A program made the position numbers and the translations under genes. From Candidatus Nitrosymbiomonas proteolyticus (GTDB lineage: Bacteria > Armatimonadota > Fimbriimonadia > Fimbriimonadales > Fimbriimonadaceae), in contig AP021858.1 of the NCBI GenBank assembly GCA_017347465.1, positions 310,001 through 374,000 of the forward strand: a stretch of 64,000 nt of DNA, in the 5' to 3' direction. The first letter of the stretch is position 1. Each line of letters starts with the position of its first letter. This document shows positions 1 to 64,000 of this stretch, in pieces. The notes beneath the pieces are model-generated. The model had not been told where the DNA came from, searched no databases, and was given only the letters and a program-made list of their open reading frames with translations.

Positions 1-391
1 AGCGGAAGGCCGAGGCGACCGAGCCTCGATCCCGAAAACAGTTCACGCGGAACCGGGCGCGCTTAGGGAGGGCGTAGGAGAAGTCGAGTTCGAGCGTCGT
101 CTCAAAACGGTGGATGTGCTCGTCCGAGAGGATGTCGTACATCATCCGCTGGGTGATCTGGGGCGTGAACCTCTGGTAGTTCAGCCTCTTGAGCTTCCCG
201 TCCTCGCGAATCACCGGCTCGCAGTTCGCGCTGATGTGGAGGTCGGAGGCGTTCCGATCGACGACGATGTTGAGAAAATCGTCGACGTGGAGGTCCTCGA
301 CGGACAGCGGGCCCGAGCCGCTCTGCTCCGCCTCTACCGGTTCCGGCGCCTGCGCGTCGGTCAATTGAAACATAGGTGTGTTGTCGTTCAT
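1..391 (-). CDS. pilT: Type IV pilus twitching ATPase PilT (N-terminal part, cut by window start)
   Basis: The reading frame opens with ATG at 391 on the minus strand and runs off position 1 without a stop, giving 130 codons. After a short acidic linker the protein reads VDDFLNIVVDRNASDLHISA, the N-terminal PAS-like motif of PilT/PilU ATPases (ASDLH), followed by a dose of family landmarks such as RFRVNCFRDRGS, which matches the PilT FRVNxFxQRG strand. The Walker A and B boxes lie outside the window. PilT powers pilus retraction at the inner membrane. It lies about 50 bp downstream of pilB on the same strand, so the extension and retraction motors are probably co-transcribed. A second in-frame ATG at 373 is possible; a GA-rich stretch upstream favours 391. 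The paralogue PilU cannot be excluded from the N-terminus alone. Confidence 0.9.
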   Translation of the reverse strand, partial: MNDNTPMFQLTDAQAPEPVEAEQSGSGPLSVEDLHVDDFLNIVVDRNASDLHISANCEPVIREDGKLKRLNYQRFTPQITQRMMYDILSDEHIHRFETTLELDFSYALPKRARFRVNCFRDRGSVASAFR

Positions 392-441
392 CTTGCAGTC
401 CGATCTCTTTCTGGGGTCGTTCCTTCTTTCTACAACGCTCA

Positions 442-2223
442 CTAGAATCCAGCGGTGAAGACCACCCGCATCACTTCTTGAGGGTCCGTGACGCCCGCTA
501 GAACCTTGACGAGGCCGTCTTCGCGCAACTCCTTCATGCCGTTCGCTTTGCCGGCTTCTTTCAGGTCGGTCAAAGGAGCGCGGCGCACGATGAGTTCCCG
601 GACCTCATCGTTCACGACCAGCAACTCGTGCAAACCGACACGGCCCCGGTAGCCGGTCATCCGGTTGTCTTCGTGAGGAACGCCGCGGTACAGGGTGACT
701 TCTTCCTCGGGGTCGGTGAAGTTGAACCCGAACCTGCGAAGGTCGATCGCCGGAACCGCGTACGCCTCCTTGTGGCTCTGGTCGATCCGGCGGCCCAGCC
801 TTTGGGCCAAAACGCCGATGACGGTCGCAGCGATCAGGTACGGCTCGACGCCCATATCGACCATACGAATCGTGGCCGAAGGAGCGTCGTTCGTGTGCAG
901 GGTGGAAAGAACAAGGTGGCCCGTCAGCGACGCCTCGATGGCGATTTCGGCGGTTTCCAGGTCGCGCATTTCTCCGACCATGATGATGTCGGGGTCTTGC
1001 CTAAGGAACGACCGCAGTGCCGTAGCGAACGTCAGGCCGGCTTTGCGGTTCACCTGGACCTGGGCGATGCCGTTGAGCTGGTACTCGATCGGCTCTTCAA
1101 TCGTGATGACGTTCACGCCAACCGTGTTGAGCCGGTTCAAGACCGAGTACTGTGTGGTGGTTTTTCCCGAACCCGTAGGACCGGTCGAGAGGAACATGCC
1201 GTTCGGCTGCGAGGTGAGCTCTTCGATCTTCGCCTGGTTCTCATCCGTAAAGCCGAGCTTGCCAAGTCCGATGAGGATGCTCGACTTGTCGAGAATACGC
1301 ATGACGATCTTCTCGCCGAACGGGGTCGGGATGCTCGATACGCGAAGGTCGTACTCTTTGTTTTGGTGGCGAATCTCGATACGGCCGTCTTGGGGAATCC
1401 GGCGCTCGGCGATGTTCATGTCCGCCATGATCTTCAGGCGGCTGATGAGCGGCGCCTGCAGGCTCTTGGGAACCATCATCGCCTCCATCAAGACGCCGTC
1501 GATGCGGTACCGGACTCGCACGGATCGATGCTGCGGCTCGACGTGGATGTCGCTGGCTCTGTCGTAAATCGCTTGTTGGATCAGGGCGTTGGCGAGCTTG
1601 ATGATCGGCGCTTGCTCGGCCATCTTCTCGGCGTCCGCATCGGCCGCCTCTTCTTCGCCTTCGCGCCCTCTGGCGACTTGGGCGCTCGCGATGGCCGCCC
1701 GAATCTCGCCGTGGATGCTCGGCGTCCCTGCCGGAGAGGCCTGCTGCAAGGCGGTCTCCGCCGCCGCCGCGTCGCCGTTGCCGGCGGTTCCGGAGTAGTA
1801 CTTCTTGATCGCGTCCTCGATGGCGCCCGGAACGGCCATCACCGGATGCACCCGGCACCCCGAAGCCATCGTGATGTCGTCCTGCGCTCGTAGGTCCGAG
1901 ATGTTCGCCATCGCGACCCACAGGTTATTGCCTTCCTTGCGAACCGGGATGGCGCTGTGCAACTTGACGATGCGCTCAGGCACGACGTTGATCGCGTTCG
2001 ACTCGATCTGGACGTTGTCGATGTCGACGAACGGGTAGCCGCTTTCGGCCGCTTTGCCTTCGAGCACCGCGCGCTCGCCGACCATGCCCAAAGTAACCAG
2101 GACCTTTCCGAGGTCCGGTTCGTTCGTCTGCTGCTGAACCTTCTTCGCTTCGTCGAGTTGGGCCGAGGTGATGTACCCCTTCTCCAACAAGAAGTCGACC
2201 ATCGAGACGCGCTTTAACGCCAT
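442..2223 (-). CDS. pilB: Type IV pilus assembly / type II secretion ATPase (PilB/GspE)
   Basis: 593 residues, the usual length for PilB. Residues 1-145 form an MshEN-like N-terminal domain (FLLEKGYIT, LVTLGMV), followed by an Ala-rich linker and the ATPase core. Visible motifs are RASDIHVEP (222-230), Walker A GPTGSGKTTT (348-357), the Asp box around TIEEPIEY (374-381), Walker B DIIMVGEMRD (412-421) and the His box TGHLVLSTLHTNDA (434-447). The enzyme hydrolyses ATP at the inner membrane to drive pilus (or pseudopilus) polymerisation. The C-terminal region that normally carries a four-cysteine zinc site reads RRIDQSHKE and RGVPHEDNRMTGYRGR (about 479-528), so all four cysteines are replaced. 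The gene lies directly upstream of pilT. AGGAG stands 12 nt before the ATG. PilB is more likely than GspE because of the pilT neighbour. Confidence 0.93.
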   Translation of the reverse strand: MALKRVSMVDFLLEKGYITSAQLDEAKKVQQQTNEPDLGKVLVTLGMVGERAVLEGKAAESGYPFVDIDNVQIESNAINVVPERIVKLHSAIPVRKEGNNLWVAMANISDLRAQDDITMASGCRVHPVMAVPGAIEDAIKKYYSGTAGNGDAAAAETALQQASPAGTPSIHGEIRAAIASAQVARGREGEEEAADADAEKMAEQAPIIKLANALIQQAIYDRASDIHVEPQHRSVRVRYRIDGVLMEAMMVPKSLQAPLISRLKIMADMNIAERRIPQDGRIEIRHQNKEYDLRVSSIPTPFGEKIVMRILDKSSILIGLGKLGFTDENQAKIEELTSQPNGMFLSTGPTGSGKTTTQYSVLNRLNTVGVNVITIEEPIEYQLNGIAQVQVNRKAGLTFATALRSFLRQDPDIIMVGEMRDLETAEIAIEASLTGHLVLSTLHTNDAPSATIRMVDMGVEPYLIAATVIGVLAQRLGRRIDQSHKEAYAVPAIDLRRFGFNFTDPEEEVTLYRGVPHEDNRMTGYRGRVGLHELLVVNDEVRELIVRRAPLTDLKEAGKANGMKELREDGLVKVLAGVTDPQEVMRVVFTAGF

Positions 2224-2377
2224 TCTGTTTCGTAACTCCTAAGCTGAACCTATGGCTCTGCGATTCCGCCCGCAATCAGGGGGACTCCCCCTATTGTAGA
2301 CCAACCGCGCTGATTTCGTTCGCTATAAGTGCGCATCCCGCACAATTCCGACGGGTCGAGGGCTCCATATCGTTCAG

Positions 2378-4612
2378 ATGCATTCCCAACTTCTCTCGGC
2401 GCGGTCGGCGGGGTACATTCGGAAGGCATTGATTCGCGATTTCCTTGAGTCTGAACTGCGGGCGGCCGTCGAGCGCCTGATTGCGTCCGGCGAACTGCCG
2501 CCGGGAGACTACCCGACCCCAACCCTTTCCGACGCCAAAGACGCCTCCCACGGCGACTTTTCGAGCCAGTTCGCGCTCGCAGCCGCCAAGACCGCGGGCC
2601 TCCCCCCGAGGGAGATCGCCGACCGGCTCGCGGCGCAGCTTCCCCTGGGTGAATTGCTGGATTCGGCAGAAGTCGCCGGGCCGGGCTTTCTCAACCTGCG
2701 CTTGAGGTCCGTCGCGATCGCGAAGTTCGTGAAAGAAGTACTCGAAAAGGGGGACGATCTCCCAAGGTCGTTGGCCGAGGCTCCGGTTCGGCTGAACGTC
2801 GAGTTCGTGTCGGTGAACCCGAACGGCCCGATCACCGTGGGCTCCGGAAGGGGCGCAGCGTTCGGCTCGACCCTCTGCAACGTGTTGGAGGCGGCGGGCC
2901 ACAAGGTTCACCGGGAGTATTACATCAACGACGGCACGAACAGCGAGCAGATGAGGCTGTTTGCGGAGAGTGTGCGGGCGATTCTCCTGGGTCGGTCTAT
3001 TCCAGAAGGAGGGTATCGGGGGGACTATGTTGCCCACATAGCTGAGCGAGTAAACCGTCAGATCGACGGCGTCGAAAAGTCTATCGATAGACTTAAATGG
3101 AGGCTGTCGAATATGGGAACGGTGGTGAGACAGGCCTACATAGAGTCTGAGCAGGAACGAATTACGTTTGAGACCCAACGGCTGTTGTCAGCACTCGGGC
3201 CAATCCTGCACTTGCGTGCCAACAGTCAGAGCAACGAGCAAATCGTTGAGCGGCTGGGCTGGGAACTGCAAGTCCTTGCAGGAAACGCAGCTTTCAACGA
3301 ACAGGCGGACGACCTCGCCGCATTCGGCGTCACCTTCGACACCTGGTTCTCCGAACAGTACCTCCACGACTCCGGCAAGGTTCAAGAGTGCATCGAAGCC
3401 CTCATCGCCAAGGGAGCGGCGGACACCGAACCCTACCAACTCGAAGTCATCAAGAAAAAGGGCGAACCCGACGAAGTCAAGAGGAATGAGCAGCCCATCG
3501 AGGAGGACGGCGACGAATCGCCGCACATCGAGCAGCCGGACCCCAAACCCTCACCCCCAACCCCCTCTCCCTCTTCGCCCGGCGGCGAAAAAGGCGAGGG
3601 GGCTCTTGCGACCCTCTGGCTCCGCTCCACCAAGTTCGCCGACGACAAGGACCGCGTCCTGCGGCGCAAGGACGGCCGCTGGACCTACATCGCCAGCGAC
3701 GTCGCCTATCATAAGGACAAGTTCAACCGGGGCTCTGCGCCCGGCGAAAAAGGTAGTGTGGCCCCGGCCGACAAGCTCCTCACCATCCTCGGCCCAGATC
3801 ACCACGGCTACATCGGAAGGCTGAGGGCGGTCGTGGCGGCTCTGCTGGAGGAGCAGGGAGAGGCGGCCGGAGGCGATGCGACGCAACCTCTTTCCGAGTC
3901 CGAGGCGCTCCTCTACCGCGACCCCGCCGAGCGCGACGCATGTCTGGCTGCCCTCGAAGAAGCCAGGAAGAAACTCGAAGTCGTCATCTTCCAGATCGTG
4001 CGCTTCGTCAAAGACGGCAAGCCCGCGCCGATGCGCAAGCGGGACGGCAACATCTACTCGCTCAAGGACCTGATGCTGGAGATTGGCAAGAACGCTGCTC
4101 CCGCTGCCAAGGAGAGCGAGCAACTCCGAATCGGCAAGGACGTCGCCCGGTTCTTCTATCTCATGCGCTCGCACGACACCCACATGGACTTCGACCTCGA
4201 CCTAGCCGAAAAGCAGTCCGACGAGAACCCGGTCTATTACGTTCAGTACGCCCACGCTCGCATCTGCTCGGTGCTGCGAAAGGCCGAGGAAACCGGCCTG
4301 GGCGCCCCCGGACCCCACGACCCGTTCGACCCTGCCTTGCTCGCCGAGCCGAAAGAGCTCGCCCTGATCAAGAAGGTCTGCGACCTGCCGTTCGAGGTGC
4401 GGCGATGCGCCGAGGACTACGGCGTGCACCGTCTGACGAGCTATGCGACCGAGCTCGCGCGGGCTTACCACGCCTTCTACGATAGCTGCCGGGTGCTCCA
4501 ACCGGAAAACCTTCCGCTCACGAGGGCCCGCCTCGCGCTCTGCCAAGCCGCCGCGATCGGGCTGCGCTCCACCCTCGGACTCCTCGGAATCTCAGCGCCC
4601 GAACGCATGTGA
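2378..4612 (+). CDS. argS: Arginyl-tRNA synthetase with internal insertions
   Basis: 744 residues, against about 550-600 for most ArgRS. The order is family-typical: N-terminal additional domain (GDFSSQFALAAAK, PGFLNLRL), the class I catalytic start VEFVSVNPNGP, REYYINDGTNSEQM, GRWTYIASDVAYHKDKF, ILGPDHHGYIGR, MRKRDGN in the KMSKR position (M552), and the DALR tail with HDTHMDFDLDLA and NPVYYVQYAHARICS. It charges tRNA-Arg in the cytoplasm. Three features are odd. The HIGH signature reads T153-V-G-S156, so both histidines are missing. Residues about 205-305 form an insertion with AT-richer codons than the rest. Residues about 367-416 are a Pro/Ser/Gly-rich insertion encoded by a palindromic repeat, echoed in short form near residue 455. 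The start is uncertain: ATG 2378 has only a weak upstream GAGGG, and TTG 2429 is also possible. The divergent pilB begins 154 bp away. Confidence 0.92.
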   Translation: MHSQLLSARSAGYIRKALIRDFLESELRAAVERLIASGELPPGDYPTPTLSDAKDASHGDFSSQFALAAAKTAGLPPREIADRLAAQLPLGELLDSAEVAGPGFLNLRLRSVAIAKFVKEVLEKGDDLPRSLAEAPVRLNVEFVSVNPNGPITVGSGRGAAFGSTLCNVLEAAGHKVHREYYINDGTNSEQMRLFAESVRAILLGRSIPEGGYRGDYVAHIAERVNRQIDGVEKSIDRLKWRLSNMGTVVRQAYIESEQERITFETQRLLSALGPILHLRANSQSNEQIVERLGWELQVLAGNAAFNEQADDLAAFGVTFDTWFSEQYLHDSGKVQECIEALIAKGAADTEPYQLEVIKKKGEPDEVKRNEQPIEEDGDESPHIEQPDPKPSPPTPSPSSPGGEKGEGALATLWLRSTKFADDKDRVLRRKDGRWTYIASDVAYHKDKFNRGSAPGEKGSVAPADKLLTILGPDHHGYIGRLRAVVAALLEEQGEAAGGDATQPLSESEALLYRDPAERDACLAALEEARKKLEVVIFQIVRFVKDGKPAPMRKRDGNIYSLKDLMLEIGKNAAPAAKESEQLRIGKDVARFFYLMRSHDTHMDFDLDLAEKQSDENPVYYVQYAHARICSVLRKAEETGLGAPGPHDPFDPALLAEPKELALIKKVCDLPFEVRRCAEDYGVHRLTSYATELARAYHAFYDSCRVLQPENLPLTRARLALCQAAAIGLRSTLGLLGISAPERM
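3561..3602. repeat. Palindromic repeat element inserted in frame in argS
   Basis: The sequence from 3561 to 3579 (CCCCCTCTCCCTCTTCGCC) pairs with 3584 to 3602 at 16 of 19 positions around a CGGC loop. The surrounding low-complexity run (CCCTCACCCCCAACCCC just upstream) looks like an intergenic palindromic repeat rather than protein-coding sequence, yet it is read through in frame within argS. A related 15-nt stretch, GCCCGGCGAAAAAGG, recurs at 3739-3753 in the same gene, also where other ArgRS proteins have no residues. Both the repeat identity and its mobility are inferences from sequence shape. Confidence 0.6.
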
Positions 4613-4669
4613 CGGCATTTCGCCGAACCGATCCGCCCTTCGAAACGACAGAATCACTGAGGGAGAACG

Positions 4670-5404
4670 ATGAGACTCGCGCTTGCGATCTTGCTTGCGT
4701 TGCCCGTCTTTGGAGCGGCGCAAGAGCTATGGCACTTCGGTTCGCCGAACCTGATTTACGGCATCTACCGCAAAAAGTGGCACGACGCCGTGTACTTCGA
4801 TGAGGTCAGGATCGGGCACATCGACACCACGGTCAAGGACACCCAGTGGAACGGGATTCCCTGCAAGCTCTACACCTCAAATTCGTTTTTCAGCCCCAAA
4901 GAGGGGATGCCCGCGATCCCCACCGCCCGCATCACCAAGTCCTACATCGGTGCCGACGGGAAGGTGCTGCGGGTCGAAACCAGCTACAGCGACTGGCAAA
5001 AGAGCGTGATCGTCGTCGCCGACTTCAAGGTCGACGAGATCGAACTGTTCGTCCGGGACAAGAACGGGGAGCGCCGGAGCACGCTCAACCCCGCCGGTGG
5101 GACGGGCACCTTCCGTAACCCGTTTCTCGCGCTCATCGCCGAAATGGAAAAGGACCGCAAGGACGTCAAGTTTCAGCTAATCGACCCCGCGAGCGGCGGC
5201 TTGATCTCCTACACGGCGCGGGCGGTCGGGAAGTTCAACGGCACGATCTCGAACGAGAAGTTCCAGGGGGCGATCGTCGAACTCAACGGTCCGCTCGGAA
5301 GGGACAAGGTGTGGATCACCGACAAGGGCATGATGATCAAGGTCGAGCTTCACGACGGGGCGGTCGTCAACGCTCAAGATTTTCCCTTCAAGATCGATGG
5401 CTAG
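4670..5404 (+). CDS. Secreted protein of unknown function
   Basis: 244 residues beginning with a clear signal peptide (MRLALAILLALPVFGAAQ, predicted cut after AA-Q). The mature part is rich in beta-strand-like segments and has no recognised catalytic motif. It contains two cysteine-free halves except for a single IPCKLY. The start ATG 4670 follows GAGGGAGAAC at good spacing. It sits 57 bp after argS on the same strand. I do not recognise the family; the export signal is the only supported functional statement. Confidence 0.75.
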   Translation: MRLALAILLALPVFGAAQELWHFGSPNLIYGIYRKKWHDAVYFDEVRIGHIDTTVKDTQWNGIPCKLYTSNSFFSPKEGMPAIPTARITKSYIGADGKVLRVETSYSDWQKSVIVVADFKVDEIELFVRDKNGERRSTLNPAGGTGTFRNPFLALIAEMEKDRKDVKFQLIDPASGGLISYTARAVGKFNGTISNEKFQGAIVELNGPLGRDKVWITDKGMMIKVELHDGAVVNAQDFPFKIDG

Positions 5405-5453
5405 TCCAGTTTGCGGCGACGAAGCTGAGAATCCTCGCGTATTCTGAGTGAAG

Positions 5454-5624
5454 ATGGTTCTCCGAGGACTGATTGGACTGACGCTGGGCGCGCTCGCGGG
5501 GCTGGTGTATTCGCAGGTGATGGCTTCCTGCGGCTCGACGTGAGTGAGCGCGAAAAATCCGGCGGTGCCGGTGATCGTTCTTGCCGCGGTGGGCCTCTTC
5601 GCCGCCCTTTCGGGGAAGCCCTGA
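5454..5624 (+). CDS. Candidate selenoprotein: small two-helix membrane protein with in-frame UGA
   Basis: Reading from ATG 5454, 29 sense codons are followed by TGA at 5541-5543, then 26 further codons in the same frame to TGA at 5622. Read through, the 56-residue product has two transmembrane segments (GLIGLTLGALAGLVYSQVMA and AVPVIVLAAVGLFAALSG) joined by a loop C-G-S-T-U-V-S-A-K-N-P. From memory, small DUF6132-type proteins have the same layout with two loop cysteines and a following N-P, so the TGA falls close to the second cysteine. The post-TGA codons have GC in the third position in 21 of 26 cases, as expected for coding sequence here. A hairpin with a GGT loop starts 15 nt after the TGA. 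The Shine-Dalgarno is weak (GAGTGAAG), and GTG 5448 is an alternative start. A recently disabled gene is the competing reading. Confidence 0.5.
5559..5571 (+). promoter_or_regulatory. SECIS-like hairpin downstream of in-frame UGA
   Basis: CCGGC (5559-5563), loop GGT (5564-5566) and GCCGG (5567-5571) form a perfect five-pair stem. The loop begins 20 nt after the UGA at 5541-5543. Bacterial SECIS elements place an apical loop with a G in its first positions about 16-37 nt after the UGA, so spacing and loop both fit. The stem is short and the lower helix is poorly formed, so this is suggestive only. Confidence 0.4.
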
Positions 5625-5632
5625 CCTCCGCA

Positions 5633-6745
5633 ATGGCCCCGCTGGCGGTCTACGTCCACACCCCCTTCTGCCCGACCAAGTGCGGATACTGCGACTTCAA
5701 TAGCTTTGCGATGTCGGGGCCGATTCAGGGCCGCGTGAGTTCGGCAATCGAGCGCGAGATCGCCGCATCCCCTACGCGAGGGACCCCGGCGAAATCGATC
5801 TTCTTCGGCGGAGGAACCCCCACGTATCTCTCCGCCTTGCACTTGACCTCGCTGCTCCGGGCCACGCTCGCGGCGCACCCGCCCACCGACGAGTGTGAGA
5901 TCACCTCAGAGGCCAACCCCGGAACCGCCGATGCCGACAAGTTCGCCGCGATGCGGGGAGCGGGGTTCAACCGCCTGAGCCTGGGCGCGCAGAGCTTTCG
6001 CGACGACGACTTGGCGCGATTGGGGAGGGTGCATCGGGCTTCCGAGATCGAGCGGGCGGTGACGTTGGCCCGCGATGCGGGGTTTCAGAACCTCAACCTC
6101 GACCTCATGTTCGCTCTGCCGGGCCAGACCGTCGCCGATTGGAGGTCGAACCTCGAACGGGCGTTCGAACTCGGCACGGAGCACTTGAGCCTCTACTGCC
6201 TTACGCTCGAACCGAACACCCCCTTCTCCAAGGAGCACCGCGCCGGGCGTCTTACGCTCCCAGAGGAGGAGCATCAGGTCGAAATGTACGATCTCGCGGT
6301 CGATCTGGCTTCCGAAGCGGGATACCTCCAGTACGAGATCAGCAACTTTGCCAGGCCGGGATTCGAGTGCAGGCACAACCTCGCCTATTGGCGCTGCGAG
6401 CAGTACGCCGGATATGGCCCAGGCGCCGTCGGGAGGCTCGGCCTTCCGCAAGGGCCCACCCGTTACACCAACCTCAAGCACCCGCGAGCCTATGCGGAGG
6501 CGGTCGAGCGCGGCGAGCGGCTCTGGTGCGAGAGCGAGGCGCTCACCGAGGAGAACCTCCGCATGGAGAAGATTCTGCTCGGGCTCAGACTCGACGAGGG
6601 CCTGGACTCTCAGGGCCTCGACCTCTCGGAGGAGGCGCTCAGGTCGCTGGAAGAGCGGGCCTGGATTCGCCGGACCGAGGGCCAGATTCAGTTGACGCGC
6701 GCGGGAAAGCACTTCTGCAACGAAGTGGCGCTCGCCCTCTGCTGA
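5633..6745 (+). CDS. hemW: Radical SAM heme chaperone HemW
   Basis: 370 residues from ATG 5633 (MAPLAVYVHTPF), the usual HemW start. The radical-SAM cluster is C13-x3-C17-x2-C20 followed by D-F. The phenylalanine two residues after the last cysteine separates HemW from true coproporphyrinogen oxidase HemN, which has a fourth cysteine there. FFGGGTPTYL, SEANPGT, LSLGAQSF and NLDLMFALPGQ follow in the standard order, and a HemN C-terminal domain closes the protein. HemW binds heme and hands it to respiratory-chain proteins in the cytoplasm or at the membrane. The frame is open farther upstream to 5540, but that part overlaps the small membrane gene and looks non-coding. It follows the candidate selenoprotein by 8 bp. 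Confidence 0.92.
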   Translation: MAPLAVYVHTPFCPTKCGYCDFNSFAMSGPIQGRVSSAIEREIAASPTRGTPAKSIFFGGGTPTYLSALHLTSLLRATLAAHPPTDECEITSEANPGTADADKFAAMRGAGFNRLSLGAQSFRDDDLARLGRVHRASEIERAVTLARDAGFQNLNLDLMFALPGQTVADWRSNLERAFELGTEHLSLYCLTLEPNTPFSKEHRAGRLTLPEEEHQVEMYDLAVDLASEAGYLQYEISNFARPGFECRHNLAYWRCEQYAGYGPGAVGRLGLPQGPTRYTNLKHPRAYAEAVERGERLWCESEALTEENLRMEKILLGLRLDEGLDSQGLDLSEEALRSLEERAWIRRTEGQIQLTRAGKHFCNEVALALC

Positions 6746-6787
6746 CCGAGCCTTTCTCGGCGGCACCCAGCACAGTAAACTGCCCCC

Positions 6788-8305
6788 ATGCCCCTTCGCA
6801 TGTGGATGCTGGACCTTGCACGAGAGCAGTCCCCCAGCCTCGATCACCTTCGTAAGTACCTTCGCCTCACCCAGGAATCTGGCTTCGACGCCCTCGGCCT
6901 TTACTTCGAATCCCGATTCGCGCACCCGGCCACCCCTTTTGCCCACGGGGTGGGGTGCGTCACTCCCGACGCCGTCCGCGCTCTGCAGGCCGAGTTCCCT
7001 TCGGTCGGAATCGTGCCCTTTCTCAACCTGCTCGGGCATTGCGAACAGCTTCTCTACACCGAAGAAGGCAAGCGGTATCGCGAGGAGCTTCTCAAAGGCA
7101 TGCAGGCCTGCCCGACGAACGAGGAGTTCCGCGAGCTTTGCCGGCGGAAGGTCGCCGACACGCTGGCCGTGTTTTCTTCCCAGGTCATCCACATCGGCGG
7201 CGACGAGACCTGGCAGTTGGGAAGCTGCGATGCGTGCCGGCGGCGGCTAGAGGAGGGCGGGAAGGCGAGGATATACGGCGAGCATTTCGGCCCCCTCGCC
7301 CAGCAGGTCCTCGACGCGGGCCGCACGCCTGCGGTCTGGGGCGATATGTTTGAGCAGCACCCCGAAGCGCTCGAGTACATCCCTCAAGGGACCCTGATTT
7401 TCGACTGGAAGTACTTCTCCGGCTGCGCCGATTCGACCCGAAGATTCCAGGATGCGGGGTTCGAAGTCGTAGGATGCCCCGCCCTGCATACGTACAACGC
7501 GGCGTGGCTCCACGTGGACAAGTCGGAAGAGAACGTCAGGCAGGTGGCGGCCGACTGCCGGGACCTCGGGGCCCACGGCGTTTGCGTGACGACCTGGGAA
7601 TGCGGGCTATTGGGGGCGTACGACACCCTGTTTCCCGCAATCCGCGCCTCCGCCACGCTTTGCCACGACCCCGACGCTCCCGAGGGGGCCTTTCTCAGGG
7701 CGTACCTCGAGGAATCAGAGCGGCACGAGGAGTGGGCCCGGCTTCTGGGGGTCGAACTCGAGGAGTGCAGGGGCGTCTTCGGGTTTTCCGGGCACAGAAA
7801 CAAGCTCAAATGCCGGCTCCTGCTCTACAGCGACCCCTTTCTGGCCTGGATGCACCACGCCAACGAGCTCATGGGCGAGACGGGCGAAAGGGCGCTAGGC
7901 GTCGCGGCGCGGGCGGAGGCGATCGCGCCCGACGACGCCACGCGGGGAGTCGCCGAGTTCGTGCGCCTCGCGATCGAGTTTGTAAGGAGCGCCGAGCTCG
8001 CCCGCCGAGCCTATGCTGCCGGAAGGGTCGGAGACTGCCTGAAGCGCCTTGCCGATTGCCGAGCCGTTTTCGACCCGATGGAAAGAATCGCCACACGGAC
8101 CCACGCCCGAATCGGGGGCTCCCTTGCGGATATCGAGCGCTGCCGGATCGCGCGCGAGAAGGTGGAGACCGTCATGCGGCGTGTCAAGCAGTACGGAGAC
8201 GGATCGCTGGGTTACCTGCCGGCGTTCGAGGTCCTCACTCACCCCCGCTTCGTCCCTCACGACCAGGCGTGTTGGTGGCTCATCAACTCGTGGGGCGCGG
8301 AGTAG
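6788..8305 (+). CDS. Glycoside hydrolase family 20-like beta-N-acetylhexosaminidase
   Basis: 505 residues with a TIM-barrel start (GFDALGLYFES, VGIVPFLNLLGHCEQLL) and the GH20 catalytic pair in VIHIGGDET (D139, E140). FDWKYF and TWECGLLGAYD fit later barrel strands. GH20 enzymes remove terminal N-acetylhexosamine with substrate-assisted catalysis. There is no signal peptide, so the protein is probably cytoplasmic and may act on imported amino-sugar oligomers or on peptidoglycan fragments. The C-terminal 170 residues are helical and without a recognised domain. ATG 6788 follows hemW by 42 bp and converges on ruvC. Substrate is not deducible from sequence. Confidence 0.75.
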   Translation: MPLRMWMLDLAREQSPSLDHLRKYLRLTQESGFDALGLYFESRFAHPATPFAHGVGCVTPDAVRALQAEFPSVGIVPFLNLLGHCEQLLYTEEGKRYREELLKGMQACPTNEEFRELCRRKVADTLAVFSSQVIHIGGDETWQLGSCDACRRRLEEGGKARIYGEHFGPLAQQVLDAGRTPAVWGDMFEQHPEALEYIPQGTLIFDWKYFSGCADSTRRFQDAGFEVVGCPALHTYNAAWLHVDKSEENVRQVAADCRDLGAHGVCVTTWECGLLGAYDTLFPAIRASATLCHDPDAPEGAFLRAYLEESERHEEWARLLGVELEECRGVFGFSGHRNKLKCRLLLYSDPFLAWMHHANELMGETGERALGVAARAEAIAPDDATRGVAEFVRLAIEFVRSAELARRAYAAGRVGDCLKRLADCRAVFDPMERIATRTHARIGGSLADIERCRIAREKVETVMRRVKQYGDGSLGYLPAFEVLTHPRFVPHDQACWWLINSWGAE

Positions 8306-8331
8306 TCGGCCCCAGCGGAAACGGCGGGGAG

Positions 8332-8832
8332 CTACCCCGGATCCCGAGCCGCGAGCGGACGGGTTAGGGGGCGCTTGAACGAGCAGCAAATCGCCACGGC
8401 CAGCGCGTCGGCGGCGTCGTCCGGCTTGGGCGCTTCCTTCAGGCCGAGCAGCTTCGCCACCATGAATTGCACCTGCTTTTTCTCCGCCGCGCCAAAGCCC
8501 ACCACCGATTGCTTCACCTCGGGCGGCGAAAACTCGCTGACCTCGATTCCCCGCTCGCTCGCCGCCAGCAGCACCACGCCCACCGCCTTCGCCACGTCGA
8601 ACGCCGTGGTCTTGTTGGCCGCGAAGATCAGCTTCTCGACCGCCAACACATCGGGCTGGTGCTCCGCGATCAAGCGTTCGATCTCGGCGTGAATGACCTT
8701 CAGCCGCTCGGCCAACCCGATCCGAGGGGTCTGGATCGTTCCGCTCGCAAGGTGCCGAAGGGTCGAACCCGTCTTGAGGATGCAGCCAAACCCCATTCTT
8801 TCGTACCCAGGGTCGATGCCGAGGATCACCAT
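8332..8832 (-). CDS. ruvC: Holliday junction endonuclease RuvC
   Basis: 166 residues, standard length. Acidic active-site residues are visible at D7 (LGIDPGYERMGFG), E66 (VLAVEKLIF) and the DDAADALA motif (D139, D142). RuvC resolves Holliday junctions with RuvAB during recombinational repair. It begins 3 bp after the mutL stop on the same strand, so the two repair genes are co-transcribed and probably translationally coupled. The last residues (RPLTRPLAARDPG) are encoded by a C-rich tract and look like a late extension. RuvA and RuvB are not in the window. Confidence 0.95.
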   Translation of the reverse strand: MVILGIDPGYERMGFGCILKTGSTLRHLASGTIQTPRIGLAERLKVIHAEIERLIAEHQPDVLAVEKLIFAANKTTAFDVAKAVGVVLLAASERGIEVSEFSPPEVKQSVVGFGAAEKKQVQFMVAKLLGLKEAPKPDDAADALAVAICCSFKRPLTRPLAARDPG

Positions 8833-8835
8833 GGG

Positions 8836-10734
8836 TCAGGTCCTTTTGAACTTGCGGAGCAGGTCGGCGATGCTGAGGGTGATCGTGATCGGCCGTCCGT
8901 GAGGGCACAGGTAGGGATTTTCCGTGGTCGCCAGGTCGAGAAGCAGCTTCTCCATCTCCGCAAGGCTCAAACTGTCGCCCGCTTTCACCGCCATTCGGCA
9001 CGCGCTCATGATCCACACTTGCTCCCGGCTGGGCGTGGGGCGAGTCGCGTCGGGGGACTCGGCGAGTTCCTCAGCGAGGTCGCGGAGAACCCTCAGGGCG
9101 TTCTTCCTTCGCAAGGCCGCCGGAACCGCCCGCACGAGGAACGAATCCCCCCCGAAAGGCTCGATCTCGAACCCGACCGACCGAATATCCTCGATGCGCT
9201 CGGTGAGGGCGAACGACGCCCGGCGATCCAGTTCGAGCGTCTCTGGCGTCAAGAGACCCTGTTTCTCAATCGAAGACGGCCCCTTCAGACCGCAAAGGTA
9301 TTCATACAAGACCCGTTCGTGGGCAACGTGCTGGTCCACGATGACGAGGCCATGCCGGCACTCGGCGATGATGAAGGTGTCCATCGCCTGGCCGATCACA
9401 CGCAGGTCCTCCAAAAGGTGGCCAAAGGGAAGTTGGGAACCCGCCAGCGCCCCCGGAACCCCCTCCCCAAGGCCCACAAACGGGTCGGGCGACTCGGGGG
9501 CTCGCGCATCGAGCTCGGCGGAGGACACCGAATCTCCCGAAGCGCTCGTGGACGATGGGACGCTGGGCAGGGGCATTTGAGACCGAATCGCCGCATCGAA
9601 GAGCCGAGCCTCCGCCTCAGACCATCCCCCTAAGCCCCGTCCCGCGTAGCTTCCAGCAGGAGCTTCGGGAGCGCGAGACGAAGCCAGCGCCTCGTTCACC
9701 GTGGCGATCGTGGCCGCGCTTGGAATCATCCCATGGAGCATCAGGCCGTCCCGAATCGCGTGGTACACCGAGTCGAAGGCTTGGCCCTCTTGCTGAAAGC
9801 GGATTTCCGTCTTGGTCGGCGAGACGTTCACGTCGATTCGGCTGGGGTCGACGTCGAGGTTGAGCAGTACGACCGGAAATCTGCGATCGGGCGCGAGCGA
9901 GCGGTACGCCTGATCCACAGCCGCCGTCAGCGTTCGCGTCTTCACCGGGCGCGAGTTCACAGCGACGTACTGAAACGCCCTCGTGCTCTTCGTGAGGTGG
10001 GGCGGGCTGACGAACCCCCGTACTCGCACGCCCGCAACGTCCGCTTCGATTTCAGCCAGGCCCTTGGCCAGCTCACGGCCCCAAACCGAGCCGATCGTCG
10101 TGAGGAGATCGCCGGAGCCCTCCGTCGTAAGCACCGTGCGCCCGTCATGAGTCAGCGTGAACCGCACATCTGGGTAGGCGAGCGCAAGGCGAGACACCAC
10201 TTCGGTGCATGCGTTCAGTTCGGTCGCAGGCGAACGCAAGAACTTTAGGCGGGCAGGGGTGTTGAAGAAGAGGTCGTCCACCACGACTTCGGTTCCCTTC
10301 GGCCCAGGTTCCGGCCCCTCGTGCCTCAGCCTGGGGCCTTCGTACTCGACCCGATACCTCAGGCCCCCTTCCGCCCCCGACGAGAGGCTAAAACGCGTCA
10401 CCGACAGGATCGAAGGCAAGGCCTCGCCCCGGAACCCCAGAGTCCGGACGCTCCACAAGTCCGCCGAGCGGGAGAGCTTCGAGGTCGCGTGCCGCTGGAC
10501 GGCCAGCCTCACTTCATCCGGCCCCATTCCGGCCCCGTCGTCGCGAACCGCGATTCTCTTCGTGCCAGCTCCGTGGATCTCGACTTCGATGCGCCGCGCT
10601 CCGGCATCCAAAGCGTTCTCGCAAAGCTCCTTCACCACCGAAGCCGGACGCTCGACGACTTCGCCCGCGGCGATCTGGTCGATCGTGGCGGAGTCGAGCA
10701 GGCGAATTCGGGGCGAGGAAGCTGCCGTGGGCAT
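8836..10734 (-). CDS. mutL: DNA mismatch repair protein MutL (endonuclease-type)
   Basis: 632 residues. The N-terminal GHKL ATPase carries IDQIAAGEVVERPASVVKEL with E36 and N40, DDGAGM and GFRGEALPSI. The C-terminal domain holds the nuclease signature DQHVAHERVLYE (467-478, consensus DQHA-x2-E-x4-E with A replaced by V), SACR (577-580) and CPHGRP (613-618 region), all typical of MutL proteins that nick DNA in organisms without MutH. A Ser/Pro-rich linker joins the halves. It acts with MutS, which is not in the window. It leads a mutL-ruvC operon and is divergent from motA. Confidence 0.95.
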   Translation of the reverse strand: MPTAASSPRIRLLDSATIDQIAAGEVVERPASVVKELCENALDAGARRIEVEIHGAGTKRIAVRDDGAGMGPDEVRLAVQRHATSKLSRSADLWSVRTLGFRGEALPSILSVTRFSLSSGAEGGLRYRVEYEGPRLRHEGPEPGPKGTEVVVDDLFFNTPARLKFLRSPATELNACTEVVSRLALAYPDVRFTLTHDGRTVLTTEGSGDLLTTIGSVWGRELAKGLAEIEADVAGVRVRGFVSPPHLTKSTRAFQYVAVNSRPVKTRTLTAAVDQAYRSLAPDRRFPVVLLNLDVDPSRIDVNVSPTKTEIRFQQEGQAFDSVYHAIRDGLMLHGMIPSAATIATVNEALASSRAPEAPAGSYAGRGLGGWSEAEARLFDAAIRSQMPLPSVPSSTSASGDSVSSAELDARAPESPDPFVGLGEGVPGALAGSQLPFGHLLEDLRVIGQAMDTFIIAECRHGLVIVDQHVAHERVLYEYLCGLKGPSSIEKQGLLTPETLELDRRASFALTERIEDIRSVGFEIEPFGGDSFLVRAVPAALRRKNALRVLRDLAEELAESPDATRPTPSREQVWIMSACRMAVKAGDSLSLAEMEKLLLDLATTENPYLCPHGRPITITLSIADLLRKFKRT

Positions 10735-10892
10735 GTGTATTCAGTCAGACGACGCCGATATACGGATTGTAGCCCCGTTTCTCCGCCGCTTTCGGTGGAA
10801 AACCCACTTGGGTTTCTGGCCGCAAGGGTGGAATAAACAGGGTAGGTCGTCGGGTTCGATCGCGACGCGAGAATAGGGGCAAAAAGGGCGGA

Positions 10893-11750
10893 ATGTTTAC
10901 GTTTATCGGCATCGCGATCGTGCTCGTGGCCACGATCGTAGGCTACGTGATGCACGACGGCAACATCGGCGTGCTGATCCAGATCAACGAGTTCGTGATC
11001 TTGATCGGCGCGGCGGTGGGCTCGCTGATCGCCGCCAACGGCATGGAGGGGTTCAAGCGCGTCATCAAGGCCGTGATGAGCCTCCTCAAACCCGATCCCT
11101 ACACGAAAACCGCGTACATCGATCTTCTCAAGATGATGTACCAGCTCTTCAACGTCGCCCGGAAGGAGGGACTGCTCGGACTGGAGCCCCACATCGAGCG
11201 CCCCGAGGACAGCGACATCATCAAGAAGTACCCCACCTTCCTCGCCAACCACCACGCGGTCGCCTTCCTCGCCGACACCATGAAGGTCATCCTGACCGGC
11301 GCTGTCGGACCCCACGACCTCTCCGAGATGATGGAGATCGACCTGGAGACGGCCCACCAAGAGGAGCACAGGAACGTCACCGCGATTCAGACGGTCGGCG
11401 ACGCCATGCCGGGGTTCGGCATCGTGGCCGCCGTACTCGGCGTCATCATTACGATGGGCAAGATCGGAGGGGAGGCCGCAGCCATCGGCCAATCGGTCGC
11501 CGCCGCGCTTGTGGGAACGTTCCTCGGGATTCTGCTCGCGTACGGCGTGTTCGGACCGATGGCCAACGCGCTCGACCTCAGGTTCAAGTCGGAGGGGCAA
11601 TACCTCAACTGCATTCGCTACGCCCTGTTCAGCTTCGCGAGGGGAGAATCACCCATCACCTGCGTCGAGTTCGCCCGCCGCAATATCGATCCCCGCGTGC
11701 GCCCTGGCTTCGTCGAGATGGAGACCTCGGTCAAGGAAAAGGCGGCGTAA
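10893..11750 (+). CDS. motA: Flagellar motor stator protein MotA
   Basis: 285 residues with four hydrophobic segments: two near the N-terminus (FTFIGIAIVLVATIVGYVM, FVILIGAAVGSLIAA) and two after a large cytoplasmic loop. The signature PGFGIVAAVLGVIITMG includes the conserved proline next to the ion channel. MotA4MotB2-type stators conduct protons or sodium ions and turn the flagellar rotor. AGGGCGGA immediately precedes ATG 10893. motB follows after 3 bp. Exclusion of the related TolQ/ExbB family rests on length and on the MotB partner with an OmpA domain. Confidence 0.93.
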   Translation: MFTFIGIAIVLVATIVGYVMHDGNIGVLIQINEFVILIGAAVGSLIAANGMEGFKRVIKAVMSLLKPDPYTKTAYIDLLKMMYQLFNVARKEGLLGLEPHIERPEDSDIIKKYPTFLANHHAVAFLADTMKVILTGAVGPHDLSEMMEIDLETAHQEEHRNVTAIQTVGDAMPGFGIVAAVLGVIITMGKIGGEAAAIGQSVAAALVGTFLGILLAYGVFGPMANALDLRFKSEGQYLNCIRYALFSFARGESPITCVEFARRNIDPRVRPGFVEMETSVKEKAA

Positions 11751-11753
11751 ACC

Positions 11754-12641
11754 GTGGCCGATACCCCCATCATCGTCAAGAAGAAGAAGCAGGAGGCCCA
11801 CGCCCACCACGGCGGCTCGTGGAAGGTCGCCTACGCCGACTTCGTCACCGCGATGATGGCGTTCTTCATGGTGATGTGGATCATGGGAATGGACGCCGAG
11901 ACGAGGTCGATGGTGCAGGGGTACTTCAACGACCCACTTGGGTTTGTAAAAAACCCGCCCAAGAGCCAGAGCCCGTTCACGCTTCCCGGCTCCCCCGCGC
12001 CCAAGCCCGGCCAAGCCAAGCGCCACGGCCCCGACGTGATGGAGTCCGAGACCTTTGCGCTCAAACAACTCGAAGCTCAGATTTCGGAGTCTCTCAAGGG
12101 AGACGATAGGCTGCAAGAACTCGCCACGCACGTCGAGTTGAAGATCACCCCGGAGGGCCTTCAAATCGAGTTCATCGAGGCCGCGGGCGACGTGTTCTTC
12201 GAAACCGGCAGAGACATCATCCGCCCCAAGGCGATGGAGCTCATTCGAACGGTGGGCCCGATCCTCGCCCAGTCGAACCGGACCCTAGTCATCGAAGGCC
12301 ACACCGACGCGGCGCAGTACGCAGGCCTCAACTACACGAACCTCGAGCTGAGCACGGACCGGGCGTCGGCCCTGCGCAAGGCGCTCTCAAGCTCCGGCGT
12401 CGCCCTCGATCAATTCCAGGAAGTCAGGGGTTTTGCCGACACGAAGCTGCGCGTCCCTGAAGACCCGCTGCACTACTCCAACCGGCGCGTGACGGTCCTT
12501 CTGCCCTTTGCGGCCGACGCCGACTGGGCCAAGCCCTTGCCCAAGACGCAACTCAAAGCCGGCCTCGAAGCCAAGTTTCGCGACCCCGTCTCGCTCGCCC
12601 CGAACCTCCGCGATAAGGTCACCGAAGGGCGCTTGCCTTAA
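11754..12641 (+). CDS. motB: Flagellar motor stator protein MotB
   Basis: 295 residues starting at GTG 11754. A basic N-terminus (KKKKQE) leads into the single transmembrane segment with the ion-binding aspartate D29 (YADFVTAMMAFFMVMWIM). A Pro-rich linker follows, then an OmpA-type peptidoglycan-binding domain with GHTDAAQY and LSTDRASALRKAL. It anchors the stator to the cell wall. It is coupled to motA with a 3-bp gap, and its 3' end overlaps the convergent ferredoxin reductase gene by 4 bp. No other flagellar gene is present. Confidence 0.93.
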   Translation: MADTPIIVKKKKQEAHAHHGGSWKVAYADFVTAMMAFFMVMWIMGMDAETRSMVQGYFNDPLGFVKNPPKSQSPFTLPGSPAPKPGQAKRHGPDVMESETFALKQLEAQISESLKGDDRLQELATHVELKITPEGLQIEFIEAAGDVFFETGRDIIRPKAMELIRTVGPILAQSNRTLVIEGHTDAAQYAGLNYTNLELSTDRASALRKALSSSGVALDQFQEVRGFADTKLRVPEDPLHYSNRRVTVLLPFAADADWAKPLPKTQLKAGLEAKFRDPVSLAPNLRDKVTEGRLP

Positions 12642-13627
12642 AGCCCCAAGTCCATGTCCGAACTGTGGCCGGGAAACAGCTTCGCTCCGGGATCGAGGTA
12701 CGTCTTGGCGACGCAAACGGCGGTAACGGCCTCGCCGACTCCCGTGGCGATCAGCTTGAGCTTGTTCTCATACGCGCAAACGTCGCCGACCGCGAACACG
12801 CCCTTTCGGCACGTCTCGAAGGTCGTGGGATGAACCTCGATCTGGTTCCGCGTGATCCCCAGGCCCCAATCCTTGAGCGGCCCCAGCGAGGACTTGAATC
12901 CGATCGTCACCACCAAGGCGTCGACAGGGAGAATCTCCCTTTCTCCCGTTTGAGAGTTCTCCATCTCGATCTCTTGAATCCGCTCCTCCCCTCGCAGCGC
13001 TTGGACCGTGCGCCACAGCTTCATCTCGACTCCGCTTTCCCGAACGCGCCTGACCGACTCTTCGTGGGCTCGGAACTGGTCGCGCCGGTGGATGAGGGTC
13101 ACGGAGCGGGCCACCGGATGGAGGTGGAGGCACCAGTCGAACGCGCTGTCGCCGCCCCCCACGATCGCCACGCGCTTGTCGCGAAAGTCCTCGGTGCGCC
13201 TGACCCCATACGAAAGCCCGCGTCCTTCAAACTCCCCCTCGCGGTCGACTCCGAGCTTCGTGGGGCTGAACGCCCCCGCCCCCGCTGAAACGATCACCGT
13301 CCGGGTGGGCCAGCGCCTTCCGTCCTGCGTCTCGATCGCGTATCCCTCCGACTCCTCGTGGAGGGTTTCCGCAGTCACCCCTAAGACGATCTCAGGGGAA
13401 AACGCGCTCCCTTGGGCGATCATTTCGGAGGCGAGGTCCTTCGCCAAGATCTTCGGAAACCCCGGCATATCGTAGACGTACTTTTCGGGGTACAGCGCGA
13501 CGAGTTGCCCGCCAAGCTCTTCGAGGCTGTCGAGGATCCGAACGCTCATCCCTCTCATGCCCGCGTAAAAGGCCGCGAACAGTCCCACCGGCCCGCCGCC
13601 CACAATCGTCACATCCACCCGACGCAT
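12638..13627 (-). CDS. Ferredoxin--NADP reductase, thioredoxin-reductase-like type (YumC family)
   Basis: 329 residues with an FAD-binding GGGPVGLFAAFYAGMRG motif at 10-26, a central NADPH-binding GGGDSAFDW motif (about 156-164), and the C-terminal FAD signature KGVFAVGDVCAY. The redox CxxC of thioredoxin reductase is absent, which is the defining difference of the ferredoxin/flavodoxin reductase branch. It moves electrons between NADPH and ferredoxin in the cytoplasm. The start at 13627 gives MRRVDVTIVGGG. It is convergent with motB and divergent from the histidine kinase. A partner ferredoxin is not in the window. Confidence 0.9.
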   Translation of the reverse strand: MRRVDVTIVGGGPVGLFAAFYAGMRGMSVRILDSLEELGGQLVALYPEKYVYDMPGFPKILAKDLASEMIAQGSAFSPEIVLGVTAETLHEESEGYAIETQDGRRWPTRTVIVSAGAGAFSPTKLGVDREGEFEGRGLSYGVRRTEDFRDKRVAIVGGGDSAFDWCLHLHPVARSVTLIHRRDQFRAHEESVRRVRESGVEMKLWRTVQALRGEERIQEIEMENSQTGEREILPVDALVVTIGFKSSLGPLKDWGLGITRNQIEVHPTTFETCRKGVFAVGDVCAYENKLKLIATGVGEAVTAVCVAKTYLDPGAKLFPGHSSDMDLGL

Positions 13628-13694
13628 GGCTTCGATTGTAGACGGTAGCCAACGTGCGGGGCTGGGGGCCCATCTTAGTGGATACTGAGAGTTA

Positions 13695-15881
13695 TTGAAA
13701 CGATACGCCAGAGGGACCGGGGCCAGTAGCGGAGGCTCTTTTCGCTCGAAGGGGGCGACCTGCCTCCTTCGATGGATCCTGCTGGCGCTGGGACTTGCCC
13801 TGAGCGGAATCTTGGGGGCTCAGGGGCAGCCACCGACAGCGCCAGTCTTCCGAACCGTCACCGTTGGCGTCAACAAGGACTACCCTCCGTTCGAATACCT
13901 GGACTCAACTGGCGAGGTTGCTGGATGGGATGTAGAAATGTTTCGGGAAGCTGCCCGCATCGCTGGGATCAAGGCCCAGTTCGTACACGGGTCGTGGGCG
14001 GAAATCCGCGAGCAGTTTGAGAGGGGTGAAATAGATGCGCTGGCGGGAATGTTGTGGTCCGAAGAGCGCGCAAAGAGCGTCGAATTCACGCGTGCGCATA
14101 TGGACGTTTTGTACGGAATCTATGTACGGGGTCTGGACTCGGGCGCGGCACTGGAGGACTTCAAGGGGCGCAAGATACTCGTCGAAGAAAGGAGTCTCGT
14201 TCACGAGGAGATGGTCCGTCTCGGCTATGCGGACGATCTGATTCCGGTAGAAAGCGAGCCAGAGACCCTCCGCCGACTCGCCCAGGGGGAGGGAGATTGC
14301 GCGATCGCCCCCCTGCTGATCGGCAATGAATGGAATAGCCATCGAGAGCCCCTCGATGTCACCCCTAGTCGGGCCTTGCTTTTCCGAGGACGCCTCTGCT
14401 TTGCTGTGCGAAAAGGCGACACGGAACTTGCCCGCGCGCTTGACCTGGCGCTAGGGAAAATACTGACCTCGGGCCAATACGACCGGCTGTGGGGCTCAGT
14501 CTTCCCCAAGAAGAACACCGCGTCTACAGCGACCCCTCCCCTGGCCTACTGGCTTCTGCTCCCCGTCGGTGGCGCGCTCCTCGTCGCGGCGGCCTGGTAC
14601 TACACCATCCGGCGGCAGGTGGTCAAGAAGACCCTCTTCATCAAGGAAGAGCTCCAACGGAGCGAGGCCATGCGCGAGGCCCTCGCCAACTCGGAACTGC
14701 TCTATCGGAGCGCCATCGAAGCCACCAAAGGCGTGCCGTACCGCTTGAGATACGACAACCCCGACGATCCCACCGGCCGCGAAGGGCACTATGAGTTCTT
14801 GGGGGAGGGGATCGAAGCGCTCGTGGGCGTTCCCGCTTCCCAGCTCGACTGGAACACGATGGGGACGATCGCCCATTACACCTACGACGGGGGTCAAACC
14901 ACGCAGGAAGAGCTTCAGTCGAGGGCCAAACTCTACCGAACGGGCAAGCTTCCGCGCTGGCACGGGGAGTTCGCCGTTCGCCACCCCGACGGAACGGTTC
15001 GTTGGTTGCAGGACGACGCTATTCCCGTTCTGGATGAATCTGCGCAAAGGGTCATTGGCTCGCTGGGCATCCTCCATGATATCACCGAGCGGAAAGAGTC
15101 GGAAAGGCGGATTCGCTCGCTGAACTCCGAACTCGAGGCGCGGGTCCGCGAGCGCACGAGCGACTTGCAGCGAACCGTGAGCGACCTCGAGTCGTTTACC
15201 TACACCGTTGCCCACGACCTCCGCGAGCCGATCCGCGCCATCAGCCTCCTTGCCGGCCTCATCAAGGAGGACAGTTCGACCCAGGTCGAGCCCATGACGA
15301 TCGACTCTCTCGACCGCATCGAGCAGTCCGCCCAGCGCCTTTCGAGGTTGGTCGACGGGATGTTGAAGCTGTCCAGGGTCTCGCGAACCGAGATCACCAA
15401 GGAGGACGTGAACTTGTCGGCGATCGCCGAGGACGTCGCCGCCCACCTGATGGCCCTCAGGCCGTACCGAGACCTCCGATTCCGAATCGAGCCCGACGTC
15501 CTTGCGCACGGCGACCCGGACCTCCTGAGATCGCTCATCGAGAACCTGCTCTCCAACGCGGCCAAGTTTTCGTGCCAGGTGGACCAGCCGCTGATCGAAT
15601 TCGGCGCCACCGAGTCGAAGGGTCGCAGGGTGTACTTCGTCAAGGACAACGGCGTGGGGTTCGACCCTCGCTACGCCGACAAGCTCTTCCGGCCGTTCGA
15701 ACGGCTCCACGATTCGTCGGACTTTCCCGGATCTGGGGTGGGCCTCGCCACGGTGCAACGGGTCGTCGAGAGGCATGGCGGGACGGTGTGGGCGTCTTCC
15801 GGAAGCGGCGAGGGGGCGACGTTCTTCTTCGAGTTGGGGTCCGACGACAACCAGGCGACGCCCCCCAGTCCGTTAGAATAA
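13695..15881 (+). CDS. Membrane histidine kinase with periplasmic solute-binding sensor and PAS domain
   Basis: 728 residues from TTG 13695. A basic stretch and signal segment ([19 protein letters not shown]) lead to a family-3 solute-binding domain (about 50-270: [31 protein letters not shown]). A transmembrane helix (about 280-300) follows, then a PAS domain (about 340-470), a coiled coil, HisKA with the phospho-acceptor H507 in [11 protein letters not shown], and HATPase_c with [21 protein letters not shown] and [13 protein letters not shown]. It should sense an amino acid or similar ligand outside the inner membrane and phosphorylate a response regulator. No response regulator lies next to it, so it is an orphan in this window. 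Confidence 0.88.
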
Positions 15882-15913
15882 GCCATGCACACTACCAGAC
15901 CGAGGCTCACGCC

Positions 15914-16567
15914 GTGTCGCTGAAGATTCGCCCCAAGCCGCCTGGGCAAATCACGATCGTGTGTGGCAGCATGTTCGCCGGAAAGTCCGAAGAACTGATC
16001 CGCTTGGCGCGAAGGGCTCTGTATGCGAAGAAGAAGGTGCAGGTGTTCAAGCCGCTGATCGACTCTCGTTTCCATGAAACCATGGTCGTCACGCACATGG
16101 GAGTTCGGCACGAGGCGATCCCCGTGGCTTCCGTGGCCGACCTGGAATCAAAGATCGACCCGGACACCCAGGTGGTTTGCGTTGAGGAGGCCCAGTTCTT
16201 CGACTTTTCGCTGATCGATCTGGCCGTCGACCTCGCCGACAACGGCCGCGAGGTGATCTGCGCCGGTCTCGACCAAGATTTTCGGCGCAAGCCGTTTGGT
16301 CCGATGCCCCACCTAATGGCGGTGGCAGACGAGGTGATCAAACTTCGCGCCATTTGCGTCGAATGCGGCGCGACGGCGAGCCACACCTACCGGCAGATCG
16401 AAGGCAAGCCGGCTCATACGGACGATCCCATCATCCTCGTGGGCGCCACCGAGCGATATGAAGCCCGTTGCCGGCGGTGTTTCAAACTGAGAGGCGAGCG
16501 CCCGCGGTCCTCCAAGCATCGAGGTTGGGCGCAAGCCAAACGGGTCCTGCCTAAAGAATCCGGCTGA
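15914..16567 (+). CDS. tdk: Thymidine kinase
   Basis: 217 residues from GTG 15914 ([16 protein letters not shown]). The P-loop is GSMFAGKS (18-25), the catalytic glutamate lies in CVEEAQFF (E92), and a four-cysteine zinc site is formed by CVECGA and CRRCF. The lasso-loop region [18 protein letters not shown] is intact. It phosphorylates deoxythymidine for salvage in the cytoplasm. The frame is open upstream inside the kinase gene, but sequence similarity and a CGAGG ribosome-binding site support the GTG. Its last 17 bp overlap the convergent secreted-protein gene. Confidence 0.93.
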
Positions 16568-17258
16568 GGTCGATCGTCATGTCCACCGCCCCGCCCGCTT
16601 GCTCGATGGGCGCGTTCTTCAAGTCGGCAGAGAGCTTAACTAAGGTTCCGTCAACGACATTGATCCAGAATTTGCCCGTTGCGGTCGCTGGCGAATCCCC
16701 GCCGACTTCGGCGAACTTATAGCCGACGACCATCGTTTGGGCCGAGCCCAAGTTGGTCCGTTCGAGCACCTCGTACTCGGACTTGGCTTCTCGCTGGCCG
16801 GTTTTCGGGTCGGCCTTGAAGTCATGCGACCAGCGATCCCCGACTTTGAGCGGGGTCCCGGGCAGAATCAAAGCGGTCATGTTGCCTCTGCGGCTGTCGT
16901 CCGGGCTCCGCGTCGCGCTTCGCACTTCGAGCTGTTCGCCGGTCGCCTTGACCCTGCTCACGACGACCGCGTTGTCTTCGTTGGTGGGAAGCGCCTGTCC
17001 GTTAAGAAGCAGCCGAACGTCCGACTGGGTGGACTCGACCGTAATCACGCCCTTCTCGTCGACTTCGAGCACCCGTTCCGTGTTGACGGCCGTAAACACC
17101 ACGCTCGCGCCGGGGGCTTCGATCTTGACCTTAAGCGCAAATTGCAGCACGTCGCCTTTCTTGGCGACCCGGAGCAGGGTTGCGGAGTCCTGAGCCCCCG
17201 CAGCCATCGCAAAAAGGGCCATCATTCCGGCCAGCCAGCGCCAACGTTTCGTTCTCAT
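16551..17258 (-). CDS. Secreted protein of unknown function
   Basis: 235 residues with a signal peptide ([23 protein letters not shown]). The mature part is a beta-rich domain with a repeated pattern of strand and turn ([43 protein letters not shown]). I see no catalytic residues or metal site. The construction resembles proteins annotated as DUF6263-like, but that link is from memory and weak. It converges on tdk with a 17-bp overlap. Confidence 0.7.
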
Positions 17259-17346
17259 AAGCTCTTCAAGTCTCTCGGCTTGTTATTGTACTTGACGCGC
17301 ACCTCGGCAAGACTCGCCTTAGGGGCGGTACGATGGTCCCTCGAAC

Positions 17347-18054
17347 ATGGGTCAAGCCGCTCTGACTTTTGATTGCGCCGGGACGCTGATCGCGGTTCGC
17401 TGGGAGCCCGCGAAGTTCGCGGTCGAGTGCGCCGAAGAGGCGGGCGCGCGCTTCCCGTCGGTCACCCACGCCCAAGACGCCTATTCCCGGCTCCTGAACT
17501 CGCGATGGAGCAAGTATCAAGAGCTGAACCTCCTGCGCGACCGCGCGACGTGCGATCGATTCTGGGCCGAACTCACGCGCGATTGGCTCGAAGAGGTCGG
17601 CGAGAGTTCGGGGCGCCTGAACGAGATTCTGGAGATTGCCCGGTCGCGGCTGTACGGAGACCGGTGCGACCAGTTCTCTTTGTTCGAAGACTCGCTAGGG
17701 GCGCTCGACTGGGCCAAACGCCAAGGCTTCCGGCTGGCGGCCCTCAGCAATTGGGACTATTCGCTCCATCTGGTGATCGATCGACTCGGTATCCGAGAGT
17801 ACTTCGATGAAGTGGTCGCCTCGTTGGAGGAGGGCGTAGAAAAGCCCGACCCGCGGCTGTTTCAGATTGCATTGGACCGGCTTGGCGTGGCGGCGGCAGA
17901 GGCGACCCACATCGGGGACGACCGAATCGATGATTGGACCGGGGCGAGGGGCGCCGGACTCCGCGCGGTTCTCCTCGATCGTTCGGGGGGCGGTGGGGAT
18001 CACGCGATCTCCAGTCTGCGGGAACTCCCGGAGGCTCTGGGATGCAGGACCTGA
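17347..18054 (+). CDS. HAD-superfamily (subclass IA) hydrolase-like protein
   Basis: 235 residues. Motif I is FDCAGTL with the nucleophile D9, motif II LAALSNWD, motif III the lysine in GVEKPDPRLF, and motif IV HIGDDRIDDWTGARGAG. Subclass IA phosphatases act on small phosphorylated metabolites or pyrimidine nucleotides. The second aspartate of motif I (DxD), the general acid, is alanine here (D-C-A), which would slow a phosphatase. The overall sequence is nearest to the HDHD3-like group. Its 3' end overlaps queA by 13 bp, so the two are translated from one message. Confidence 0.8.
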   Translation: MGQAALTFDCAGTLIAVRWEPAKFAVECAEEAGARFPSVTHAQDAYSRLLNSRWSKYQELNLLRDRATCDRFWAELTRDWLEEVGESSGRLNEILEIARSRLYGDRCDQFSLFEDSLGALDWAKRQGFRLAALSNWDYSLHLVIDRLGIREYFDEVVASLEEGVEKPDPRLFQIALDRLGVAAAEATHIGDDRIDDWTGARGAGLRAVLLDRSGGGGDHAISSLRELPEALGCRT

Positions 18055-19055
18055 GTTTGTACGACTACGAATTGCCCGAGGATCGAATCGCGCAGACTCC
18101 CCTTGAGCCGCGAGACGCAGCCAAACTGCTCTGGCTTTCCCGCAAGACAGGCGAGATTCGGCACAAGAGGTTCTCCGATCTGCAGGACCTGCTCGAAGAA
18201 GGCGACCTCCTGGTGTTGAACGACACACGGGTGACGGCCCTCCGGCTGAAAGGTAGGCGAGAGACGGGCGGAGGAGTCGAGCTACTCTTGCTCAGGGCGC
18301 TCGAAGGGAAGAAGTATGTCGCTCTGTGCAAGCCCGCCAAGCGATTAAGGGCGGGCACAGAGATCGAACTCAGTGAGACTCTAACCGCCACGGTCCTCGA
18401 CGATGGGGGACAGGGCCTGAAGACGCTGCAACTCCGATGTTCGAACAACTTGGAGGAGGAGCTGAGCCGAGTCGGACGAGTCCCCCTTCCGCCCTACATA
18501 CACTCGAGTCTTCCCGACGCCGAGAGATATCAGACGGTCTTCGCAAGGTCGCCGGGAAGCAGCGCCGCCCCCACCGCCGCGCTCCACTTCACCTCCCAAC
18601 TCCTCGATCGGTTGCGGTGCAAGGGCGTGCATACCGCCTTCGTGAGCCTCGACATCGGCCTTGACACGTTCCGACCGATCCAGTCGGAGCAGGTCGAGGA
18701 CCACTTGATGCACGGGGAGCTTTGCCGCCTTCCTGAAGAAACGGCCGCTGCGATCCACGGAAGCCGGGGAAGGATCGTTGCCGTTGGCACGACCGCAGTG
18801 CGAACTCTCGAATCGTTCGCGGTGGGTCCGAAACAGGTCGATTCTGGGGAGAAAGAGACCCGGCTTTTCATCCGACCGCCCTACAACTTCCAGATCGTCG
18901 ACGGAATGATCACGAATTTTCACCTGCCCCGAACCTCCATGCTGTTGATGGTCGCGGCGTTCGCGAGCCGGGAGCGGTTGATGCGCGCCTATGCCGAAGC
19001 GCTCTGCACGGATTACCGGTTTCTTAGCTTTGGCGATGCGATGCTGGCCCTGTAA
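18042..19055 (+). CDS. queA: S-adenosylmethionine:tRNA ribosyltransferase-isomerase QueA
   Basis: 337 residues from ATG 18042 (MQDLSLYDYELPEDRIAQTP), preceded by GGAGG. The motifs are family-typical: DLLVLNDTRV, PPYI, YQTVFA, GSSAAPTAALHFT and TNFHLPRTSMLLMVAAFA. QueA adds the cyclopentene-precursor moiety from SAM to 7-aminomethyl-7-deazaguanine in tRNA, the penultimate queuosine step. It begins inside the HAD gene. No other queuosine gene is in the window. Confidence 0.95.
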   Translation: MQDLSLYDYELPEDRIAQTPLEPRDAAKLLWLSRKTGEIRHKRFSDLQDLLEEGDLLVLNDTRVTALRLKGRRETGGGVELLLLRALEGKKYVALCKPAKRLRAGTEIELSETLTATVLDDGGQGLKTLQLRCSNNLEEELSRVGRVPLPPYIHSSLPDAERYQTVFARSPGSSAAPTAALHFTSQLLDRLRCKGVHTAFVSLDIGLDTFRPIQSEQVEDHLMHGELCRLPEETAAAIHGSRGRIVAVGTTAVRTLESFAVGPKQVDSGEKETRLFIRPPYNFQIVDGMITNFHLPRTSMLLMVAAFASRERLMRAYAEALCTDYRFLSFGDAMLAL

Positions 19056-19137
19056 CCGGTCTTTTTGCGGTCAGGACGGGCAATCGACAGACTTCTCAAA
19101 GTAGACTTAGCTCAAACCTACTGAAGAGGACAACTGA

Positions 19138-19722
19138 TTGAAGCAGAAAGATTTTGACCCGATGAAATACATCGAAGATGCTTTCCTCGACAAGTCCGGC
19201 GAGAAGCGCGCGGCGAACGGTTCCAGTGGGCAAGAGGTAGACATTCCTTCGATTTCCGACTACCTCCAGGCCGCTCCGAGCGAAGGGACGTCGAAGGGCT
19301 CGGCATCGAAGCCGAAACAGCCCAACAAGAGGTTCCGCAAGACGGAATTAAGCGCCCCAAGGCCCCGGAAGACCAAGAAGCCCGTCAAGCCGACGGTCGT
19401 GGACGACGAACTCAAGGCGGTCTGGGAATCGCTCCCGAAGAACCTCCACTTCCTCTTGAGCTTCTTTGATGACTCCGTTACCGGCAACTACTATCGCGGC
19501 GAGTTCAAGGAGTCGAGGGAGACGCTGATTCGGCGACTTCTCGATCCCGAACTCAACCTCGAAGAGGCGAGCCGGCTCCTCGGCGTATGTCCCGCGACGG
19601 TTCGCAGGTACACGAATCGGGGTTGGCTCAGCCACCACCGCACCAAGGGCGGCCAGAGGCGGTTCCGACTCCGCGATATCGTGAGGTTCGTCGAAGAGCA
19701 CGGCAGACTGCCGGAGGAGTAG
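19138..19722 (+). CDS. MerR-like helix-turn-helix protein
   Basis: 194 residues from TTG 19138, with GAAGAGGA upstream. The N-terminal 80 residues are charged and low in complexity (KPKQPNKRFRKTE). The C-terminal 60 residues form a winged helix-turn-helix: LNLEEASRLLGVCPATVRRYTNRGWL, then RTKGGQRRFRLRDIVRFVEEH, the wing and recognition pattern of MerR/excisionase-type DNA-binding domains. It may be a regulator or a nucleoid or phage-like accessory factor; there is no effector domain. A 3-bp gap to the glycosyltransferase suggests a single operon. Confidence 0.78.
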   Translation: MKQKDFDPMKYIEDAFLDKSGEKRAANGSSGQEVDIPSISDYLQAAPSEGTSKGSASKPKQPNKRFRKTELSAPRPRKTKKPVKPTVVDDELKAVWESLPKNLHFLLSFFDDSVTGNYYRGEFKESRETLIRRLLDPELNLEEASRLLGVCPATVRRYTNRGWLSHHRTKGGQRRFRLRDIVRFVEEHGRLPEE

Positions 19723-19725
19723 GCC

Positions 19726-20916
19726 TTGCCCGAGCGAAGATTGCGGATCGCGGTCTTCTCCGATAGCGCGCTCCCCGTCCTCAACGGGGTCAGCATTAGC
19801 GTCGATACCATGATCCGCCAGCTTCGCGACCGTGGGCACAGCGTCCACCTCTATACCGCGTCGTCCAAGGGGTGCAAGGACAGCGATCCGAACACCTACC
19901 GCTTCCGCGCGATCGAAGTCCCTTGGACGAAGGGCTATTCGCTCGCGGTTCCGCCCTTTTATTGGATGCTGAAGAAGTTCCGGGCGAACGAATACGACCT
20001 GATTCACACGCACACCCCGTTCACCATCGGCTTCGTGGGGCTTAGGTGGGCGGAATCGCACGAGGTCCCGATCGTCGCGACGTATCACACGCTCTACGAC
20101 CGATACGCCCATTACATCCCGCTGTTCCCCCGAAGGTACGTTAGGTTCAAGCTCGCCAAACACACCAGCTTCTATTACAACCGGGTGCGCCACGTGATCG
20201 TCCCGAGCCAAGCGGCCCAGAAATGGCTGCAAAGGCACTCGGTTACGAGCCCGATCACCGTCATCCCGACCGCCTCCGCGCAGCGGCGCATGATCGATCG
20301 AAGCGAGATTCGGCAGCGGCTGGGAATCGCGCCCGATCATAAGGTCCTGCTCTACGTCGGGCGAATCGCGAAGGAGAAAAACCTTCCGACTTTGCTTCAA
20401 ATGGCAAGGCTCGTCATGCGTCAGGACCCGATCGTCCGCCTGGTGCTCGTGGGCGACGGGCCCTATCGCGAGGAGTGCATGAGGCTGGCGCGCGACCTCG
20501 CCGTCGGCGATCGGGTCCGCTTCGAGGGCTTTGTCCCACGGGACAAGGTGGACGAGTACTACGCCGCTTCGGATCTGTTCGTCTTCAGTTCGATCACCGA
20601 GACGCAAGGGCTGGTCGTTCAGGAGGCGATGGCCTACGGCCTCCCCGCCGTCGCAGTCACGGGTGGAGGAGCGAGCGAGTGCATCGAGTCGGGCGTCAAC
20701 GGCATCGTCGTGCGCAACGATCCGGTCGAGTTCGCGGACGCGGTGCTTGAAGTGCTCGCCGACGAGCGGGCGCACTCCGAACTGTCGGCGAACGCGGCCA
20801 AGGCGGCTCGAACCACCTCCGCAACGGAGATGGCCGACCGCATTCTCGAAGTCTATCGGGGCGTGCTCTCGATCCCCGCGAAGGTCGCGCCAAGCGGGCA
20901 GGGCATTGTCCGCTGA
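19726..20916 (+). CDS. Family 4 glycosyltransferase
   Basis: 396 residues from TTG 19726 with GGAGGAG upstream. The N-terminal Rossmann half begins with IAVFSDSALPVLNGVSISV and includes HTHTPFTIGF and YHTLYDRYAHY. The C-terminal half carries the donor-site pattern LLYVGRIAKEKN, LVGDGPYREEC and the E-x7-E motif in SSITETQGLVVQEAMAYGLP. The N-terminal pattern is closest to diacylglycerol glucosyl- and mannosyl-transferases, so a membrane lipid is a plausible acceptor. It is flanked by an HTH gene and overlaps a presenilin-like gene by 11 bp. Confidence 0.88.
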   Translation: MPERRLRIAVFSDSALPVLNGVSISVDTMIRQLRDRGHSVHLYTASSKGCKDSDPNTYRFRAIEVPWTKGYSLAVPPFYWMLKKFRANEYDLIHTHTPFTIGFVGLRWAESHEVPIVATYHTLYDRYAHYIPLFPRRYVRFKLAKHTSFYYNRVRHVIVPSQAAQKWLQRHSVTSPITVIPTASAQRRMIDRSEIRQRLGIAPDHKVLLYVGRIAKEKNLPTLLQMARLVMRQDPIVRLVLVGDGPYREECMRLARDLAVGDRVRFEGFVPRDKVDEYYAASDLFVFSSITETQGLVVQEAMAYGLPAVAVTGGGASECIESGVNGIVVRNDPVEFADAVLEVLADERAHSELSANAAKAARTTSATEMADRILEVYRGVLSIPAKVAPSGQGIVR

Positions 20917-21838
20917 TCGCGAGTCTGCGGGGCGGCCCCTCGCAGCGTTTTTCGGCGCGCTCCTCTTTCTCGCCCTCCTTTCTCTGACCCTGTCTTACGT
21001 CGCAGTCCCTATCCGCTGGCTCGAGGTGGTGGGCCTGGGCGTCGCAGCGGTGTTCGTGGGCCTCCCGATCGCCGCCGTCTTCGCTGTGGGAATCTGGAGT
21101 TGGAGCCCGTCGAAAGCGGTGCTTTTCATCGTCGTCGGAGCCTTGGCCCATGCAGGGCCCCCGGTCCTCGCTCACCTCACGGGGAACGCGGGGGCTGCGC
21201 CCGCGATGTTCGCGCTCTCCCAAGTCGGGCTCATCGCTTGGACGACGGGTCTTGGCGCCCTTCTCGCCACCCTCCTCAGGGACAAGAACCTCTTGATCCC
21301 GGTCAGTCTTTTCCTTGCCGCGTTCGACATTTTCCTTGTCCTCACGCCGATGGGGTTCACCCGCCAGATCATCGAGCAAGCGCCAGAAACGCTCGCCAAG
21401 GTGGGGTGGGCGATTCCCGCGGCCAGTTCCGCTCCGACGGTGGGCCCCGTCACGCCGATGGCGCACATCGGCCCGGCCGACTTCGTGTTCGCAGCCATGT
21501 TCTCGGTAGCTCTTGTGAGGTTCGACCTCCGGCATCGCGCGACGATGATCTGGCTCGTGCCCGCCCTGATCGCTTACCTTGGGATCGTGTACTTCGTCGG
21601 CCCGTTGCCCGCGCTCGTGCCCATCGGAGTCTGCGTGCTCGCGGTCAACGCGCCCGAGTTCAAACTGTCAGCGCAGGAGTGGCTCGGAACTGCCCTCGTT
21701 GTCCTTATCGCCGGACTCCTCATTGGGTGGAGCGTGTGGCGAGGACGGCCATCTGGGCCTTCGAGCGGGGCGCCGAACCCAGCAGGCTCAGGATCGGCAG
21801 GCTCGCCTGAGCCAGCGATTCCAAATCCACCCCCGTAG
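20906..21838 (+). CDS. Presenilin-like intramembrane aspartyl protease homologue
   Basis: 310 residues from TTG 20906, which overlaps the glycosyltransferase stop. About eight or nine transmembrane segments fill residues 10-275, followed by a Pro/Gly/Ser-rich cytosolic-type tail. Three presenilin/signal-peptide-peptidase signatures occur in order: AAFDIFLVLTPMG (D141, compare the YD motif), HIGPADFVFAAMF (D192, compare GxGD, with the second glycine replaced by alanine) and GPLPALVPIG (233-241, compare PALP). Spacing between the two aspartates (51 residues) and from D192 to the PAL motif (about 43) is compact, as in archaeal homologues. Such enzymes cleave single-span membrane proteins. The assignment comes from motif order, not a search. 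The tail overlaps the convergent HMG-CoA lyase gene by 119 bp. Confidence 0.7.
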   Translation: MSADRESAGRPLAAFFGALLFLALLSLTLSYVAVPIRWLEVVGLGVAAVFVGLPIAAVFAVGIWSWSPSKAVLFIVVGALAHAGPPVLAHLTGNAGAAPAMFALSQVGLIAWTTGLGALLATLLRDKNLLIPVSLFLAAFDIFLVLTPMGFTRQIIEQAPETLAKVGWAIPAASSAPTVGPVTPMAHIGPADFVFAAMFSVALVRFDLRHRATMIWLVPALIAYLGIVYFVGPLPALVPIGVCVLAVNAPEFKLSAQEWLGTALVVLIAGLLIGWSVWRGRPSGPSSGAPNPAGSGSAGSPEPAIPNPPP

Positions 21839-22616
21839 GCATGCCCGAGCGCTCCAAGAAATAAACGAGGTCTTCGGTGGCGACGTTGCCTCCAGCGCCC
21901 GGAGCGTAGGGGCAACCTCCCAGCCCGCCCGCGCTGGAATCGAACGCTCGAAATCCAAGGTCGAGCGCGGCGGAAACGTTCGCGATCGCCGTTCCGCGAG
22001 TGTCATGGAAGTGCCAAGCCCACTTTTCGAGGGGAGCCACAACGAGCGCCAGCTTCCCCAAGGCTCGAACCTCCCCTGGCGCAGCAACCCCGATCGTGTC
22101 CCCTAGGCTCACCTCGTCGACCCCAAGTTCAAGGAGTCGCTCCGCGACCCAGATCGTCTTCGCGGGTTCGATTCGACCGGCACAAGGGCACTCGAAAGCC
22201 GTGCTTACGTACCCTCGAATCCACCCCGAAGGCGTGCTCTCTCGAAACACCCGCGCGACCTCGCCGAAGGCGTCGAGAGACTGATCCACGGTCATGTTGA
22301 GGTTGCGCTGGGTGAAAGCATCGCTCGCGGCCGTAAAGAGCGCGATCCTTTCGACCCCGAGCGCGAGGGCCCGCTCCAGGCCCTTCGCGTTGGGAACCAG
22401 CGCGGAGTACAGCGGCCCTTCGGGCAGGCCGGGCCACAGCGATTCAGCATCGCCCAGTTGGGGCACCCATTTCGGGGACACCCAACTGGTCGCCTCAATC
22501 TCTCTGAGCCCCGCCCGGTAGAGCCTTTCAATGAAGGCGAGCTTCTCCGAGGTGGGAATGGGCGTGCCTTCGTTCTGCAACCCGTCTCTGGGGCCGACCT
22601 CGACGATGCGGATCAT
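21720..22616 (-). CDS. Hydroxymethylglutaryl-CoA lyase
   Basis: 298 residues. EVGPRDGLQNE at the N-terminus, the metal site HFHDTRGTA and the catalytic-cysteine loop GGLGGCPYAPGAGGNVATEDLVYFLE identify HMG-CoA lyase. It splits HMG-CoA into acetoacetate and acetyl-CoA in leucine breakdown. The first signature is shared with isopropylmalate synthases, but the GGCPYA loop is specific. A biotin carboxyl carrier gene lies 0.9 kb upstream on the same strand, which fits a leucine or acyl-CoA catabolic role, but a PEP-CTERM gene with its own terminator separates them. Confidence 0.92.
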   Translation of the reverse strand: MIRIVEVGPRDGLQNEGTPIPTSEKLAFIERLYRAGLREIEATSWVSPKWVPQLGDAESLWPGLPEGPLYSALVPNAKGLERALALGVERIALFTAASDAFTQRNLNMTVDQSLDAFGEVARVFRESTPSGWIRGYVSTAFECPCAGRIEPAKTIWVAERLLELGVDEVSLGDTIGVAAPGEVRALGKLALVVAPLEKWAWHFHDTRGTAIANVSAALDLGFRAFDSSAGGLGGCPYAPGAGGNVATEDLVYFLERSGMPTGVDLESLAQASLPILSLLGSAPRSKAQMAVLATRSTQ

Positions 22617-22663
22617 AAGGCGACTTTACTCGAAGCCACGCCCCCACGCTGAGGACATCGGGG

Positions 22664-22707
22664 CCACAAAAAGAAAACGAGCCGCCGGAGCGAATCGGGC
22701 GGCTCGT
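22664..22707 (-). terminator. Rho-independent terminator of the PEP-CTERM gene
   Basis: On the minus strand ACGAGCCGCC (22707-22698) pairs perfectly over ten bases with GGCGGCTCGT (22686-22677) around an 11-nt loop, followed by TTTTCTTTTT. It lies 23 bp after the stop of the PEP-CTERM gene and before the HMG-CoA lyase start. Confidence 0.9.
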
Positions 22708-22729
22708 CTGAGGGAGGGGAGGCAGGACC

Positions 22730-23365
22730 CTACGCCGAGTTCTTCTTTCGCGCTCGCCGGGCGGCGATGGCTCCGAAGCCCAGCAGCATTCCTGCGATCG
22801 AAGCAGGCTCAGGCACTGCGTAAAGGTGGACCGACTCCTCGTTGCCAACCGTGCTGATCACGTGGGCAACGCCAAGAATGTCGGCGTCCTGCGGGGTTCC
22901 TGTGAAGAAGTCCGATTCGTCCAGACCGGAACCCGTAAGGGTGAACACGCTCGAGTCCTGCGCCGGAATGCGGGTCGAGCCGCCCGTCTTGAACTCAATC
23001 TTAACGTCGAACGTAAGGCCCATCGGCGCGCCTTGCGTGTCGGCCGTCGCGCCCCAGTTGATCGAGTCCACGTGAGAATCTCCCGATCCGCCCCGAAGGG
23101 ACGCCGGATAGGGGTCCACGTTGAGCCAGAGAGTCTTGACCGTCTGGGTTGTGCCTGAGGGAGCGTTGTTGAAAACGGTGACCGAAACTTCGTCGGGCGC
23201 CGAATCCGTGATCGTAACGGACAGCACGGGCACGCCTGCGGCTATGCCAGGGCCAGTGAGTACGTTCGTGGAGTAGAAGTCGATGGTCAGAGCGCTGCCC
23301 AAGGCAGAAAACGACGCCATCGCCGCGAAGGCCAGACCTTTCAAAGGCCACTTTGAACTAATCAT
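22730..23365 (-). CDS. PEP-CTERM secreted protein
   Basis: 211 residues from ATG 23365, chosen because AAAGGAG lies 10-15 nt upstream and because the product then starts with a signal peptide (LKGLAFAAMASFSALGSA). The C-terminus is the PEP-CTERM tripartite signal: VPEPASIAGMLLGFGAIA followed by ARRARKK. Such tails are recognised by an exosortase, which should be encoded elsewhere. The middle is a beta-rich domain with three scattered aspartates and no known fold. A TATAAT box at 23450-23445 (minus strand) probably serves this single gene, which has its own terminator. Confidence 0.88.
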   Translation of the reverse strand: MISSKWPLKGLAFAAMASFSALGSALTIDFYSTNVLTGPGIAAGVPVLSVTITDSAPDEVSVTVFNNAPSGTTQTVKTLWLNVDPYPASLRGGSGDSHVDSINWGATADTQGAPMGLTFDVKIEFKTGGSTRIPAQDSSVFTLTGSGLDESDFFTGTPQDADILGVAHVISTVGNEESVHLYAVPEPASIAGMLLGFGAIAARRARKKNSA

Positions 23366-23539
23366 TCCTATAATCTCCTTTTTGATTTCGCACCAACCTG
23401 GCCAATGGCTCAAGGGGCGAACAGAGTTACCAAACTACGACTGCATTATACATGCCAAGGGGCTACGCCGACGGCAAAGAGTGACGAAAAAAGACGCGAT
23501 TCTTCGCAATCCCAGTAGAAACGCCAGCCCGATTCGCTG

Positions 23540-23974
23540 TCAGGAAGATTCGGCGGGGCGCGGCTCCACGAGCGCGAGAAGTTGCCCTTCGACCACTTGA
23601 TCGCCCGTCGATACGGGCAGCGAGGTCACCGTGCCCGCAAAAGGCGCCTCGAAAGATTGCTGGGTTTTCATGGCCTCGAGGATCACCAGCTTATCTCCCC
23701 TCTCGACCGCCTGGCCCTCGACCGCGCGGACTTCCACGATGGACCCCGGCATCGGGGCATGAATTTCTCCGCTATGAGCCCGCTTCTCCGATTCGCCACC
23801 CGACGAGGGCCGACGCACTTCGAACTGCCTGCCACGGTAAGAAACCCACGTCACATCGCCCGCTCGAACGGCAAGCCCCGTGTGCGAGCCTTCGGGACTC
23901 CGTACGATCAGCCGCTCCCCCAGACGGGCGACCTCGAACCCCTCGGCCTGCAATTCGACTTCGGTCCCGTTCAC
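23540..23974 (-). CDS. Biotin carboxyl carrier protein domain of an acyl-CoA carboxylase
   Basis: 144 residues from GTG 23974. The C-terminal 75 residues form a biotinyl/lipoyl domain: IHAPMPGSIVEVRAVEGQAVERGD, then the modification site ILEAMKTQ, then FAGTVTSLPVSTGDQV. EAMK marks biotin attachment rather than lipoylation. The N-terminal 65 residues resemble the linker domain of methylcrotonyl- or propionyl-CoA carboxylase alpha subunits, here without the biotin carboxylase. It begins 8 bp after the preceding hydrolase gene, so it belongs to that operon. Which carboxylase it serves cannot be read from the window. Confidence 0.85.
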   Translation of the reverse strand: MNGTEVELQAEGFEVARLGERLIVRSPEGSHTGLAVRAGDVTWVSYRGRQFEVRRPSSGGESEKRAHSGEIHAPMPGSIVEVRAVEGQAVERGDKLVILEAMKTQQSFEAPFAGTVTSLPVSTGDQVVEGQLLALVEPRPAESS

Positions 23975-23982
23975 GAGTCGCT

Positions 23983-24708
23983 TCAGACCGCACCTCGCCT
24001 GACGGTTTTCCCGACCCTGTAGCCTCGCGCAGCCTCCACCAACGATGCGAACAGCCTCCGATTCGCTTCGTGATCGCGGGAGCGTTCAGGGTGCCATTGC
24101 ACGCCGAAGAACCAAGGGCGTTGACGGCTTTCGACCGCTTCGACCGTACCGTCGTCATGCCGCGCGACCACCTCAAGCCCCGGCGCGACCGCCCGGATCG
24201 ACTGGTGATGGTAGCTCCGTCCTCGAATCTCTCCGCCGCCCACCGCCTCGCTCAACTTCGATTCAGGATCGGGGACGAGCGACTCCCAGGTGCCGCCGGA
24301 GTGGTTCCCGTGCCCCACTTCGTCCGGCAAGTGCTGGACGAGAGAGCCTCCCATCACCACGTTGAGGAATTGACAGCCGTAGCATATACCGAGAATGGGA
24401 AGTTCGGCGGGCGCGGCCCGAAAGATCCGCTCCTCCCATTCGAACCGCTCCGGGCGCTGCAGGATCGCTCGGGGATGATTGGGCTCGCCCCACCTGCAAG
24501 CGTCGATGTCGTCACCGCCGGGAATCACCCAGCCATCGATCCATTCCAGCAGCGGCTCGACCTCCGTTTGCGGCGTCAAGACGACGGGATTTCCTCCGGC
24601 TTCGCTGATGGCCTGCGAGTATTCCCAAGCGAGGTTCAGCTTCGGCGGGCCGTCGGGCCTCCTCGTGTCGAGAACGAGGTCCGTAGTGAGGGCGATGGTC
24701 GGCTTCAT
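23983..24708 (-). CDS. Class I glutamine amidotransferase-like hydrolase (peptidase C26, PuuD-like)
   Basis: 241 residues. The pattern DGWVIPGGDDIDACRWGE, the nucleophile elbow LGICYGCQFLNVVMGGSLVQ and the histidine-glutamate pair VQWHPER belong to the gamma-glutamyl-GABA hydrolase family. These cytoplasmic enzymes cleave gamma-glutamyl amides such as those of the putrescine pathway. The ATG (24708) directly follows the E2 stop codon with no gap, and the carrier-protein gene follows after 8 bp. The substrate is open, but speD-speE 4.5 kb away shows that polyamines are made. Confidence 0.88.
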   Translation of the reverse strand: MKPTIALTTDLVLDTRRPDGPPKLNLAWEYSQAISEAGGNPVVLTPQTEVEPLLEWIDGWVIPGGDDIDACRWGEPNHPRAILQRPERFEWEERIFRAAPAELPILGICYGCQFLNVVMGGSLVQHLPDEVGHGNHSGGTWESLVPDPESKLSEAVGGGEIRGRSYHHQSIRAVAPGLEVVARHDDGTVEAVESRQRPWFFGVQWHPERSRDHEANRRLFASLVEAARGYRVGKTVRRGAV

Positions 24709-25902
24709 TTACGGAGTGATCAGGCTTGAGATCGTCTCCACGTTCGCCCTGACCCGGTTCAAGAAATCCGCCGCCCCGACCCCGTTGATCAACCGATGGT
24801 CGAAGGTCAGCGAGAGGTTCACCAATCGGCGCAGCTTGATTTCGTCCACGACGTCGTTGCAGAGGCCGTTATAAACCTCGCCGAGGAAGAGAGTCGCGAT
24901 GCCAGGCGGGACCACGACCGGGACCGCGTCGCGGAGCCCGAAGGCTTGCATGTTGGTCAAGCTCAAAGTGACGGCCTCGTGCGCCTGGTCCTTGCCTCCT
25001 CGCGCCAGGTCGATCTTCTCCCGTGTTTGGTCCGCAAATGCCCGCCACGAAAGCTGATCCGCACGATCGACGACGGCCAGCACCAACTCATCTCCGGGCA
25101 ACGCGACGGCGATCCCCAGCGAAGCGGCATCGTAGGTTCGGAGCGTGTCGTCCCCCCGAAGGGTCGAGCGGAACATCGGGAAGTCCTTCAGCGCCTGCGC
25201 CACTGCGAACGCGAACATCGTAAAGCTGGACGGTTGGAACTCGTCCCCCGAAGCCTTTACCTGGGCCCTGAGCCTCTCGATGGGCTCCCAGTTGGCGGCC
25301 ACCACAATCGTTCCGGGCACGACCAACTGACTCCCCCGCTGAAGGCGCGAGGAGAGCAGCCTCTGCTTCTGGCTGAGAGCAACCTCTCGGAAGCGTCCTC
25401 CTGGGCTCTCCGCAGAAGGCGCCGCTGAACCTGCCGAACTCAAGAAGGCGTCTACGTCCTCCGGCATCAGCTTGCCCGTCTTGGAGGGAATCGCCGAGAG
25501 TTGATCGTCGCTGAGCCCCTTCTCCTTGGCGTAGGCGCGGGTTCGTGGAGGGATCGAGGCGTTTCGGGCCGAAGGAGTCGCGGCAGGGGCCGCAGGAGCG
25601 GCGGTCTCGGAAGCGGCAGCCTCCGCAGCCCCCCCATGAACCTCCATTTCCTTCGTTCCTTCGGCGACCTCCATCCGAGCGACGGCCGAACCGATCGGCA
25701 GGACCGTATCGACCTCGGCGACCCACTCGACGAGAACGCCCTCATACGGAGACTCCACGTCCATGACCGCCTTGTCGGTCTCCATCTGGTAGATCGGTTC
25801 GTCGCGCCGTACCGAGTCTCCGGGCTGCTTGAGGGTGGCGACGAGTCGGGCTTCTTGGAGCCCTTCTCCCATCTGGGGGATTCGAACGGCAATGACCGGC
25901 AT
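24709..25902 (-). CDS. 2-oxoacid dehydrogenase E2 component (dihydrolipoamide acyltransferase-like)
   Basis: 397 residues from ATG 25902 (MPVIAVRIPQMGEG), the normal E2 start; a GTG at 25965 would add 21 residues. Residues 1-80 are a lipoyl domain with YQMETDKAVMDVESP, the lysine being the lipoylation site. An Ala/Pro linker, a peripheral-subunit-binding domain (RTRAYAKEKGL) and a catalytic acyltransferase core follow. The active-site motif reads TFDHRLINGVGAADFL: the histidine is present, but the usual aspartate of HRxxDG is asparagine. E1 and E3 genes are not adjacent. It heads the E2 - hydrolase - carrier operon. Confidence 0.88.
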   Translation of the reverse strand: MPVIAVRIPQMGEGLQEARLVATLKQPGDSVRRDEPIYQMETDKAVMDVESPYEGVLVEWVAEVDTVLPIGSAVARMEVAEGTKEMEVHGGAAEAAASETAAPAAPAATPSARNASIPPRTRAYAKEKGLSDDQLSAIPSKTGKLMPEDVDAFLSSAGSAAPSAESPGGRFREVALSQKQRLLSSRLQRGSQLVVPGTIVVAANWEPIERLRAQVKASGDEFQPSSFTMFAFAVAQALKDFPMFRSTLRGDDTLRTYDAASLGIAVALPGDELVLAVVDRADQLSWRAFADQTREKIDLARGGKDQAHEAVTLSLTNMQAFGLRDAVPVVVPPGIATLFLGEVYNGLCNDVVDEIKLRRLVNLSLTFDHRLINGVGAADFLNRVRANVETISSLITP

Positions 25903-26109
25903 ACCTGCTGTGCTTTCTCCTTCAGGACCCAGCGGTCCCCGAATGTTTCTCAGTTTGGCACACACTTAGGCGCGGCGCGCAGGTATCCTTATGGCCCCGC
26001 GTTCGGGATGACGCTTCCCACTCGCTCGACCTGCGGACAGACCCTTGGCTCGGTGCATTTCGAGCTGTAGAGTCTCACAACCAGATCTTTCCAAGGTAAC
26101 CGAATCGCA

Positions 26110-26535
26110 ATGGCAAAGAAAGTCGCAAGCGTGATCAAGCTCAACATCCCCGCGGGCAAAGGGACGCCCGCGCCTCCTGTCGGCCCGGCCCTCGGCCAAG
26201 CCGGCGTCAACATGATGGAGTTTCTCAAGAAGTTCAACGAGATGACGGCGTCTCAAATGGGCAGCGTGCTTCCGGTGGCGATCACCGTCTTCGAAGACAG
26301 ATCCTACGCCTTCGTCGTCAAGCAGCCCCTCGTATCCGACCTCATCAAGAAGTCGCTGAACCTCGAAAAGGCCTCCCCGAACCCCGGCAAAGAGGTCGTC
26401 GCGACGCTCCCCAAGGACAAGCTGCGAGAGATCGCGGCCAAAAAGATGGCGGACTTCAACACGACCGACGTCGAGATGGCGATGCGAATCGTCGCCGGCT
26501 CCGCGAGGTCGATGGGCATAAAGGTCGAAGAATAA
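26110..26535 (+). CDS. rplK: Ribosomal protein uL11
   Basis: 141 residues, exact family length. [26 protein letters not shown] is the conserved N-terminal block, and [23 protein letters not shown] the C-terminal RNA-binding block. It binds the GTPase-associated centre of 23S rRNA. In most bacteria it stands between nusG and rplA; here neither neighbour is present. The 207 bp upstream (25903-26109) contain no gene that I can see. Confidence 0.97.
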
Positions 26536-26693
26536 CGGGATTCGTACTTTCGTACATCCAGTTTTTCGGGTCGTTGCACTATACTTCCCAATAAGGGCCG
26601 AGAAGGGCCGCGGAATCCCCTTGGGACCCTTTTCGCACCGAATGAAACGGCGCTTCCCTTGGTGAGTCTAACGTTGGGAAGCTCGAAGAGTCG

Positions 26694-27290
26694 ATGACCG
26701 CAAGACATTGGACGATCGTGATCGCAGGGCTGCTGACGGCGCTGACCGGAGCCGTGAGCCAGCAACTGAGCGCGGATAAGGACCCGGAGACGGGCGCCTT
26801 TGGTCCTGCGCAAGCGGCTGCCGACGTCCTCAGGGAAGTAGCTGGGACCGACGGGGCTTTTCTCGCTGCTGCGTTGCTGAAGTCGAATTTCGACCCCAAT
26901 AACCTGGCCACCTTGCTTCAATATCCCGACAACGAGATCGCGGTCGTCGCGATAACGGGCGCAAAGGTTCGGCAGGCCTTCGAGCGGTCGATTTCGCTCT
27001 ATCCCCAACCCAACAGCAGCTTCTTGCAGATTTCGGGTTTCGAGGTAACGTTCGACCCGAAGGCAGCGCCCGGATCGAGGGTCGTGAGCGTCACCGCGAA
27101 CGGACTGAAACTCGACGACGCCGCCACCTACAAGATCGCCATGCCCTCTTCCTTGGGGCGCGGAGGTCTAGGATACTTCAAGATATGGGACAAGCCGGAC
27201 ATCGTCTCAAGCCTTCCCAACATGACCGTCGAATCGGCGCTGAAAGGGAAGAAGGTCACCGAAACCCGCCCTCGATGGGTGTCGCAATAA
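26694..27290 (+). CDS. Secreted protein with 5'-nucleotidase C-terminal-like domain
   Basis: 198 residues with a signal peptide (MTARHWTIVIAGLLTALTGAVS). The segment VAITGAKVRQAFERSISLYP, LQISGFEVTFDPKAAPGSRV and LDDAATYKIAMPSSLGRGG matches the substrate-specificity domain of UshA-type 5'-nucleotidases. The metallophosphatase half is missing, so the protein is probably a binding module rather than an enzyme. It overlaps the M28 gene by 16 bp and should be co-expressed with it. A TATACT at 26580 is a possible -10 box. Confidence 0.75.
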   Translation: MTARHWTIVIAGLLTALTGAVSQQLSADKDPETGAFGPAQAAADVLREVAGTDGAFLAAALLKSNFDPNNLATLLQYPDNEIAVVAITGAKVRQAFERSISLYPQPNSSFLQISGFEVTFDPKAAPGSRVVSVTANGLKLDDAATYKIAMPSSLGRGGLGYFKIWDKPDIVSSLPNMTVESALKGKKVTETRPRWVSQ

Positions 27291-28258
27291 CGGGATTCGG
27301 CCTCGCAGGCGCGCTTCTCTTGGCGGCTTGCGGGTCGGGGCGGGCCGTCGAACAGGAAGCCAACGCCCCCATTTCCCCAACGGGCGGGGCCAAGATCGAA
27401 TCGCTTTTCGACTCCGAACAGGCCTGGAAGCACATGGTCGAACAGACCAAGCTGGGCCCGAGGTTCCCCGGTTCCCAAGCCCACCGGGACTGCCGGGACT
27501 ACATCCAGGCGGAAATGAAGAAGCACGCCGAGAACGTGAGGCTTCAGGAATTCACCCACGTCTGGACCTCCGACCGCAAGAAGTACACGATGTGGAACAT
27601 CCTTGGCGAGCAGAACTGGAAGGACGCGAAGGTTCGGGTCCTGCTCCTCGCCCACTGGGATACGAGGCCGACTGCCGACATGGAATGGGAGCAGCACAAA
27701 CAAAGGCAGCCGATCCTCGGGGCCAACGACGGCGCAAGCGGCGTCTCGGTACTGCTGGAGCTTATGCGGACCATGAAGGGCCGTTTGCCGAGCGACGTGG
27801 GCGTCCTGTATCTCATGACCGACGGCGAAGACCTCGGGCCCAGTCTCGACGAGATGTTCTTGGGGGCGTCTCACTTTGCCAAAAACCTGCCCACACCCAA
27901 GCCCGACTACGGGATTCTGCTCGACATGATTGGGGACAAGGACCTGCGTATTCCCCTCGAGCCCAACAGCCTCTATTACGCTGAGGAACTCGTCAACGCC
28001 TTTTATCGACACGCCGCCGAAATTGGACTCGGTTCGACCTTCCCCAAAGCATTCGGCCCGACGATCGAGGACGACCATATTCCCCTCAATAAGGCAGGCA
28101 TCCCGACGATGGACCTGATCGACTTCAGCTACGACCCCTGGCATACGCTCGACGACACGCTCGACAAGTGCTCGCCCGAGTCGCTCGGCAAGGTTGGAAA
28201 GGCGCTCGAAACTTGGCTCCTGAAGTCGCCTCCGTTCCGCATGAAGAAGCCGGAATAG
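27275..28258 (+). CDS. M28-family lipoprotein, glutaminyl-peptide cyclotransferase-like
   Basis: 327 residues from ATG 27275. The N-terminus is a lipoprotein signal (GFGLAGALLLAACGS, lipobox cysteine C19). The zinc-site motifs are AHWDTRP, GANDGASG (metal aspartate), LMTDGEDLG (acidic pair) and IEDDHIPLNKAGIP (metal histidine), and YDPWHTLDDTLDKCS closes the fold. The E-D-D-H-I-P string and the W-H-T motif are those of glutaminyl cyclases, which convert N-terminal glutamine to pyroglutamate, rather than of aminopeptidases. It should act at the outside of the inner membrane or at the outer membrane. Its start lies within the preceding gene. Confidence 0.83.
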   Translation: MGVAITGFGLAGALLLAACGSGRAVEQEANAPISPTGGAKIESLFDSEQAWKHMVEQTKLGPRFPGSQAHRDCRDYIQAEMKKHAENVRLQEFTHVWTSDRKKYTMWNILGEQNWKDAKVRVLLLAHWDTRPTADMEWEQHKQRQPILGANDGASGVSVLLELMRTMKGRLPSDVGVLYLMTDGEDLGPSLDEMFLGASHFAKNLPTPKPDYGILLDMIGDKDLRIPLEPNSLYYAEELVNAFYRHAAEIGLGSTFPKAFGPTIEDDHIPLNKAGIPTMDLIDFSYDPWHTLDDTLDKCSPESLGKVGKALETWLLKSPPFRMKKPE

Positions 28259-28259
28259 C

Positions 28260-29189
28260 CTACGCGCCCCACACGAACGGCTTTTCGTCGGTGAGCACCC
28301 GGCCGTGCTTGGCAAACGCCTCTTCCATGTAATCGGGCAGCGTAAACACCGAGCGCGCGTACCTTGGCGTAAAGTACTTGTTCGTCACCCCTCGCTCGTG
28401 GAACCTCCGGGCGATTTCGTCTTCGGAGAGTTCGAGGATGTCTTTCGACTTCGAAGCGAGGACGAAACCCCACGGCATCATGAAGGTCGTCATGATCCCA
28501 AAGTAGGGCCGCACGTAGGGAAAGACTTCCTTCATCGAGCGCAGCGTTTCGACGCAGCAAGCGAAGCAGTAGGGATAGCTGAGGTTGGCGCAACCCGCTT
28601 GCAGGGCGAGTACCCCGTCCTCCCCAAGCGCGTCGGCGCAAATCTGGAAGTACTCCGTGGTGAACAGGTAGATGGCGGGCCCTCCTTCGAGAGGGTCGGG
28701 CAGATCCGAGAGGATCACATCGTAGTTCGCTCCCTTTTGAGATTCGAGCCAGGCGCGCGCGTCGGTATGGAGCAGCGTGGTCCTGGAGTCCTCGAACGAG
28801 CCTTGATGCCACTCCGGCAGATGTTCCTTGACGAACCCGATCAGTTCCTCGTCGATGTCGACCATGACGGCGGTCTCGACCGTGTTGTGCTTCAGCGCCT
28901 CGCGGAGGGTTGCCCCCTCCCCGCCCCCGCAAACGACCACCTTCTTTGGGTGCGGGTGCACGGTCATGGCCGGTTGGCTCATGCACTCGTGGAAGATGAA
29001 CTCGTCGAGCAGCGAGCTTTGAATCTTCCAATCCAGGAAGAGCGTCTTGCCGAACACGGGGATCTCGACGATTTGGTACTCCTGATACTGGGACTTACCC
29101 GCGACGAGGATGCGCTCGATCGTGAAGTCCCACGTCACCGCGTCGGTGTGGGTCTCGCTGACAAAAAGGCCTGTGGCTTGTTGATACAT
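28260..29189 (-). CDS. speE: Spermidine synthase (polyamine aminopropyltransferase)
   Basis: 309 residues. The S-adenosyl-like binding loop is VVVCGGGEGATLREALKH (GGGEG 88-92), VDIDEELI holds the adenine-contact acid, and SDLPDPLEGGPA (D162) is the catalytic aspartate region. Residues 62-70 (DEFIFHECM) bind the amine. It transfers aminopropyl from decarboxylated SAM to an amine in the cytoplasm. It follows speD by 54 bp on the same strand and converges on the M28 gene with a 1-bp gap. The exact amine acceptor (putrescine, agmatine or other) is not deducible. Confidence 0.9.
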   Translation of the reverse strand: MYQQATGLFVSETHTDAVTWDFTIERILVAGKSQYQEYQIVEIPVFGKTLFLDWKIQSSLLDEFIFHECMSQPAMTVHPHPKKVVVCGGGEGATLREALKHNTVETAVMVDIDEELIGFVKEHLPEWHQGSFEDSRTTLLHTDARAWLESQKGANYDVILSDLPDPLEGGPAIYLFTTEYFQICADALGEDGVLALQAGCANLSYPYCFACCVETLRSMKEVFPYVRPYFGIMTTFMMPWGFVLASKSKDILELSEDEIARRFHERGVTNKYFTPRYARSVFTLPDYMEEAFAKHGRVLTDEKPFVWGA

Positions 29190-29243
29190 CGGTAAGAACC
29201 TACCTCTTTGGGGCTTGGGAGGGCAGCGGCGGCAAGGGACGCC

Positions 29244-29843
29244 TCAACGGTGAACTTCGCTCTGCAATCCTCGGCGAACGACGAGGAATTTCACCCTCAC
29301 CGGCTGGAACCTCTCCTGCAACACTTCGACGGCTCGGTGAACCCGCACCGTACCCCCGCAATAAAACAGATCGACGGCGGCGTAGCCGTGCTCAGGCCAG
29401 GTGTGGATGGTGTAATGCGACTCCTGAATGATGACTGCGCCGGAGACTCCGTACGGTTGAAACTCGTGAAACGAGGTCGCCACCACGGTGGCTTCGCTCT
29501 TCACCGCTGCCTCGCGCATCGCTTCGCCAACCGACGACTCCTGTTCGAGCAACCGAGGTTCGCAACCGTAAAGCTCGATCAGCAGGTGCGAACCGAGCGA
29601 AGGCTCCTCGCCGTCCGATGGCGGAAAGCCGCTTTCGTCCTCGCTGAGCCACTCTCGGAAAGCGCGAACATTGTCGCAGCGGACGAACGTCCAGCCCTCC
29701 TCCGTGGTCACGGTGGGGGCCGCAAGCCAAGGGCGAGCGAATCGAGACACGAGCCCTTTGAGAGCGTCCCAAAACGAACGCTTCGGCTCGACTGCCAGCG
29801 CCGAAAACGCCAGCAGGCTACTCAGGATGATGAGAATGGACAA
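29244..29843 (-). CDS. speD: S-adenosylmethionine decarboxylase proenzyme with N-terminal extension
   Basis: 199 residues from TTG 29843. The pyruvoyl enzyme core starts at about G84 (GSHLLIELYGCEP), with the self-cleavage site at E141-S142 in IIQESHYTIHTWPEHGYAAVD, preceded by HEFQPYGVSG. S142 becomes the pyruvoyl group. It supplies decarboxylated SAM to SpeE. The usual bacterial protein is 115-140 residues; here 83 extra residues begin with a hydrophobic helix (MSILIILSSLLAFSALAV), as if membrane-anchored. The TTG is supported by GTGAGG 9 nt upstream. No ATG precedes the core, though GTG at V45 is an alternative. Transcription starts at the strong promoter 280 bp upstream, behind the folded leader. 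Confidence 0.88.
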   Translation of the reverse strand: MSILIILSSLLAFSALAVEPKRSFWDALKGLVSRFARPWLAAPTVTTEEGWTFVRCDNVRAFREWLSEDESGFPPSDGEEPSLGSHLLIELYGCEPRLLEQESSVGEAMREAAVKSEATVVATSFHEFQPYGVSGAVIIQESHYTIHTWPEHGYAAVDLFYCGGTVRVHRAVEVLQERFQPVRVKFLVVRRGLQSEVHR

Positions 29844-29854
29844 TCACATGGACC

Positions 29855-30112
29855 TCACTTGTGAACCGTGCGCAGACACCAGTGGGGCTCTGGCGCGAGA
29901 AACCCTACGAACTCGATCCAAGCCGGGTGAAGAGTCGGAACGTGCGCGACGACGGCTCCGCTTGCTTGGCTTGCAGCGACGTAACCCCATCGACATAGCG
30001 GACAAGGCCGCGTCCCGTTCACTCTGTTCGTTCTCCAACCGTTCCGGCTTGCCGGATCTCTCCTCAAGGGGAGCGAGTCCCCTTAGCCGCACCACGGTTA
30101 CCCGTGACGCAA
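29855..30112 (-). ncRNA. Structured leader RNA of speD (candidate riboswitch or other ncRNA)
   Basis: About 258 nt lie between the predicted transcription start (near 30112) and the speD ribosome-binding site, with no convincing gene. On the minus strand the ends pair: TCAC (30107-30104) with GTGA (29858-29855), and AACCGTG (30099-30093) with CACGGTT (29870-29864). The outer helix overlaps two bases of the speD Shine-Dalgarno (GAGG 29856-29853). Inside are a perfect seven-pair hairpin AAGGGGA-CTCGC-TCCCCTT, a TCCGG-CAAG-CCGGA hairpin, and a long interrupted helix using GAAC/GTTC, GGC/GCC and TCCGCT/AGCGGA. I do not recognise a known riboswitch, RNase P, tmRNA or SRP consensus. A 6S-like RNA is possible. 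Confidence 0.55.
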
Positions 30113-30118
30113 GAGCAA

Positions 30119-30147
30119 ATTATACCAACGGCCGGTTGGGGTGTCAA
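30119..30147 (-). promoter_or_regulatory. Consensus sigma-70 promoter of the speD leader
   Basis: TTGACA (30147-30142) and TATAAT (30124-30119) on the minus strand are separated by exactly 17 bp. Both hexamers match the consensus fully, the only such promoter that I see in the window. The spacer holds CCAAC and GTTGG arms around a 5-bp centre (30125-30139), a possible operator. Confidence 0.9.
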
Positions 30148-30183
30148 TGCAAGTCGGAATACGGGTACGCCCTGAGGCCTAGG

Positions 30184-30732
30184 TCAGTCGGCATACGGGT
30201 GCGAGGTGGGCGCGGCCACCTGGGCGGTATATCCGCAAACCCAGCGGCCCTGAATCAGGGCCTCGCCCCGCGAGCCTTCGCCGCAGATCAGAAACGTCTC
30301 CAGGCTCGTTTCGTACTCCCGAATCTCCTCGTCGGAAAACTGAAACTTCACGTAGAAGCGCGGGCTTTCGGACTCGACGAACTCCCAGTCCTCAAAAAGC
30401 CGCCTGAGCTGCTTGTCGTACGCCTCTTTGCCGATGACCACGACGTTGGGCACTCGAAAGAGTTGTCCCTCGCCTTTTCTGGGCTGGCGGGCCTGCCGCA
30501 GCCCGATGTAGAGGGCAGACCCCGCCATAATCATGCCGACGAGTGTGACCATGGGACCGACCCACCGCAAGAGATACATGCTCACGTCTTCGCCCCGTGA
30601 GGCGACGAGCCTCAACGTCCCGCCTGCGTAAACGGCGGTCGTCGCGAGGAAACCCAGCGGAACGAGGGCGAGGCCCCCGTACAGAAGGATCGCGAGCTTC
30701 GTTTCGTATTTGGCGCCTGGCGGGCGTTTCAT
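30184..30732 (-). CDS. Small membrane protein of unknown function
   Basis: 182 residues from ATG 30732 (MKRPPGAKYET), preceded by GAGAGG 8 nt upstream. Two transmembrane helices (LAILLYGGLALVPLGFLATTAVYAGG and the one around WVGPMVTLVGMIMAGSALYIG) are followed by a soluble domain of about 95 residues (VPNVVVIGKEAYDKQ, FYVKFQFSDEEIREYETSLETFL). I do not recognise the family. It ends 37 bp upstream of the speD promoter. Confidence 0.7.
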   Translation of the reverse strand: MKRPPGAKYETKLAILLYGGLALVPLGFLATTAVYAGGTLRLVASRGEDVSMYLLRWVGPMVTLVGMIMAGSALYIGLRQARQPRKGEGQLFRVPNVVVIGKEAYDKQLRRLFEDWEFVESESPRFYVKFQFSDEEIREYETSLETFLICGEGSRGEALIQGRWVCGYTAQVAAPTSHPYAD

Positions 30733-30921
30733 CGCAAAGCCTCTCGACACGACCCTAGTTCGCCCCTGTCGAGCCGGGTTCCTTCTCTATCTTCAAACAA
30801 ACTTGGGCTTTTCGACCCAGTATTACTGCCGGAAATCAAAGTACACCTTTTGGGCGACTCTCGCCCCGGCCAAAAACCGGTTATCCTATGAGTACTCAGT
30901 CTTTGATTGTGTGGAGGAGAT

Positions 30922-31893
30922 ATGAATAGGTTCTTTGCATTGGCGTGCGCCGCCGCGTTTCCGCTAGCGGCCACCGCCCAAATCTACTTTAGCGACGACT
31001 TCGAGGTCGATCCGACGACCAATTACAGCTTCAACTCGTCGGTCGCGGGCGATCTCCCGGCCAATAACCTCAACAACGAGGCCAACTATTTCTTCGACTA
31101 CTCGTCGGTCGGGATTCCTCTGGCGCCGAACTCGGCTGCTGGCGGCACGCGCGGCCTTAAGATGGAGACCAACGTCATCGGAAGCGGCGTGTTCAGCGGG
31201 TTCTCGACCTCGCCCCTCGGGCTCAGCCTCAGCGGGGATTACACGCTGTATTTCGACGCGTGGATCAACTTCCAGGGCCCGTTCCCCGGCGGTGGTAGCG
31301 GAACGACGCAAATGCTCTTCGCGGGCATTGGCGTAGCTGCGACCGCGACGCAGTTCCCAGGCACGAACATTAACGGCGTTGGGTTTTCCGCAACGGGAGA
31401 CGGCGGCACTTCGGCCGATTACCGTGCCTATACTGCGGTGGGCTCTCCGCTCGATCCTTCCACCGGAGTGTATGCCGCGGGGTCGCACTCGACCGCTCGG
31501 AACAACACCGACCCTTATTACGCCGGCTTCGTCGGCACGGTACCGGCGGCCCAAACGGCTTGGGCGAACGGTCAGGGCTTCTTTGATCAGACCGGCAGCA
31601 CCAACCCAGGTGCGCAAGGCATGGCTTGGCGAAGGTGGAAGATCCAGAAGACCGGCACTTCGGCATCGTGGTACATCGACGGTCTGCGGATCGCGACGGT
31701 TGACAACATCAACTTCACCGGCGACAACTTCTATGTCGGGATGTTCGACATCAACGCATCCTCGTCGACCCAGACGATCTCGCGTGATCTGCTGTTCGGA
31801 CTCGTCGACAACGTGCAGGTCGTACCGGAACCCACCAGCCTTGTGGCTTTGGGACTCGGCGCGGCGGCGCTGCTTCGACGGCGACGCAAGTAA
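30922..31893 (+). CDS. PEP-CTERM secreted protein
   Basis: 323 residues from ATG 30922, directly after GGAGGAGAT. It starts with a signal peptide (NRFFALACAAAFPLAATAQ) and ends with VPEPTSLVALGLGAAALL and RRRRK, the PEP-CTERM signal for exosortase. The middle is a jelly-roll-like domain rich in Gly, Asn, Ser and Thr (DDFEVDPTTNYSFNSS, WYIDGLRIATVDN), similar in layout to concanavalin/laminin-type surface domains. It is a single-gene unit with its own terminator; TATCCT at 30884 is a possible -10 box. The role is probably at the cell surface or in the matrix. Confidence 0.9.
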   Translation: MNRFFALACAAAFPLAATAQIYFSDDFEVDPTTNYSFNSSVAGDLPANNLNNEANYFFDYSSVGIPLAPNSAAGGTRGLKMETNVIGSGVFSGFSTSPLGLSLSGDYTLYFDAWINFQGPFPGGGSGTTQMLFAGIGVAATATQFPGTNINGVGFSATGDGGTSADYRAYTAVGSPLDPSTGVYAAGSHSTARNNTDPYYAGFVGTVPAAQTAWANGQGFFDQTGSTNPGAQGMAWRRWKIQKTGTSASWYIDGLRIATVDNINFTGDNFYVGMFDINASSSTQTISRDLLFGLVDNVQVVPEPTSLVALGLGAAALLRRRRK

Positions 31894-31915
31894 GTTCGGC
31901 TACTGCTGACTTCGT

Positions 31916-31953
31916 AAGGCCGGTGGGCGCGCCTCGTCCGCCGGCCTTTTTTT
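31916..31953 (+). terminator. Rho-independent terminator of the PEP-CTERM gene
   Basis: AAGGCCGG (31916-31923) pairs perfectly with CCGGCCTT (31941-31948), and the run of T continues to 31953. It lies 23 bp after the stop codon. Confidence 0.92.
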
Positions 31954-32014
31954 GCGATAGCCAGTCTCCAACCCTTTTCCCATCCGCTCGTTTGCTTCAG
32001 AATAAGGCGAACTG

Positions 32015-33364
32015 ATGCGGAGAAAGAGCGGAAGCGGGATCGGGCCTGCCGTAAGGTTCAAGCGCAGGCTGGCACGAGCGTTTCTCGAGTTCGACCGCCT
32101 GGAGACTTCAGGCGGCCTCGTGCTACTCGGGTGCGCGCTCGTCGCCCTCGTGTGGGCTAACTCGATCTGGTCGGACTCCTATTTCGAGATCGCCTCGACC
32201 ACGATCGCCCTTCAGATCGGCTCGTTCCTGATCGACAAGCCTCTGATCTTGTGGATCAACGACGGCCTAATGGCTCTGTTTTTCTTCGTTGTCGGGCTCG
32301 AGATCAAGCGGGAACTGGTCGCAGGCGAGCTTTCGAGCGTGAAGAAGGCGGCCCTCCCTGCGGCAGCTGCGTTAGGAGGGGTCGTCGTGCCCGCCGCGAT
32401 TTACCTCGCGTTCAATGCGGGTACACCGTCGGAAAGGGGATGGGGAATCCCGATGGCCACCGACATCGCCTTCTCCTTGGGCGTCTTGGCTCTGCTCGGC
32501 AAGCGCGCGCCCTACGAATTGAAGGTGTTCCTCACGGCGCTGGCCATCGTCGACGATCTCATCGCCCTGCTGGTCATTGCGCTGTTTTACACCCACGACA
32601 TCAACCTGACCGCGCTCGGGTACGCCGCAGGCCTGATGGGCGTGCTCACGATGCTCAACCTGGCCCAAGTACGAAACCTTGTCCCGTACGTGTTGCTGGG
32701 GCTCGTGTTGTGGGTGCTGATTCTGAAGTCGGGAGTCCATGCTACGATCGCGGGAGTTCTGGTGGCGTTCGCCGTCCCGGTCCGCAATGTGGTGGACTCA
32801 CGGAAGTTCGTCGAAGACAGCCTCCACGCGATCGAGACCTTCAAGGCCTCCGAGACCGGGACCTACAACGACCTCCCGTCCGAGGGGCAGGTCGATGCGA
32901 TTCACGATCTTTCGCGCCTTGCTTATAGCGTACAGTCCCCCCTCATTCGGGCAGAGTTGATGATTCACCCGTGGACGACGTACTTCGTGGTGCCCGTGTT
33001 TGGCCTCATGAACGCCGGGATCGAATTGCACGGGTCCGTTCATCAGGCGCTCTTGGAGCGGACGACCCTCGGCGTGATCCTCGGCCTCGTCATCGGAAAG
33101 CCGGTCGGCATCTTTCTCGCTTCTTGGCTGGGCGTGAAGCTCAAACTGGTTCAGATGCCGCGCAACTTCACCTACGGAATCGTTTTGGGCGCCGGAGCGC
33201 TCGCCGGAATCGGCTTCACAATGTCGCTGTTCATAAGCGAACTCGCGTTCAACGACCCCGTCCTCCTCTATGACGCGAAGCTGGGCATCCTAACGGCTTC
33301 GGCGGTATCCGCGATCTTGGGGCTCCTCCTCCTCAAGCGCTTTCTGCGGAAGGCGGGTACGTAG
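32015..33364 (+). CDS. nhaA: Na+/H+ antiporter NhaA
   Basis: 449 residues with about twelve transmembrane segments. The ion-binding residues are visible: D150 in MATDIAFSLGVLALLG, and the D180-D181 pair in TALAIVDDLIALLVIALFY. LFFFVVGLEIKRELVAGEL and GKPVGIF are further family signatures. It exports sodium in exchange for protons at the inner membrane. The charged insertion around SETGTYNDLPSEGQVDAIHD (about residues 280-300) is longer than in the E. coli protein but common in other phyla. It stands alone between two unrelated units. Confidence 0.95.
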   Translation: MRRKSGSGIGPAVRFKRRLARAFLEFDRLETSGGLVLLGCALVALVWANSIWSDSYFEIASTTIALQIGSFLIDKPLILWINDGLMALFFFVVGLEIKRELVAGELSSVKKAALPAAAALGGVVVPAAIYLAFNAGTPSERGWGIPMATDIAFSLGVLALLGKRAPYELKVFLTALAIVDDLIALLVIALFYTHDINLTALGYAAGLMGVLTMLNLAQVRNLVPYVLLGLVLWVLILKSGVHATIAGVLVAFAVPVRNVVDSRKFVEDSLHAIETFKASETGTYNDLPSEGQVDAIHDLSRLAYSVQSPLIRAELMIHPWTTYFVVPVFGLMNAGIELHGSVHQALLERTTLGVILGLVIGKPVGIFLASWLGVKLKLVQMPRNFTYGIVLGAGALAGIGFTMSLFISELAFNDPVLLYDAKLGILTASAVSAILGLLLLKRFLRKAGT

Positions 33365-33409
33365 TCGGGAGCCAAGCGCGCCGAGCCTCCCAACGAGTAC
33401 ATTCAACCC

Positions 33410-34555
33410 ATGCGCTTTGAGACCAAGGCCATACGCGTCGGGCAAGACCCAGACCCCGCGTCTGGGGCCGTCATTCCGCCGATCGTCCAATCGGCGACCT
33501 TCGCCTGGGAGAGCCTCGATAGCCCCCCGAAGTTCGATTACACGCGGGTTCACAACCCCGTGCGCGATGCCCTCGAACAAGTGGTCGCTTCACTCGAAGG
33601 CGGCTCGCGAGCGGTCTGCGTCAGCAGTGGTATGGCCGCGATCTCATCGGTGTTGGGGCAGCTCAACGCGGGCGATCACCTGCTGATGGCGAATGACATC
33701 TACGGCGGAACCCATCGCTTGGTCCATAAGCTCTTGCCGCAATACGGCGTTCGGTGCACCGAGTTCGACGCCTCTGACCCCTCGGACATCGCGCAAAAGG
33801 CCGAAAGTTCGACGCGAATGCTGATCTTTGAGACCCCGACCAACCCGACGCTCAGGGTCATGGACATCGCGGAGATCGCCTCTGAGTGCCGACGGCTCGG
33901 GTTCACTTCAGTCATCGACAACACTTTCGCCTCGCCTTACCTGCAGAACCCGCTCGCGCTCGGTTGCGACGTGGTGGTGCATTCGACCACGAAGTACCTG
34001 GGCGGGCATAGCGACATCATCGGCGGCGCAGTCGTGACGAATAACAACGAACTTGCGGATCGCGCCTTCGAATGGGCCAAGACCGTGGGGACGTCTCCCA
34101 GCCCCTTCGACTGCTGGCTGACCTTGCGGGGAGTTAAGACCCTCGCCGTCCGGATGGACCGGCATTGCCGCAACGCCCAAGCGGTGGCCGAAGCGCTCGA
34201 ACGCCATCCCCGAGTCTCGCGGGTCCATTATCCGGGGCTGTCAAGCCACCCCTCTCACGAGGTCGCCAAGCGGCAGATGAGGGGGTTCGGGGGGATGGTG
34301 TCGTTCGAGGTGAACGGAACGGCGGACGAAGCCAAGCGAGTCGCCGAGTCGACCCGGTTGTTCCTGCTTGCTGAGAGCCTAGGAGGGGTCGAGTCCTTGA
34401 TCGGATACCCGCCCGCGATGTCCCACGCCGCCATGACCGAGGACCAGCGCATCGCTTCGGGCATTCCGCCGACTCTGATCCGGCTCAGCATCGGAATCGA
34501 GAACGTCGAGGACCTCATCGAAGACCTCGCGCAAGCCCTCGAATCCACGGCCTAG
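33410..34555 (+). CDS. PLP-dependent trans-sulfuration enzyme (cystathionine gamma-synthase/lyase family)
   Basis: 381 residues. YTRVHNP binds the cofactor phosphate, DNTFASPYLQNPL holds the PLP-nitrogen aspartate (D170), and HSTTKYLGGHSDIIGG carries the Schiff-base lysine K195. SLGGVESLIGYPPAMSH is the C-terminal substrate-binding motif. The family includes cystathionine gamma-synthase, gamma-lyase, beta-lyase and O-acetylhomoserine sulfhydrylase; SLGGVE with the short N-terminus favours a cystathionine gamma-synthase or -lyase. No methionine genes flank it. Confidence 0.9.
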   Translation: MRFETKAIRVGQDPDPASGAVIPPIVQSATFAWESLDSPPKFDYTRVHNPVRDALEQVVASLEGGSRAVCVSSGMAAISSVLGQLNAGDHLLMANDIYGGTHRLVHKLLPQYGVRCTEFDASDPSDIAQKAESSTRMLIFETPTNPTLRVMDIAEIASECRRLGFTSVIDNTFASPYLQNPLALGCDVVVHSTTKYLGGHSDIIGGAVVTNNNELADRAFEWAKTVGTSPSPFDCWLTLRGVKTLAVRMDRHCRNAQAVAEALERHPRVSRVHYPGLSSHPSHEVAKRQMRGFGGMVSFEVNGTADEAKRVAESTRLFLLAESLGGVESLIGYPPAMSHAAMTEDQRIASGIPPTLIRLSIGIENVEDLIEDLAQALESTA

Positions 34556-34643
34556 CTGCTCGAAAAAATCGCTGCGAGCAAACGCCTTACGCAAGCGCAT
34601 AATACAGATGTCGGTCGCTCTCCTCAGTCGGGTCTAAAGGTGA

Positions 34644-36803
34644 ATGATGCTCACACTGGCGCTCTGGGTTGCCTTGGTCGGAAGCCCCTCTTGGTCGGCT
34701 AGACCGGAACCCTCTCAACAACTGCAATTCCGCTTTGAGGTCGCCCCGGCCAAGCGGGTGTTCGCTCGCCTCTCCGAGACGCTCGGCGAGAATCACGAAG
34801 CTGCGCCGGGCGTCGCAGACGATCTGTTGTTCCTCGACATCAAGGGCGCTTCTGCCGAAGAGATCCGATCCCGAATCGCCTGGGCTCTCTCCGCTTCGTG
34901 GTCGAAGGAGGAAGCGGGATGGGTACTGCGGAGGTCCGCTCGCCAGTCGGAAGAAGAGTGGGAGCGCATGCTCAAGCAGCGTGAGCAGGGCCTCAAGAAC
35001 GCGTTCGCCAAGTTCGAATTGCAGGCGGGTTTGCCGCAGTTCTCCGAAAGCGACGCCGAAGCCCTCATCGCCCGCATCCAGTCGGAAGCACAGCGCCCTC
35101 GAACCGAATACCGGGCCCGCTATGAAGCCCGAATGAGCATCTCGCGGCAGCTCCCGGAGGGCAGGCTTTCGCAACGCTTGATGGCGGCCTTCGATCCGGC
35201 GGTTTTCAACGCGCTGCCCCTCAACGAAGCGACCGTGCTTTCGTCTCAGCCCAACTCGATGCAGCGCCGCCTGCCTTTTTCGGTCGCCCAAGCGCTCGAT
35301 GCCTTTCAGAAGGAGTATTCGGTGTGGCAGAAGGCGCTCGCCTCTCTCCCCGAACCCGACGAAGAAGACGAAGAAGCGATGGCGCAGACTTACAACCCGA
35401 TGGGCAGCTTCCTCATGAAAAGGCCCGCTCTCAATCGGCCCCTCGCGAAGGTGAACGTCGTCGTCGAGAACTACGCGGACTCGATCCAGCTTGGCATCCA
35501 GATCCTCGATGGGGATCAAAACGTGATCGCCGATGAGTGGGAAAGCGTGACCCTGATGGACCCCTTCTACGAAGAGATGGTCAGCGGCGGGGATTTGGCC
35601 GGGAGCGGAGAGAAGTTCGTCTTTGGCGAGAACTCCAAGAACCTGATCGATCACATGTCCCACGAATGGCGCCAGATGGAGGAAGACGAACCCACGCCTG
35701 CCCCGCCGCTCAGTCCCGAAGTTCGGCAGATGCTGTTGCGCCCGGAGTCGAACGACCCCGCTTCCTGGCTCCTAACGGAGGTGCTCACCGGCTACTCGAA
35801 GTTCTTGGACAAGAACGTTGTGATCGCCCCACGGGACCTCTTCTACATGTGCCTAGTGCTGACAGCGGAATCCGGGATCAACCCTCAAGTCTGCGAGAGG
35901 ATCGTCCTTAGCCCCTCGCTTTTCGAGCGAGCGACAGAAGGGGAGTGGCTCCAAGCGCGCCTTTGGAATGCTCCGCTCGTGCGAAAACACCGAACCTCCC
36001 GAACGGCGTTCGGAAAGGCGCTGCGGGCCGCAGATGGCCTTGGCTACCCGACCGCGGACATCCTCAGCGAGTTTGCCACGGCCAATCCGGTCCCCGACCC
36101 CGCCGACTACCTCTCGTCCGAATGGATCCCCAGCCTGCTGCAGCCCGAAATGAGCGACACATGGGATCAGGTCAGCTACGACAACGCGGTCTTGCGCCTG
36201 TTCGGTTCGCTGACCCCCGCGCAGCGCAGCCGGATGGCGGCGGCCCCCGTTTCGCTCGGTTCGCTTTCTCCGCAGCAAAGGCAACTGATCACTCGCGCGG
36301 TCTTCGCCGAGAGGGAGTTGATGCCTTTCGTCGACGAGGAAATCGACATCGAGTTAGCCGAGTCTGAGGAGGGCCAGTTTTGGCGTACGGACGAGCCCAC
36401 GGAGCTGTTCCCTACCGGGTTGCCCTCGGAAGGCACGGTGCAACTCGAGGTGGAGACCCTCTCCGGGGCGATGGTGTCCTATGGCGGCGAAGGTTCGAGG
36501 TCGTTCATGTCTGCCGAAGACCTCGCCTATTACGAGCTTCTGCGCACCGATCCCAAGTTCCGCGAGGAGATGGAGGACGAGCCGGTCGAACTCGGGCCGA
36601 TGTGGGTGGCGAGGCAGCACACCTTCGAATTCTCCTTCGTCTTCGGCGTGAACGTCACCGGATCGCTCTCGTTCGACGTGACCGAATTCGATAAGCGGGA
36701 CATTCCGAGCATCGCTCAGCTCCCTGCGGCGATCCTCCAAGAAATCCGCGTCCACATGCAGAACTTGAAATCGGGCGCGATTCCGCCCCGGCCTCAAAGG
36801 TAA
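34644..36803 (+). CDS. Large secreted protein of unknown function
   Basis: 719 residues from ATG 34644 with a short signal peptide (MMLTLALWVALVGSPSWSA). The first 80 residues (LQFRFEVAPAKRVFARLSETLG) look like the STN-type short domain found at the start of secretins and some sensors, but this is weak. The remainder is Glu/Pro-rich and helical, without a recognised domain, and ends with a beta-rich segment (HTFEFSFVFGVNVTGSLSFDVTEF). The companion ThuA-like gene starts 12 bp later. I do not recognise the family. Confidence 0.7.
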   Translation: MMLTLALWVALVGSPSWSARPEPSQQLQFRFEVAPAKRVFARLSETLGENHEAAPGVADDLLFLDIKGASAEEIRSRIAWALSASWSKEEAGWVLRRSARQSEEEWERMLKQREQGLKNAFAKFELQAGLPQFSESDAEALIARIQSEAQRPRTEYRARYEARMSISRQLPEGRLSQRLMAAFDPAVFNALPLNEATVLSSQPNSMQRRLPFSVAQALDAFQKEYSVWQKALASLPEPDEEDEEAMAQTYNPMGSFLMKRPALNRPLAKVNVVVENYADSIQLGIQILDGDQNVIADEWESVTLMDPFYEEMVSGGDLAGSGEKFVFGENSKNLIDHMSHEWRQMEEDEPTPAPPLSPEVRQMLLRPESNDPASWLLTEVLTGYSKFLDKNVVIAPRDLFYMCLVLTAESGINPQVCERIVLSPSLFERATEGEWLQARLWNAPLVRKHRTSRTAFGKALRAADGLGYPTADILSEFATANPVPDPADYLSSEWIPSLLQPEMSDTWDQVSYDNAVLRLFGSLTPAQRSRMAAAPVSLGSLSPQQRQLITRAVFAERELMPFVDEEIDIELAESEEGQFWRTDEPTELFPTGLPSEGTVQLEVETLSGAMVSYGGEGSRSFMSAEDLAYYELLRTDPKFREEMEDEPVELGPMWVARQHTFEFSFVFGVNVTGSLSFDVTEFDKRDIPSIAQLPAAILQEIRVHMQNLKSGAIPPRPQR

Positions 36804-36815
36804 TCTCCTGCGCCA

Positions 36816-37496
36816 GTGATAAGGCGAGCGCTGATCGTTTGGGGCGGATGGGAGGGCCATGAGCCGGAGCCCGTCGCAAGGCTCTTTGAAGACCTCCTCG
36901 TGGGCGAGGGCTTCCAGGTCGAACTGGCGGACTCACTGGCCCGACTCGAGGACGCCGACTTCCTCCAGCGCCTGGGCTTGATCGTGCCCATCGTTACGAT
37001 GAGCCGGATCGAGCCCGCTCAAACCCAAGGGGTCTCGCGAGCGGTGGCTGAATTTGGGGTCGGACTTGCGGGTTGCCACGGCGGAATGTGCGACTCTTTT
37101 CGAGAGGATACGGACTGGCAATTCATGACCGGCGGGCAATGGGTGGCCCACCCAGGAAACGACAACGTTCGCTACCGAATCAGGATCGACCGCGGCCAGC
37201 CTCATGAAATCACCGAATCCATCGGAGATTTCGACGTCGTTTCGGAGCAGTACTACCTTCACGTCGATCCGGGCAACACCGTTCTGGCCTATACGGACTT
37301 TCCCCACCCCGATCACCCGGGCGCCCACAGCGGCAACCCCTGCAAGATGCCCCAGGTCTGGACGAAGAATTGGGGGCGCGGAAAGGTGTTTTATTCGGCG
37401 CTCGGACACTCGCGAGCCGTCCTGGAAGAGCCGCTGCCAAAGGAACTGATGCGGCGCGGATTCCTATGGGCGACCCGTCGCGACGAGGGATTCTAG
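36816..37496 (+). CDS. ThuA-like (trehalose utilisation family) protein
   Basis: 226 residues from GTG 36816. The fold is class I glutamine-amidotransferase-like: IVWGGWEGHEPEPVARLFEDLL at the start, VGLAGCHGGMCDSF in the nucleophile-elbow position, and HPGAHSGNPCKMPQVWTKNWGRGKVFYSALGHS, the signature of the ThuA family. These proteins act in sugar metabolism; the exact reaction is unresolved. No signal peptide. The stop is 1 bp from that of the convergent glutamate dehydrogenase gene. Confidence 0.87.
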   Translation: MIRRALIVWGGWEGHEPEPVARLFEDLLVGEGFQVELADSLARLEDADFLQRLGLIVPIVTMSRIEPAQTQGVSRAVAEFGVGLAGCHGGMCDSFREDTDWQFMTGGQWVAHPGNDNVRYRIRIDRGQPHEITESIGDFDVVSEQYYLHVDPGNTVLAYTDFPHPDHPGAHSGNPCKMPQVWTKNWGRGKVFYSALGHSRAVLEEPLPKELMRRGFLWATRRDEGF

Positions 37497-37497
37497 G

Positions 37498-38763
37498 CTA
37501 CTTCCGAGCTAGAGTGCTTCGGCTGATCCAACCCCGATCGATGCAGGCCCGAGCCACCCGCTCCACCGCAACGGCGTAGGCAGCCAGCCGGGGATGGACG
37601 TTCAACGATTGGCGTTTCTCCTCCACCGTGTGAAACGCTTCCGTCATGCGCTCATCGAGCCTCCAATGCACCTGCTCCAGCTTCCAACGGTCGAGGTTGA
37701 GGTTCTGCACCTGCTCGAAGTAGCTCACCGTGACCCCACCGGCGTTGCAGAGGAAGTCGGGAATCACCCTCACTCCCCGAGCGTGAAGGATCGGGTCGGC
37801 TTCCGGAGTGGTGGGCCCATTCGCGAGTTCGGCGACGATCTTGGCGCGAATCCGCTCGGCGTTGCCGGAGTGGATCACGTTTTCCAGCGCGGCAGGGATC
37901 AGCACGTCCGTTTCGAGTTCGAGCAGGTCCTCAGGCTCCACGCGGGTTGCGCCAGCGAGCCCGACAACGGAACCTGTGGCGTCTTTGTGCTCCTGCGCCG
38001 CCTGTGCGTCGATCCCGTCGGCGGAGTGGATCGCCCCTCGCGAATCGCTGATCGCAATGACCTTGGTTCCAAACAACTGCTCGATCAGCTTGTGCGCGAA
38101 TGCGCCCGCATTGCCGTAGCCTTGAATCACGGCCGTGGCCTGGCTCAAATCCAGACCGAGATTCGAGGCCGCCTCCCGGATTGTGTACATGCCCCCTCGC
38201 GCGGTCGCATCGTCCCTCCCCAGAGAACCGCCCAAGTGAACCGGCTTCCCCGTAATCACTCCCGGCCGGTGGCGGCCCCGAATCGTCGCGAACTCGTCCA
38301 TCATCCAAGCCATGACTTGAGGGTTCGTGTACACGTCGGGCGCAGGAACGTCCACGTCGTCGTCGATGTACTTCGCGATCGCCCGAATGAAGCCCCGGCT
38401 GACGCGCTCGAGTTCGCCTTCCGAAAGCTGCTTCGGGTTGCAGATCACGCCCCCCTTCCCGCCGCCCAAAGGCAGGTCCACCAACGCCGTCTTCCAGGTC
38501 ATCCATGCCGCGAGCGCCCGTACGGTGTCGACCGTTTCTTCCGGGTGGAAGCGGAGTCCTCCCTTGCAGGGCCCGAGCGCATGGTTGTATTGCACTCGAA
38601 AACCGGTAAATACACGGGTGGAGTCGTCGTCCATTCTGACGGGGAAACGAACGACGTGCTCGCGCATCGGCTCGCGGAGGAGCGAGTGAATCTCAGGGGG
38701 CAGATGAAGGAGAGCGGCCACCTCATCGAGTTGGGTTTGAGCCGCCAAAAAGAGGTTCGACAT
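37498..38763 (-). CDS. Glutamate dehydrogenase (Glu/Leu/Phe/Val family)
   Basis: 421 residues from ATG 38763 ([14 protein letters not shown]); a TTG 12 bp upstream is an alternative. [25 protein letters not shown] and [10 protein letters not shown] carry the substrate and catalytic lysines, PAPDVYTN the catalytic aspartate, and [11 protein letters not shown] the dinucleotide-binding turn. It converts glutamate to 2-oxoglutarate and ammonia, or the reverse. The length and the sequence GLRFHPEE are those of the hexameric short GDH class. It is divergent from the RNase J gene with 88 bp between. Confidence 0.93.
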
Positions 38764-38851
38764 ATCGCGAAACAATCCATTCGGCGGACGGCGCGCCGTT
38801 TCCTTCCGACTTTCGTTCGTTCAGGCCCCAGCAAGGGTACGCTCTGCGCGC

Positions 38852-40498
38852 ATGTCAACCGTCGAAGTGATTTCCCTGGGTGGAGTGGGCGAGATCGGCA
38901 AGAACTGCACCGTGGTCCGGCAGGGCGACGACATCGTAGTCCTCGACTGCGGACTTTCCTTTCCCAACGAGGAAATGCCGGGCGTCGACATCGTGATCCC
39001 TGACTTCACCTACCTCATCGAAAACGCGGCTCACGTCCGAGGCGTGTTCCTGACTCACGCCCATGAGGACCACGTCGGCGCGCTGCCCTACCTGCTGCAG
39101 CACATCGACGTGCCCATTCATGCCTCCGAGTTCACCTTGGCGCTGATGAAGCCCAAGCTCGACGAACAGTTGCCCAAAAGGAAGCTCGACCTCCGCCCCT
39201 TTCAGTTCGGCGACATCCTCGAAGCCGGGGCGCTCAGCGTCGAGCCCATTCGCGTAACCCACTCGATCCCGGAAAACGCCTCGTTCGCCGTGCGCACCGT
39301 CCACGGCATCGTGCTGCTCACCGGAGATTTCAAGTTCGATTTCACCCCCGTTGACGGCAAGCTGAGCAACGTCACGAGGTTCGGCGAACTCGCCAAAGAA
39401 GGCGTCGTTCTGCTGCTCAGCGACTCCACGAACGTCGACCGCAAGGGATGGGGGCCCAGCGAGAAGATCGTGGCAGACGGGCTGAGAAAGGTCTTCCTCG
39501 AAAGCCCTGGCAGGGTGCTGCTTACCACCTTTGCTTCGACGATCCATCGGATGCAACAGGTGTACGAGGTCGCCGCTCAAACGAACCGGAAGGTCGCGGT
39601 GGTCGGCCGCCGAATGGAGCAAAACGTCGAGACATGCTCCCGGCTCGGCTACATGAAGATTCCGCCTGGGACTCGAATCAGCCTCGAAGAGACGAAGAAC
39701 TACCCGAATGAGCAGTTGGCGATTCTGACCACGGGCAGCCAGGGAGAGCCTCTCTCAGCTCTGGTGCAAATGTCGAAGGGAACGTACGGGAGACTCCAGA
39801 TTCAGCAAGGCGACACCGTCATCTACTCCGCGAGGCCGATCCCCGGCAACGAAGCGGCCATTTGGCGAACCATCAACCGGTTGTTTCGGCAAGGGGCCCG
39901 AGTCGTCTATGGCGACGATCCGCCGGTTCACGTTAGCGGCCACGCCTACGAGGAGGAGCTCAAGCTGATGCTCAACCTCACGCGGCCCTACTACTTCGCG
40001 CCGGTCCACGGCGAACGCAGGCACCAGTACGATCTCGCGCGGCTTGCGTTCCAGATGGACTACCCCGAGCACAGGGTGTTCCTCCTCGATATCGGGGAGC
40101 GCCTGGTCGTCGAGGAGACCGACGCGAGGATCGAAGACCGGGTGCCTTGCGGAAGGGTTCTGGTAGATAATAGTGGCACTCCCGGCGTCACTGATGACGT
40201 TCTCCGCGACCGCAGCAATCTCTCGCGCGAAGGCGTGATCGCCGTCACGGTCGCGATCGACGTCGAAATGGGCGAGGTCGTGGGCGACCCGTATGTTCAG
40301 GTTCGGGGTGTCCATTCCAGCGAAGACGTGGGCAAAATGGTCGCAAAGGCGCTCGACGACTTGCTGGACAGCCTCAATGTGGACGACCTTCGGGACAGCG
40401 ACAAGGTGCGCCACCTGCTGGCGGAGGCGGCCCGCCGCGTCGTACAGCGGTCGATCCAAATGCGCCCGCTCGTCTTGCCGACGGTCGTCGAAGTGTAG
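38852..40498 (+). CDS. rnj: Ribonuclease J
   Basis: 548 residues. The metallo-beta-lactamase core has LTHAHEDHVGALPY (H69, H71, D73, H74), VTHSIPENASFAV, TGDFKFD and LLSDSTNVDRKG. The beta-CASP motif and the C-terminal VHVSGHAYEEELKLML and PVHGERRH complete the site. The enzyme has endo- and 5'-exonuclease activity in mRNA decay and rRNA maturation. It is the typical replacement for RNase E in many phyla. It opens a run of plus-strand genes ahead of ftsE. Confidence 0.95.
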   Translation: MSTVEVISLGGVGEIGKNCTVVRQGDDIVVLDCGLSFPNEEMPGVDIVIPDFTYLIENAAHVRGVFLTHAHEDHVGALPYLLQHIDVPIHASEFTLALMKPKLDEQLPKRKLDLRPFQFGDILEAGALSVEPIRVTHSIPENASFAVRTVHGIVLLTGDFKFDFTPVDGKLSNVTRFGELAKEGVVLLLSDSTNVDRKGWGPSEKIVADGLRKVFLESPGRVLLTTFASTIHRMQQVYEVAAQTNRKVAVVGRRMEQNVETCSRLGYMKIPPGTRISLEETKNYPNEQLAILTTGSQGEPLSALVQMSKGTYGRLQIQQGDTVIYSARPIPGNEAAIWRTINRLFRQGARVVYGDDPPVHVSGHAYEEELKLMLNLTRPYYFAPVHGERRHQYDLARLAFQMDYPEHRVFLLDIGERLVVEETDARIEDRVPCGRVLVDNSGTPGVTDDVLRDRSNLSREGVIAVTVAIDVEMGEVVGDPYVQVRGVHSSEDVGKMVAKALDDLLDSLNVDDLRDSDKVRHLLAEAARRVVQRSIQMRPLVLPTVVEV

Positions 40499-40642
40499 GA
40501 GCCCGAAGGGAATCGAGTTGGGGGAAACTGCGCCCCGCCGAGCAGACGTATGCCAAACTGAGGGCGCAAAACGGCGCTCACCGTGGGGTTGGGCGTTCGG
40601 GACGCCGATTTCGGCGCTCGTAGCGATTGGAGAACAGGGAAG

Positions 40643-41491
40643 TTGAATCCGAAAGCCACCGAGCCTTATATCCGATACCAAGACGTGGTCGTTCGGTATT
40701 CGGACTACGTCGTCGGACTCAAAGGAGTGTCGCTGGATGTCCAGCGGGGCGAGTTCGTGTTCCTGACCGGAATCTCCGGTTCGGGCAAGAGCACGATGCT
40801 CAAGCTCCTTTCGCGGGAGGTGCGCGAGACCTCGGGCCGAGTCGCGTTCGACGGCAAAGACCTCTCCAGGGTTTCCGACCGAGACATCCCTTACCTCAGG
40901 CGCAAGATGGGGATCGTCCCCCAAGATTTCGGGCTCTTGCAGCAGAAACGTGTTTGGGAAAACATCAGCTACGCCATGAGGGCGGTGGGGGCGACCAAGC
41001 GAGAGGTGAGAACGCGGGTTCCTCAGATCCTCGACCGAGTGAACCTAGGGCAGCGCGGCGACGCGTTTCCGCACGAGCTCAGCGGCGGAGAACAGCAGCG
41101 CGTTGCGATCGCGCGCGCGCTCATCAACAGCCCCACCCTGCTCCTTGCCGACGAGCCCACGGGCAATCTCGATCCCGACCACAGTTGGGAAATCGTCGAA
41201 CTCCTTCTCCAACTCAACCTGAAGGGCACGACCGTGCTGGTCGCCAGTCACGATATGGCCATCGTCGAGAGGTGCCGCCAGCGGGTCGTCGAGCTTTCAG
41301 CCGGGCAGATCGTCTCGGATTCGGCGAGTCCTGGCCCGGTCCACGAGGTCGAAAACCCGGCTTCGGTGGCGAACCCGGAAGGCGGGATGGAGAGTCAGCC
41401 TTCGTTCGGTAGGCGCGACGTTCCGCCCGAAGAACTACTGGCCGGTGAAAGCGACCCTCCTGGCCTCGAATCGGAGGTGGAGCGTGCTTGA
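40643..41491 (+). CDS. ftsE: Cell-division ABC transporter ATP-binding protein FtsE
   Basis: 282 residues from TTG 40643 ([19 protein letters not shown]), with GGAG 10 nt upstream; the frame is open to GTG 40583. Walker A is GISGSGKST, the ABC signature [15 protein letters not shown], Walker [13 protein letters not shown], and the His switch ASHD. A Pro/Glu-rich C-terminal tail of about 50 residues is extra to the usual 220-residue FtsE. With FtsX it controls periplasmic peptidoglycan hydrolysis at the septum. It overlaps ftsX by 8 bp. Confidence 0.9.
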
Positions 41492-42368
41492 CCGGATCGA
41501 ATTCCTCCTGGGCGAGACGTTCGTCGCCCTGCGGCGCAACGGCCTCATGACCGTCGCAGCCGTCAGCACGGCGACTGTCGCGCTGTTCTTGATCGGCGGC
41601 CTCGGCTTTCTCTATCTCAAGCTGTACGAATACGCGAACAGCATCCCCAGCAGGTTCGAGATGCGGGCGTTTTTCAAGACCGGCACGACGTATGACGAGA
41701 TTCGGAAGACTGCGGAGGCGGCTCGCAAAATCGAGGGGGTGGCGCTCGTGCAATGGATCCCGCGCGACAAGGCCTGGGAAAAGCAGCGCCAGCAGTACCC
41801 CGAACTCACCGAAGGCATCGAAAACCCTCTGCCGGACGCGCTGAAAATCAAGGTCGACGACCTCTCCAAGACCGAATCGGTCGCTGCCGCGGTGAGTGCG
41901 ATCCCCACGATCGAGACCGGGGGCGTGAAGTATCTGGATGACCTCGTTCGGCAACTCGACGACATGATGCGGATGGTGCGGCTCCTGGGCCTCTTTTTGG
42001 GCGGGTTGAGCATCATCACGTCGGGCATTCTCATCTCCAACGCGATCCAGATGACGATTCATTCGCGGCGCAGGGAGATCAAGATCATGCAACTCGTGGG
42101 CGCGGCTCACCGCACGATCCAGATTCCGTTGGTTCTCGAAGGAGTGGTTCAAGGGATGGTAGGCGGCGTCCTCGCGACTTTGCTGCTTTGGGCCTCTCAC
42201 GGCGCGATCGTTCGGATGCTCGATCAGTTCAGCACCGTGAGCGAGCCGGGACCGTTCCCGCTCAGCGCCATGTTTGCGGTCTTGCTGGCCGCCGGTGGCG
42301 TGTGCGGGTTTGTTTTTTCGGGCATCGCGGCAAGATCTCCGCTAAAATACGGAGGGGCAAGAGCATGA
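41484..42368 (+). CDS. ftsX: Cell-division protein FtsX
   Basis: 294 residues from GTG 41484, which sits within the ftsE end and follows GGAGGTGG. Four transmembrane helices: TVAAVSTATVALFLIGGLGFLY near residue 30, then a periplasmic domain of about 115 residues (FKTGTTYDEIRKTAEAARKI, WIPRDKAWEKQ), and three C-terminal helices with the MacB/FtsX motif MTIHSRRREIKIMQLVGA. The large extracytoplasmic loop is the docking site for hydrolase activators. Its stop overlaps the next start as ATGA. Confidence 0.92.
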   Translation: MLDRIEFLLGETFVALRRNGLMTVAAVSTATVALFLIGGLGFLYLKLYEYANSIPSRFEMRAFFKTGTTYDEIRKTAEAARKIEGVALVQWIPRDKAWEKQRQQYPELTEGIENPLPDALKIKVDDLSKTESVAAAVSAIPTIETGGVKYLDDLVRQLDDMMRMVRLLGLFLGGLSIITSGILISNAIQMTIHSRRREIKIMQLVGAAHRTIQIPLVLEGVVQGMVGGVLATLLLWASHGAIVRMLDQFSTVSEPGPFPLSAMFAVLLAAGGVCGFVFSGIAARSPLKYGGARA

Positions 42369-43501
42369 GGGCACTGAGGGCGCTCGCTTTACCGATTCTC
42401 GCGCTTGCGGCGGTCTGGGCCGTTTCGCAAGGGGGTTCGCAGGACGTATCGAAGCTCGAAACGGACCTCAAGCGGATCCAAGACAAGAGAGACTCCGCCA
42501 GCCGCAAACTGCGGGATACGCGAAAGCAGGTCAATACGGTCCGAACGGACATCCGCCAGATCGACTCCGAACTGGAAGAGTTGGAGAACTCGATCGCTCT
42601 AACCGCCGAGCGGCTCGAAACGGCGCAAGACGAGCAGGTCCGGGCAGCCGAAGAACTCGAGGTCGCAACCCACAAGCTCCAAGAACGGCGCGAACAGGTT
42701 CGAAGTCGGCTGCGTTGGATGTATATGAGCGGAGACTCCCACGTCGCCGAGGTGCTTCTCGGAGCCAAGGACATGGGGGAGTTCGCCTCGCGGAGCTATC
42801 TTCTCGAGCGGATCGCCAAAGCCGACAAGGAACTGTTCGACGCGTTCAAGGACCTCCGGGAGCAGGTTCGAGTTAAGAAGCTGGCGCAGGATAAGCTGGT
42901 CGCCCGAATCGGGGCGTTGCGCCGGCAGCAGGATTCCCAACAGCATTCGCTCAAGTCCACCCGCGACCAGAAGCAACTCGCCTTCGCGCAGCTTCGCGGT
43001 GTACAGCGCGACCTCGAACGCCTCATCGCCCAACTCGATGCGGACGAGCGCGCGATCGAAGCGAGGATCGAAGCGTATCACCGAGGCGCAGGCAAGGAGT
43101 CGCAATCCAAGCCGTTTTCAGGCAAGCTGGCCCGGCCGGTTCCCGGCGGAATGACGAGCGGTTTTGGCATGAGGCACCACCCCATTCTCAAGCGAAGCCG
43201 GATGCACAACGGGGTCGATTTCGGGGGCAAGAGCGGCGACCCGATCCGGGCTGCGGCAGATGGAGTCGTGATCTCGGCGACCTACATGAGCGGGTACGGC
43301 AACTGCGTCATCCTCGATCATGGCGGAGGGGTTTCCACTCTTTATGCCCACGCTTCGAGGCTCAACGTTCGCGAGGGCCAATCCGTCAAGCAAGGGCAAA
43401 CGATCGCGGCCATCGGCGCAACGGGGCTCGCGACCGGCCCCCACCTTCACTTCGAGGTAAGGGTGAACGGAAAGCCCGTCAACCCGCTCGGCTGGCTCTA
43501 A
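42365..43501 (+). CDS. M23 peptidoglycan hydrolase with coiled coil (EnvC/PcsB-like partner of FtsEX)
   Basis: 378 residues from ATG 42365. Signal peptide (ALALPILALAAVWAVSQ), a long coiled coil (residues about 30-245: KLETDLKRIQDKRDSASRKL, ERLETAQDEQVRAAEELE), then a LytM domain (about 260-378). The zinc ligands are H and D in RMHNGVDFGG and the HxH in PHLHFEV, so the site is complete and the protein could hydrolyse peptidoglycan itself, unlike E. coli EnvC. FtsEX contact through the coiled coil is inferred from the operon. Its last 4 bp overlap the convergent repeat-protein gene. Confidence 0.9.
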   Translation: MRALRALALPILALAAVWAVSQGGSQDVSKLETDLKRIQDKRDSASRKLRDTRKQVNTVRTDIRQIDSELEELENSIALTAERLETAQDEQVRAAEELEVATHKLQERREQVRSRLRWMYMSGDSHVAEVLLGAKDMGEFASRSYLLERIAKADKELFDAFKDLREQVRVKKLAQDKLVARIGALRRQQDSQQHSLKSTRDQKQLAFAQLRGVQRDLERLIAQLDADERAIEARIEAYHRGAGKESQSKPFSGKLARPVPGGMTSGFGMRHHPILKRSRMHNGVDFGGKSGDPIRAAADGVVISATYMSGYGNCVILDHGGGVSTLYAHASRLNVREGQSVKQGQTIAAIGATGLATGPHLHFEVRVNGKPVNPLGWL

Positions 43502-45489
43502 GGCCCCGCAAGGTCCCAGAACACGCCGACTTGCGCTTCGGAGGGCGGCTCACGGCGTCCGGTCCAGTTCACCTCTTTGCGCCCGTCCCTGGCCCAGGTC
43601 GACTCCGGTGGGTAGGAGTCCTTGCCGCCAAGGTCCATGAAGAGGCCCAGAGTCAGCGCGCGGGAGCGCAAGCCAGAAACGGGGGCTTCCGCCGCTTTGC
43701 CGAGGGTCAGTCCCTTCGACACGTAACGATCATCGCCCCCGAGTTCACACAGCCATCCGATGCCGTTGGCGTTACCAGCCCCCAGGCTCAAGTTAGGGGC
43801 CAAATAGGAGTCGTTGCCCTGAAAATCGATCAAGATGCCAACGCTGAAGTCGTGACCCGCCCCTTGAGCCATGTTCATCGGCGCAACGTATTCGTCGTTA
43901 CCGGATAGGTCAGCAAGAAGCCCGATGGCGAAGTGCGCCGACGCCCCTTGGGCATACCACTGGCCGGAGTACTTGTCGTTCCCTGCGCCGTCCCACAACA
44001 CCCCGACTCCCTGCCAGTACCCGACCCCCTGCCCGAACACCCCACACGAATAGGTGTCGTCGCCGGCAAGGTCGGCGAGCAACCCGAAGCCACCCGCGAT
44101 GCTGTGGCCATCGAGGTAGTCGGCCCGCCTGCCGTTGCCCACGCCCTGCGACATGCTGACGTTGTGCTGGGCCGACTGCGCCGATGGAAAGTCGATCACC
44201 TGATCGTTGGCGAAGTAACGGTCGTTCCCCCCTCGGTCGAGCAGACACCCAACCCCAAACGTCTGGCCGCACCCTTGCGTCTGGAGAAACCCGGAGTAGA
44301 GGTCCGAACCCGCCAGGTCCTCGACGATGCCGATGCCGAACATTCCGTATCCCAAAGAGTCTTGGTAGGCGTCGAACGTGTCGTCACCGAACTTGTCGAG
44401 CAGGACAGACACCCCCAATGTTGCGGAGCCCAGCCCCGGCAGGTGAGACCTATAGAGGTCCGAACCGCCGTTGTCGATCAGGATCGAATACCCCAGCAGA
44501 GCGCCCCCAGGCCCCGGAACGGAGGAGTTCGACTTGCGTCCTGAGTACTCCGCGATGGGCGTGGATTCCAGCGAACCCGCGCTGAGATATTTGTCATTGC
44601 CAAATCCATCGACCACAATCGATGCCCAATTCGAAGGCGACCGGTTGGAGGGCGTCAGAAGGTAGGTGTCGTGCCCCCCAGTGTCCAAGATCAGGAAGAA
44701 CGGCTCGGGCCCATACTCAGAATCCGATCCCCCGCTGAGCGCGATCTTGCCCCAAATCGTCCCCACGCTCCACTCGAAACTCTGATTCATCGGCACGTCG
44801 GCGATCCATTCTGAGGCGCGCTGGGCGGCAAGCGCGAGGTCGAAGGCCCCCGCGAGCAAGTACGACACATCGGTCGAGGAAAAGTAGCTTCGCCGCATCG
44901 CCCATCCCGCGGAGTCCTCGCCATCCAGCGGAAGGCCGAAATGGCGGTAAACGGGTTCGAGATTGCCCAAACGAGAGAAGGCGAGCTTGTGGAACTGGAG
45001 GCTTCTCTCGGCGGTCAGCAGCACCAATGCCGCAGCCGCTTGCACGGAACCCGGCACCCGGCTCGTCGAAGGGAGGTCGCCCCCAAGGACCTTCGCGTCC
45101 GCCAGCTTGCGCAACGCCCGATCGAGCGCGCCTGGTGTCCGAGCCTCAGTCTCCAGCGGAGCGATCGGGTTGCCAAGTAGACTCCTTCGCATGGCGATGC
45201 CGAGCGGTCGAGCGAGCGTGCCGATGTGTTCCGAGGGCGCCCCGGCTTGGGCTGCGAGTTGTTCGACCACTTGCCGCGCAAATGCGGGCGTTCGCCAAGG
45301 ACTCTCCGAACAGGCGTCGTACATTGGGGATGTGAATTCGCCTGTTTCAAAGAAACGAAGGAGCGTGGGGTCGAACCGGGCCGACTCCGGGGTCAATCCA
45401 GCGTCGCGCAAAGCCTCGGCGACTCGGGCGTCGGGATCGGCGTTCTGGGGGAGCAAGATCAGTAGGGTCGTTGCGATTGCTGTTGTCAC
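43498..45489 (-). CDS. Protein with tandem DxxGxDxY repeats
   Basis: 663 residues from GTG 45489, chosen because AAGAGG lies 6 nt upstream. A weak signal-like N-terminus (TTAIATTLLILLPQN) precedes a helical region (about 15-260). The C-terminal 400 residues are twelve or thirteen repeats of a motif hydrophobic-x-x-D-x-x-G-x-D-x-Y (for example IVVDGFGNDKY, ILIDNGGSDLY, LLADLSGNDEY, ILIDFQGNDSY), about 25-35 residues apart, often with QGxG or GxG between. This pattern suggests a solenoid with acidic turns, possibly calcium-binding as in RTX proteins, but it is not the RTX nonapeptide. I do not recognise the family. It is head-to-head with the hydrolase gene. Confidence 0.8.
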   Translation of the reverse strand: MTTAIATTLLILLPQNADPDARVAEALRDAGLTPESARFDPTLLRFFETGEFTSPMYDACSESPWRTPAFARQVVEQLAAQAGAPSEHIGTLARPLGIAMRRSLLGNPIAPLETEARTPGALDRALRKLADAKVLGGDLPSTSRVPGSVQAAAALVLLTAERSLQFHKLAFSRLGNLEPVYRHFGLPLDGEDSAGWAMRRSYFSSTDVSYLLAGAFDLALAAQRASEWIADVPMNQSFEWSVGTIWGKIALSGGSDSEYGPEPFFLILDTGGHDTYLLTPSNRSPSNWASIVVDGFGNDKYLSAGSLESTPIAEYSGRKSNSSVPGPGGALLGYSILIDNGGSDLYRSHLPGLGSATLGVSVLLDKFGDDTFDAYQDSLGYGMFGIGIVEDLAGSDLYSGFLQTQGCGQTFGVGCLLDRGGNDRYFANDQVIDFPSAQSAQHNVSMSQGVGNGRRADYLDGHSIAGGFGLLADLAGDDTYSCGVFGQGVGYWQGVGVLWDGAGNDKYSGQWYAQGASAHFAIGLLADLSGNDEYVAPMNMAQGAGHDFSVGILIDFQGNDSYLAPNLSLGAGNANGIGWLCELGGDDRYVSKGLTLGKAAEAPVSGLRSRALTLGLFMDLGGKDSYPPESTWARDGRKEVNWTGRREPPSEAQVGVFWDLAGP

Positions 45490-45499
45490 GGGCGGCCTC

Positions 45500-46666
45500 T
45501 TGAGTACCCTTACGCCTTCGACGCGAGCCCAGTCGGCTCCTGCCTGGCCCCCACCCCCGTCGATGGAGTTCCCGGACTGGACGTTCGTGGGCAATAGCCC
45601 CGCCGCGGCCGAGTATTCGCTCCGCTTCCCCTCCTCGAGACCCCAAGGCGATTCCAAGAACGACGTCGTCGTCGTCCACGCTCTGATGCCCAAGACGGAT
45701 CGGAAGCCGCACGCGGTGGTGATTCTGCATTATTGGGGGGCGACGGACCTGCGGGTCGAGAGAAACCTGGCGCAGCAGCTCAATCGCAGGGGCATTGCGG
45801 CCGTGGTCATGGAATTGCCGTTCCACCTCGAACGCACTCCGCTGGGGCTTCGTTCGGGTGCGGGCGCCATCGACCCCGATCCGGCGAAGCTGGTTCAGAT
45901 CATGAGGCAGGCCGTCGATGACGTTCGTCGCACGTTCGATTGGATCGAATCGCGCCCCGAGTTCGATTCGAGTCAGCTCGGACTTGCCGGAACTAGCCTA
46001 GGCGCAATCGTCTCCGCGCTGGTTTCGGGGATCGATAGCCGGGTCGCGTCAGGGGCGTACCTGCTTGGCGGCGCGGAGATCGCCCATGTGATTTGGAATT
46101 CCTCGCGGATCGTCAAGGAGCGCGATGCGATGCGTCGGAACGGCGTAACGGAATCCTCCCTCCGCGGGGACCTCGCCGAGATCGAACCCGCGAACCACTT
46201 GCGGTCCCGATCGCCCAAGCGGTCTTTCGTCATCGGCGCAAGATACGACACGGTCGTTCCCCCTCGATCCACCGAAGCCTTGATTCAGGCTCTCGGAAAC
46301 CCGCAAGTGATTTGGTTGGAAACGGGGCATTTTGGGGGGTTTCTCATCGAGAAGCAGGTTCACCAAGAGATCGCCAAGTTCTTCGCTGCGAGCGAGACCG
46401 GCGCGGAGTATGTCGCCCCCAAAAGCATTCGTGCGCCGACCCTGCGGCTTGGGTTTGAAGCCAATGCCGAGTCCGGGATCCAGATCGTCGCTGGCGTGGA
46501 CGTGTGGCGTTCGAACGCGAGGGGAGATGGGTTCGCTTCGATCCTCGCCAGCCCGCGCGGCCCCCAATTCTTCGTGGGGTTCAAAGCCGAAAAGGGCCTC
46601 TCGATCGGGGCCACTTTGCGCTCCGGCTCCGTATCGCCGGGCCTCTTTTGGAGCATCGTTCTTTGA
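45500..46666 (+). CDS. Secreted alpha/beta hydrolase
   Basis: At least 388 residues. The first standard start is TTG 45500, but it cuts off half of a convincing signal peptide (SRVVAIAVVTGGLLSTLTPSTRA) that would begin with ATC 45458 behind GGGGGAG. The alpha/beta-hydrolase motifs are VVILHYWGATD, the nucleophile elbow GLAGTSLGAIVS (serine), RYDTVVPP (acid) and TGHFGGF (histidine). C-terminal residues of about 100 form an outer-membrane-like beta segment (LRLGFEANAESGIQIVAGVDVW). It hydrolyses an unknown ester or amide outside the cytoplasm. Its stop overlaps the next gene as TTGA. Confidence 0.83.
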   Translation: MSTLTPSTRAQSAPAWPPPPSMEFPDWTFVGNSPAAAEYSLRFPSSRPQGDSKNDVVVVHALMPKTDRKPHAVVILHYWGATDLRVERNLAQQLNRRGIAAVVMELPFHLERTPLGLRSGAGAIDPDPAKLVQIMRQAVDDVRRTFDWIESRPEFDSSQLGLAGTSLGAIVSALVSGIDSRVASGAYLLGGAEIAHVIWNSSRIVKERDAMRRNGVTESSLRGDLAEIEPANHLRSRSPKRSFVIGARYDTVVPPRSTEALIQALGNPQVIWLETGHFGGFLIEKQVHQEIAKFFAASETGAEYVAPKSIRAPTLRLGFEANAESGIQIVAGVDVWRSNARGDGFASILASPRGPQFFVGFKAEKGLSIGATLRSGSVSPGLFWSIVL

Positions 46667-47418
46667 ACCTCGACGATCTTGCCGCGCGGTCCGCTCGCAA
46701 CATCGAGCGCACCTACCTCGCCATCGGACGCCGCACCCCCGGCGCGCGGACGGTATGCGGCGCGGGCTGGGTTTGCTGCCTCTCCGAACTCGATCACCCT
46801 ATCTGCAACTTCGGGATCGTTCGTGCGGATGCCGAGTTCGACGCCGACGGACTGCGCCGCTTGATCGCCGAGAAGAAGGCGTTCAATTTGTATTCGTTCC
46901 GGTCTCTTCCGGCCGTCGTTCTCGACCGAGTAAGGGGTATGGGGTTCGTCCCGACCTATCGCTTGCTCCAGTTGTTCAGGTCAGGCCCGCTCGAAGGTCC
47001 GGCCGCTGAGTTGGAGGAAGCCGAAGGCCACGAGCGGCTGCAGGTCGCCGAGTTCATGGTCCGACAGTTCTTTTTTCGCCAAAGCCGGGCGGTTCGCCAG
47101 AACATCTCTCAAGCGACGGCCGAATGCGAATTGCCGCTTTATTGGTCGAAATCGCAGGGGCAAACCGTCGGCGCAGTGATGCTTTGCCCCGAAACGGGGG
47201 TTCTCGGCCTCTACAACCTCTGCATCGACCCCGACATGCGGTCACGGGGATTGGGTTCGGCGACCGTTCGGGCGATTCTCAGGGTTTCCTCGCAGTACGA
47301 GAGACCTGTCGTCTTGCAGTGCGACGCAGTTCTTGAGTCCTGGTACGGAGGTCTTGGGTTCTCAAAGTTGGGGACTGTCGAGGTTTTCTGCCGGAACCCA
47401 CGAGAAACGAGGTTATAA
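46663..47418 (+). CDS. GNAT-family N-acetyltransferase
   Basis: 251 residues from TTG 46663, coupled to the hydrolase stop. The C-terminal GNAT fold shows motif A as LYNLCIDPDMRSRGLGSATVRAIL, with the acetyl-CoA pyrophosphate loop RSRGLGS, then VLQCDA and WYGGLGFSKLG. The N-terminal 110 residues may form a second, degenerate GNAT half. The substrate is not deducible; the enzyme is cytoplasmic, although its neighbour is secreted. Confidence 0.82.
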   Translation: MNLDDLAARSARNIERTYLAIGRRTPGARTVCGAGWVCCLSELDHPICNFGIVRADAEFDADGLRRLIAEKKAFNLYSFRSLPAVVLDRVRGMGFVPTYRLLQLFRSGPLEGPAAELEEAEGHERLQVAEFMVRQFFFRQSRAVRQNISQATAECELPLYWSKSQGQTVGAVMLCPETGVLGLYNLCIDPDMRSRGLGSATVRAILRVSSQYERPVVLQCDAVLESWYGGLGFSKLGTVEVFCRNPRETRL

Positions 47419-47443
47419 TGAGAACGGGCCTTGGGCCGTCACG

Positions 47444-48307
47444 ATGAAGTCGCGTGGTTTTACGCTAACCGAAATACTGATCGTCGTCGGAATCCTGGCG
47501 ATACTCGTTGCATTACTGTTTCCGGTAATGCAAGGCGTACGCGCGTCCGCAAAACGGACCGCCTGCACCTCCAATTACCACCAGGCGAACCTCGCTGCGC
47601 TTCTCTACATCGGCGACTACGACGACCATTTCCCGCTGGTCAACCATCACCCAGAGTCGATTCCTGATCCTCTTCGGGATCGCACCTGGGTCCAGTCGGT
47701 GCTGCCCTACGTGCGGTCGCTGAAGATGTTTCGGTGCCCGGCGGATTACACTCGCCGGTCGGAAATCGAGGCCGTGTTCAACGGCGATGTATACGCCGGC
47801 GATGCCTTTCGGCTCTATTACGAGGCCACCCTTCGGGTGAACCTCGGATACAACTACCTGTATCTCTCTCCCATCGTCCGAGTCGAAGGCAGTTGGGAAG
47901 TTCAGCCACGAGCAGTTTCGGCCATCGAAGACCCCTCTCGGACGATTCTGTTCGTCGACACCGTTTTTTCCCGAACTTCATCTGGGCTGCCGGATGGCGG
48001 CGGAAGCTACGTCGTGATTCCACCTTGTCGCTACTCGCGCGTGGGATTTCGAGTGATCGACAGCTTCGGGCTTCCTCCTGGCACTCAGGTGATGGCTGCG
48101 AGCCGGGGTTGGAAGCCACAGAACCCGACCTCGCCCTATCAGTTTGGGCTCGCTTGGCCCTGGCACAGCGACAGGCTCTCGATCGTCCGGCTCGGGGGCG
48201 CGGCGACGGTCGTGACTACGACAGGACTTTCCGCAGGGTGCGATGTGAAGGCAGGTTGGGCCGGGTTCATCAAGGATTCGAACCAATACGGCTGGGACCT
48301 CTTCTGA
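47444..48307 (+). CDS. Type IV prepilin-like / DUF1559-type secreted protein
   Basis: 287 residues from ATG 47444. The N-terminus KSRGFTLTEILIVVGILAILVALLFPV is a class III prepilin signal: cleavage by PilD would fall between G and F, leaving a methylated phenylalanine and the conserved E5 (TLTE). The globular part has NYHQANLAALLYIGDYDDHFP and a C-terminal WAGFI region, as in the H-x9-DG-type pseudopilins abundant in Planctomycetes and Armatimonadota. It would be assembled by a type II secretion or type IV pilus system such as the one with PilB at 442. TATAAT at 47414-47419 is a possible -10 box. Confidence 0.88.
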   Translation: MKSRGFTLTEILIVVGILAILVALLFPVMQGVRASAKRTACTSNYHQANLAALLYIGDYDDHFPLVNHHPESIPDPLRDRTWVQSVLPYVRSLKMFRCPADYTRRSEIEAVFNGDVYAGDAFRLYYEATLRVNLGYNYLYLSPIVRVEGSWEVQPRAVSAIEDPSRTILFVDTVFSRTSSGLPDGGGSYVVIPPCRYSRVGFRVIDSFGLPPGTQVMAASRGWKPQNPTSPYQFGLAWPWHSDRLSIVRLGGAATVVTTTGLSAGCDVKAGWAGFIKDSNQYGWDLF

Positions 48308-48337
48308 GTCCAAACGTCAACCGGTAAACTCACCCGC

Positions 48338-50929
48338 ATGACCGCTTGGGTTGCGTCGGTTTTTCTGCTCGGCTCGCTGCAATCCCCTCCCTTGGAACTG
48401 CATCGGGGCGTGGGTTTGGACGGGCTTCAGACCCGGTATTGGGACGTGGTCGACACAACCCTCGACTCGAAGGAACCCGACACGTGCTTGGGGACGCTTC
48501 CCTACCTGCTCGGAGGGCAGGGGCGAACGATTCTGATCCGGTTTGGCGACCTCCGGAGGGCGCTCGGTCCAGGCAAGGAAGTCGTCGCCGCGTCGATCGT
48601 GCTCACCCAGTCCGCCGGGAACATCCCTTCGCTCCAAAGGGCTTCGGTACTGAACGGCCCGTGGCTCGAAGGTTCGTCGCAATCGCTCGCGCCTTGGATG
48701 GCCCCGCCTTCAGCCCCAGACAAGACGCCCCAACCCACGCCCGGAGCAAACTGGCGCTACCGCGTCGCAGGCAAGTCGGCGGTCGGTTGGCAGCAGCCTG
48801 GCGCGGGCGGCGCGGGAGATGGGTCGATCCTCGAGGGCGCGCAGGCTTCTCTCCGAGAAGGCCAGTTCGTCATCGCCGGCCTCGAAGGAGCGGTACAGAG
48901 GTGGTATGAGGCGCCGTACGCAAACCACGGAATCGCCCTCCACTTCGAAAACAACGTCGAATTTCGAAGCAGCCACGCGCCGAACGGGCGGCCGATCCTC
49001 CGCCTCACCACGCGCGAAAAACCACCCGCTCCTGGCCCGGATATTGCCGTCGTCGGGCTGTACGCGGAAACGACCGTCCCGAGGCCCCAACTGGGAACCC
49101 CTCACGTAGCCGCGCAAGACGGGGAGTCCATCGCCTACCGAACCGCACTGCCCTCGGCAGAGAGCGGATGGCCCATACCGGGGCAAACGGTTCGTTACCG
49201 TGCCAAGGTGAGGAACATCGGGACTGAAGTTGCGGCTGGTTTTGACGTCGTTTGGAGCAAGCAGTTCCGTTCGGGTGGGACCTCCTCGTTCAGTGGGGAA
49301 CTGCGCCCCGGTGAAGAGACCGAGCTCACCTTCGAAACTCCGTTTCAGGGCGATCCTTTCGACCCAAGGACGACGCCAATCGGAGTCGTAGTGTCGCCGA
49401 AAGTGGGCGACGCCAACCCTGCAAACAACGCTGCGGCCACCTATGAGGCCGCACTCTCGGTGAAGGTGCGCCTTCACTCCTCCGTCGTCGACAAGGTCGG
49501 GCGCAAAGTCAACTTACTCGGCTCGCAGGCGGTCGAAGATTGGGTCCATTCGCAGGTCGCGCTCTTCAACGACACGTTCCTCGCGCAGAGCCGGTTTTCG
49601 TTCGCGGCGGATGGGGCAAAGGCGCGAGTCCGCGTCCAGGGGATTGAGGTGTTCGGCGGCGACGGGGCAGCGGCGACAAGCTTTGAGGCCGATCCGGCGG
49701 ACCCCTCTCTCGACGGCGTCGTGACGCTCGGACCGGAGTTTGATCCTCAGACCCTCGACGCAGATCGTTCCTTCCTACGGCTTCTTTGCGGCGCGATCGG
49801 GCTCGTGGCGTTCGAATCGTCTCGACTCCGGGCGCAGGGACCCGACGCGGTGGTCAACGGCCTCCCCGACAACGTTCAGAGGGGTGGAGCCGATCGGTTT
49901 GCAGGGCTGTTGGGTTGGGGCGACACCCGGAACGAGAGCAGCCTGCCTCAGCAGCTTTCCCTGCTCTATGACCCCGTAGCCGACCCGATCGCTGACACGT
50001 TGTTCATCGAACCCACCGATCTGCTTTCGGCCACGGAGGTCGGAGGGCTGCAATCGAACCTGGGCTTCCGAGGGACGGACCCCGGGGCGTATCTGTTCGG
50101 CGTGCCGACGGTCGTCATGCTGCGCCTTCGCGACCTTTCTGGCCAGCCCATCGGAAAGGCGGAGGTCGAGGTCTACCCTATGGCGGGCGGAAAGATCGAC
50201 ACGAGCAGCCCTCCGGCGAAGCTGACGACAAGCGAGGACGGCGTCGCCCTCCTCCCCAAGCGCCCGACCCAAGCTCCAGAGAACTACAAATCGCCCTCCG
50301 GCCATAAGGCCATCGACAGCCTCTTTGGACGCATCGACCCGTTAGGCTCGAACTCGGCTCTGCTTGTGAAGGCGGCTAAGAACGGGACGACGGATTATGG
50401 CTACCTGAAAGTCTGGCAGTTCGTCGATGCATACCGGCGTTCGGGAGTGGGAGTCGCCTTTCTCGAACTCCGCCTGAACCTGGGCTCGGCTTCGGACGTC
50501 GAGAATTACGCCGCTTCGGGACTTCTGAGCGACTCCGCGAACGGCCTTCCGGCTCAATTGCACGCCCTTGTCGATGGCGACCCTACGACGGCGCACCGGC
50601 TTCCCGGCGAGGGGGGTTGGGTACAAATCGACCTCGGCAGGGACCGCTCGATTGCCGAAATCCAACTCCTCGCGCCTGCTGACGGCTCTTGGGAGTCGTT
50701 CGACATCGTCACGTACGCGACGGGCCAGCTTCCCATCGAGGCGCAGGTCTGGGCGACGGAGCGCGATTTCTCTTGGACGCGGGACAATCGGTACCTTTTG
50801 GAGCCGAATGGCGCACGCGCGATCTCCTACCGAGCGAAGGTGAGAAGGTTCCGATTCCTTCGGATTTTGAACCGGGGAGGCCAACCGGGCCAACTGGCCG
50901 AAATCCGTGCGTTTGGGCCTCAAGTTTGA
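48338..50929 (+). CDS. Large secreted multidomain protein (DNRLRE-like, CARDB-like, discoidin-like)
   Basis: 863 residues with a short signal peptide (MTAWVASVFLLGSLQS). Residues about 30-225 resemble a DNRLRE domain (ILIRFGDLRRAL, ASIVLTQSAG, VQRWYEAPYANHGIALH). Residues about 265-375 form a CARDB-like Ig domain (VRYRAKVRNIGTEVAAGFDV, GEETELTFETPF). The middle (about 380-700) is unassigned. Residues about 735-860 read like an F5/8 type C module (ALVDGDPTTAHRLPGEGGWVQIDLGRDRSIAEIQLLAP). Such modules bind carbohydrate or other surface ligands. No catalytic motif was found. It is probably a cell-surface or matrix protein. Confidence 0.78.
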   Translation: MTAWVASVFLLGSLQSPPLELHRGVGLDGLQTRYWDVVDTTLDSKEPDTCLGTLPYLLGGQGRTILIRFGDLRRALGPGKEVVAASIVLTQSAGNIPSLQRASVLNGPWLEGSSQSLAPWMAPPSAPDKTPQPTPGANWRYRVAGKSAVGWQQPGAGGAGDGSILEGAQASLREGQFVIAGLEGAVQRWYEAPYANHGIALHFENNVEFRSSHAPNGRPILRLTTREKPPAPGPDIAVVGLYAETTVPRPQLGTPHVAAQDGESIAYRTALPSAESGWPIPGQTVRYRAKVRNIGTEVAAGFDVVWSKQFRSGGTSSFSGELRPGEETELTFETPFQGDPFDPRTTPIGVVVSPKVGDANPANNAAATYEAALSVKVRLHSSVVDKVGRKVNLLGSQAVEDWVHSQVALFNDTFLAQSRFSFAADGAKARVRVQGIEVFGGDGAAATSFEADPADPSLDGVVTLGPEFDPQTLDADRSFLRLLCGAIGLVAFESSRLRAQGPDAVVNGLPDNVQRGGADRFAGLLGWGDTRNESSLPQQLSLLYDPVADPIADTLFIEPTDLLSATEVGGLQSNLGFRGTDPGAYLFGVPTVVMLRLRDLSGQPIGKAEVEVYPMAGGKIDTSSPPAKLTTSEDGVALLPKRPTQAPENYKSPSGHKAIDSLFGRIDPLGSNSALLVKAAKNGTTDYGYLKVWQFVDAYRRSGVGVAFLELRLNLGSASDVENYAASGLLSDSANGLPAQLHALVDGDPTTAHRLPGEGGWVQIDLGRDRSIAEIQLLAPADGSWESFDIVTYATGQLPIEAQVWATERDFSWTRDNRYLLEPNGARAISYRAKVRRFRFLRILNRGGQPGQLAEIRAFGPQV

Positions 50930-50994
50930 GGTCACGGCTCGCAGCAAGGCTCCCCGCTCCCTTATAATCGAAGCAGCTTCTTGGGAAAGGCGCA

Positions 50995-53505
50995 ATGGCA
51001 AAGGTCACCAAAGCGGTCGTGATGGCAGGCGGCGAAGGGTCGAGGCTTCGGCCCATCACGTCCTCACGCCCCAAGCCCCTCGTCCCCGTCTGCAATAGGC
51101 CGATCATGGAGCAGATTCTGGGCCTCCTAGTGAGGCACGGGATTCGCGACGTGACCGCTACGGTTCATTATCTGGCCGACGAGATCCAGGGCTATTTCGG
51201 CGACGGCTCTGAGTTCGACTGTTCAATCTCTTACAGCGTCGAAGACACCCCGCTCGGAACGGCCGGCAGCGTGAAGAAAGCCGAGGACGAACTGAGGGGC
51301 GCGCCGTTCCTGATCATCTCAGGGGATTCTCTCACGGACTGCGACCTTTCGAGCGCGATCGAGTTTCACCGCTCCAAGGGCGCGGTGGTCACGTTGGTGC
51401 TCAGCCGAGTTGAAAACCCGCTCGAGTTCGGCGTGGTGGTTACCGACCCCGACGGGCGAGTCCAGCGGTTTCTCGAAAAGCCCTCCTGGTCGGAGGTAAT
51501 CAGCGACACCGTCAACACCGGCATCTACATCATCGAACCCGAAGTGCTGAACCTCATGCAGCCCAATCAAAACTACGACTGGAGCGGAGACATCTTCCCG
51601 GCTTTGCTCCGAGAGGGCAAGCCGATTTATGGGTATGTGATGGACGGTTACTGGGCCGACGTAGGCACGCTCACCCAATACCGCGAGGCCCAGCACCACC
51701 TTCTCTCTGGGTCGGTGGACCTTCCGATTCCGGGCACGGAACACTCGCCCGGCGTCTATATGGGAACGGGTTGTGAGGTCGAACCGGGCGCCACCCTGTT
51801 TCCTCCCCTTTGTTTGGGCAACCACTGCAAGGTCAAGAGCGGCGCGCAGGTCGGCCCCTACACCGTCGTCGGCGACAACGCTCTGATCGAAGTTGGGGCT
51901 CGCATCGAGAGGTCCGTACTTTGGGACAGCGCGTATGTCGGCGCGAACGCTCACGTCAGCTCGGCCATCGTCGGTTCACGCGTCACCCTCAAGATGGACG
52001 TCCAAGTTCAAGAAGACGCAGTGATCGGCGATCGGTGTTTGATCGATGTCGGATCGAAAATCCGCCCTCGCGTGAAGCTCTGGCCCGACAAGATCATCGA
52101 ACGAGGCTCGACGGTTACGATGAGCTTGATTTGGGGAAACCGGTGGCGGGGCAACCTGTTTCGGGATTTGGGCGTTGCCGGCCTCAGCAATATCGAGATC
52201 ACGCCCGACTTCGCTTGCCGGCTCGGAGCGGCATTCGGTTCGTGCCTGCCGCCCCCTCACCGCGTGGTCACCAGCCGAGACAGCACCCGAAGCTCGCGCA
52301 TGATCAAGAGGGCGATCGCGGCAGCCCTGCTGGGAGTCGGGTGCGACGTGATCGACATGAGGAGCACGGCCGTGCCCATCGTTCGGCACTTCGTGAGGAG
52401 CATCGGCGCAGCGGGAGCCGTCAATGTCAGGAAACTGCCTACGAACAGTCGAGTCACGCTCGTCGAGATGTTCGACAGCCGCGGCACTTACCTTCCTCGG
52501 TCCCTCGAACGAAAGGTCGAGAACACGTTTTTCCGGGAGGACTTTCACCGGACCGACCCGGACGATCTGGGCAGCATCACTTACGCGGCGAGGGCGATCG
52601 AACGCTACGAACACGACTTCTTCGAGGTTTTGCAACCCCCCGAAACCGAGAGCAAGCTGCGTGTCGTCTGCGATTACGGCCACACCCCGTTGGCGGCCCT
52701 CTTTCCAGGGATGATGTCCAAGCTCGGGATTGAAACCATCAGCTTGAACGGCGCTAACGACTCCAAGCTCGCGCCCCGAACGCCCGAGGAGATTGAAGCG
52801 CACACTGAAAACCTCAAGCAGATCGTCGCCAAGCTGCATTACGACCTCGGAGTCCTCTTCTTCCAGGAGGGGGAGAGAATGGCCGTGGTGGACTCGCAGG
52901 GCAACGCCCACTCCGGGACCAACCTCCTCGCCGCGATGACGACGCTCGTGGCCCAATCGGAAAGCGAGCCGACCTTCGCGATCAGCGTCACCGCGCCCAC
53001 TCGGATGGAGTCCGACCTGAAGTCGCGCGGCGCGCACATCATCCGAACGAAGGCGGACGTCCGGTCGCTGATGAACGACGCGCTCGACGCGGGAGTCACG
53101 ATGGCGGGCGACGATCAAGGCGGCTTCGCGTTCCCCGACCTTCACCCCGGATTCGATGCGATGTTCGCTTTCGCCAAGCTCATCGCCATGCTCCAGAAGC
53201 TCAGGGTGAGCCTGGCCGACGTCGCCACCGACCTGCCCCAGTTCCGAATGGCGTATTCGCGCGTCGCCTGTCCGTGGGAAGTGAAGGGCCTTGTGATGCG
53301 CCGCATGGCAGAGGACTCGCAGGAGTCCAACAAGGTCGAGACCGTGGACGGAATCAAGATCTTCGACGCCGACTCCTGGGTTTTGGTGATCCCCGACGCG
53401 CTCGAGCCCTACGTTCACGTGTACGCCGAGACCCAAGACCAAGACGCGAGCGATTCGCTCGTGGGCGAGTATGTCAGGCGAATTGAAGGCCTTGTCCCCC
53501 AATAG
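50995..53505 (+). CDS. Sugar-nucleotidyltransferase fused to degenerate phosphomannomutase-like domain
   Basis: 836 residues. Residues 1-235 are a nucleotidyltransferase with VVMAGGEGSRLRPITSSRPKPL, ISGDSLTD and VEDTPLGTAGS, the pattern of GDP-mannose or glucose-1-phosphate pyrophosphorylases. Residues about 255-375 form a left-handed hexapeptide helix. Residues about 380-836 follow the phosphohexomutase fold: SRDSTRSSRMIKRA (426-439) is present, but the TASHNP phosphoserine loop reads VNVRKLPTNSR, and DGDR is replaced by QEGER near residue 625, so the mutase half should be inactive. Such fusions are annotated as mannose-1-phosphate guanylyltransferase/phosphomannomutase in other phyla. TATAAT at about 50965 precedes the gene. 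Confidence 0.85.
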   Translation: MAKVTKAVVMAGGEGSRLRPITSSRPKPLVPVCNRPIMEQILGLLVRHGIRDVTATVHYLADEIQGYFGDGSEFDCSISYSVEDTPLGTAGSVKKAEDELRGAPFLIISGDSLTDCDLSSAIEFHRSKGAVVTLVLSRVENPLEFGVVVTDPDGRVQRFLEKPSWSEVISDTVNTGIYIIEPEVLNLMQPNQNYDWSGDIFPALLREGKPIYGYVMDGYWADVGTLTQYREAQHHLLSGSVDLPIPGTEHSPGVYMGTGCEVEPGATLFPPLCLGNHCKVKSGAQVGPYTVVGDNALIEVGARIERSVLWDSAYVGANAHVSSAIVGSRVTLKMDVQVQEDAVIGDRCLIDVGSKIRPRVKLWPDKIIERGSTVTMSLIWGNRWRGNLFRDLGVAGLSNIEITPDFACRLGAAFGSCLPPPHRVVTSRDSTRSSRMIKRAIAAALLGVGCDVIDMRSTAVPIVRHFVRSIGAAGAVNVRKLPTNSRVTLVEMFDSRGTYLPRSLERKVENTFFREDFHRTDPDDLGSITYAARAIERYEHDFFEVLQPPETESKLRVVCDYGHTPLAALFPGMMSKLGIETISLNGANDSKLAPRTPEEIEAHTENLKQIVAKLHYDLGVLFFQEGERMAVVDSQGNAHSGTNLLAAMTTLVAQSESEPTFAISVTAPTRMESDLKSRGAHIIRTKADVRSLMNDALDAGVTMAGDDQGGFAFPDLHPGFDAMFAFAKLIAMLQKLRVSLADVATDLPQFRMAYSRVACPWEVKGLVMRRMAEDSQESNKVETVDGIKIFDADSWVLVIPDALEPYVHVYAETQDQDASDSLVGEYVRRIEGLVPQ

Positions 53506-53508
53506 ACT

Positions 53509-53880
53509 TTAGGGACTGGGCTCGTCGGGAGGGGGACGAAACTCCTCGATGCTCACCGCCGATACGCGGCCGGACGGGCTGAAAGTAATCCGCGCGTCCT
53601 TCATCACGAACATCTCCGCTGCGGGTTTGGAATATCTCCAGACCTCGTTTCCGGCCCCTTCGAGCGAGATCGCATCGGGAACGCCCAAACGGGAACGAAC
53701 CTGCTCCTTGCTCATCCCGGAGACGACCTCGCCGCGCTCCACCTGATCCACCGGATGGGTTTCGAGGGCAGGCCCCAAAATCCAAAGGACTCCAATCACG
53801 GCGACCAGCACAAAGGCCACCGGCCCCCCGATCATAAACAGGTAATCGTACCAGGTCAGGTTCGGTTTTGAGGTCGCCAC
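53509..53880 (-). CDS. BamE/SmpA-like domain membrane protein
   Basis: 123 residues with one transmembrane helix (YLFMIGGPVAFVLVAVIGVLWIL) and a small C-terminal domain (VERGEVVSGMSKEQVRSRLGVPD, EVWRY, ARITFSPSGRVSAV) that fits the SmpA/OmlA fold. Classical BamE is a lipoprotein of the outer-membrane assembly machine; here an inner-membrane-type helix replaces the lipobox, so the role may differ. It converges on the nucleotidyltransferase gene with a 3-bp gap. Confidence 0.75.
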   Translation of the reverse strand: MATSKPNLTWYDYLFMIGGPVAFVLVAVIGVLWILGPALETHPVDQVERGEVVSGMSKEQVRSRLGVPDAISLEGAGNEVWRYSKPAAEMFVMKDARITFSPSGRVSAVSIEEFRPPPDEPSP

Positions 53881-53925
53881 AGCCTCACTCGCCCCCAGGG
53901 AATCCCCGCTCTCCTCGTCGATTTC

Positions 53926-53954
53926 TTCTCATACTGGAAAACTCTGTATATAAT
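53926..53954 (+). promoter_or_regulatory. Sigma-70-like promoter of the CHRD PEP-CTERM gene
   Basis: TTCTCA (53926-53931) and TATAAT (53949-53954) are separated by 17 bp. The -10 box is perfect and the -35 matches 4 of 6. Confidence 0.7.
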
Positions 53955-53969
53955 AAAACCTGACATACG

Positions 53970-53998
53970 CCTCTCGACGAGGGATGCCCTCAGAGAGG
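53970..53998 (+). other. Nested hairpin in the 5' leader of the CHRD gene
   Basis: CCTCTC (53970-53975) pairs with GAGAGG (53993-53998), and inside it GAGGG (53979-53983) pairs with CCCTC (53987-53991) around ATG. It starts about 9 nt into the predicted transcript and ends 2-4 nt before the AAGGAGGG ribosome-binding site. It may protect the 5' end or tune translation. Confidence 0.55.
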
Positions 53999-54014
53999 TT
54001 AAGGAGGGATCAAC

Positions 54015-54524
54015 TTGAAATCCTTGTACAAGCATATTGGACTCCTCATCGGCACTGCATTCTTCGTTGGATCAACCCAAGCCGTACTGTACACCTTCAG
54101 CGACCCGATTGACGGGTTGCAGGAGGTTCCGCCCAACGCCTCACCCGGCAGCGGCACGGCGTTTGGAACCTATGATTCGTCTACCATGACGCTCTCGATC
54201 GGCACATCGGCCTCCGGGCTCCTTGGACCCGTGACTGCCGCCCACATCCACGGCCCCGCTGTGCCCGGCGTCTCGGCCGGAGTCGTGTTTCCGCTTTCGG
54301 GCGCGACTGGATCGACATCCTATTCGAGCGCTGATGTGTTCGTGCTGACGCCAACCCACGAGGCCGCGTTCCTCGGAGGTCTTTGGTACGTGAACATCCA
54401 CTCGTCGGTGTTCCCCGGCGGGGAGATCCGCGGCCAACTGCACCCCGTGCCCGTTCCTGAGCCCGGAACGATGGTTGCGTTGTTGCTCGGCGCTGGCATT
54501 GCCGCGCGTCGTCGACGAAAATAG
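54015..54524 (+). CDS. CHRD-domain PEP-CTERM secreted protein
   Basis: 169 residues from TTG 54015, supported by AAGGAGGG 6 nt upstream. Signal peptide (YKHIGLLIGTAFFVGSTQA), then a CHRD domain (DGLQEVPPNASPGSGTAFGTYD, AAHIHGPA, WYVNIHSSVFPGGEIRGQL) and the PEP-CTERM tail VPEPGTMVALLLGAGIA followed by ARRRRK. CHRD domains occur in chordin and in bacterial surface proteins; their role is not settled. It is a single-gene unit with promoter, leader hairpin and terminator. Confidence 0.93.
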   Translation: MKSLYKHIGLLIGTAFFVGSTQAVLYTFSDPIDGLQEVPPNASPGSGTAFGTYDSSTMTLSIGTSASGLLGPVTAAHIHGPAVPGVSAGVVFPLSGATGSTSYSSADVFVLTPTHEAAFLGGLWYVNIHSSVFPGGEIRGQLHPVPVPEPGTMVALLLGAGIAARRRRK

Positions 54525-54553
54525 TTCGGTCTTGTGGCCAACAGCAGAGGATC

Positions 54554-54589
54554 CCCTCCCAGCGCTTGCGCGGGAGGGCCCTTTTTCTT
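54554..54589 (+). terminator. Rho-independent terminator of the CHRD gene
   Basis: CCCTCCC (54554-54560) pairs with GGGAGGG (54572-54578), followed by a T-rich run to 54589. It separates this gene from the convergent ribBA. Confidence 0.88.
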
Positions 54590-54615
54590 GTGTTGCAGAA
54601 ACGCAAAGGCTCGCG

Positions 54616-55815
54616 CTAGGGCAACTTGTGCCCCAGTTTCTCGCGCTTGGTCTTGAAGTACATCTTGCGCGCGTCTTTCTCTTCGGCGATCAGGGGGACA
54701 TGCTCCACGATTTCCAACCCATAACCCGTCAACCCGGCGACCTTGGCGGGGTTGTTCGTCATCAATCGCAGCTTCCGCACCCCCAAATCGGTGAGCACTT
54801 GCGCGCCCAGGCCGTAGTCCCTCAGGTCGGCCTTGAAGCCCAATGCCTGGTTGGCTTCGACGGTGTCGAGTCCTTGATCCTGGAGTTCATACGCCTTCAG
54901 CTTGTTGATCAGCCCTATCCCCCGCCCCTCCTGAGGGATATAGACGACGACTCCGCGCCCCTCGGCCTCGATGGCCGCGAGGGCCATGCCGAGTTGATCG
55001 CCGCAATCGCAGCGCAGCGAGCCCAAGAGGTCGCCCGTCAGGCAACTCGAATGTACGCGAGTGAGGACCGGCTCGCCGTCGTCGATCTGGCCCTTTACGA
55101 TCGCGACATAGGGTTGATTCTCGAGAATCGTCTCGAACGCGAATAGCTCGAACACTCCGTACTGCGTGGGAAACCGAATCGGCCCAGCTGCCCGGCTGAC
55201 GAGCTTTTCCTTGCGGCGTCGATAAGCGATGAGGTCGGCGATCGTGATGATTCTCAGGCCGTGTTCCTCGGCGAACTCCAGCAGGCGGGGCAGACGCATC
55301 ATCGTGCCGTCTTCATCGAGAATCTCCACCCCGACGGCGACAGGCTGAAGGCTGGCGAGAAGACAAAGGTCAACGGCCGCCTCCGTATGGCCCGCTCGCT
55401 TCAGGACGCCGCCCACCTCCGCGCGCAAGGGGATGATGTGTCCGGGCCGAGCTAAGTCGGTCGGCCGCGCGGCCGGGTCGCAAAACACCGCGACGGTTTT
55501 CGTACGATCTTCGGCGCTGACTCCGGTAGTTGTGCCATGCAGCGCATCGACGGTCTCCGCCATCGCCGTTCCGAGCCGAGCCGTATTCTGCTTCGTCATC
55601 ATGGGGATCTGAAGCTCGGCGAGCCGCTCGCCCGTCGTCGGGATGAACGGAACCCCCCTCCCCATCCGGATCATGAAGTTCATGTCGCCGGGGGTGCACA
55701 TCTCTCCGGCCATGATGAGGTCGCCTTCGTTTTCCCGGTCGGGGTCATCGACCACGATGACCATCTTCCCGGACGCGATGTCCCCGATGGCGGATTCGAT
55801 CGGTGCGAATTCCAT
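54616..55815 (-). CDS. ribBA: Bifunctional DHBP synthase / GTP cyclohydrolase II (RibBA)
   Basis: 399 residues from ATG 55815 (MEFAPIESAIGDIASGKMVI). The RibB half has VDDPDRENEGDLIMAGE, RPGHIIPL and RAGHTEAAVDL. The RibA half has VHSSCLTGDLLGSLRCDCGDQL (zinc cysteines), YIPQEGRGIGLINKLKAYELQD and MTNNPAKVAGL. It makes both riboflavin precursors, ribulose-5-phosphate giving DHBP and GTP giving the pyrimidine. The frame is open 60 bp further upstream, but similarity starts at MEFAP. No other rib gene is adjacent and no FMN riboswitch is visible. Confidence 0.95.
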   Translation of the reverse strand: MEFAPIESAIGDIASGKMVIVVDDPDRENEGDLIMAGEMCTPGDMNFMIRMGRGVPFIPTTGERLAELQIPMMTKQNTARLGTAMAETVDALHGTTTGVSAEDRTKTVAVFCDPAARPTDLARPGHIIPLRAEVGGVLKRAGHTEAAVDLCLLASLQPVAVGVEILDEDGTMMRLPRLLEFAEEHGLRIITIADLIAYRRRKEKLVSRAAGPIRFPTQYGVFELFAFETILENQPYVAIVKGQIDDGEPVLTRVHSSCLTGDLLGSLRCDCGDQLGMALAAIEAEGRGVVVYIPQEGRGIGLINKLKAYELQDQGLDTVEANQALGFKADLRDYGLGAQVLTDLGVRKLRLMTNNPAKVAGLTGYGLEIVEHVPLIAEEKDARKMYFKTKREKLGHKLP

Positions 55816-55926
55816 GCGATTGATTCTACGCGGATTTGCCTGTCTGCGGCTCGGCCGAACACCAAGACCTAGCAAGGGAGCCCCGGACCGCTGAGGCCCG
55901 AGGCTCCGATGGGGAGGTAGCGTCCG

Positions 55927-57480
55927 TTAGAACTGCACGTCTCGAGTGACCTCGGCGACGGCGTTGTTCTTGTAGGAGCCGAACTTGATCGACTTCTTGT
56001 CCCCGGGCCGAACCTTTTGCATCTCGGCCACGAACGACGGCGCATCCTTGATCGGCTTGCCGCCGAACTCCCGAATCACGTCGCCCACTTTGAGCCCCAG
56101 CCTCTCAGCCATCGAACCCGGCGCGACCTGCGTCACAACCGCTCCTGATACCGACTCGGGAATGCCGTACTGCGTCCGCTGGGTCGGACCGACGGTTTCG
56201 ATCCCGACTCCAAGTACAGGGCGGTCTCCTTGCGACCGCGGTACGCGCTCCCCTTGGGGCGGCTGGAAGTCTCGCATGAACTCCTCGATATTCGGGGGCA
56301 GGCCTTGATTCGGACTCCCGAAGTCGGGGTTCCGATTGGGTGCGACGCTGGCCTCGAGTTTCGGAGGGTCACCCAGCACGACCTGCGCCGACTTGCGCTG
56401 TCCGTTCCGAATGTACTCGACCTTCACGTCGGCTTTCGGTTCAAAGCGGAGCATGGCGTTCCGCAGGTCTTGCTGCGTGCGAATCGGCATCGATCCGATC
56501 TGGATGATGATATCGCCTTGCTTGAGGCCCGCTTTGGACGCCGGACCGTCGTTGGGAATCTCATCCACAACCGCTCCGCCCTCGACGCCAAGCTCTTTCT
56601 TCTGGAACTCCTTGAGGTTCACGGGGCGAACGCCGATGTAGGCGCGCGTGACTTTGCCTTTCTCGATCAGCATGTCGGCGATCATGCGCGCTTGGTTCGA
56701 AGGGATGGCGAAGCCGATCCCCACGCTTCCCCCGGTGCCGCTGTAGATCGCAGTGTTGATGCCGACGACCTGCCCGTCGACGTTCAAGAGCGGGCCGCCG
56801 GAGTTGCCCATGTTGATCGAAGCGTCGGTCTGAATGAGGTCGGGATAGAACCTCGCAGAGCCTTGGCGCATGTCAGGGACGATGCTCTCACGGCCGATGG
56901 CGCTGATATGGCCGATCGTCGTCGAGTTTTCGAATCCGAACGGCGAGCCCACGGCGATCGCGAATTGGCCCGGACGGACCGCGTCGCTATTGCCGAACTG
57001 GACAGTCGGGAGGTCGGACGCTTGAATCTTCACGACGGCGATGTCGATGTCCTCAGCCTTGATGACCTTGCCCGGAAACGAACGCCCATCGTTGAGGGTC
57101 ACCGTCACGGTATCGAAGCTATCGACGACGTGAGCGTTCGTAACGATGTATCCGTCGGATCGAAAGATCACGCCGGAGCCTTCGCCGCTCGCCATCGCGC
57201 TTGTCAGCCCTTGGCTGCGGTCGCCGCCCGTTCGAATATGAACGACCGCCTTCGAAGCGTAATCGACGATGCTCGCAAAAGCTTCGTCGAGGGAGCGGAG
57301 CATATCCAGCTTGGGCGCTTCGAGGTTCGACGCTGGCATCGCAACGGCAGGCTTCTCGGCTTGGGCGGGGCTGATGACCTTGCCCGATTGGATCGAGGCA
57401 AAGGTGACCGCGCCGATGACGGCGCCGATCAACAGCATGACGTAAGCAGACTTCCCGGATCGGGTTTTCCTCGCATTCAT
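55927..57480 (-). CDS. HtrA/DegP-type periplasmic serine protease
   Basis: 517 residues. Signal anchor at 12-30 (YVMLLIGAVIGAVTFASI), trypsin-like domain with H117 (IVTNAHVV), D146 (DIAVVKI) and S227 (NMGNSGGPL), then two PDZ domains (about 275-370 and 425-505). The chymotrypsin fold with two PDZ domains is that of DegP, DegQ and MucD, which degrade misfolded envelope proteins. It is the last gene of sigma - anti-sigma - RseB-like - protease, 65 bp after the RseB-like gene, which matches the algU-mucA-mucB-mucD order in pseudomonads. Confidence 0.93.
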   Translation of the reverse strand: MNARKTRSGKSAYVMLLIGAVIGAVTFASIQSGKVISPAQAEKPAVAMPASNLEAPKLDMLRSLDEAFASIVDYASKAVVHIRTGGDRSQGLTSAMASGEGSGVIFRSDGYIVTNAHVVDSFDTVTVTLNDGRSFPGKVIKAEDIDIAVVKIQASDLPTVQFGNSDAVRPGQFAIAVGSPFGFENSTTIGHISAIGRESIVPDMRQGSARFYPDLIQTDASINMGNSGGPLLNVDGQVVGINTAIYSGTGGSVGIGFAIPSNQARMIADMLIEKGKVTRAYIGVRPVNLKEFQKKELGVEGGAVVDEIPNDGPASKAGLKQGDIIIQIGSMPIRTQQDLRNAMLRFEPKADVKVEYIRNGQRKSAQVVLGDPPKLEASVAPNRNPDFGSPNQGLPPNIEEFMRDFQPPQGERVPRSQGDRPVLGVGIETVGPTQRTQYGIPESVSGAVVTQVAPGSMAERLGLKVGDVIREFGGKPIKDAPSFVAEMQKVRPGDKKSIKFGSYKNNAVAEVTRDVQF

Positions 57481-57545
57481 GACTTCTTGACTCCTGAGAC
57501 CTTTGAATACGCCGCGTGAAACTCCACCTTACGCTGGCCGGAAGT

Positions 57546-58616
57546 TCAGTTCAGCTTCCAGAATCCAAAGCGCGGCGATGTTCCGTACAACGATGAAGCG
57601 AACCTGGGGCGTTCCCAGGTGGGACCAAGGGGCCCACCGTTTGCTTTGACGAACGCTTCCAAAATGCGTTTCCGAACGGCCTCGGGGATATCTCCCGATA
57701 CGGAGATCGCCACGCCGGACGCGGTCATCTGGTGGTCTCGCCCGCCGCGAGATTCGCGGACCTCGGTCCGCATCTTCGACTGCATCACGGTGGAGAACAC
57801 CAGCCCATCCGTAATCCGAACAGCGAGGAATTGCCTTTCCTCAGGGCCGGCGATTTCGGAAAACAGCAATTCGAAACCGTCGGGGAGCGCCTTGGGAATC
57901 ACCGGGCGAAAACCGAGCAGCGATTCGGGGTTGCGAACGGATTCGAGCGGCTTCGGGTCGTCCAAGGTAATTTTTCGGACGTTGCCGGCAGCGGTTATCT
58001 CGAAAGTTTCGGAGGGGATCGACCGGGGATAGGAGATCGACTTGGTGTCCATCAGCACGACCTCATCGTCGTTCGGGGGCTTGATCTCCAATTTGAGGAG
58101 CGTGTTGCGAAATGGGTCGATCGAATACTCGCGAATCGGCATGTCGGTCGATTTCGGTTTTGCTACCACCACCAGCACCTTCCGGCCGGCGACCTCGACA
58201 TCGCGAACTAGCTCGAAGCTGTAGTTGCGCGCGGCGAGCTTGATCCGCTCTTGAGGGTCTTGCTGCTTGACACGGGGCGACATCTGAACCATCAGGCGGT
58301 TTTCGTCCGGGTGATAATTGGTCCAGGTCTTGCCGTCGTCCACGCTCACCATGCCCTGCATCGAAATCGGCTGGAGAAGCGTGTACTTGATCCTGCCTTT
58401 GGAGTCTTGCTCGACCTTGAACTGCATCACGTTGCGGCTGCCCGGCCCCCGGCGATGCTCGACGATGGCGGAATACGTGACGTACCGGCCCTTGTCGAGA
58501 TAGCGGAGCAAGAGGTCTTCAGGGCCGAGGTCGAATCGAGCTCCCAAGGGCGCGGCGAGGATTCCGAGCGCGATCAGGGCTCCAAACGCCAGTCTGGAAA
58601 CTAAGGAGCCGATCAT
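57546..58616 (-). CDS. RseB/MucB-like sigma-factor regulatory protein
   Basis: 356 residues with a signal peptide (LAFGALIALGILAAPLGA). The N-terminal half (YSAIVEHRRGPGSRNVMQFKV, YHPDENRLMVQMSP, YSFELVRDVEVAGRKVLVVVAKPK) follows the LolA-like fold of RseB, and the C-terminal half (PVIPKALPDGFELL, QFLAVRITDGLVFSTVM) the smaller RseB domain. RseB binds the periplasmic part of the anti-sigma factor and senses mislocalised lipid or lipoprotein. It follows the anti-sigma gene by 9 bp. The family assignment rests on fold pattern and gene order. Confidence 0.8.
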   Translation of the reverse strand: MIGSLVSRLAFGALIALGILAAPLGARFDLGPEDLLLRYLDKGRYVTYSAIVEHRRGPGSRNVMQFKVEQDSKGRIKYTLLQPISMQGMVSVDDGKTWTNYHPDENRLMVQMSPRVKQQDPQERIKLAARNYSFELVRDVEVAGRKVLVVVAKPKSTDMPIREYSIDPFRNTLLKLEIKPPNDDEVVLMDTKSISYPRSIPSETFEITAAGNVRKITLDDPKPLESVRNPESLLGFRPVIPKALPDGFELLFSEIAGPEERQFLAVRITDGLVFSTVMQSKMRTEVRESRGGRDHQMTASGVAISVSGDIPEAVRKRILEAFVKANGGPLGPTWERPRFASSLYGTSPRFGFWKLN

Positions 58617-58625
58617 AGGATCACC

Positions 58626-59102
58626 CTAGGGGCCGCCACCGTACGAAACCGGTAGAACCATCGGCCGACCCCCGAGCGGATCGGCTCCGGCTACGTAGGC
58701 TTCATCTCTGGCTACTTCAAACTTCATTTCCTCGCCCAAGTTCGCTTCTGCGGTTCGCTCTTGCGATCCGTACGGCAGGAACCAGATTGCGAATACGAAA
58801 GATGCGGCCGCCGCCGCCGTGCCCACCAATCGAAACCGCAGGCCGAGTGAGAGGGGCCTTCGCGAGGTGGACGCGCGGACGTTCTGGAGGATGCGGTCTT
58901 CCAGCCCCAAGGGCGTCTCGATAGGCAAGGGTACTGCAAGGTGCTCCTTGATCTCTCGAATCTGTTCGAGCTCGCGACGACACGCCGGGCAAGAGCGCAA
59001 GTGGTCCTGGATTCGGATCATCTCCGAGCCGGTCAGCTCAGAATCGGAATACGCCGAAAGAAGGGATCGAGTCCGGCTACACAACACCGCTCTCACCTCC
59101 AT
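58626..59102 (-). CDS. Zinc-finger anti-sigma factor
   Basis: 158 residues from ATG 59102. The ZAS motif H-x3-C-x2-C is visible in DHLRSCPACRREL, the cytosolic part that binds sigma. One transmembrane helix (LVGTAAAAASFVFAIWFL, about 95-112) is followed by a periplasmic tail of about 45 residues. It should hold the ECF sigma factor at the membrane. Its start lies 26 bp inside the sigma gene, a coupling that keeps their ratio fixed. Confidence 0.9.
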   Translation of the reverse strand: MEVRAVLCSRTRSLLSAYSDSELTGSEMIRIQDHLRSCPACRRELEQIREIKEHLAVPLPIETPLGLEDRILQNVRASTSRRPLSLGLRFRLVGTAAAAASFVFAIWFLPYGSQERTAEANLGEEMKFEVARDEAYVAGADPLGGRPMVLPVSYGGGP

Positions 59103-59673
59103 ACTGCGCCGGGCATCGCTTTCTGAGGAGCCGTTTGAGTTGCTTTCGGCCCCGGTGAATTCGAGAACGCACGGTGCCGACGGAAGTGCCCATGATCGAA
59201 GCGATCTCTTCGTAGGCCATCCCTTCGACATCGGCCAGCAGAACCGCCGTCCGAAACTCGGGGTTCATCGCTTGAAGCCCGGCTTCGACGTGTTCGCCCA
59301 TCGCGTTCTGCATGAGTTCGGCTTCGGGCGAAGCTTCGTCGTCAGGGATCTCCAGGGTCGTGGTTCCGCCGAACACCGTCTGCTCCAAGCTGGTTGTCCG
59401 GAGCCGTCCACGCCGCCGAACCGTATCGACGTGCGCGTTGCTCATGATCCGGTAGAGCCAATTCAGAAACGGGAGGTCTTCGTCGTAGCGATGAAAAAAC
59501 CGGTACGCGCGGAGGTACGTCTCCTGGACAAGGTCTTCTGCGTCCGTGGAGTTGCCAGTCAGCCGATAGGCGAACCCGTAGGCGCTTCGGAACGAATCCT
59601 TCACAAGAGATTCGAACCGTTCCTTCTGATTCTCGTCAGATCGGCTTAGCGCGCGTGTCAAGCTTTGGACCAT
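59077..59673 (-). CDS. ECF sigma factor (RpoE/AlgU-like)
   Basis: 198 residues. Region 2 shows YRLTGNSTDAEDLVQETYLRAYRFFHRYD and WLYRIMSNAHVDTVRRR, and region 4 AVLLADVEGMAYEEIASIMGTSVGTVRSRIHRGRKQLK. It redirects RNA polymerase to envelope-stress promoters. It is the first gene of sigma - anti-sigma - RseB-like - HtrA. A GGAACT element 50 bp upstream suggests self-activation. Confidence 0.95.
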   Translation of the reverse strand: MVQSLTRALSRSDENQKERFESLVKDSFRSAYGFAYRLTGNSTDAEDLVQETYLRAYRFFHRYDEDLPFLNWLYRIMSNAHVDTVRRRGRLRTTSLEQTVFGGTTTLEIPDDEASPEAELMQNAMGEHVEAGLQAMNPEFRTAVLLADVEGMAYEEIASIMGTSVGTVRSRIHRGRKQLKRLLRKRCPAQYGGESGVV

Positions 59674-59695
59674 TTCTCTTCCAGCCGCATCTACC

Positions 59696-59722
59696 TACGC
59701 ATTGCAGACGCGTCACAGTTCC
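59696..59722 (-). promoter_or_regulatory. Candidate ECF-type promoter of the sigma operon
   Basis: On the minus strand GGAAC (59722-59718) and CGTA (59699-59696) are 18 bp apart, close to the GGAAC-N16/17-CGT pattern used by ECF sigma factors. A 5' leader of about 15 nt to the ATG at 59673 would follow. A palindrome, CGAACTTC and GAATTCG around GTA, lies upstream near 59748-59765. Confidence 0.45.
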
Positions 59723-59775
59723 TGCCTGCGATCTGTTAGTTTACACCGAATTCTACGAAGTTCGGCCTAGGGGCT

Positions 59776-60732
59776 TCACCGGAGCGCTCCCACGATGGTG
59801 GTGCAAAGGGCATCGAACTCCAGCGAAGGCTGAACGTTACCTTCGACCTTGCGATGCGATTCCAGCACGTGCTGGACGGCTTGCGAGCGCCAGCCGACCT
59901 CGACGGCCCACAGAGCGACCGCTTCTAAGACCCAGCAATGAGCCGTTCGGGAAGGGACGGAGTCGTCGTCGGCAAGCTGCTTGGCGATCTCCCGCCAACT
60001 CTCCGAAACGCTGAGCGCCGCCGACCTAGGCCGCTGGGGCAGGCTCTCGAGCGATTCGGCGAGCGAGCGCCAAGACTCTTTGCGCGAGCGCAACCGCTCC
60101 AGTCGAGTCCGCGAGCCGAGGGCCCAAAGCTCCTCCCAGTTCTCCAACACGCCGAAGTCTTGGGCAAGCTCCTGTGGCGTCCCCACCTCGCACGGCACTC
60201 CGATCGCCCGCGAAGCGATGGTCGGTAGAACGGCGGAATAGTGCTGCGTGGTGAGGACGAAGCGGCTTCTTTCGGGCGGCTCTTCGAGGATCTTGAGGAA
60301 CGAATTGGCGGCGTCCAGACCCAGCCGATCGACGTCGGCCATCCAAATCACCTTGTTGCGCGCCGACAGCGGAGGAGTCCGCAAGAACTCGGATACTGGG
60401 TACTCGTCCGATTCCTTCGCAGGGCGGATCGATTGCTTGCGGATGAGGCGGCTTTTTCCGCTCGGCGCGATTCGCAAGAGATCGACCGCCGCGTCTCGGC
60501 TGAACTGCATACAAGGCTTGCACTCGCCGCACGCACCGTCCTCTCTCGGCTGGGCGCAAAGCCACCCTTGAGCAAGCTCAGCGGCAAAGCTGTCGCGCTG
60601 TCCACCCTCCTCACCATAAAGCAGGACCGCATGAATCGAGGAGTCGTCGCCGATCGCCCTTTCCAGCAATCTGCCAAAGGGGGTTCGATTCCGACCTGCA
60701 GGAGGCTCAGAAACGCTCGAATCTTTCGACAT
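59776..60732 (-). CDS. holB: DNA polymerase III delta' subunit
   Basis: 318 residues. The AAA+ fold includes AVLLYGEEGGQRDSFAAELAQGW in the P-loop position, which is degenerate as in known delta' subunits, a zinc cluster CGECKPC, VIWMADVDRLGLDAANSFLKILEEPPERSRFVLTT, and IASRAIGVPC in the SRC-finger position. It is a fixed member of the clamp loader. It overlaps darA by 26 bp, an arrangement like the yaaQ/darA-holB neighbourhood of Firmicutes. Confidence 0.88.
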   Translation of the reverse strand: MSKDSSVSEPPAGRNRTPFGRLLERAIGDDSSIHAVLLYGEEGGQRDSFAAELAQGWLCAQPREDGACGECKPCMQFSRDAAVDLLRIAPSGKSRLIRKQSIRPAKESDEYPVSEFLRTPPLSARNKVIWMADVDRLGLDAANSFLKILEEPPERSRFVLTTQHYSAVLPTIASRAIGVPCEVGTPQELAQDFGVLENWEELWALGSRTRLERLRSRKESWRSLAESLESLPQRPRSAALSVSESWREIAKQLADDDSVPSRTAHCWVLEAVALWAVEVGWRSQAVQHVLESHRKVEGNVQPSLEFDALCTTIVGALR

Positions 60733-61036
60733 TCAACACAAACACCACGGCCCCACCGACCGGAACCTTTACCGGGCTCGTCAGGAAAGCCCCCGTAGGA
60801 GCCGCCTCCAAGGGCATCACGTTCAAAAGCTGCTCGCGAGCTTGGCAATTCTGCTCGATCAGGTTCAACAGCGCGGGCGTATCCTCCTCGCCGACCCCCA
60901 CGAGAATCGTCGTGTTGCCTTCCCGAAGGAATCCGCCCGTCGAACTGATAACGGTGAACTTGTAGCCAGCCCGGATCATCTCATCGGTGACCTTGTTCTT
61001 ATCGCGGCTATGGACGACACAGACGACGAGCTTCAC
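60707..61036 (-). CDS. darA: PII-like cyclic-di-AMP receptor DarA/PstA (DUF970)
   Basis: 109 residues from GTG 61036 (MKLVVCVVHSRDKNKVTDEM), the full length of the DUF970 family. GYKFTVISSTGGFLREGNTTILVGV holds the glycine-rich loop that contacts c-di-AMP, and the C-terminal GGAVVFVLNVERFERF closes the trimer fold. The presence of the receptor implies a diadenylate cyclase elsewhere. Its target is unknown even in well-studied species. The TATAAT box lies so close to the GTG that the mRNA would be nearly leaderless. Confidence 0.92.
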   Translation of the reverse strand: MKLVVCVVHSRDKNKVTDEMIRAGYKFTVISSTGGFLREGNTTILVGVGEEDTPALLNLIEQNCQAREQLLNVMPLEAAPTGAFLTSPVKVPVGGAVVFVLNVERFERF

Positions 61037-61044
61037 GCGGCACT

Positions 61045-61073
61045 ATTATAACGGCTCGGCCCCTTGGGCACAA
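61045..61073 (-). promoter_or_regulatory. Promoter of darA-holB, giving a near-leaderless mRNA
   Basis: On the minus strand TTGTGC (61073-61068) and a perfect TATAAT (61050-61045) are 17 bp apart. The start of transcription expected 6-7 bp later falls at 61038-61039, only 2-3 nt before the GTG at 61036. Confidence 0.75.
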
Positions 61074-61081
61074 ATCGGCCC

Positions 61082-62263
61082 TCAGTAGAGGCGGGCGGCG
61101 TTCCTTAGAGGTTCAAACGCCTCGCATTCCTCGTCCATTCGCTCCTGCACGGCTTTCAGGTTCCCGCGGCCCTCGACGGCCTCTCGCAAAAACGAATGCC
61201 CGGCAAGGATGTCGATCGGCATCTTCTCGGCTTCGTACTCGTAGGGCGGTGGAAGCCACCCGAAATCGTCTGGGTAAGCCTGGGCGACTTCGAGCAACAG
61301 TGCCGCAGTCGTAAGCACAGGGCGAAACGCTTGGCGGTCCGTAACGTGCGTGAAAACCCCTTGGCATACCTTGTCGTGATGTTTCTGAAAGGTCGGCAAG
61401 AACTGGTACGGCCGGAAGACCACTCCAGGGAGCCCGATTCGATTGAGGGTCTCGGCCAGCCGCCAGCCGTCAATGTAGGGCGCCCCCACGATCTCGAAGG
61501 GGCGAGTGGTTCCTCGCCCTTCGCTCAGGAGCGTGCCCTCGATCAAGCAAGCGCCAGGATAGACGAGCGCGGTTTCGAGGCAAGGCATATTGGGCGAGGG
61601 CATCACCCAGGGGATCCCGGTTCGGTCCAGGAAGTCCGCGCGATCCCAGCCCACGACTCGCAGCACTTCGAGTTCCGGCCGGGCGAACCCCGTCTGAAAG
61701 AACATCTGAGCGATCTCTCCCAAGGTCATCCCGTGTCGCTGAGGCATCGGATGCAGCCCCACGAAGCTCGAAAACTCGGGATTGAGAACGAACCCTTCCG
61801 CCCTCGCGCCCCCGATCGGGTTCGGGCGGTCGAGAACGAGCACGGGGATATCCGCCCGCTCGCAGGCCCTCATGCAAAGCCCCAGAGTCCAAATGAAGGT
61901 GTAGTACCTCGACCCGATGTCGGGCAGGTCCGCGACGAACAAATCGATGCCTTCGAGCCAGTTCGGCTGGGGTTCGCGCCGCTCGCCGTAGAGCGAGTAG
62001 AACGGCAACCCCGTGCGGGGGTCCGAATAGCCCTCCCACTCGATCATGTTGTCCTGCGTGTGGCCCCAAATTCCGTGCTGTGGTCCGAACACCGCGACCA
62101 CCTCGCATTCCAGCTCGCGGCTCCTCGACAGGAGCGCGTCGAGCAGCGGGACGAAAGAGGTCGTAACCGTCGCCTGGTTGCAGAGCAGTCCGATGCGCCG
62201 CCCCCGGATCAAGTGCGTATGGTCAGTGAGAAGACGGTCGATGCCTGGAATCGCCTGGCTCAT
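61082..62263 (-). CDS. DUF1343 / NamZ-type exo-beta-N-acetylmuramidase family protein
   Basis: 393 residues from ATG 62263 (MSQAIPGIDRLLTDHTHLIRG). GRRIGLLCNQATV, VVAVFGPQHGIWG, LPFYSLYG, DLFVADLPDIGSRYYTF, LDRPNPIGG and SPNMPCLETALVYPGACLIEGTLLSEGRGTTRPFE are the landmarks of DUF1343, whose studied member NamZ releases terminal MurNAc from peptidoglycan fragments. There is no signal peptide, so a cytoplasmic role in cell-wall recycling is likely. It follows a TfoX-N gene by 29 bp on the same strand. Confidence 0.9.
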   Translation of the reverse strand: MSQAIPGIDRLLTDHTHLIRGRRIGLLCNQATVTTSFVPLLDALLSRSRELECEVVAVFGPQHGIWGHTQDNMIEWEGYSDPRTGLPFYSLYGERREPQPNWLEGIDLFVADLPDIGSRYYTFIWTLGLCMRACERADIPVLVLDRPNPIGGARAEGFVLNPEFSSFVGLHPMPQRHGMTLGEIAQMFFQTGFARPELEVLRVVGWDRADFLDRTGIPWVMPSPNMPCLETALVYPGACLIEGTLLSEGRGTTRPFEIVGAPYIDGWRLAETLNRIGLPGVVFRPYQFLPTFQKHHDKVCQGVFTHVTDRQAFRPVLTTAALLLEVAQAYPDDFGWLPPPYEYEAEKMPIDILAGHSFLREAVEGRGNLKAVQERMDEECEAFEPLRNAARLY

Positions 62264-62292
62264 GGGGAACCCGAAGTATATCAGCGGGACCG

Positions 62293-62628
62293 CTATTTGC
62301 GCGGACGTTTGGCTCGTTCGGCGACGCCAAGAGCCTTCTCCACCCACAACTTGAGCTCCGCCGAATCGTCGAGGACGCCCGGCGGAAGCTCCCAATAGCT
62401 CATCGGTTTCGGAGAATCGTAAGGATAAAACGGCTCCATCCCGCGCTCTTGAAAGTCACCCCGATTCGTATCGTCGACTTTGAAGTAAAGCCTGTCTTCG
62501 GCGATGAGCGCAAAGAAGAGATCGCCCGAATAGATGCCCACTCCGCCAAACATCGCGCGGGTTCGAAGCGGGGTGACGATGGCGAGCCGTTCCTCGACGT
62601 GCTCACGGTAGGAGTTGGAGAAGCTCAC
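62293..62628 (-). CDS. TfoX N-terminal-domain protein
   Basis: 111 residues from GTG 62628 (MSFSNSYREHVEERLAIVTP). TRAMFGGVGIYSGDLFFALIAEDRLYFKVDD and FYPYDSPKPMSYWELP form the TfoX-N pattern. In Gammaproteobacteria TfoX regulates competence, but the stand-alone N-domain is widespread and its role is unknown. The frame is open upstream to 62808, which would run into the divergent sdhC; the shorter start is preferred. Confidence 0.85.
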   Translation of the reverse strand: MSFSNSYREHVEERLAIVTPLRTRAMFGGVGIYSGDLFFALIAEDRLYFKVDDTNRGDFQERGMEPFYPYDSPKPMSYWELPPGVLDDSAELKLWVEKALGVAERAKRPRK

Positions 62629-62698
62629 AGCCCCAAAGAATAGCCCAAGCGAACTCTTTGCAGGAATCGGCGGAGGCGGGGCTGAACCTTGAAAATCG

Positions 62699-63541
62699 AT
62701 GGCCAAAGCATCTCCCACTCTCAAGCCGCGAGGGTTCGGCGCCACTTCGCGGAGCGATACGTGGTGGGTCCAGCCCGCGCTCGTGTTCGTCGCGCTCTCG
62801 TTGTTCATCGTGTATGCGACTTGGGCGGCGTTTCAGGGGGCGAACTACTTCCACGGAAACTACCTGTCGCCGTTCTATTCGCCGGAGCTGATCGGCGTTT
62901 CGCCTCATTCTTGGTTTGGGCCTAAGCCGGAGTGGTGGCCAGGTTGGTTGCCGTTCTCCCCCGCTCTGATCATCTTGCCGTTCCCAGCGCTGTTCCGGTT
63001 CACCTGCTACTACTACCGGGGCGCCTATTACAAGGCGTTTTGGGCCGACCCTCCGTCGTGCGCCGTGGGAGAGCCGAGAAAGGGTTATACCGGAGAGAAC
63101 GGGCTGCCGCTCATTCTCCAGAACTCGCACCGTTACTTCCTCTACTTCGCTCTCCTCTTCCTTTTGGCGCTTTGGCACGACGTCTGGAAAGGGTTCTGGT
63201 TCCCCGTCGGCGAGATGGGCCGCTATGCGCCGGCGGGCCTTGGGCCGATGCCGAATCAGCCTGTTCAGTTTGGCGTCGGCGTGGGGTCGATCGTGCTCCT
63301 TGCCAACACCACCCTTCTCACCTTTTACACCATCTCGTGCCACTCGTTCCGGCACCTGATCGGCGGCAAGAAGGACTGCCTCTCCAGTCACAAGACTCGC
63401 CATGCCTGCTACTCTTGCGTTTCGCGCCTCAATCCCCGTCACATGAATTTCGCCTGGATGAGTCTCTTCAGCGTGATGTTCGCCGACCTTTACATTCGTT
63501 TGGTGGCGATGGGGGTGTGGTCCGATTGGAGGTTCTTCTGA
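62699..63541 (+). CDS. sdhC: Succinate dehydrogenase membrane-anchor subunit (heme b type)
   Basis: 280 residues with about five transmembrane helices. The pattern FRFTCYYYRGAYYKAFWADPPSCAVGEP, the histidines in QNSHRYFLYFALLFLLALWHD and SCHSFRHLIGG match the single large anchor subunit of the succinate dehydrogenases of Actinobacteria and relatives, rather than the split SdhC/SdhD of Proteobacteria. The histidines are candidate heme b ligands. sdhA starts 1 bp after its stop. Confidence 0.85.
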   Translation: MAKASPTLKPRGFGATSRSDTWWVQPALVFVALSLFIVYATWAAFQGANYFHGNYLSPFYSPELIGVSPHSWFGPKPEWWPGWLPFSPALIILPFPALFRFTCYYYRGAYYKAFWADPPSCAVGEPRKGYTGENGLPLILQNSHRYFLYFALLFLLALWHDVWKGFWFPVGEMGRYAPAGLGPMPNQPVQFGVGVGSIVLLANTTLLTFYTISCHSFRHLIGGKKDCLSSHKTRHACYSCVSRLNPRHMNFAWMSLFSVMFADLYIRLVAMGVWSDWRFF

Positions 63542-63542
63542 G

Positions 63543-64000
63543 ATGAGCGACTACCCGACTCATGAATACGACGTGCTGATCATCGGCGCTGGCGGGGCGG
63601 GGTTGCGGGCCGCGATCGAGGCCTCCGCCGCAGGCGTCAGCGTAGGCGTCGTGTGCAAGTCTCTGCTCGGAAAGGCCCATACGGTGATGGCCGAGGGAGG
63701 CGTCGCCGCAGCGATCGGCAACGTCGACGACCGAGACGGATGGAAGGTCCACTTTTCCGACACGATGCGGGGCGGCCAGTACCTCAACAACCCCTTCATG
63801 GCCGAACACCACGCCAAGGAAGCGCCGGCGCGAGTGCTTGAATTGGAAGCTTGGGGCGCGCTCTTCGATCGAACGCCCGACGGCCGCATCTTGCAACGGA
63901 ACTTCGGAGGGCACAAGTACCCCAGGCTGGCCCACGTCGGTGACCGCACCGGGCTCGAAATGATCCGCACGCTCCAGGACCACGGCATCCACAAGGGAAT
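63543..64000 (+). CDS. sdhA: Succinate dehydrogenase/fumarate reductase flavoprotein subunit (N-terminal part, cut by window end)
   Basis: The frame opens with ATG 63543 and continues past 64000 without a stop, giving 152 codons. It starts YDVLIIGAGGAGLRAAIEA, the FAD-binding Rossmann turn. KSLLGKAHTVMAEGGVAAAI contains the A-H-T-x3-A-x-G-G flavinylation motif in which the histidine binds FAD covalently. MRGGQYLNNP and FGGHKYPRLAHVGDRTG follow. It oxidises succinate for the respiratory chain on the cytoplasmic side. sdhB should lie beyond the window. Confidence 0.95.
   Translation, partial: MSDYPTHEYDVLIIGAGGAGLRAAIEASAAGVSVGVVCKSLLGKAHTVMAEGGVAAAIGNVDDRDGWKVHFSDTMRGGQYLNNPFMAEHHAKEAPARVLELEAWGALFDRTPDGRILQRNFGGHKYPRLAHVGDRTGLEMIRTLQDHGIHKG

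Follow-up and report, generated by a model that had tools for sequence, protein, structure and literature searches.

CcdA/DsbD and DsbB are membrane redox proteins linked to thioredoxin. The Pfam family PF19628 (DUF6132), for which the curated cut-off is 23.2 bits, comprises small proteins of unknown function. In May 2026 a review catalogued 119 families and subfamilies of prokaryotic selenoproteins, and for most of the redox selenoproteins among them it describes a thioredoxin-like fold (PMC13188914).

The window analysed here is a stretch of 64,000 nucleotides from the genome of Candidatus Nitrosymbiomonas proteolyticus, which was available as one contig of 2.81 Mb. On its forward strand, which carries all of the features given below, a frame of 56 codons extends from an ATG at 5454 to a TGA stop at 5622–5624 and is interrupted by a single internal TGA at 5541–5543. 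This locus (5454–5624) had been proposed in a sequence-only reading as a possible selenoprotein gene. The interrupted frame was present as described, and all coordinates and counts of that reading were correct, including the G or C in 21 of the 26 third codon positions after the TGA. With selenocysteine (Sec) as residue 30 the 56-residue product reads MVLRGLIGLTLGALAGLVYSQVMASCGSTUVSAKNPAVPVIVLAAVGLFAALSGKP. An AF2 model of modest confidence (pLDDT about 68–70) placed helices at residues 2–25 and 37–53 with a loop at 26–36, in agreement with the claim that each half of the frame encodes one helix. The first predicted transmembrane helix, encoded by 5456–5528, is hydrophobic with conserved G12 and G16, and the second is encoded by 5562–5612. 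Cys26 (codon 5529–5531) lies in the loop as the putative resolving partner in a C-x3-U motif. The charge distribution, read by the positive-inside rule, does not fix whether the loop faces the cytoplasm or the periplasm. Eight nucleotides before the ATG, the hexamer TATTCT (5440–5445) resembles a −10 box by consensus match only and possibly marks a leaderless or short-leader promoter; 26 of 57 homologues have a TANNNT motif no more than 24 nt from the ATG, usually at a distance of 6–9 nt.

These homologues came from a tblastn search of 151 genomes, which gave matches in 62; 57 loci were read and aligned. The relatives with a name belong to Fimbriimonadaceae and other Armatimonadota. The sequence-only reading had asked for relatives with Cys or TGA at the site, and all 57 have one or the other (39 TGA, 18 Cys, nothing else). 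A copy close to a Fimbriimonadaceae one was seen in a contig titled Methanoregulaceae archaeon SJ84 (JADZEW010000008.1, L113), which is probably mislabelled or mis-binned.

We regard it as highly probable that the locus encodes a membrane selenoprotein which carries out selenol/thiol redox chemistry and belongs to a sister branch of DUF6132. On this explanation SelB and tRNA-Sec would decode the UGA at 5541–5543, aided by a hairpin at 5559–5571. The product would be an integral membrane hairpin of two helices, with a short connecting loop that holds one Sec and one Cys. Sec would most likely serve as the redox nucleophile, linking transiently to the only loop Cys as a selenenyl-sulfide before a thioredoxin reduces it again.

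The distribution of Cys residues bears on this proposal. Exactly one Cys was present in 66 of 71 distinct Sec proteins, where it occupies loop position +3, +4 or −3 to −7 relative to Sec. Three of the remaining proteins have one more Cys and two have none (L059 and L074), which makes a partner Cys dispensable. In the set of 57 closer relatives, this loop residue stands at +3 in 36 and upstream of Sec in 16, never in both places; in the window protein it is upstream, in most relatives at +3 or +4. A single partner on either side of Sec resembles, we infer, a selenenyl-sulfide redox pair.

Thioredoxin genes recur next to members of the family. In nine genomes of genus g50, and likewise in genomes G233 and G234, one immediately precedes the Sec gene, and one lies downstream of the Cys form in G212 and G119. 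Families f8, f38 and f13 have thioredoxin as a neighbour; in f19 it shares the frame in three genera. At L132 (G221), L182 (G138) and L193 (G222), which represent three genera of one family, a Cys-form DUF6132 protein is followed by a thioredoxin domain in one open frame; a conserved internal Met in these fused frames might also give rise to a separate thioredoxin. The G234 locus (L130, 725–2719) encodes on one strand a CsoR-type metal-sensitive repressor, a thioredoxin with an N-terminal signal-like stretch, the Sec-DUF6132 protein and OsmC. In two further genomes (L129 in G255, L084 in G256) the Sec-DUF6132 gene is followed, on its own strand, by a GroES-like gene. The single partner Cys and the thioredoxin neighbours together make a role of Sec as redox centre plausible, and the arrangement in these distant relatives allows moderate confidence that thioredoxin is the reductant.

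At the Fimbriimonadaceae loci no thioredoxin gene was seen beside the selenoprotein gene, and the neighbour is hemW. The window gene had been placed directly ahead of hemW (5633–6745; radical SAM heme chaperone; PF04055, 87 bits), and this holds: the hemW ATG at 5633 lies 8 nt past the selenoprotein stop, and the two genes are probably co-transcribed. The longest hemW open reading frame (5540–6745) begins with a GTG at 5540, inside the selenoprotein gene, and an automatic caller that chose it may hide the small gene; the position of the start in the family supports ATG 5633 over GTG 5540. Upstream lies an open reading frame (4670–5404) for a likely secreted protein of 244 residues without a Pfam match, a homologue of which also precedes the selenoprotein gene at L019.

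This neighbourhood speaks for an alternative in which Sec or Cys and its partner bind metal or heme and HemW hands heme to the protein or receives it. By tblastn, hemW is directly downstream in 33 of the 57 loci, often with a 4-nt overlap and for Sec and Cys forms alike, and the G234 cluster contains the metal-sensing repressor. However, Sec is seldom a simple ligand, and a partner Cys that switches sides of Sec is more in keeping with a redox pair than with a fixed metal site. Thioredoxin, not hemW, adjoins in other families of the phylum. Moreover, argS and hemW are also adjacent in the clade, so hemW may be a mere conserved neighbourhood. We therefore consider metal or heme binding improbable. 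A tie of the redox protein to heme delivery or respiratory enzymes is weakly suggested by the hemW operon of Fimbriimonadaceae.

The redox reading presupposes that the UGA is translated as Sec, and here the comparison of genomes is informative. When selB was called by TIGR00475 at E ≤ 1e-70, it was present in 38 of 39 TGA-form genomes as against 1 of 18 Cys-form genomes (Fisher p = 2.3e-12). The sole TGA-form genome without a selB match (G037) is a draft in which tRNA-Sec is present. The Cys-form genome with selB (G049) gave no tRNA-Sec match in an assembly that is 77% complete. A second genome (G119) also combines selB with the Cys form, so the presence of selB does not impose the Sec form. 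Both forms occur within each of genera g19, g21, g31 and g6, and a tree made without the TGA column, weak in that it is built on 57 columns, needs 8 form changes, at least 3 of them forced by well supported branches. A genome of the same genus as the window genome (G001) has neither selB nor the gene, which is a co-loss and not a switch to Cys.

Conservation also continues past the TGA, where the homologues share PAVPV, G47 and the second helix. Decay of the second half in close relatives had been named as a point to check. In a genome labelled as the same species (G201; 97.2% identity over 3.2 kb) there was none: six bases of the gene differ, two of which follow the TGA; all six changes are synonymous, and both frame and TGA are kept. 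Comparison thus shows both halves of the gene to be under purifying selection.

The hairpin that follows the TGA had been reported with a stem starting 15 nt and a loop starting 20 nt after it, and both distances are right. The strands CCGGC (5559–5563) and GCCGG (5567–5571) enclose the loop GGT (5564–5566), which would form the apical part of a bSECIS element. For such elements the quoted rules are a loop of 3–9 nt with a G in the first two positions, an upper stem of 4–16 bp, a loop 16–37 nt from the UGA and an energy limit of −7.5 kcal/mol (PMC13188914). The GGT loop, 5-bp stem and 20-nt distance lie within these ranges, which bears out the claim of bacterial SECIS spacing. The isolated 5-bp hairpin, at −7.0 kcal/mol, is slightly short of the quoted energy, and a 45-nt fold reaches −16.2 kcal/mol. 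Because the codons for PAVPV could yield a hairpin as a by-product of the peptide, the null used synonymous codons drawn by the family's own usage. A perfect 5-bp stem was found in 34 of the 39 TGA genes, compared with 1.87 expected, and in none of the 18 Cys genes. At L042 and L043 the sequence is CCGGT-GGT-ACCGG, in which the closing pair has changed from C-G to U-A on both sides. Different hairpins occur at about the same place at L034, which has a one-codon insertion, and at L036 and L065, which encode other peptides. An alignment of 34 TGA genes shows no variation at the four inner core pairs, which alone is uninformative on pairing; two genes carry a compensated closing pair, and the four outer pairs form only in part. 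The GGT hairpin is not shared by distant members of the superfamily, for which no common hairpin was established. Comparison shows that the hairpin is under selection in the TGA genes. With a frame common to 57 homologues and a hairpin above the synonymous-codon null, these comparisons confirm that the frame across the TGA is not a product of chance.

There is next to no probability left for the idea that the TGA is a true stop and the locus a pseudogene or a gene for a 29-residue one-helix peptide. TGA does act as a stop elsewhere in the genome and at the end of this very gene, and automatic ORF calling finds no gene at the locus, but against the idea stand the column that holds TGA or Cys in all 57 relatives, the conserved PAVPV and second helix, the synonymous-only divergence after the TGA, the selected hairpin and the lockstep with selB.

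Decoding as Sec further requires the corresponding machinery, for which the sequence-only reading had listed selA, selB, selD and the tRNA-Sec gene selC. The window genome has all four, with scores of 446 bits for selA, 354 bits over the full model for selB, 350 bits for selD and 74.4 bits for tRNA-Sec, which ARAGORN also finds. The SelB wing domain PF09106 gave no match in this genome; since the full selB model matched, this was not taken as absence of SelB. SelD is itself a Sec form, with an in-frame TGA at its catalytic site (CAGUAAKLGP; L048, G000 C1:749280-750185). That the TGA is recoded or read through without Sec, for instance as Cys or Trp or by near-cognate suppression, might be read from the 18 relatives with Cys in this column, but is extremely improbable given that the form follows selB from genome to genome, that a SECIS-type hairpin is kept only in TGA genes and that SelD uses the same code. 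Decoding of the UGA at 5541–5543 as Sec is, on these very strong comparative grounds, nearly certain.

The sequence-only reading had also suggested a link to DUF6132. Neither Pfam nor NCBIfam gave a match for the window protein, which is therefore below the DUF6132 cut-off, and of the 57 close relatives eight match DUF6132 weakly (best E 0.0011). Weak NCBIfam matches of relatives to Myrrcad and XapX were set aside as low-complexity helix matches. In hhalign, profile A1, which includes two intermediate sequences, aligned to DUF6132 with a probability of 98.4 and E 5.9e-15; it retrieves DUF6132 loci at E 1e-7 to 1e-11, and around the loop the alignment to DUF6132 members above the cut-off contains no gaps. 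Searching 291 genomes of the phylum for DUF6132 revealed members with one in-frame TGA. Three Sec-bearing proteins of the phylum, with the TGA read as Cys, exceed the cut-off at 24.8, 29.8 and 23.5 bits, and tRNA-Sec was present in four of four genomes with clear DUF6132 Sec forms. The link thus stands as a distant relationship, supported by the profile match and the three Sec members, and fails as membership. Since the window protein is below the cut-off yet related by profile, we place its family beside DUF6132 as a sister branch rather than within it.

A combined profile found the superfamily in 99 of the 291 phylum genomes, with one in-frame TGA in 72 of them; a search with a DUF6132-type protein against plasmids gave no match. 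Gene callers usually miss selenoproteins because the UGA is read as a stop, and a gene for only 56 residues is doubly missed. With this breadth of occurrence, a common selenoprotein has probably been overlooked in the phylum.

Among the 119 catalogued families there is no DUF6132 and no recognisable two-helix protein of this kind (PMC13188914), and the NCBIfam models named there did not match the window family. A literature search on DUF6132 and on selenoproteins in Armatimonadota gave no useful match, GenBank annotation being outside its scope. The selenoprotein family is thus absent from that catalogue; an earlier mention elsewhere is possible. We think it likely that these minimal membrane selenoproteins, as the Sec form of the DUF6132 superfamily, make up an undescribed family that extends across the phylum and acts together with thioredoxin at the membrane, and that its resolving Cys has repeatedly switched sides of the Sec. 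If so, the repeated changes from Sec to Cys in step with loss of selB would constitute a natural experiment on Sec retention. With Sec and Cys forms inside single genera, switching with selB, the benefit of Sec over Cys would become testable on a very small protein. Thiol/selenol redox chemistry with thioredoxin would also be a first functional lead for DUF6132.

Compared with known systems, the window gene resembles the small catalogued UxxC/CxxU redox selenoproteins (PMC13188914, Table 1) in having a UGA followed by a bSECIS hairpin, a nearby Cys, and Cys homologues in genomes without Sec. In contrast to the mostly thioredoxin-like folds of the catalogued redox selenoproteins, its product is a 56-residue membrane helix hairpin. 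With PF19628 (DUF6132) it has in common its length, two helices with conserved glycines and the loop G-x-[ST]-x-C/U before a conserved proline. It differs from the DUF6132 proteins of the phylum, which have C-x4-U/C-P-x-T-S-N-P or U-x3-C-N-P, by its C-x3-U and PAVPV. By description only, it is also like CcdA/DsbD or DsbB in being membrane-bound, carrying a thiol pair and having distant relatives that adjoin thioredoxin, in three cases in one open frame; unlike these systems, the window family has only two helices and a single loop pair.
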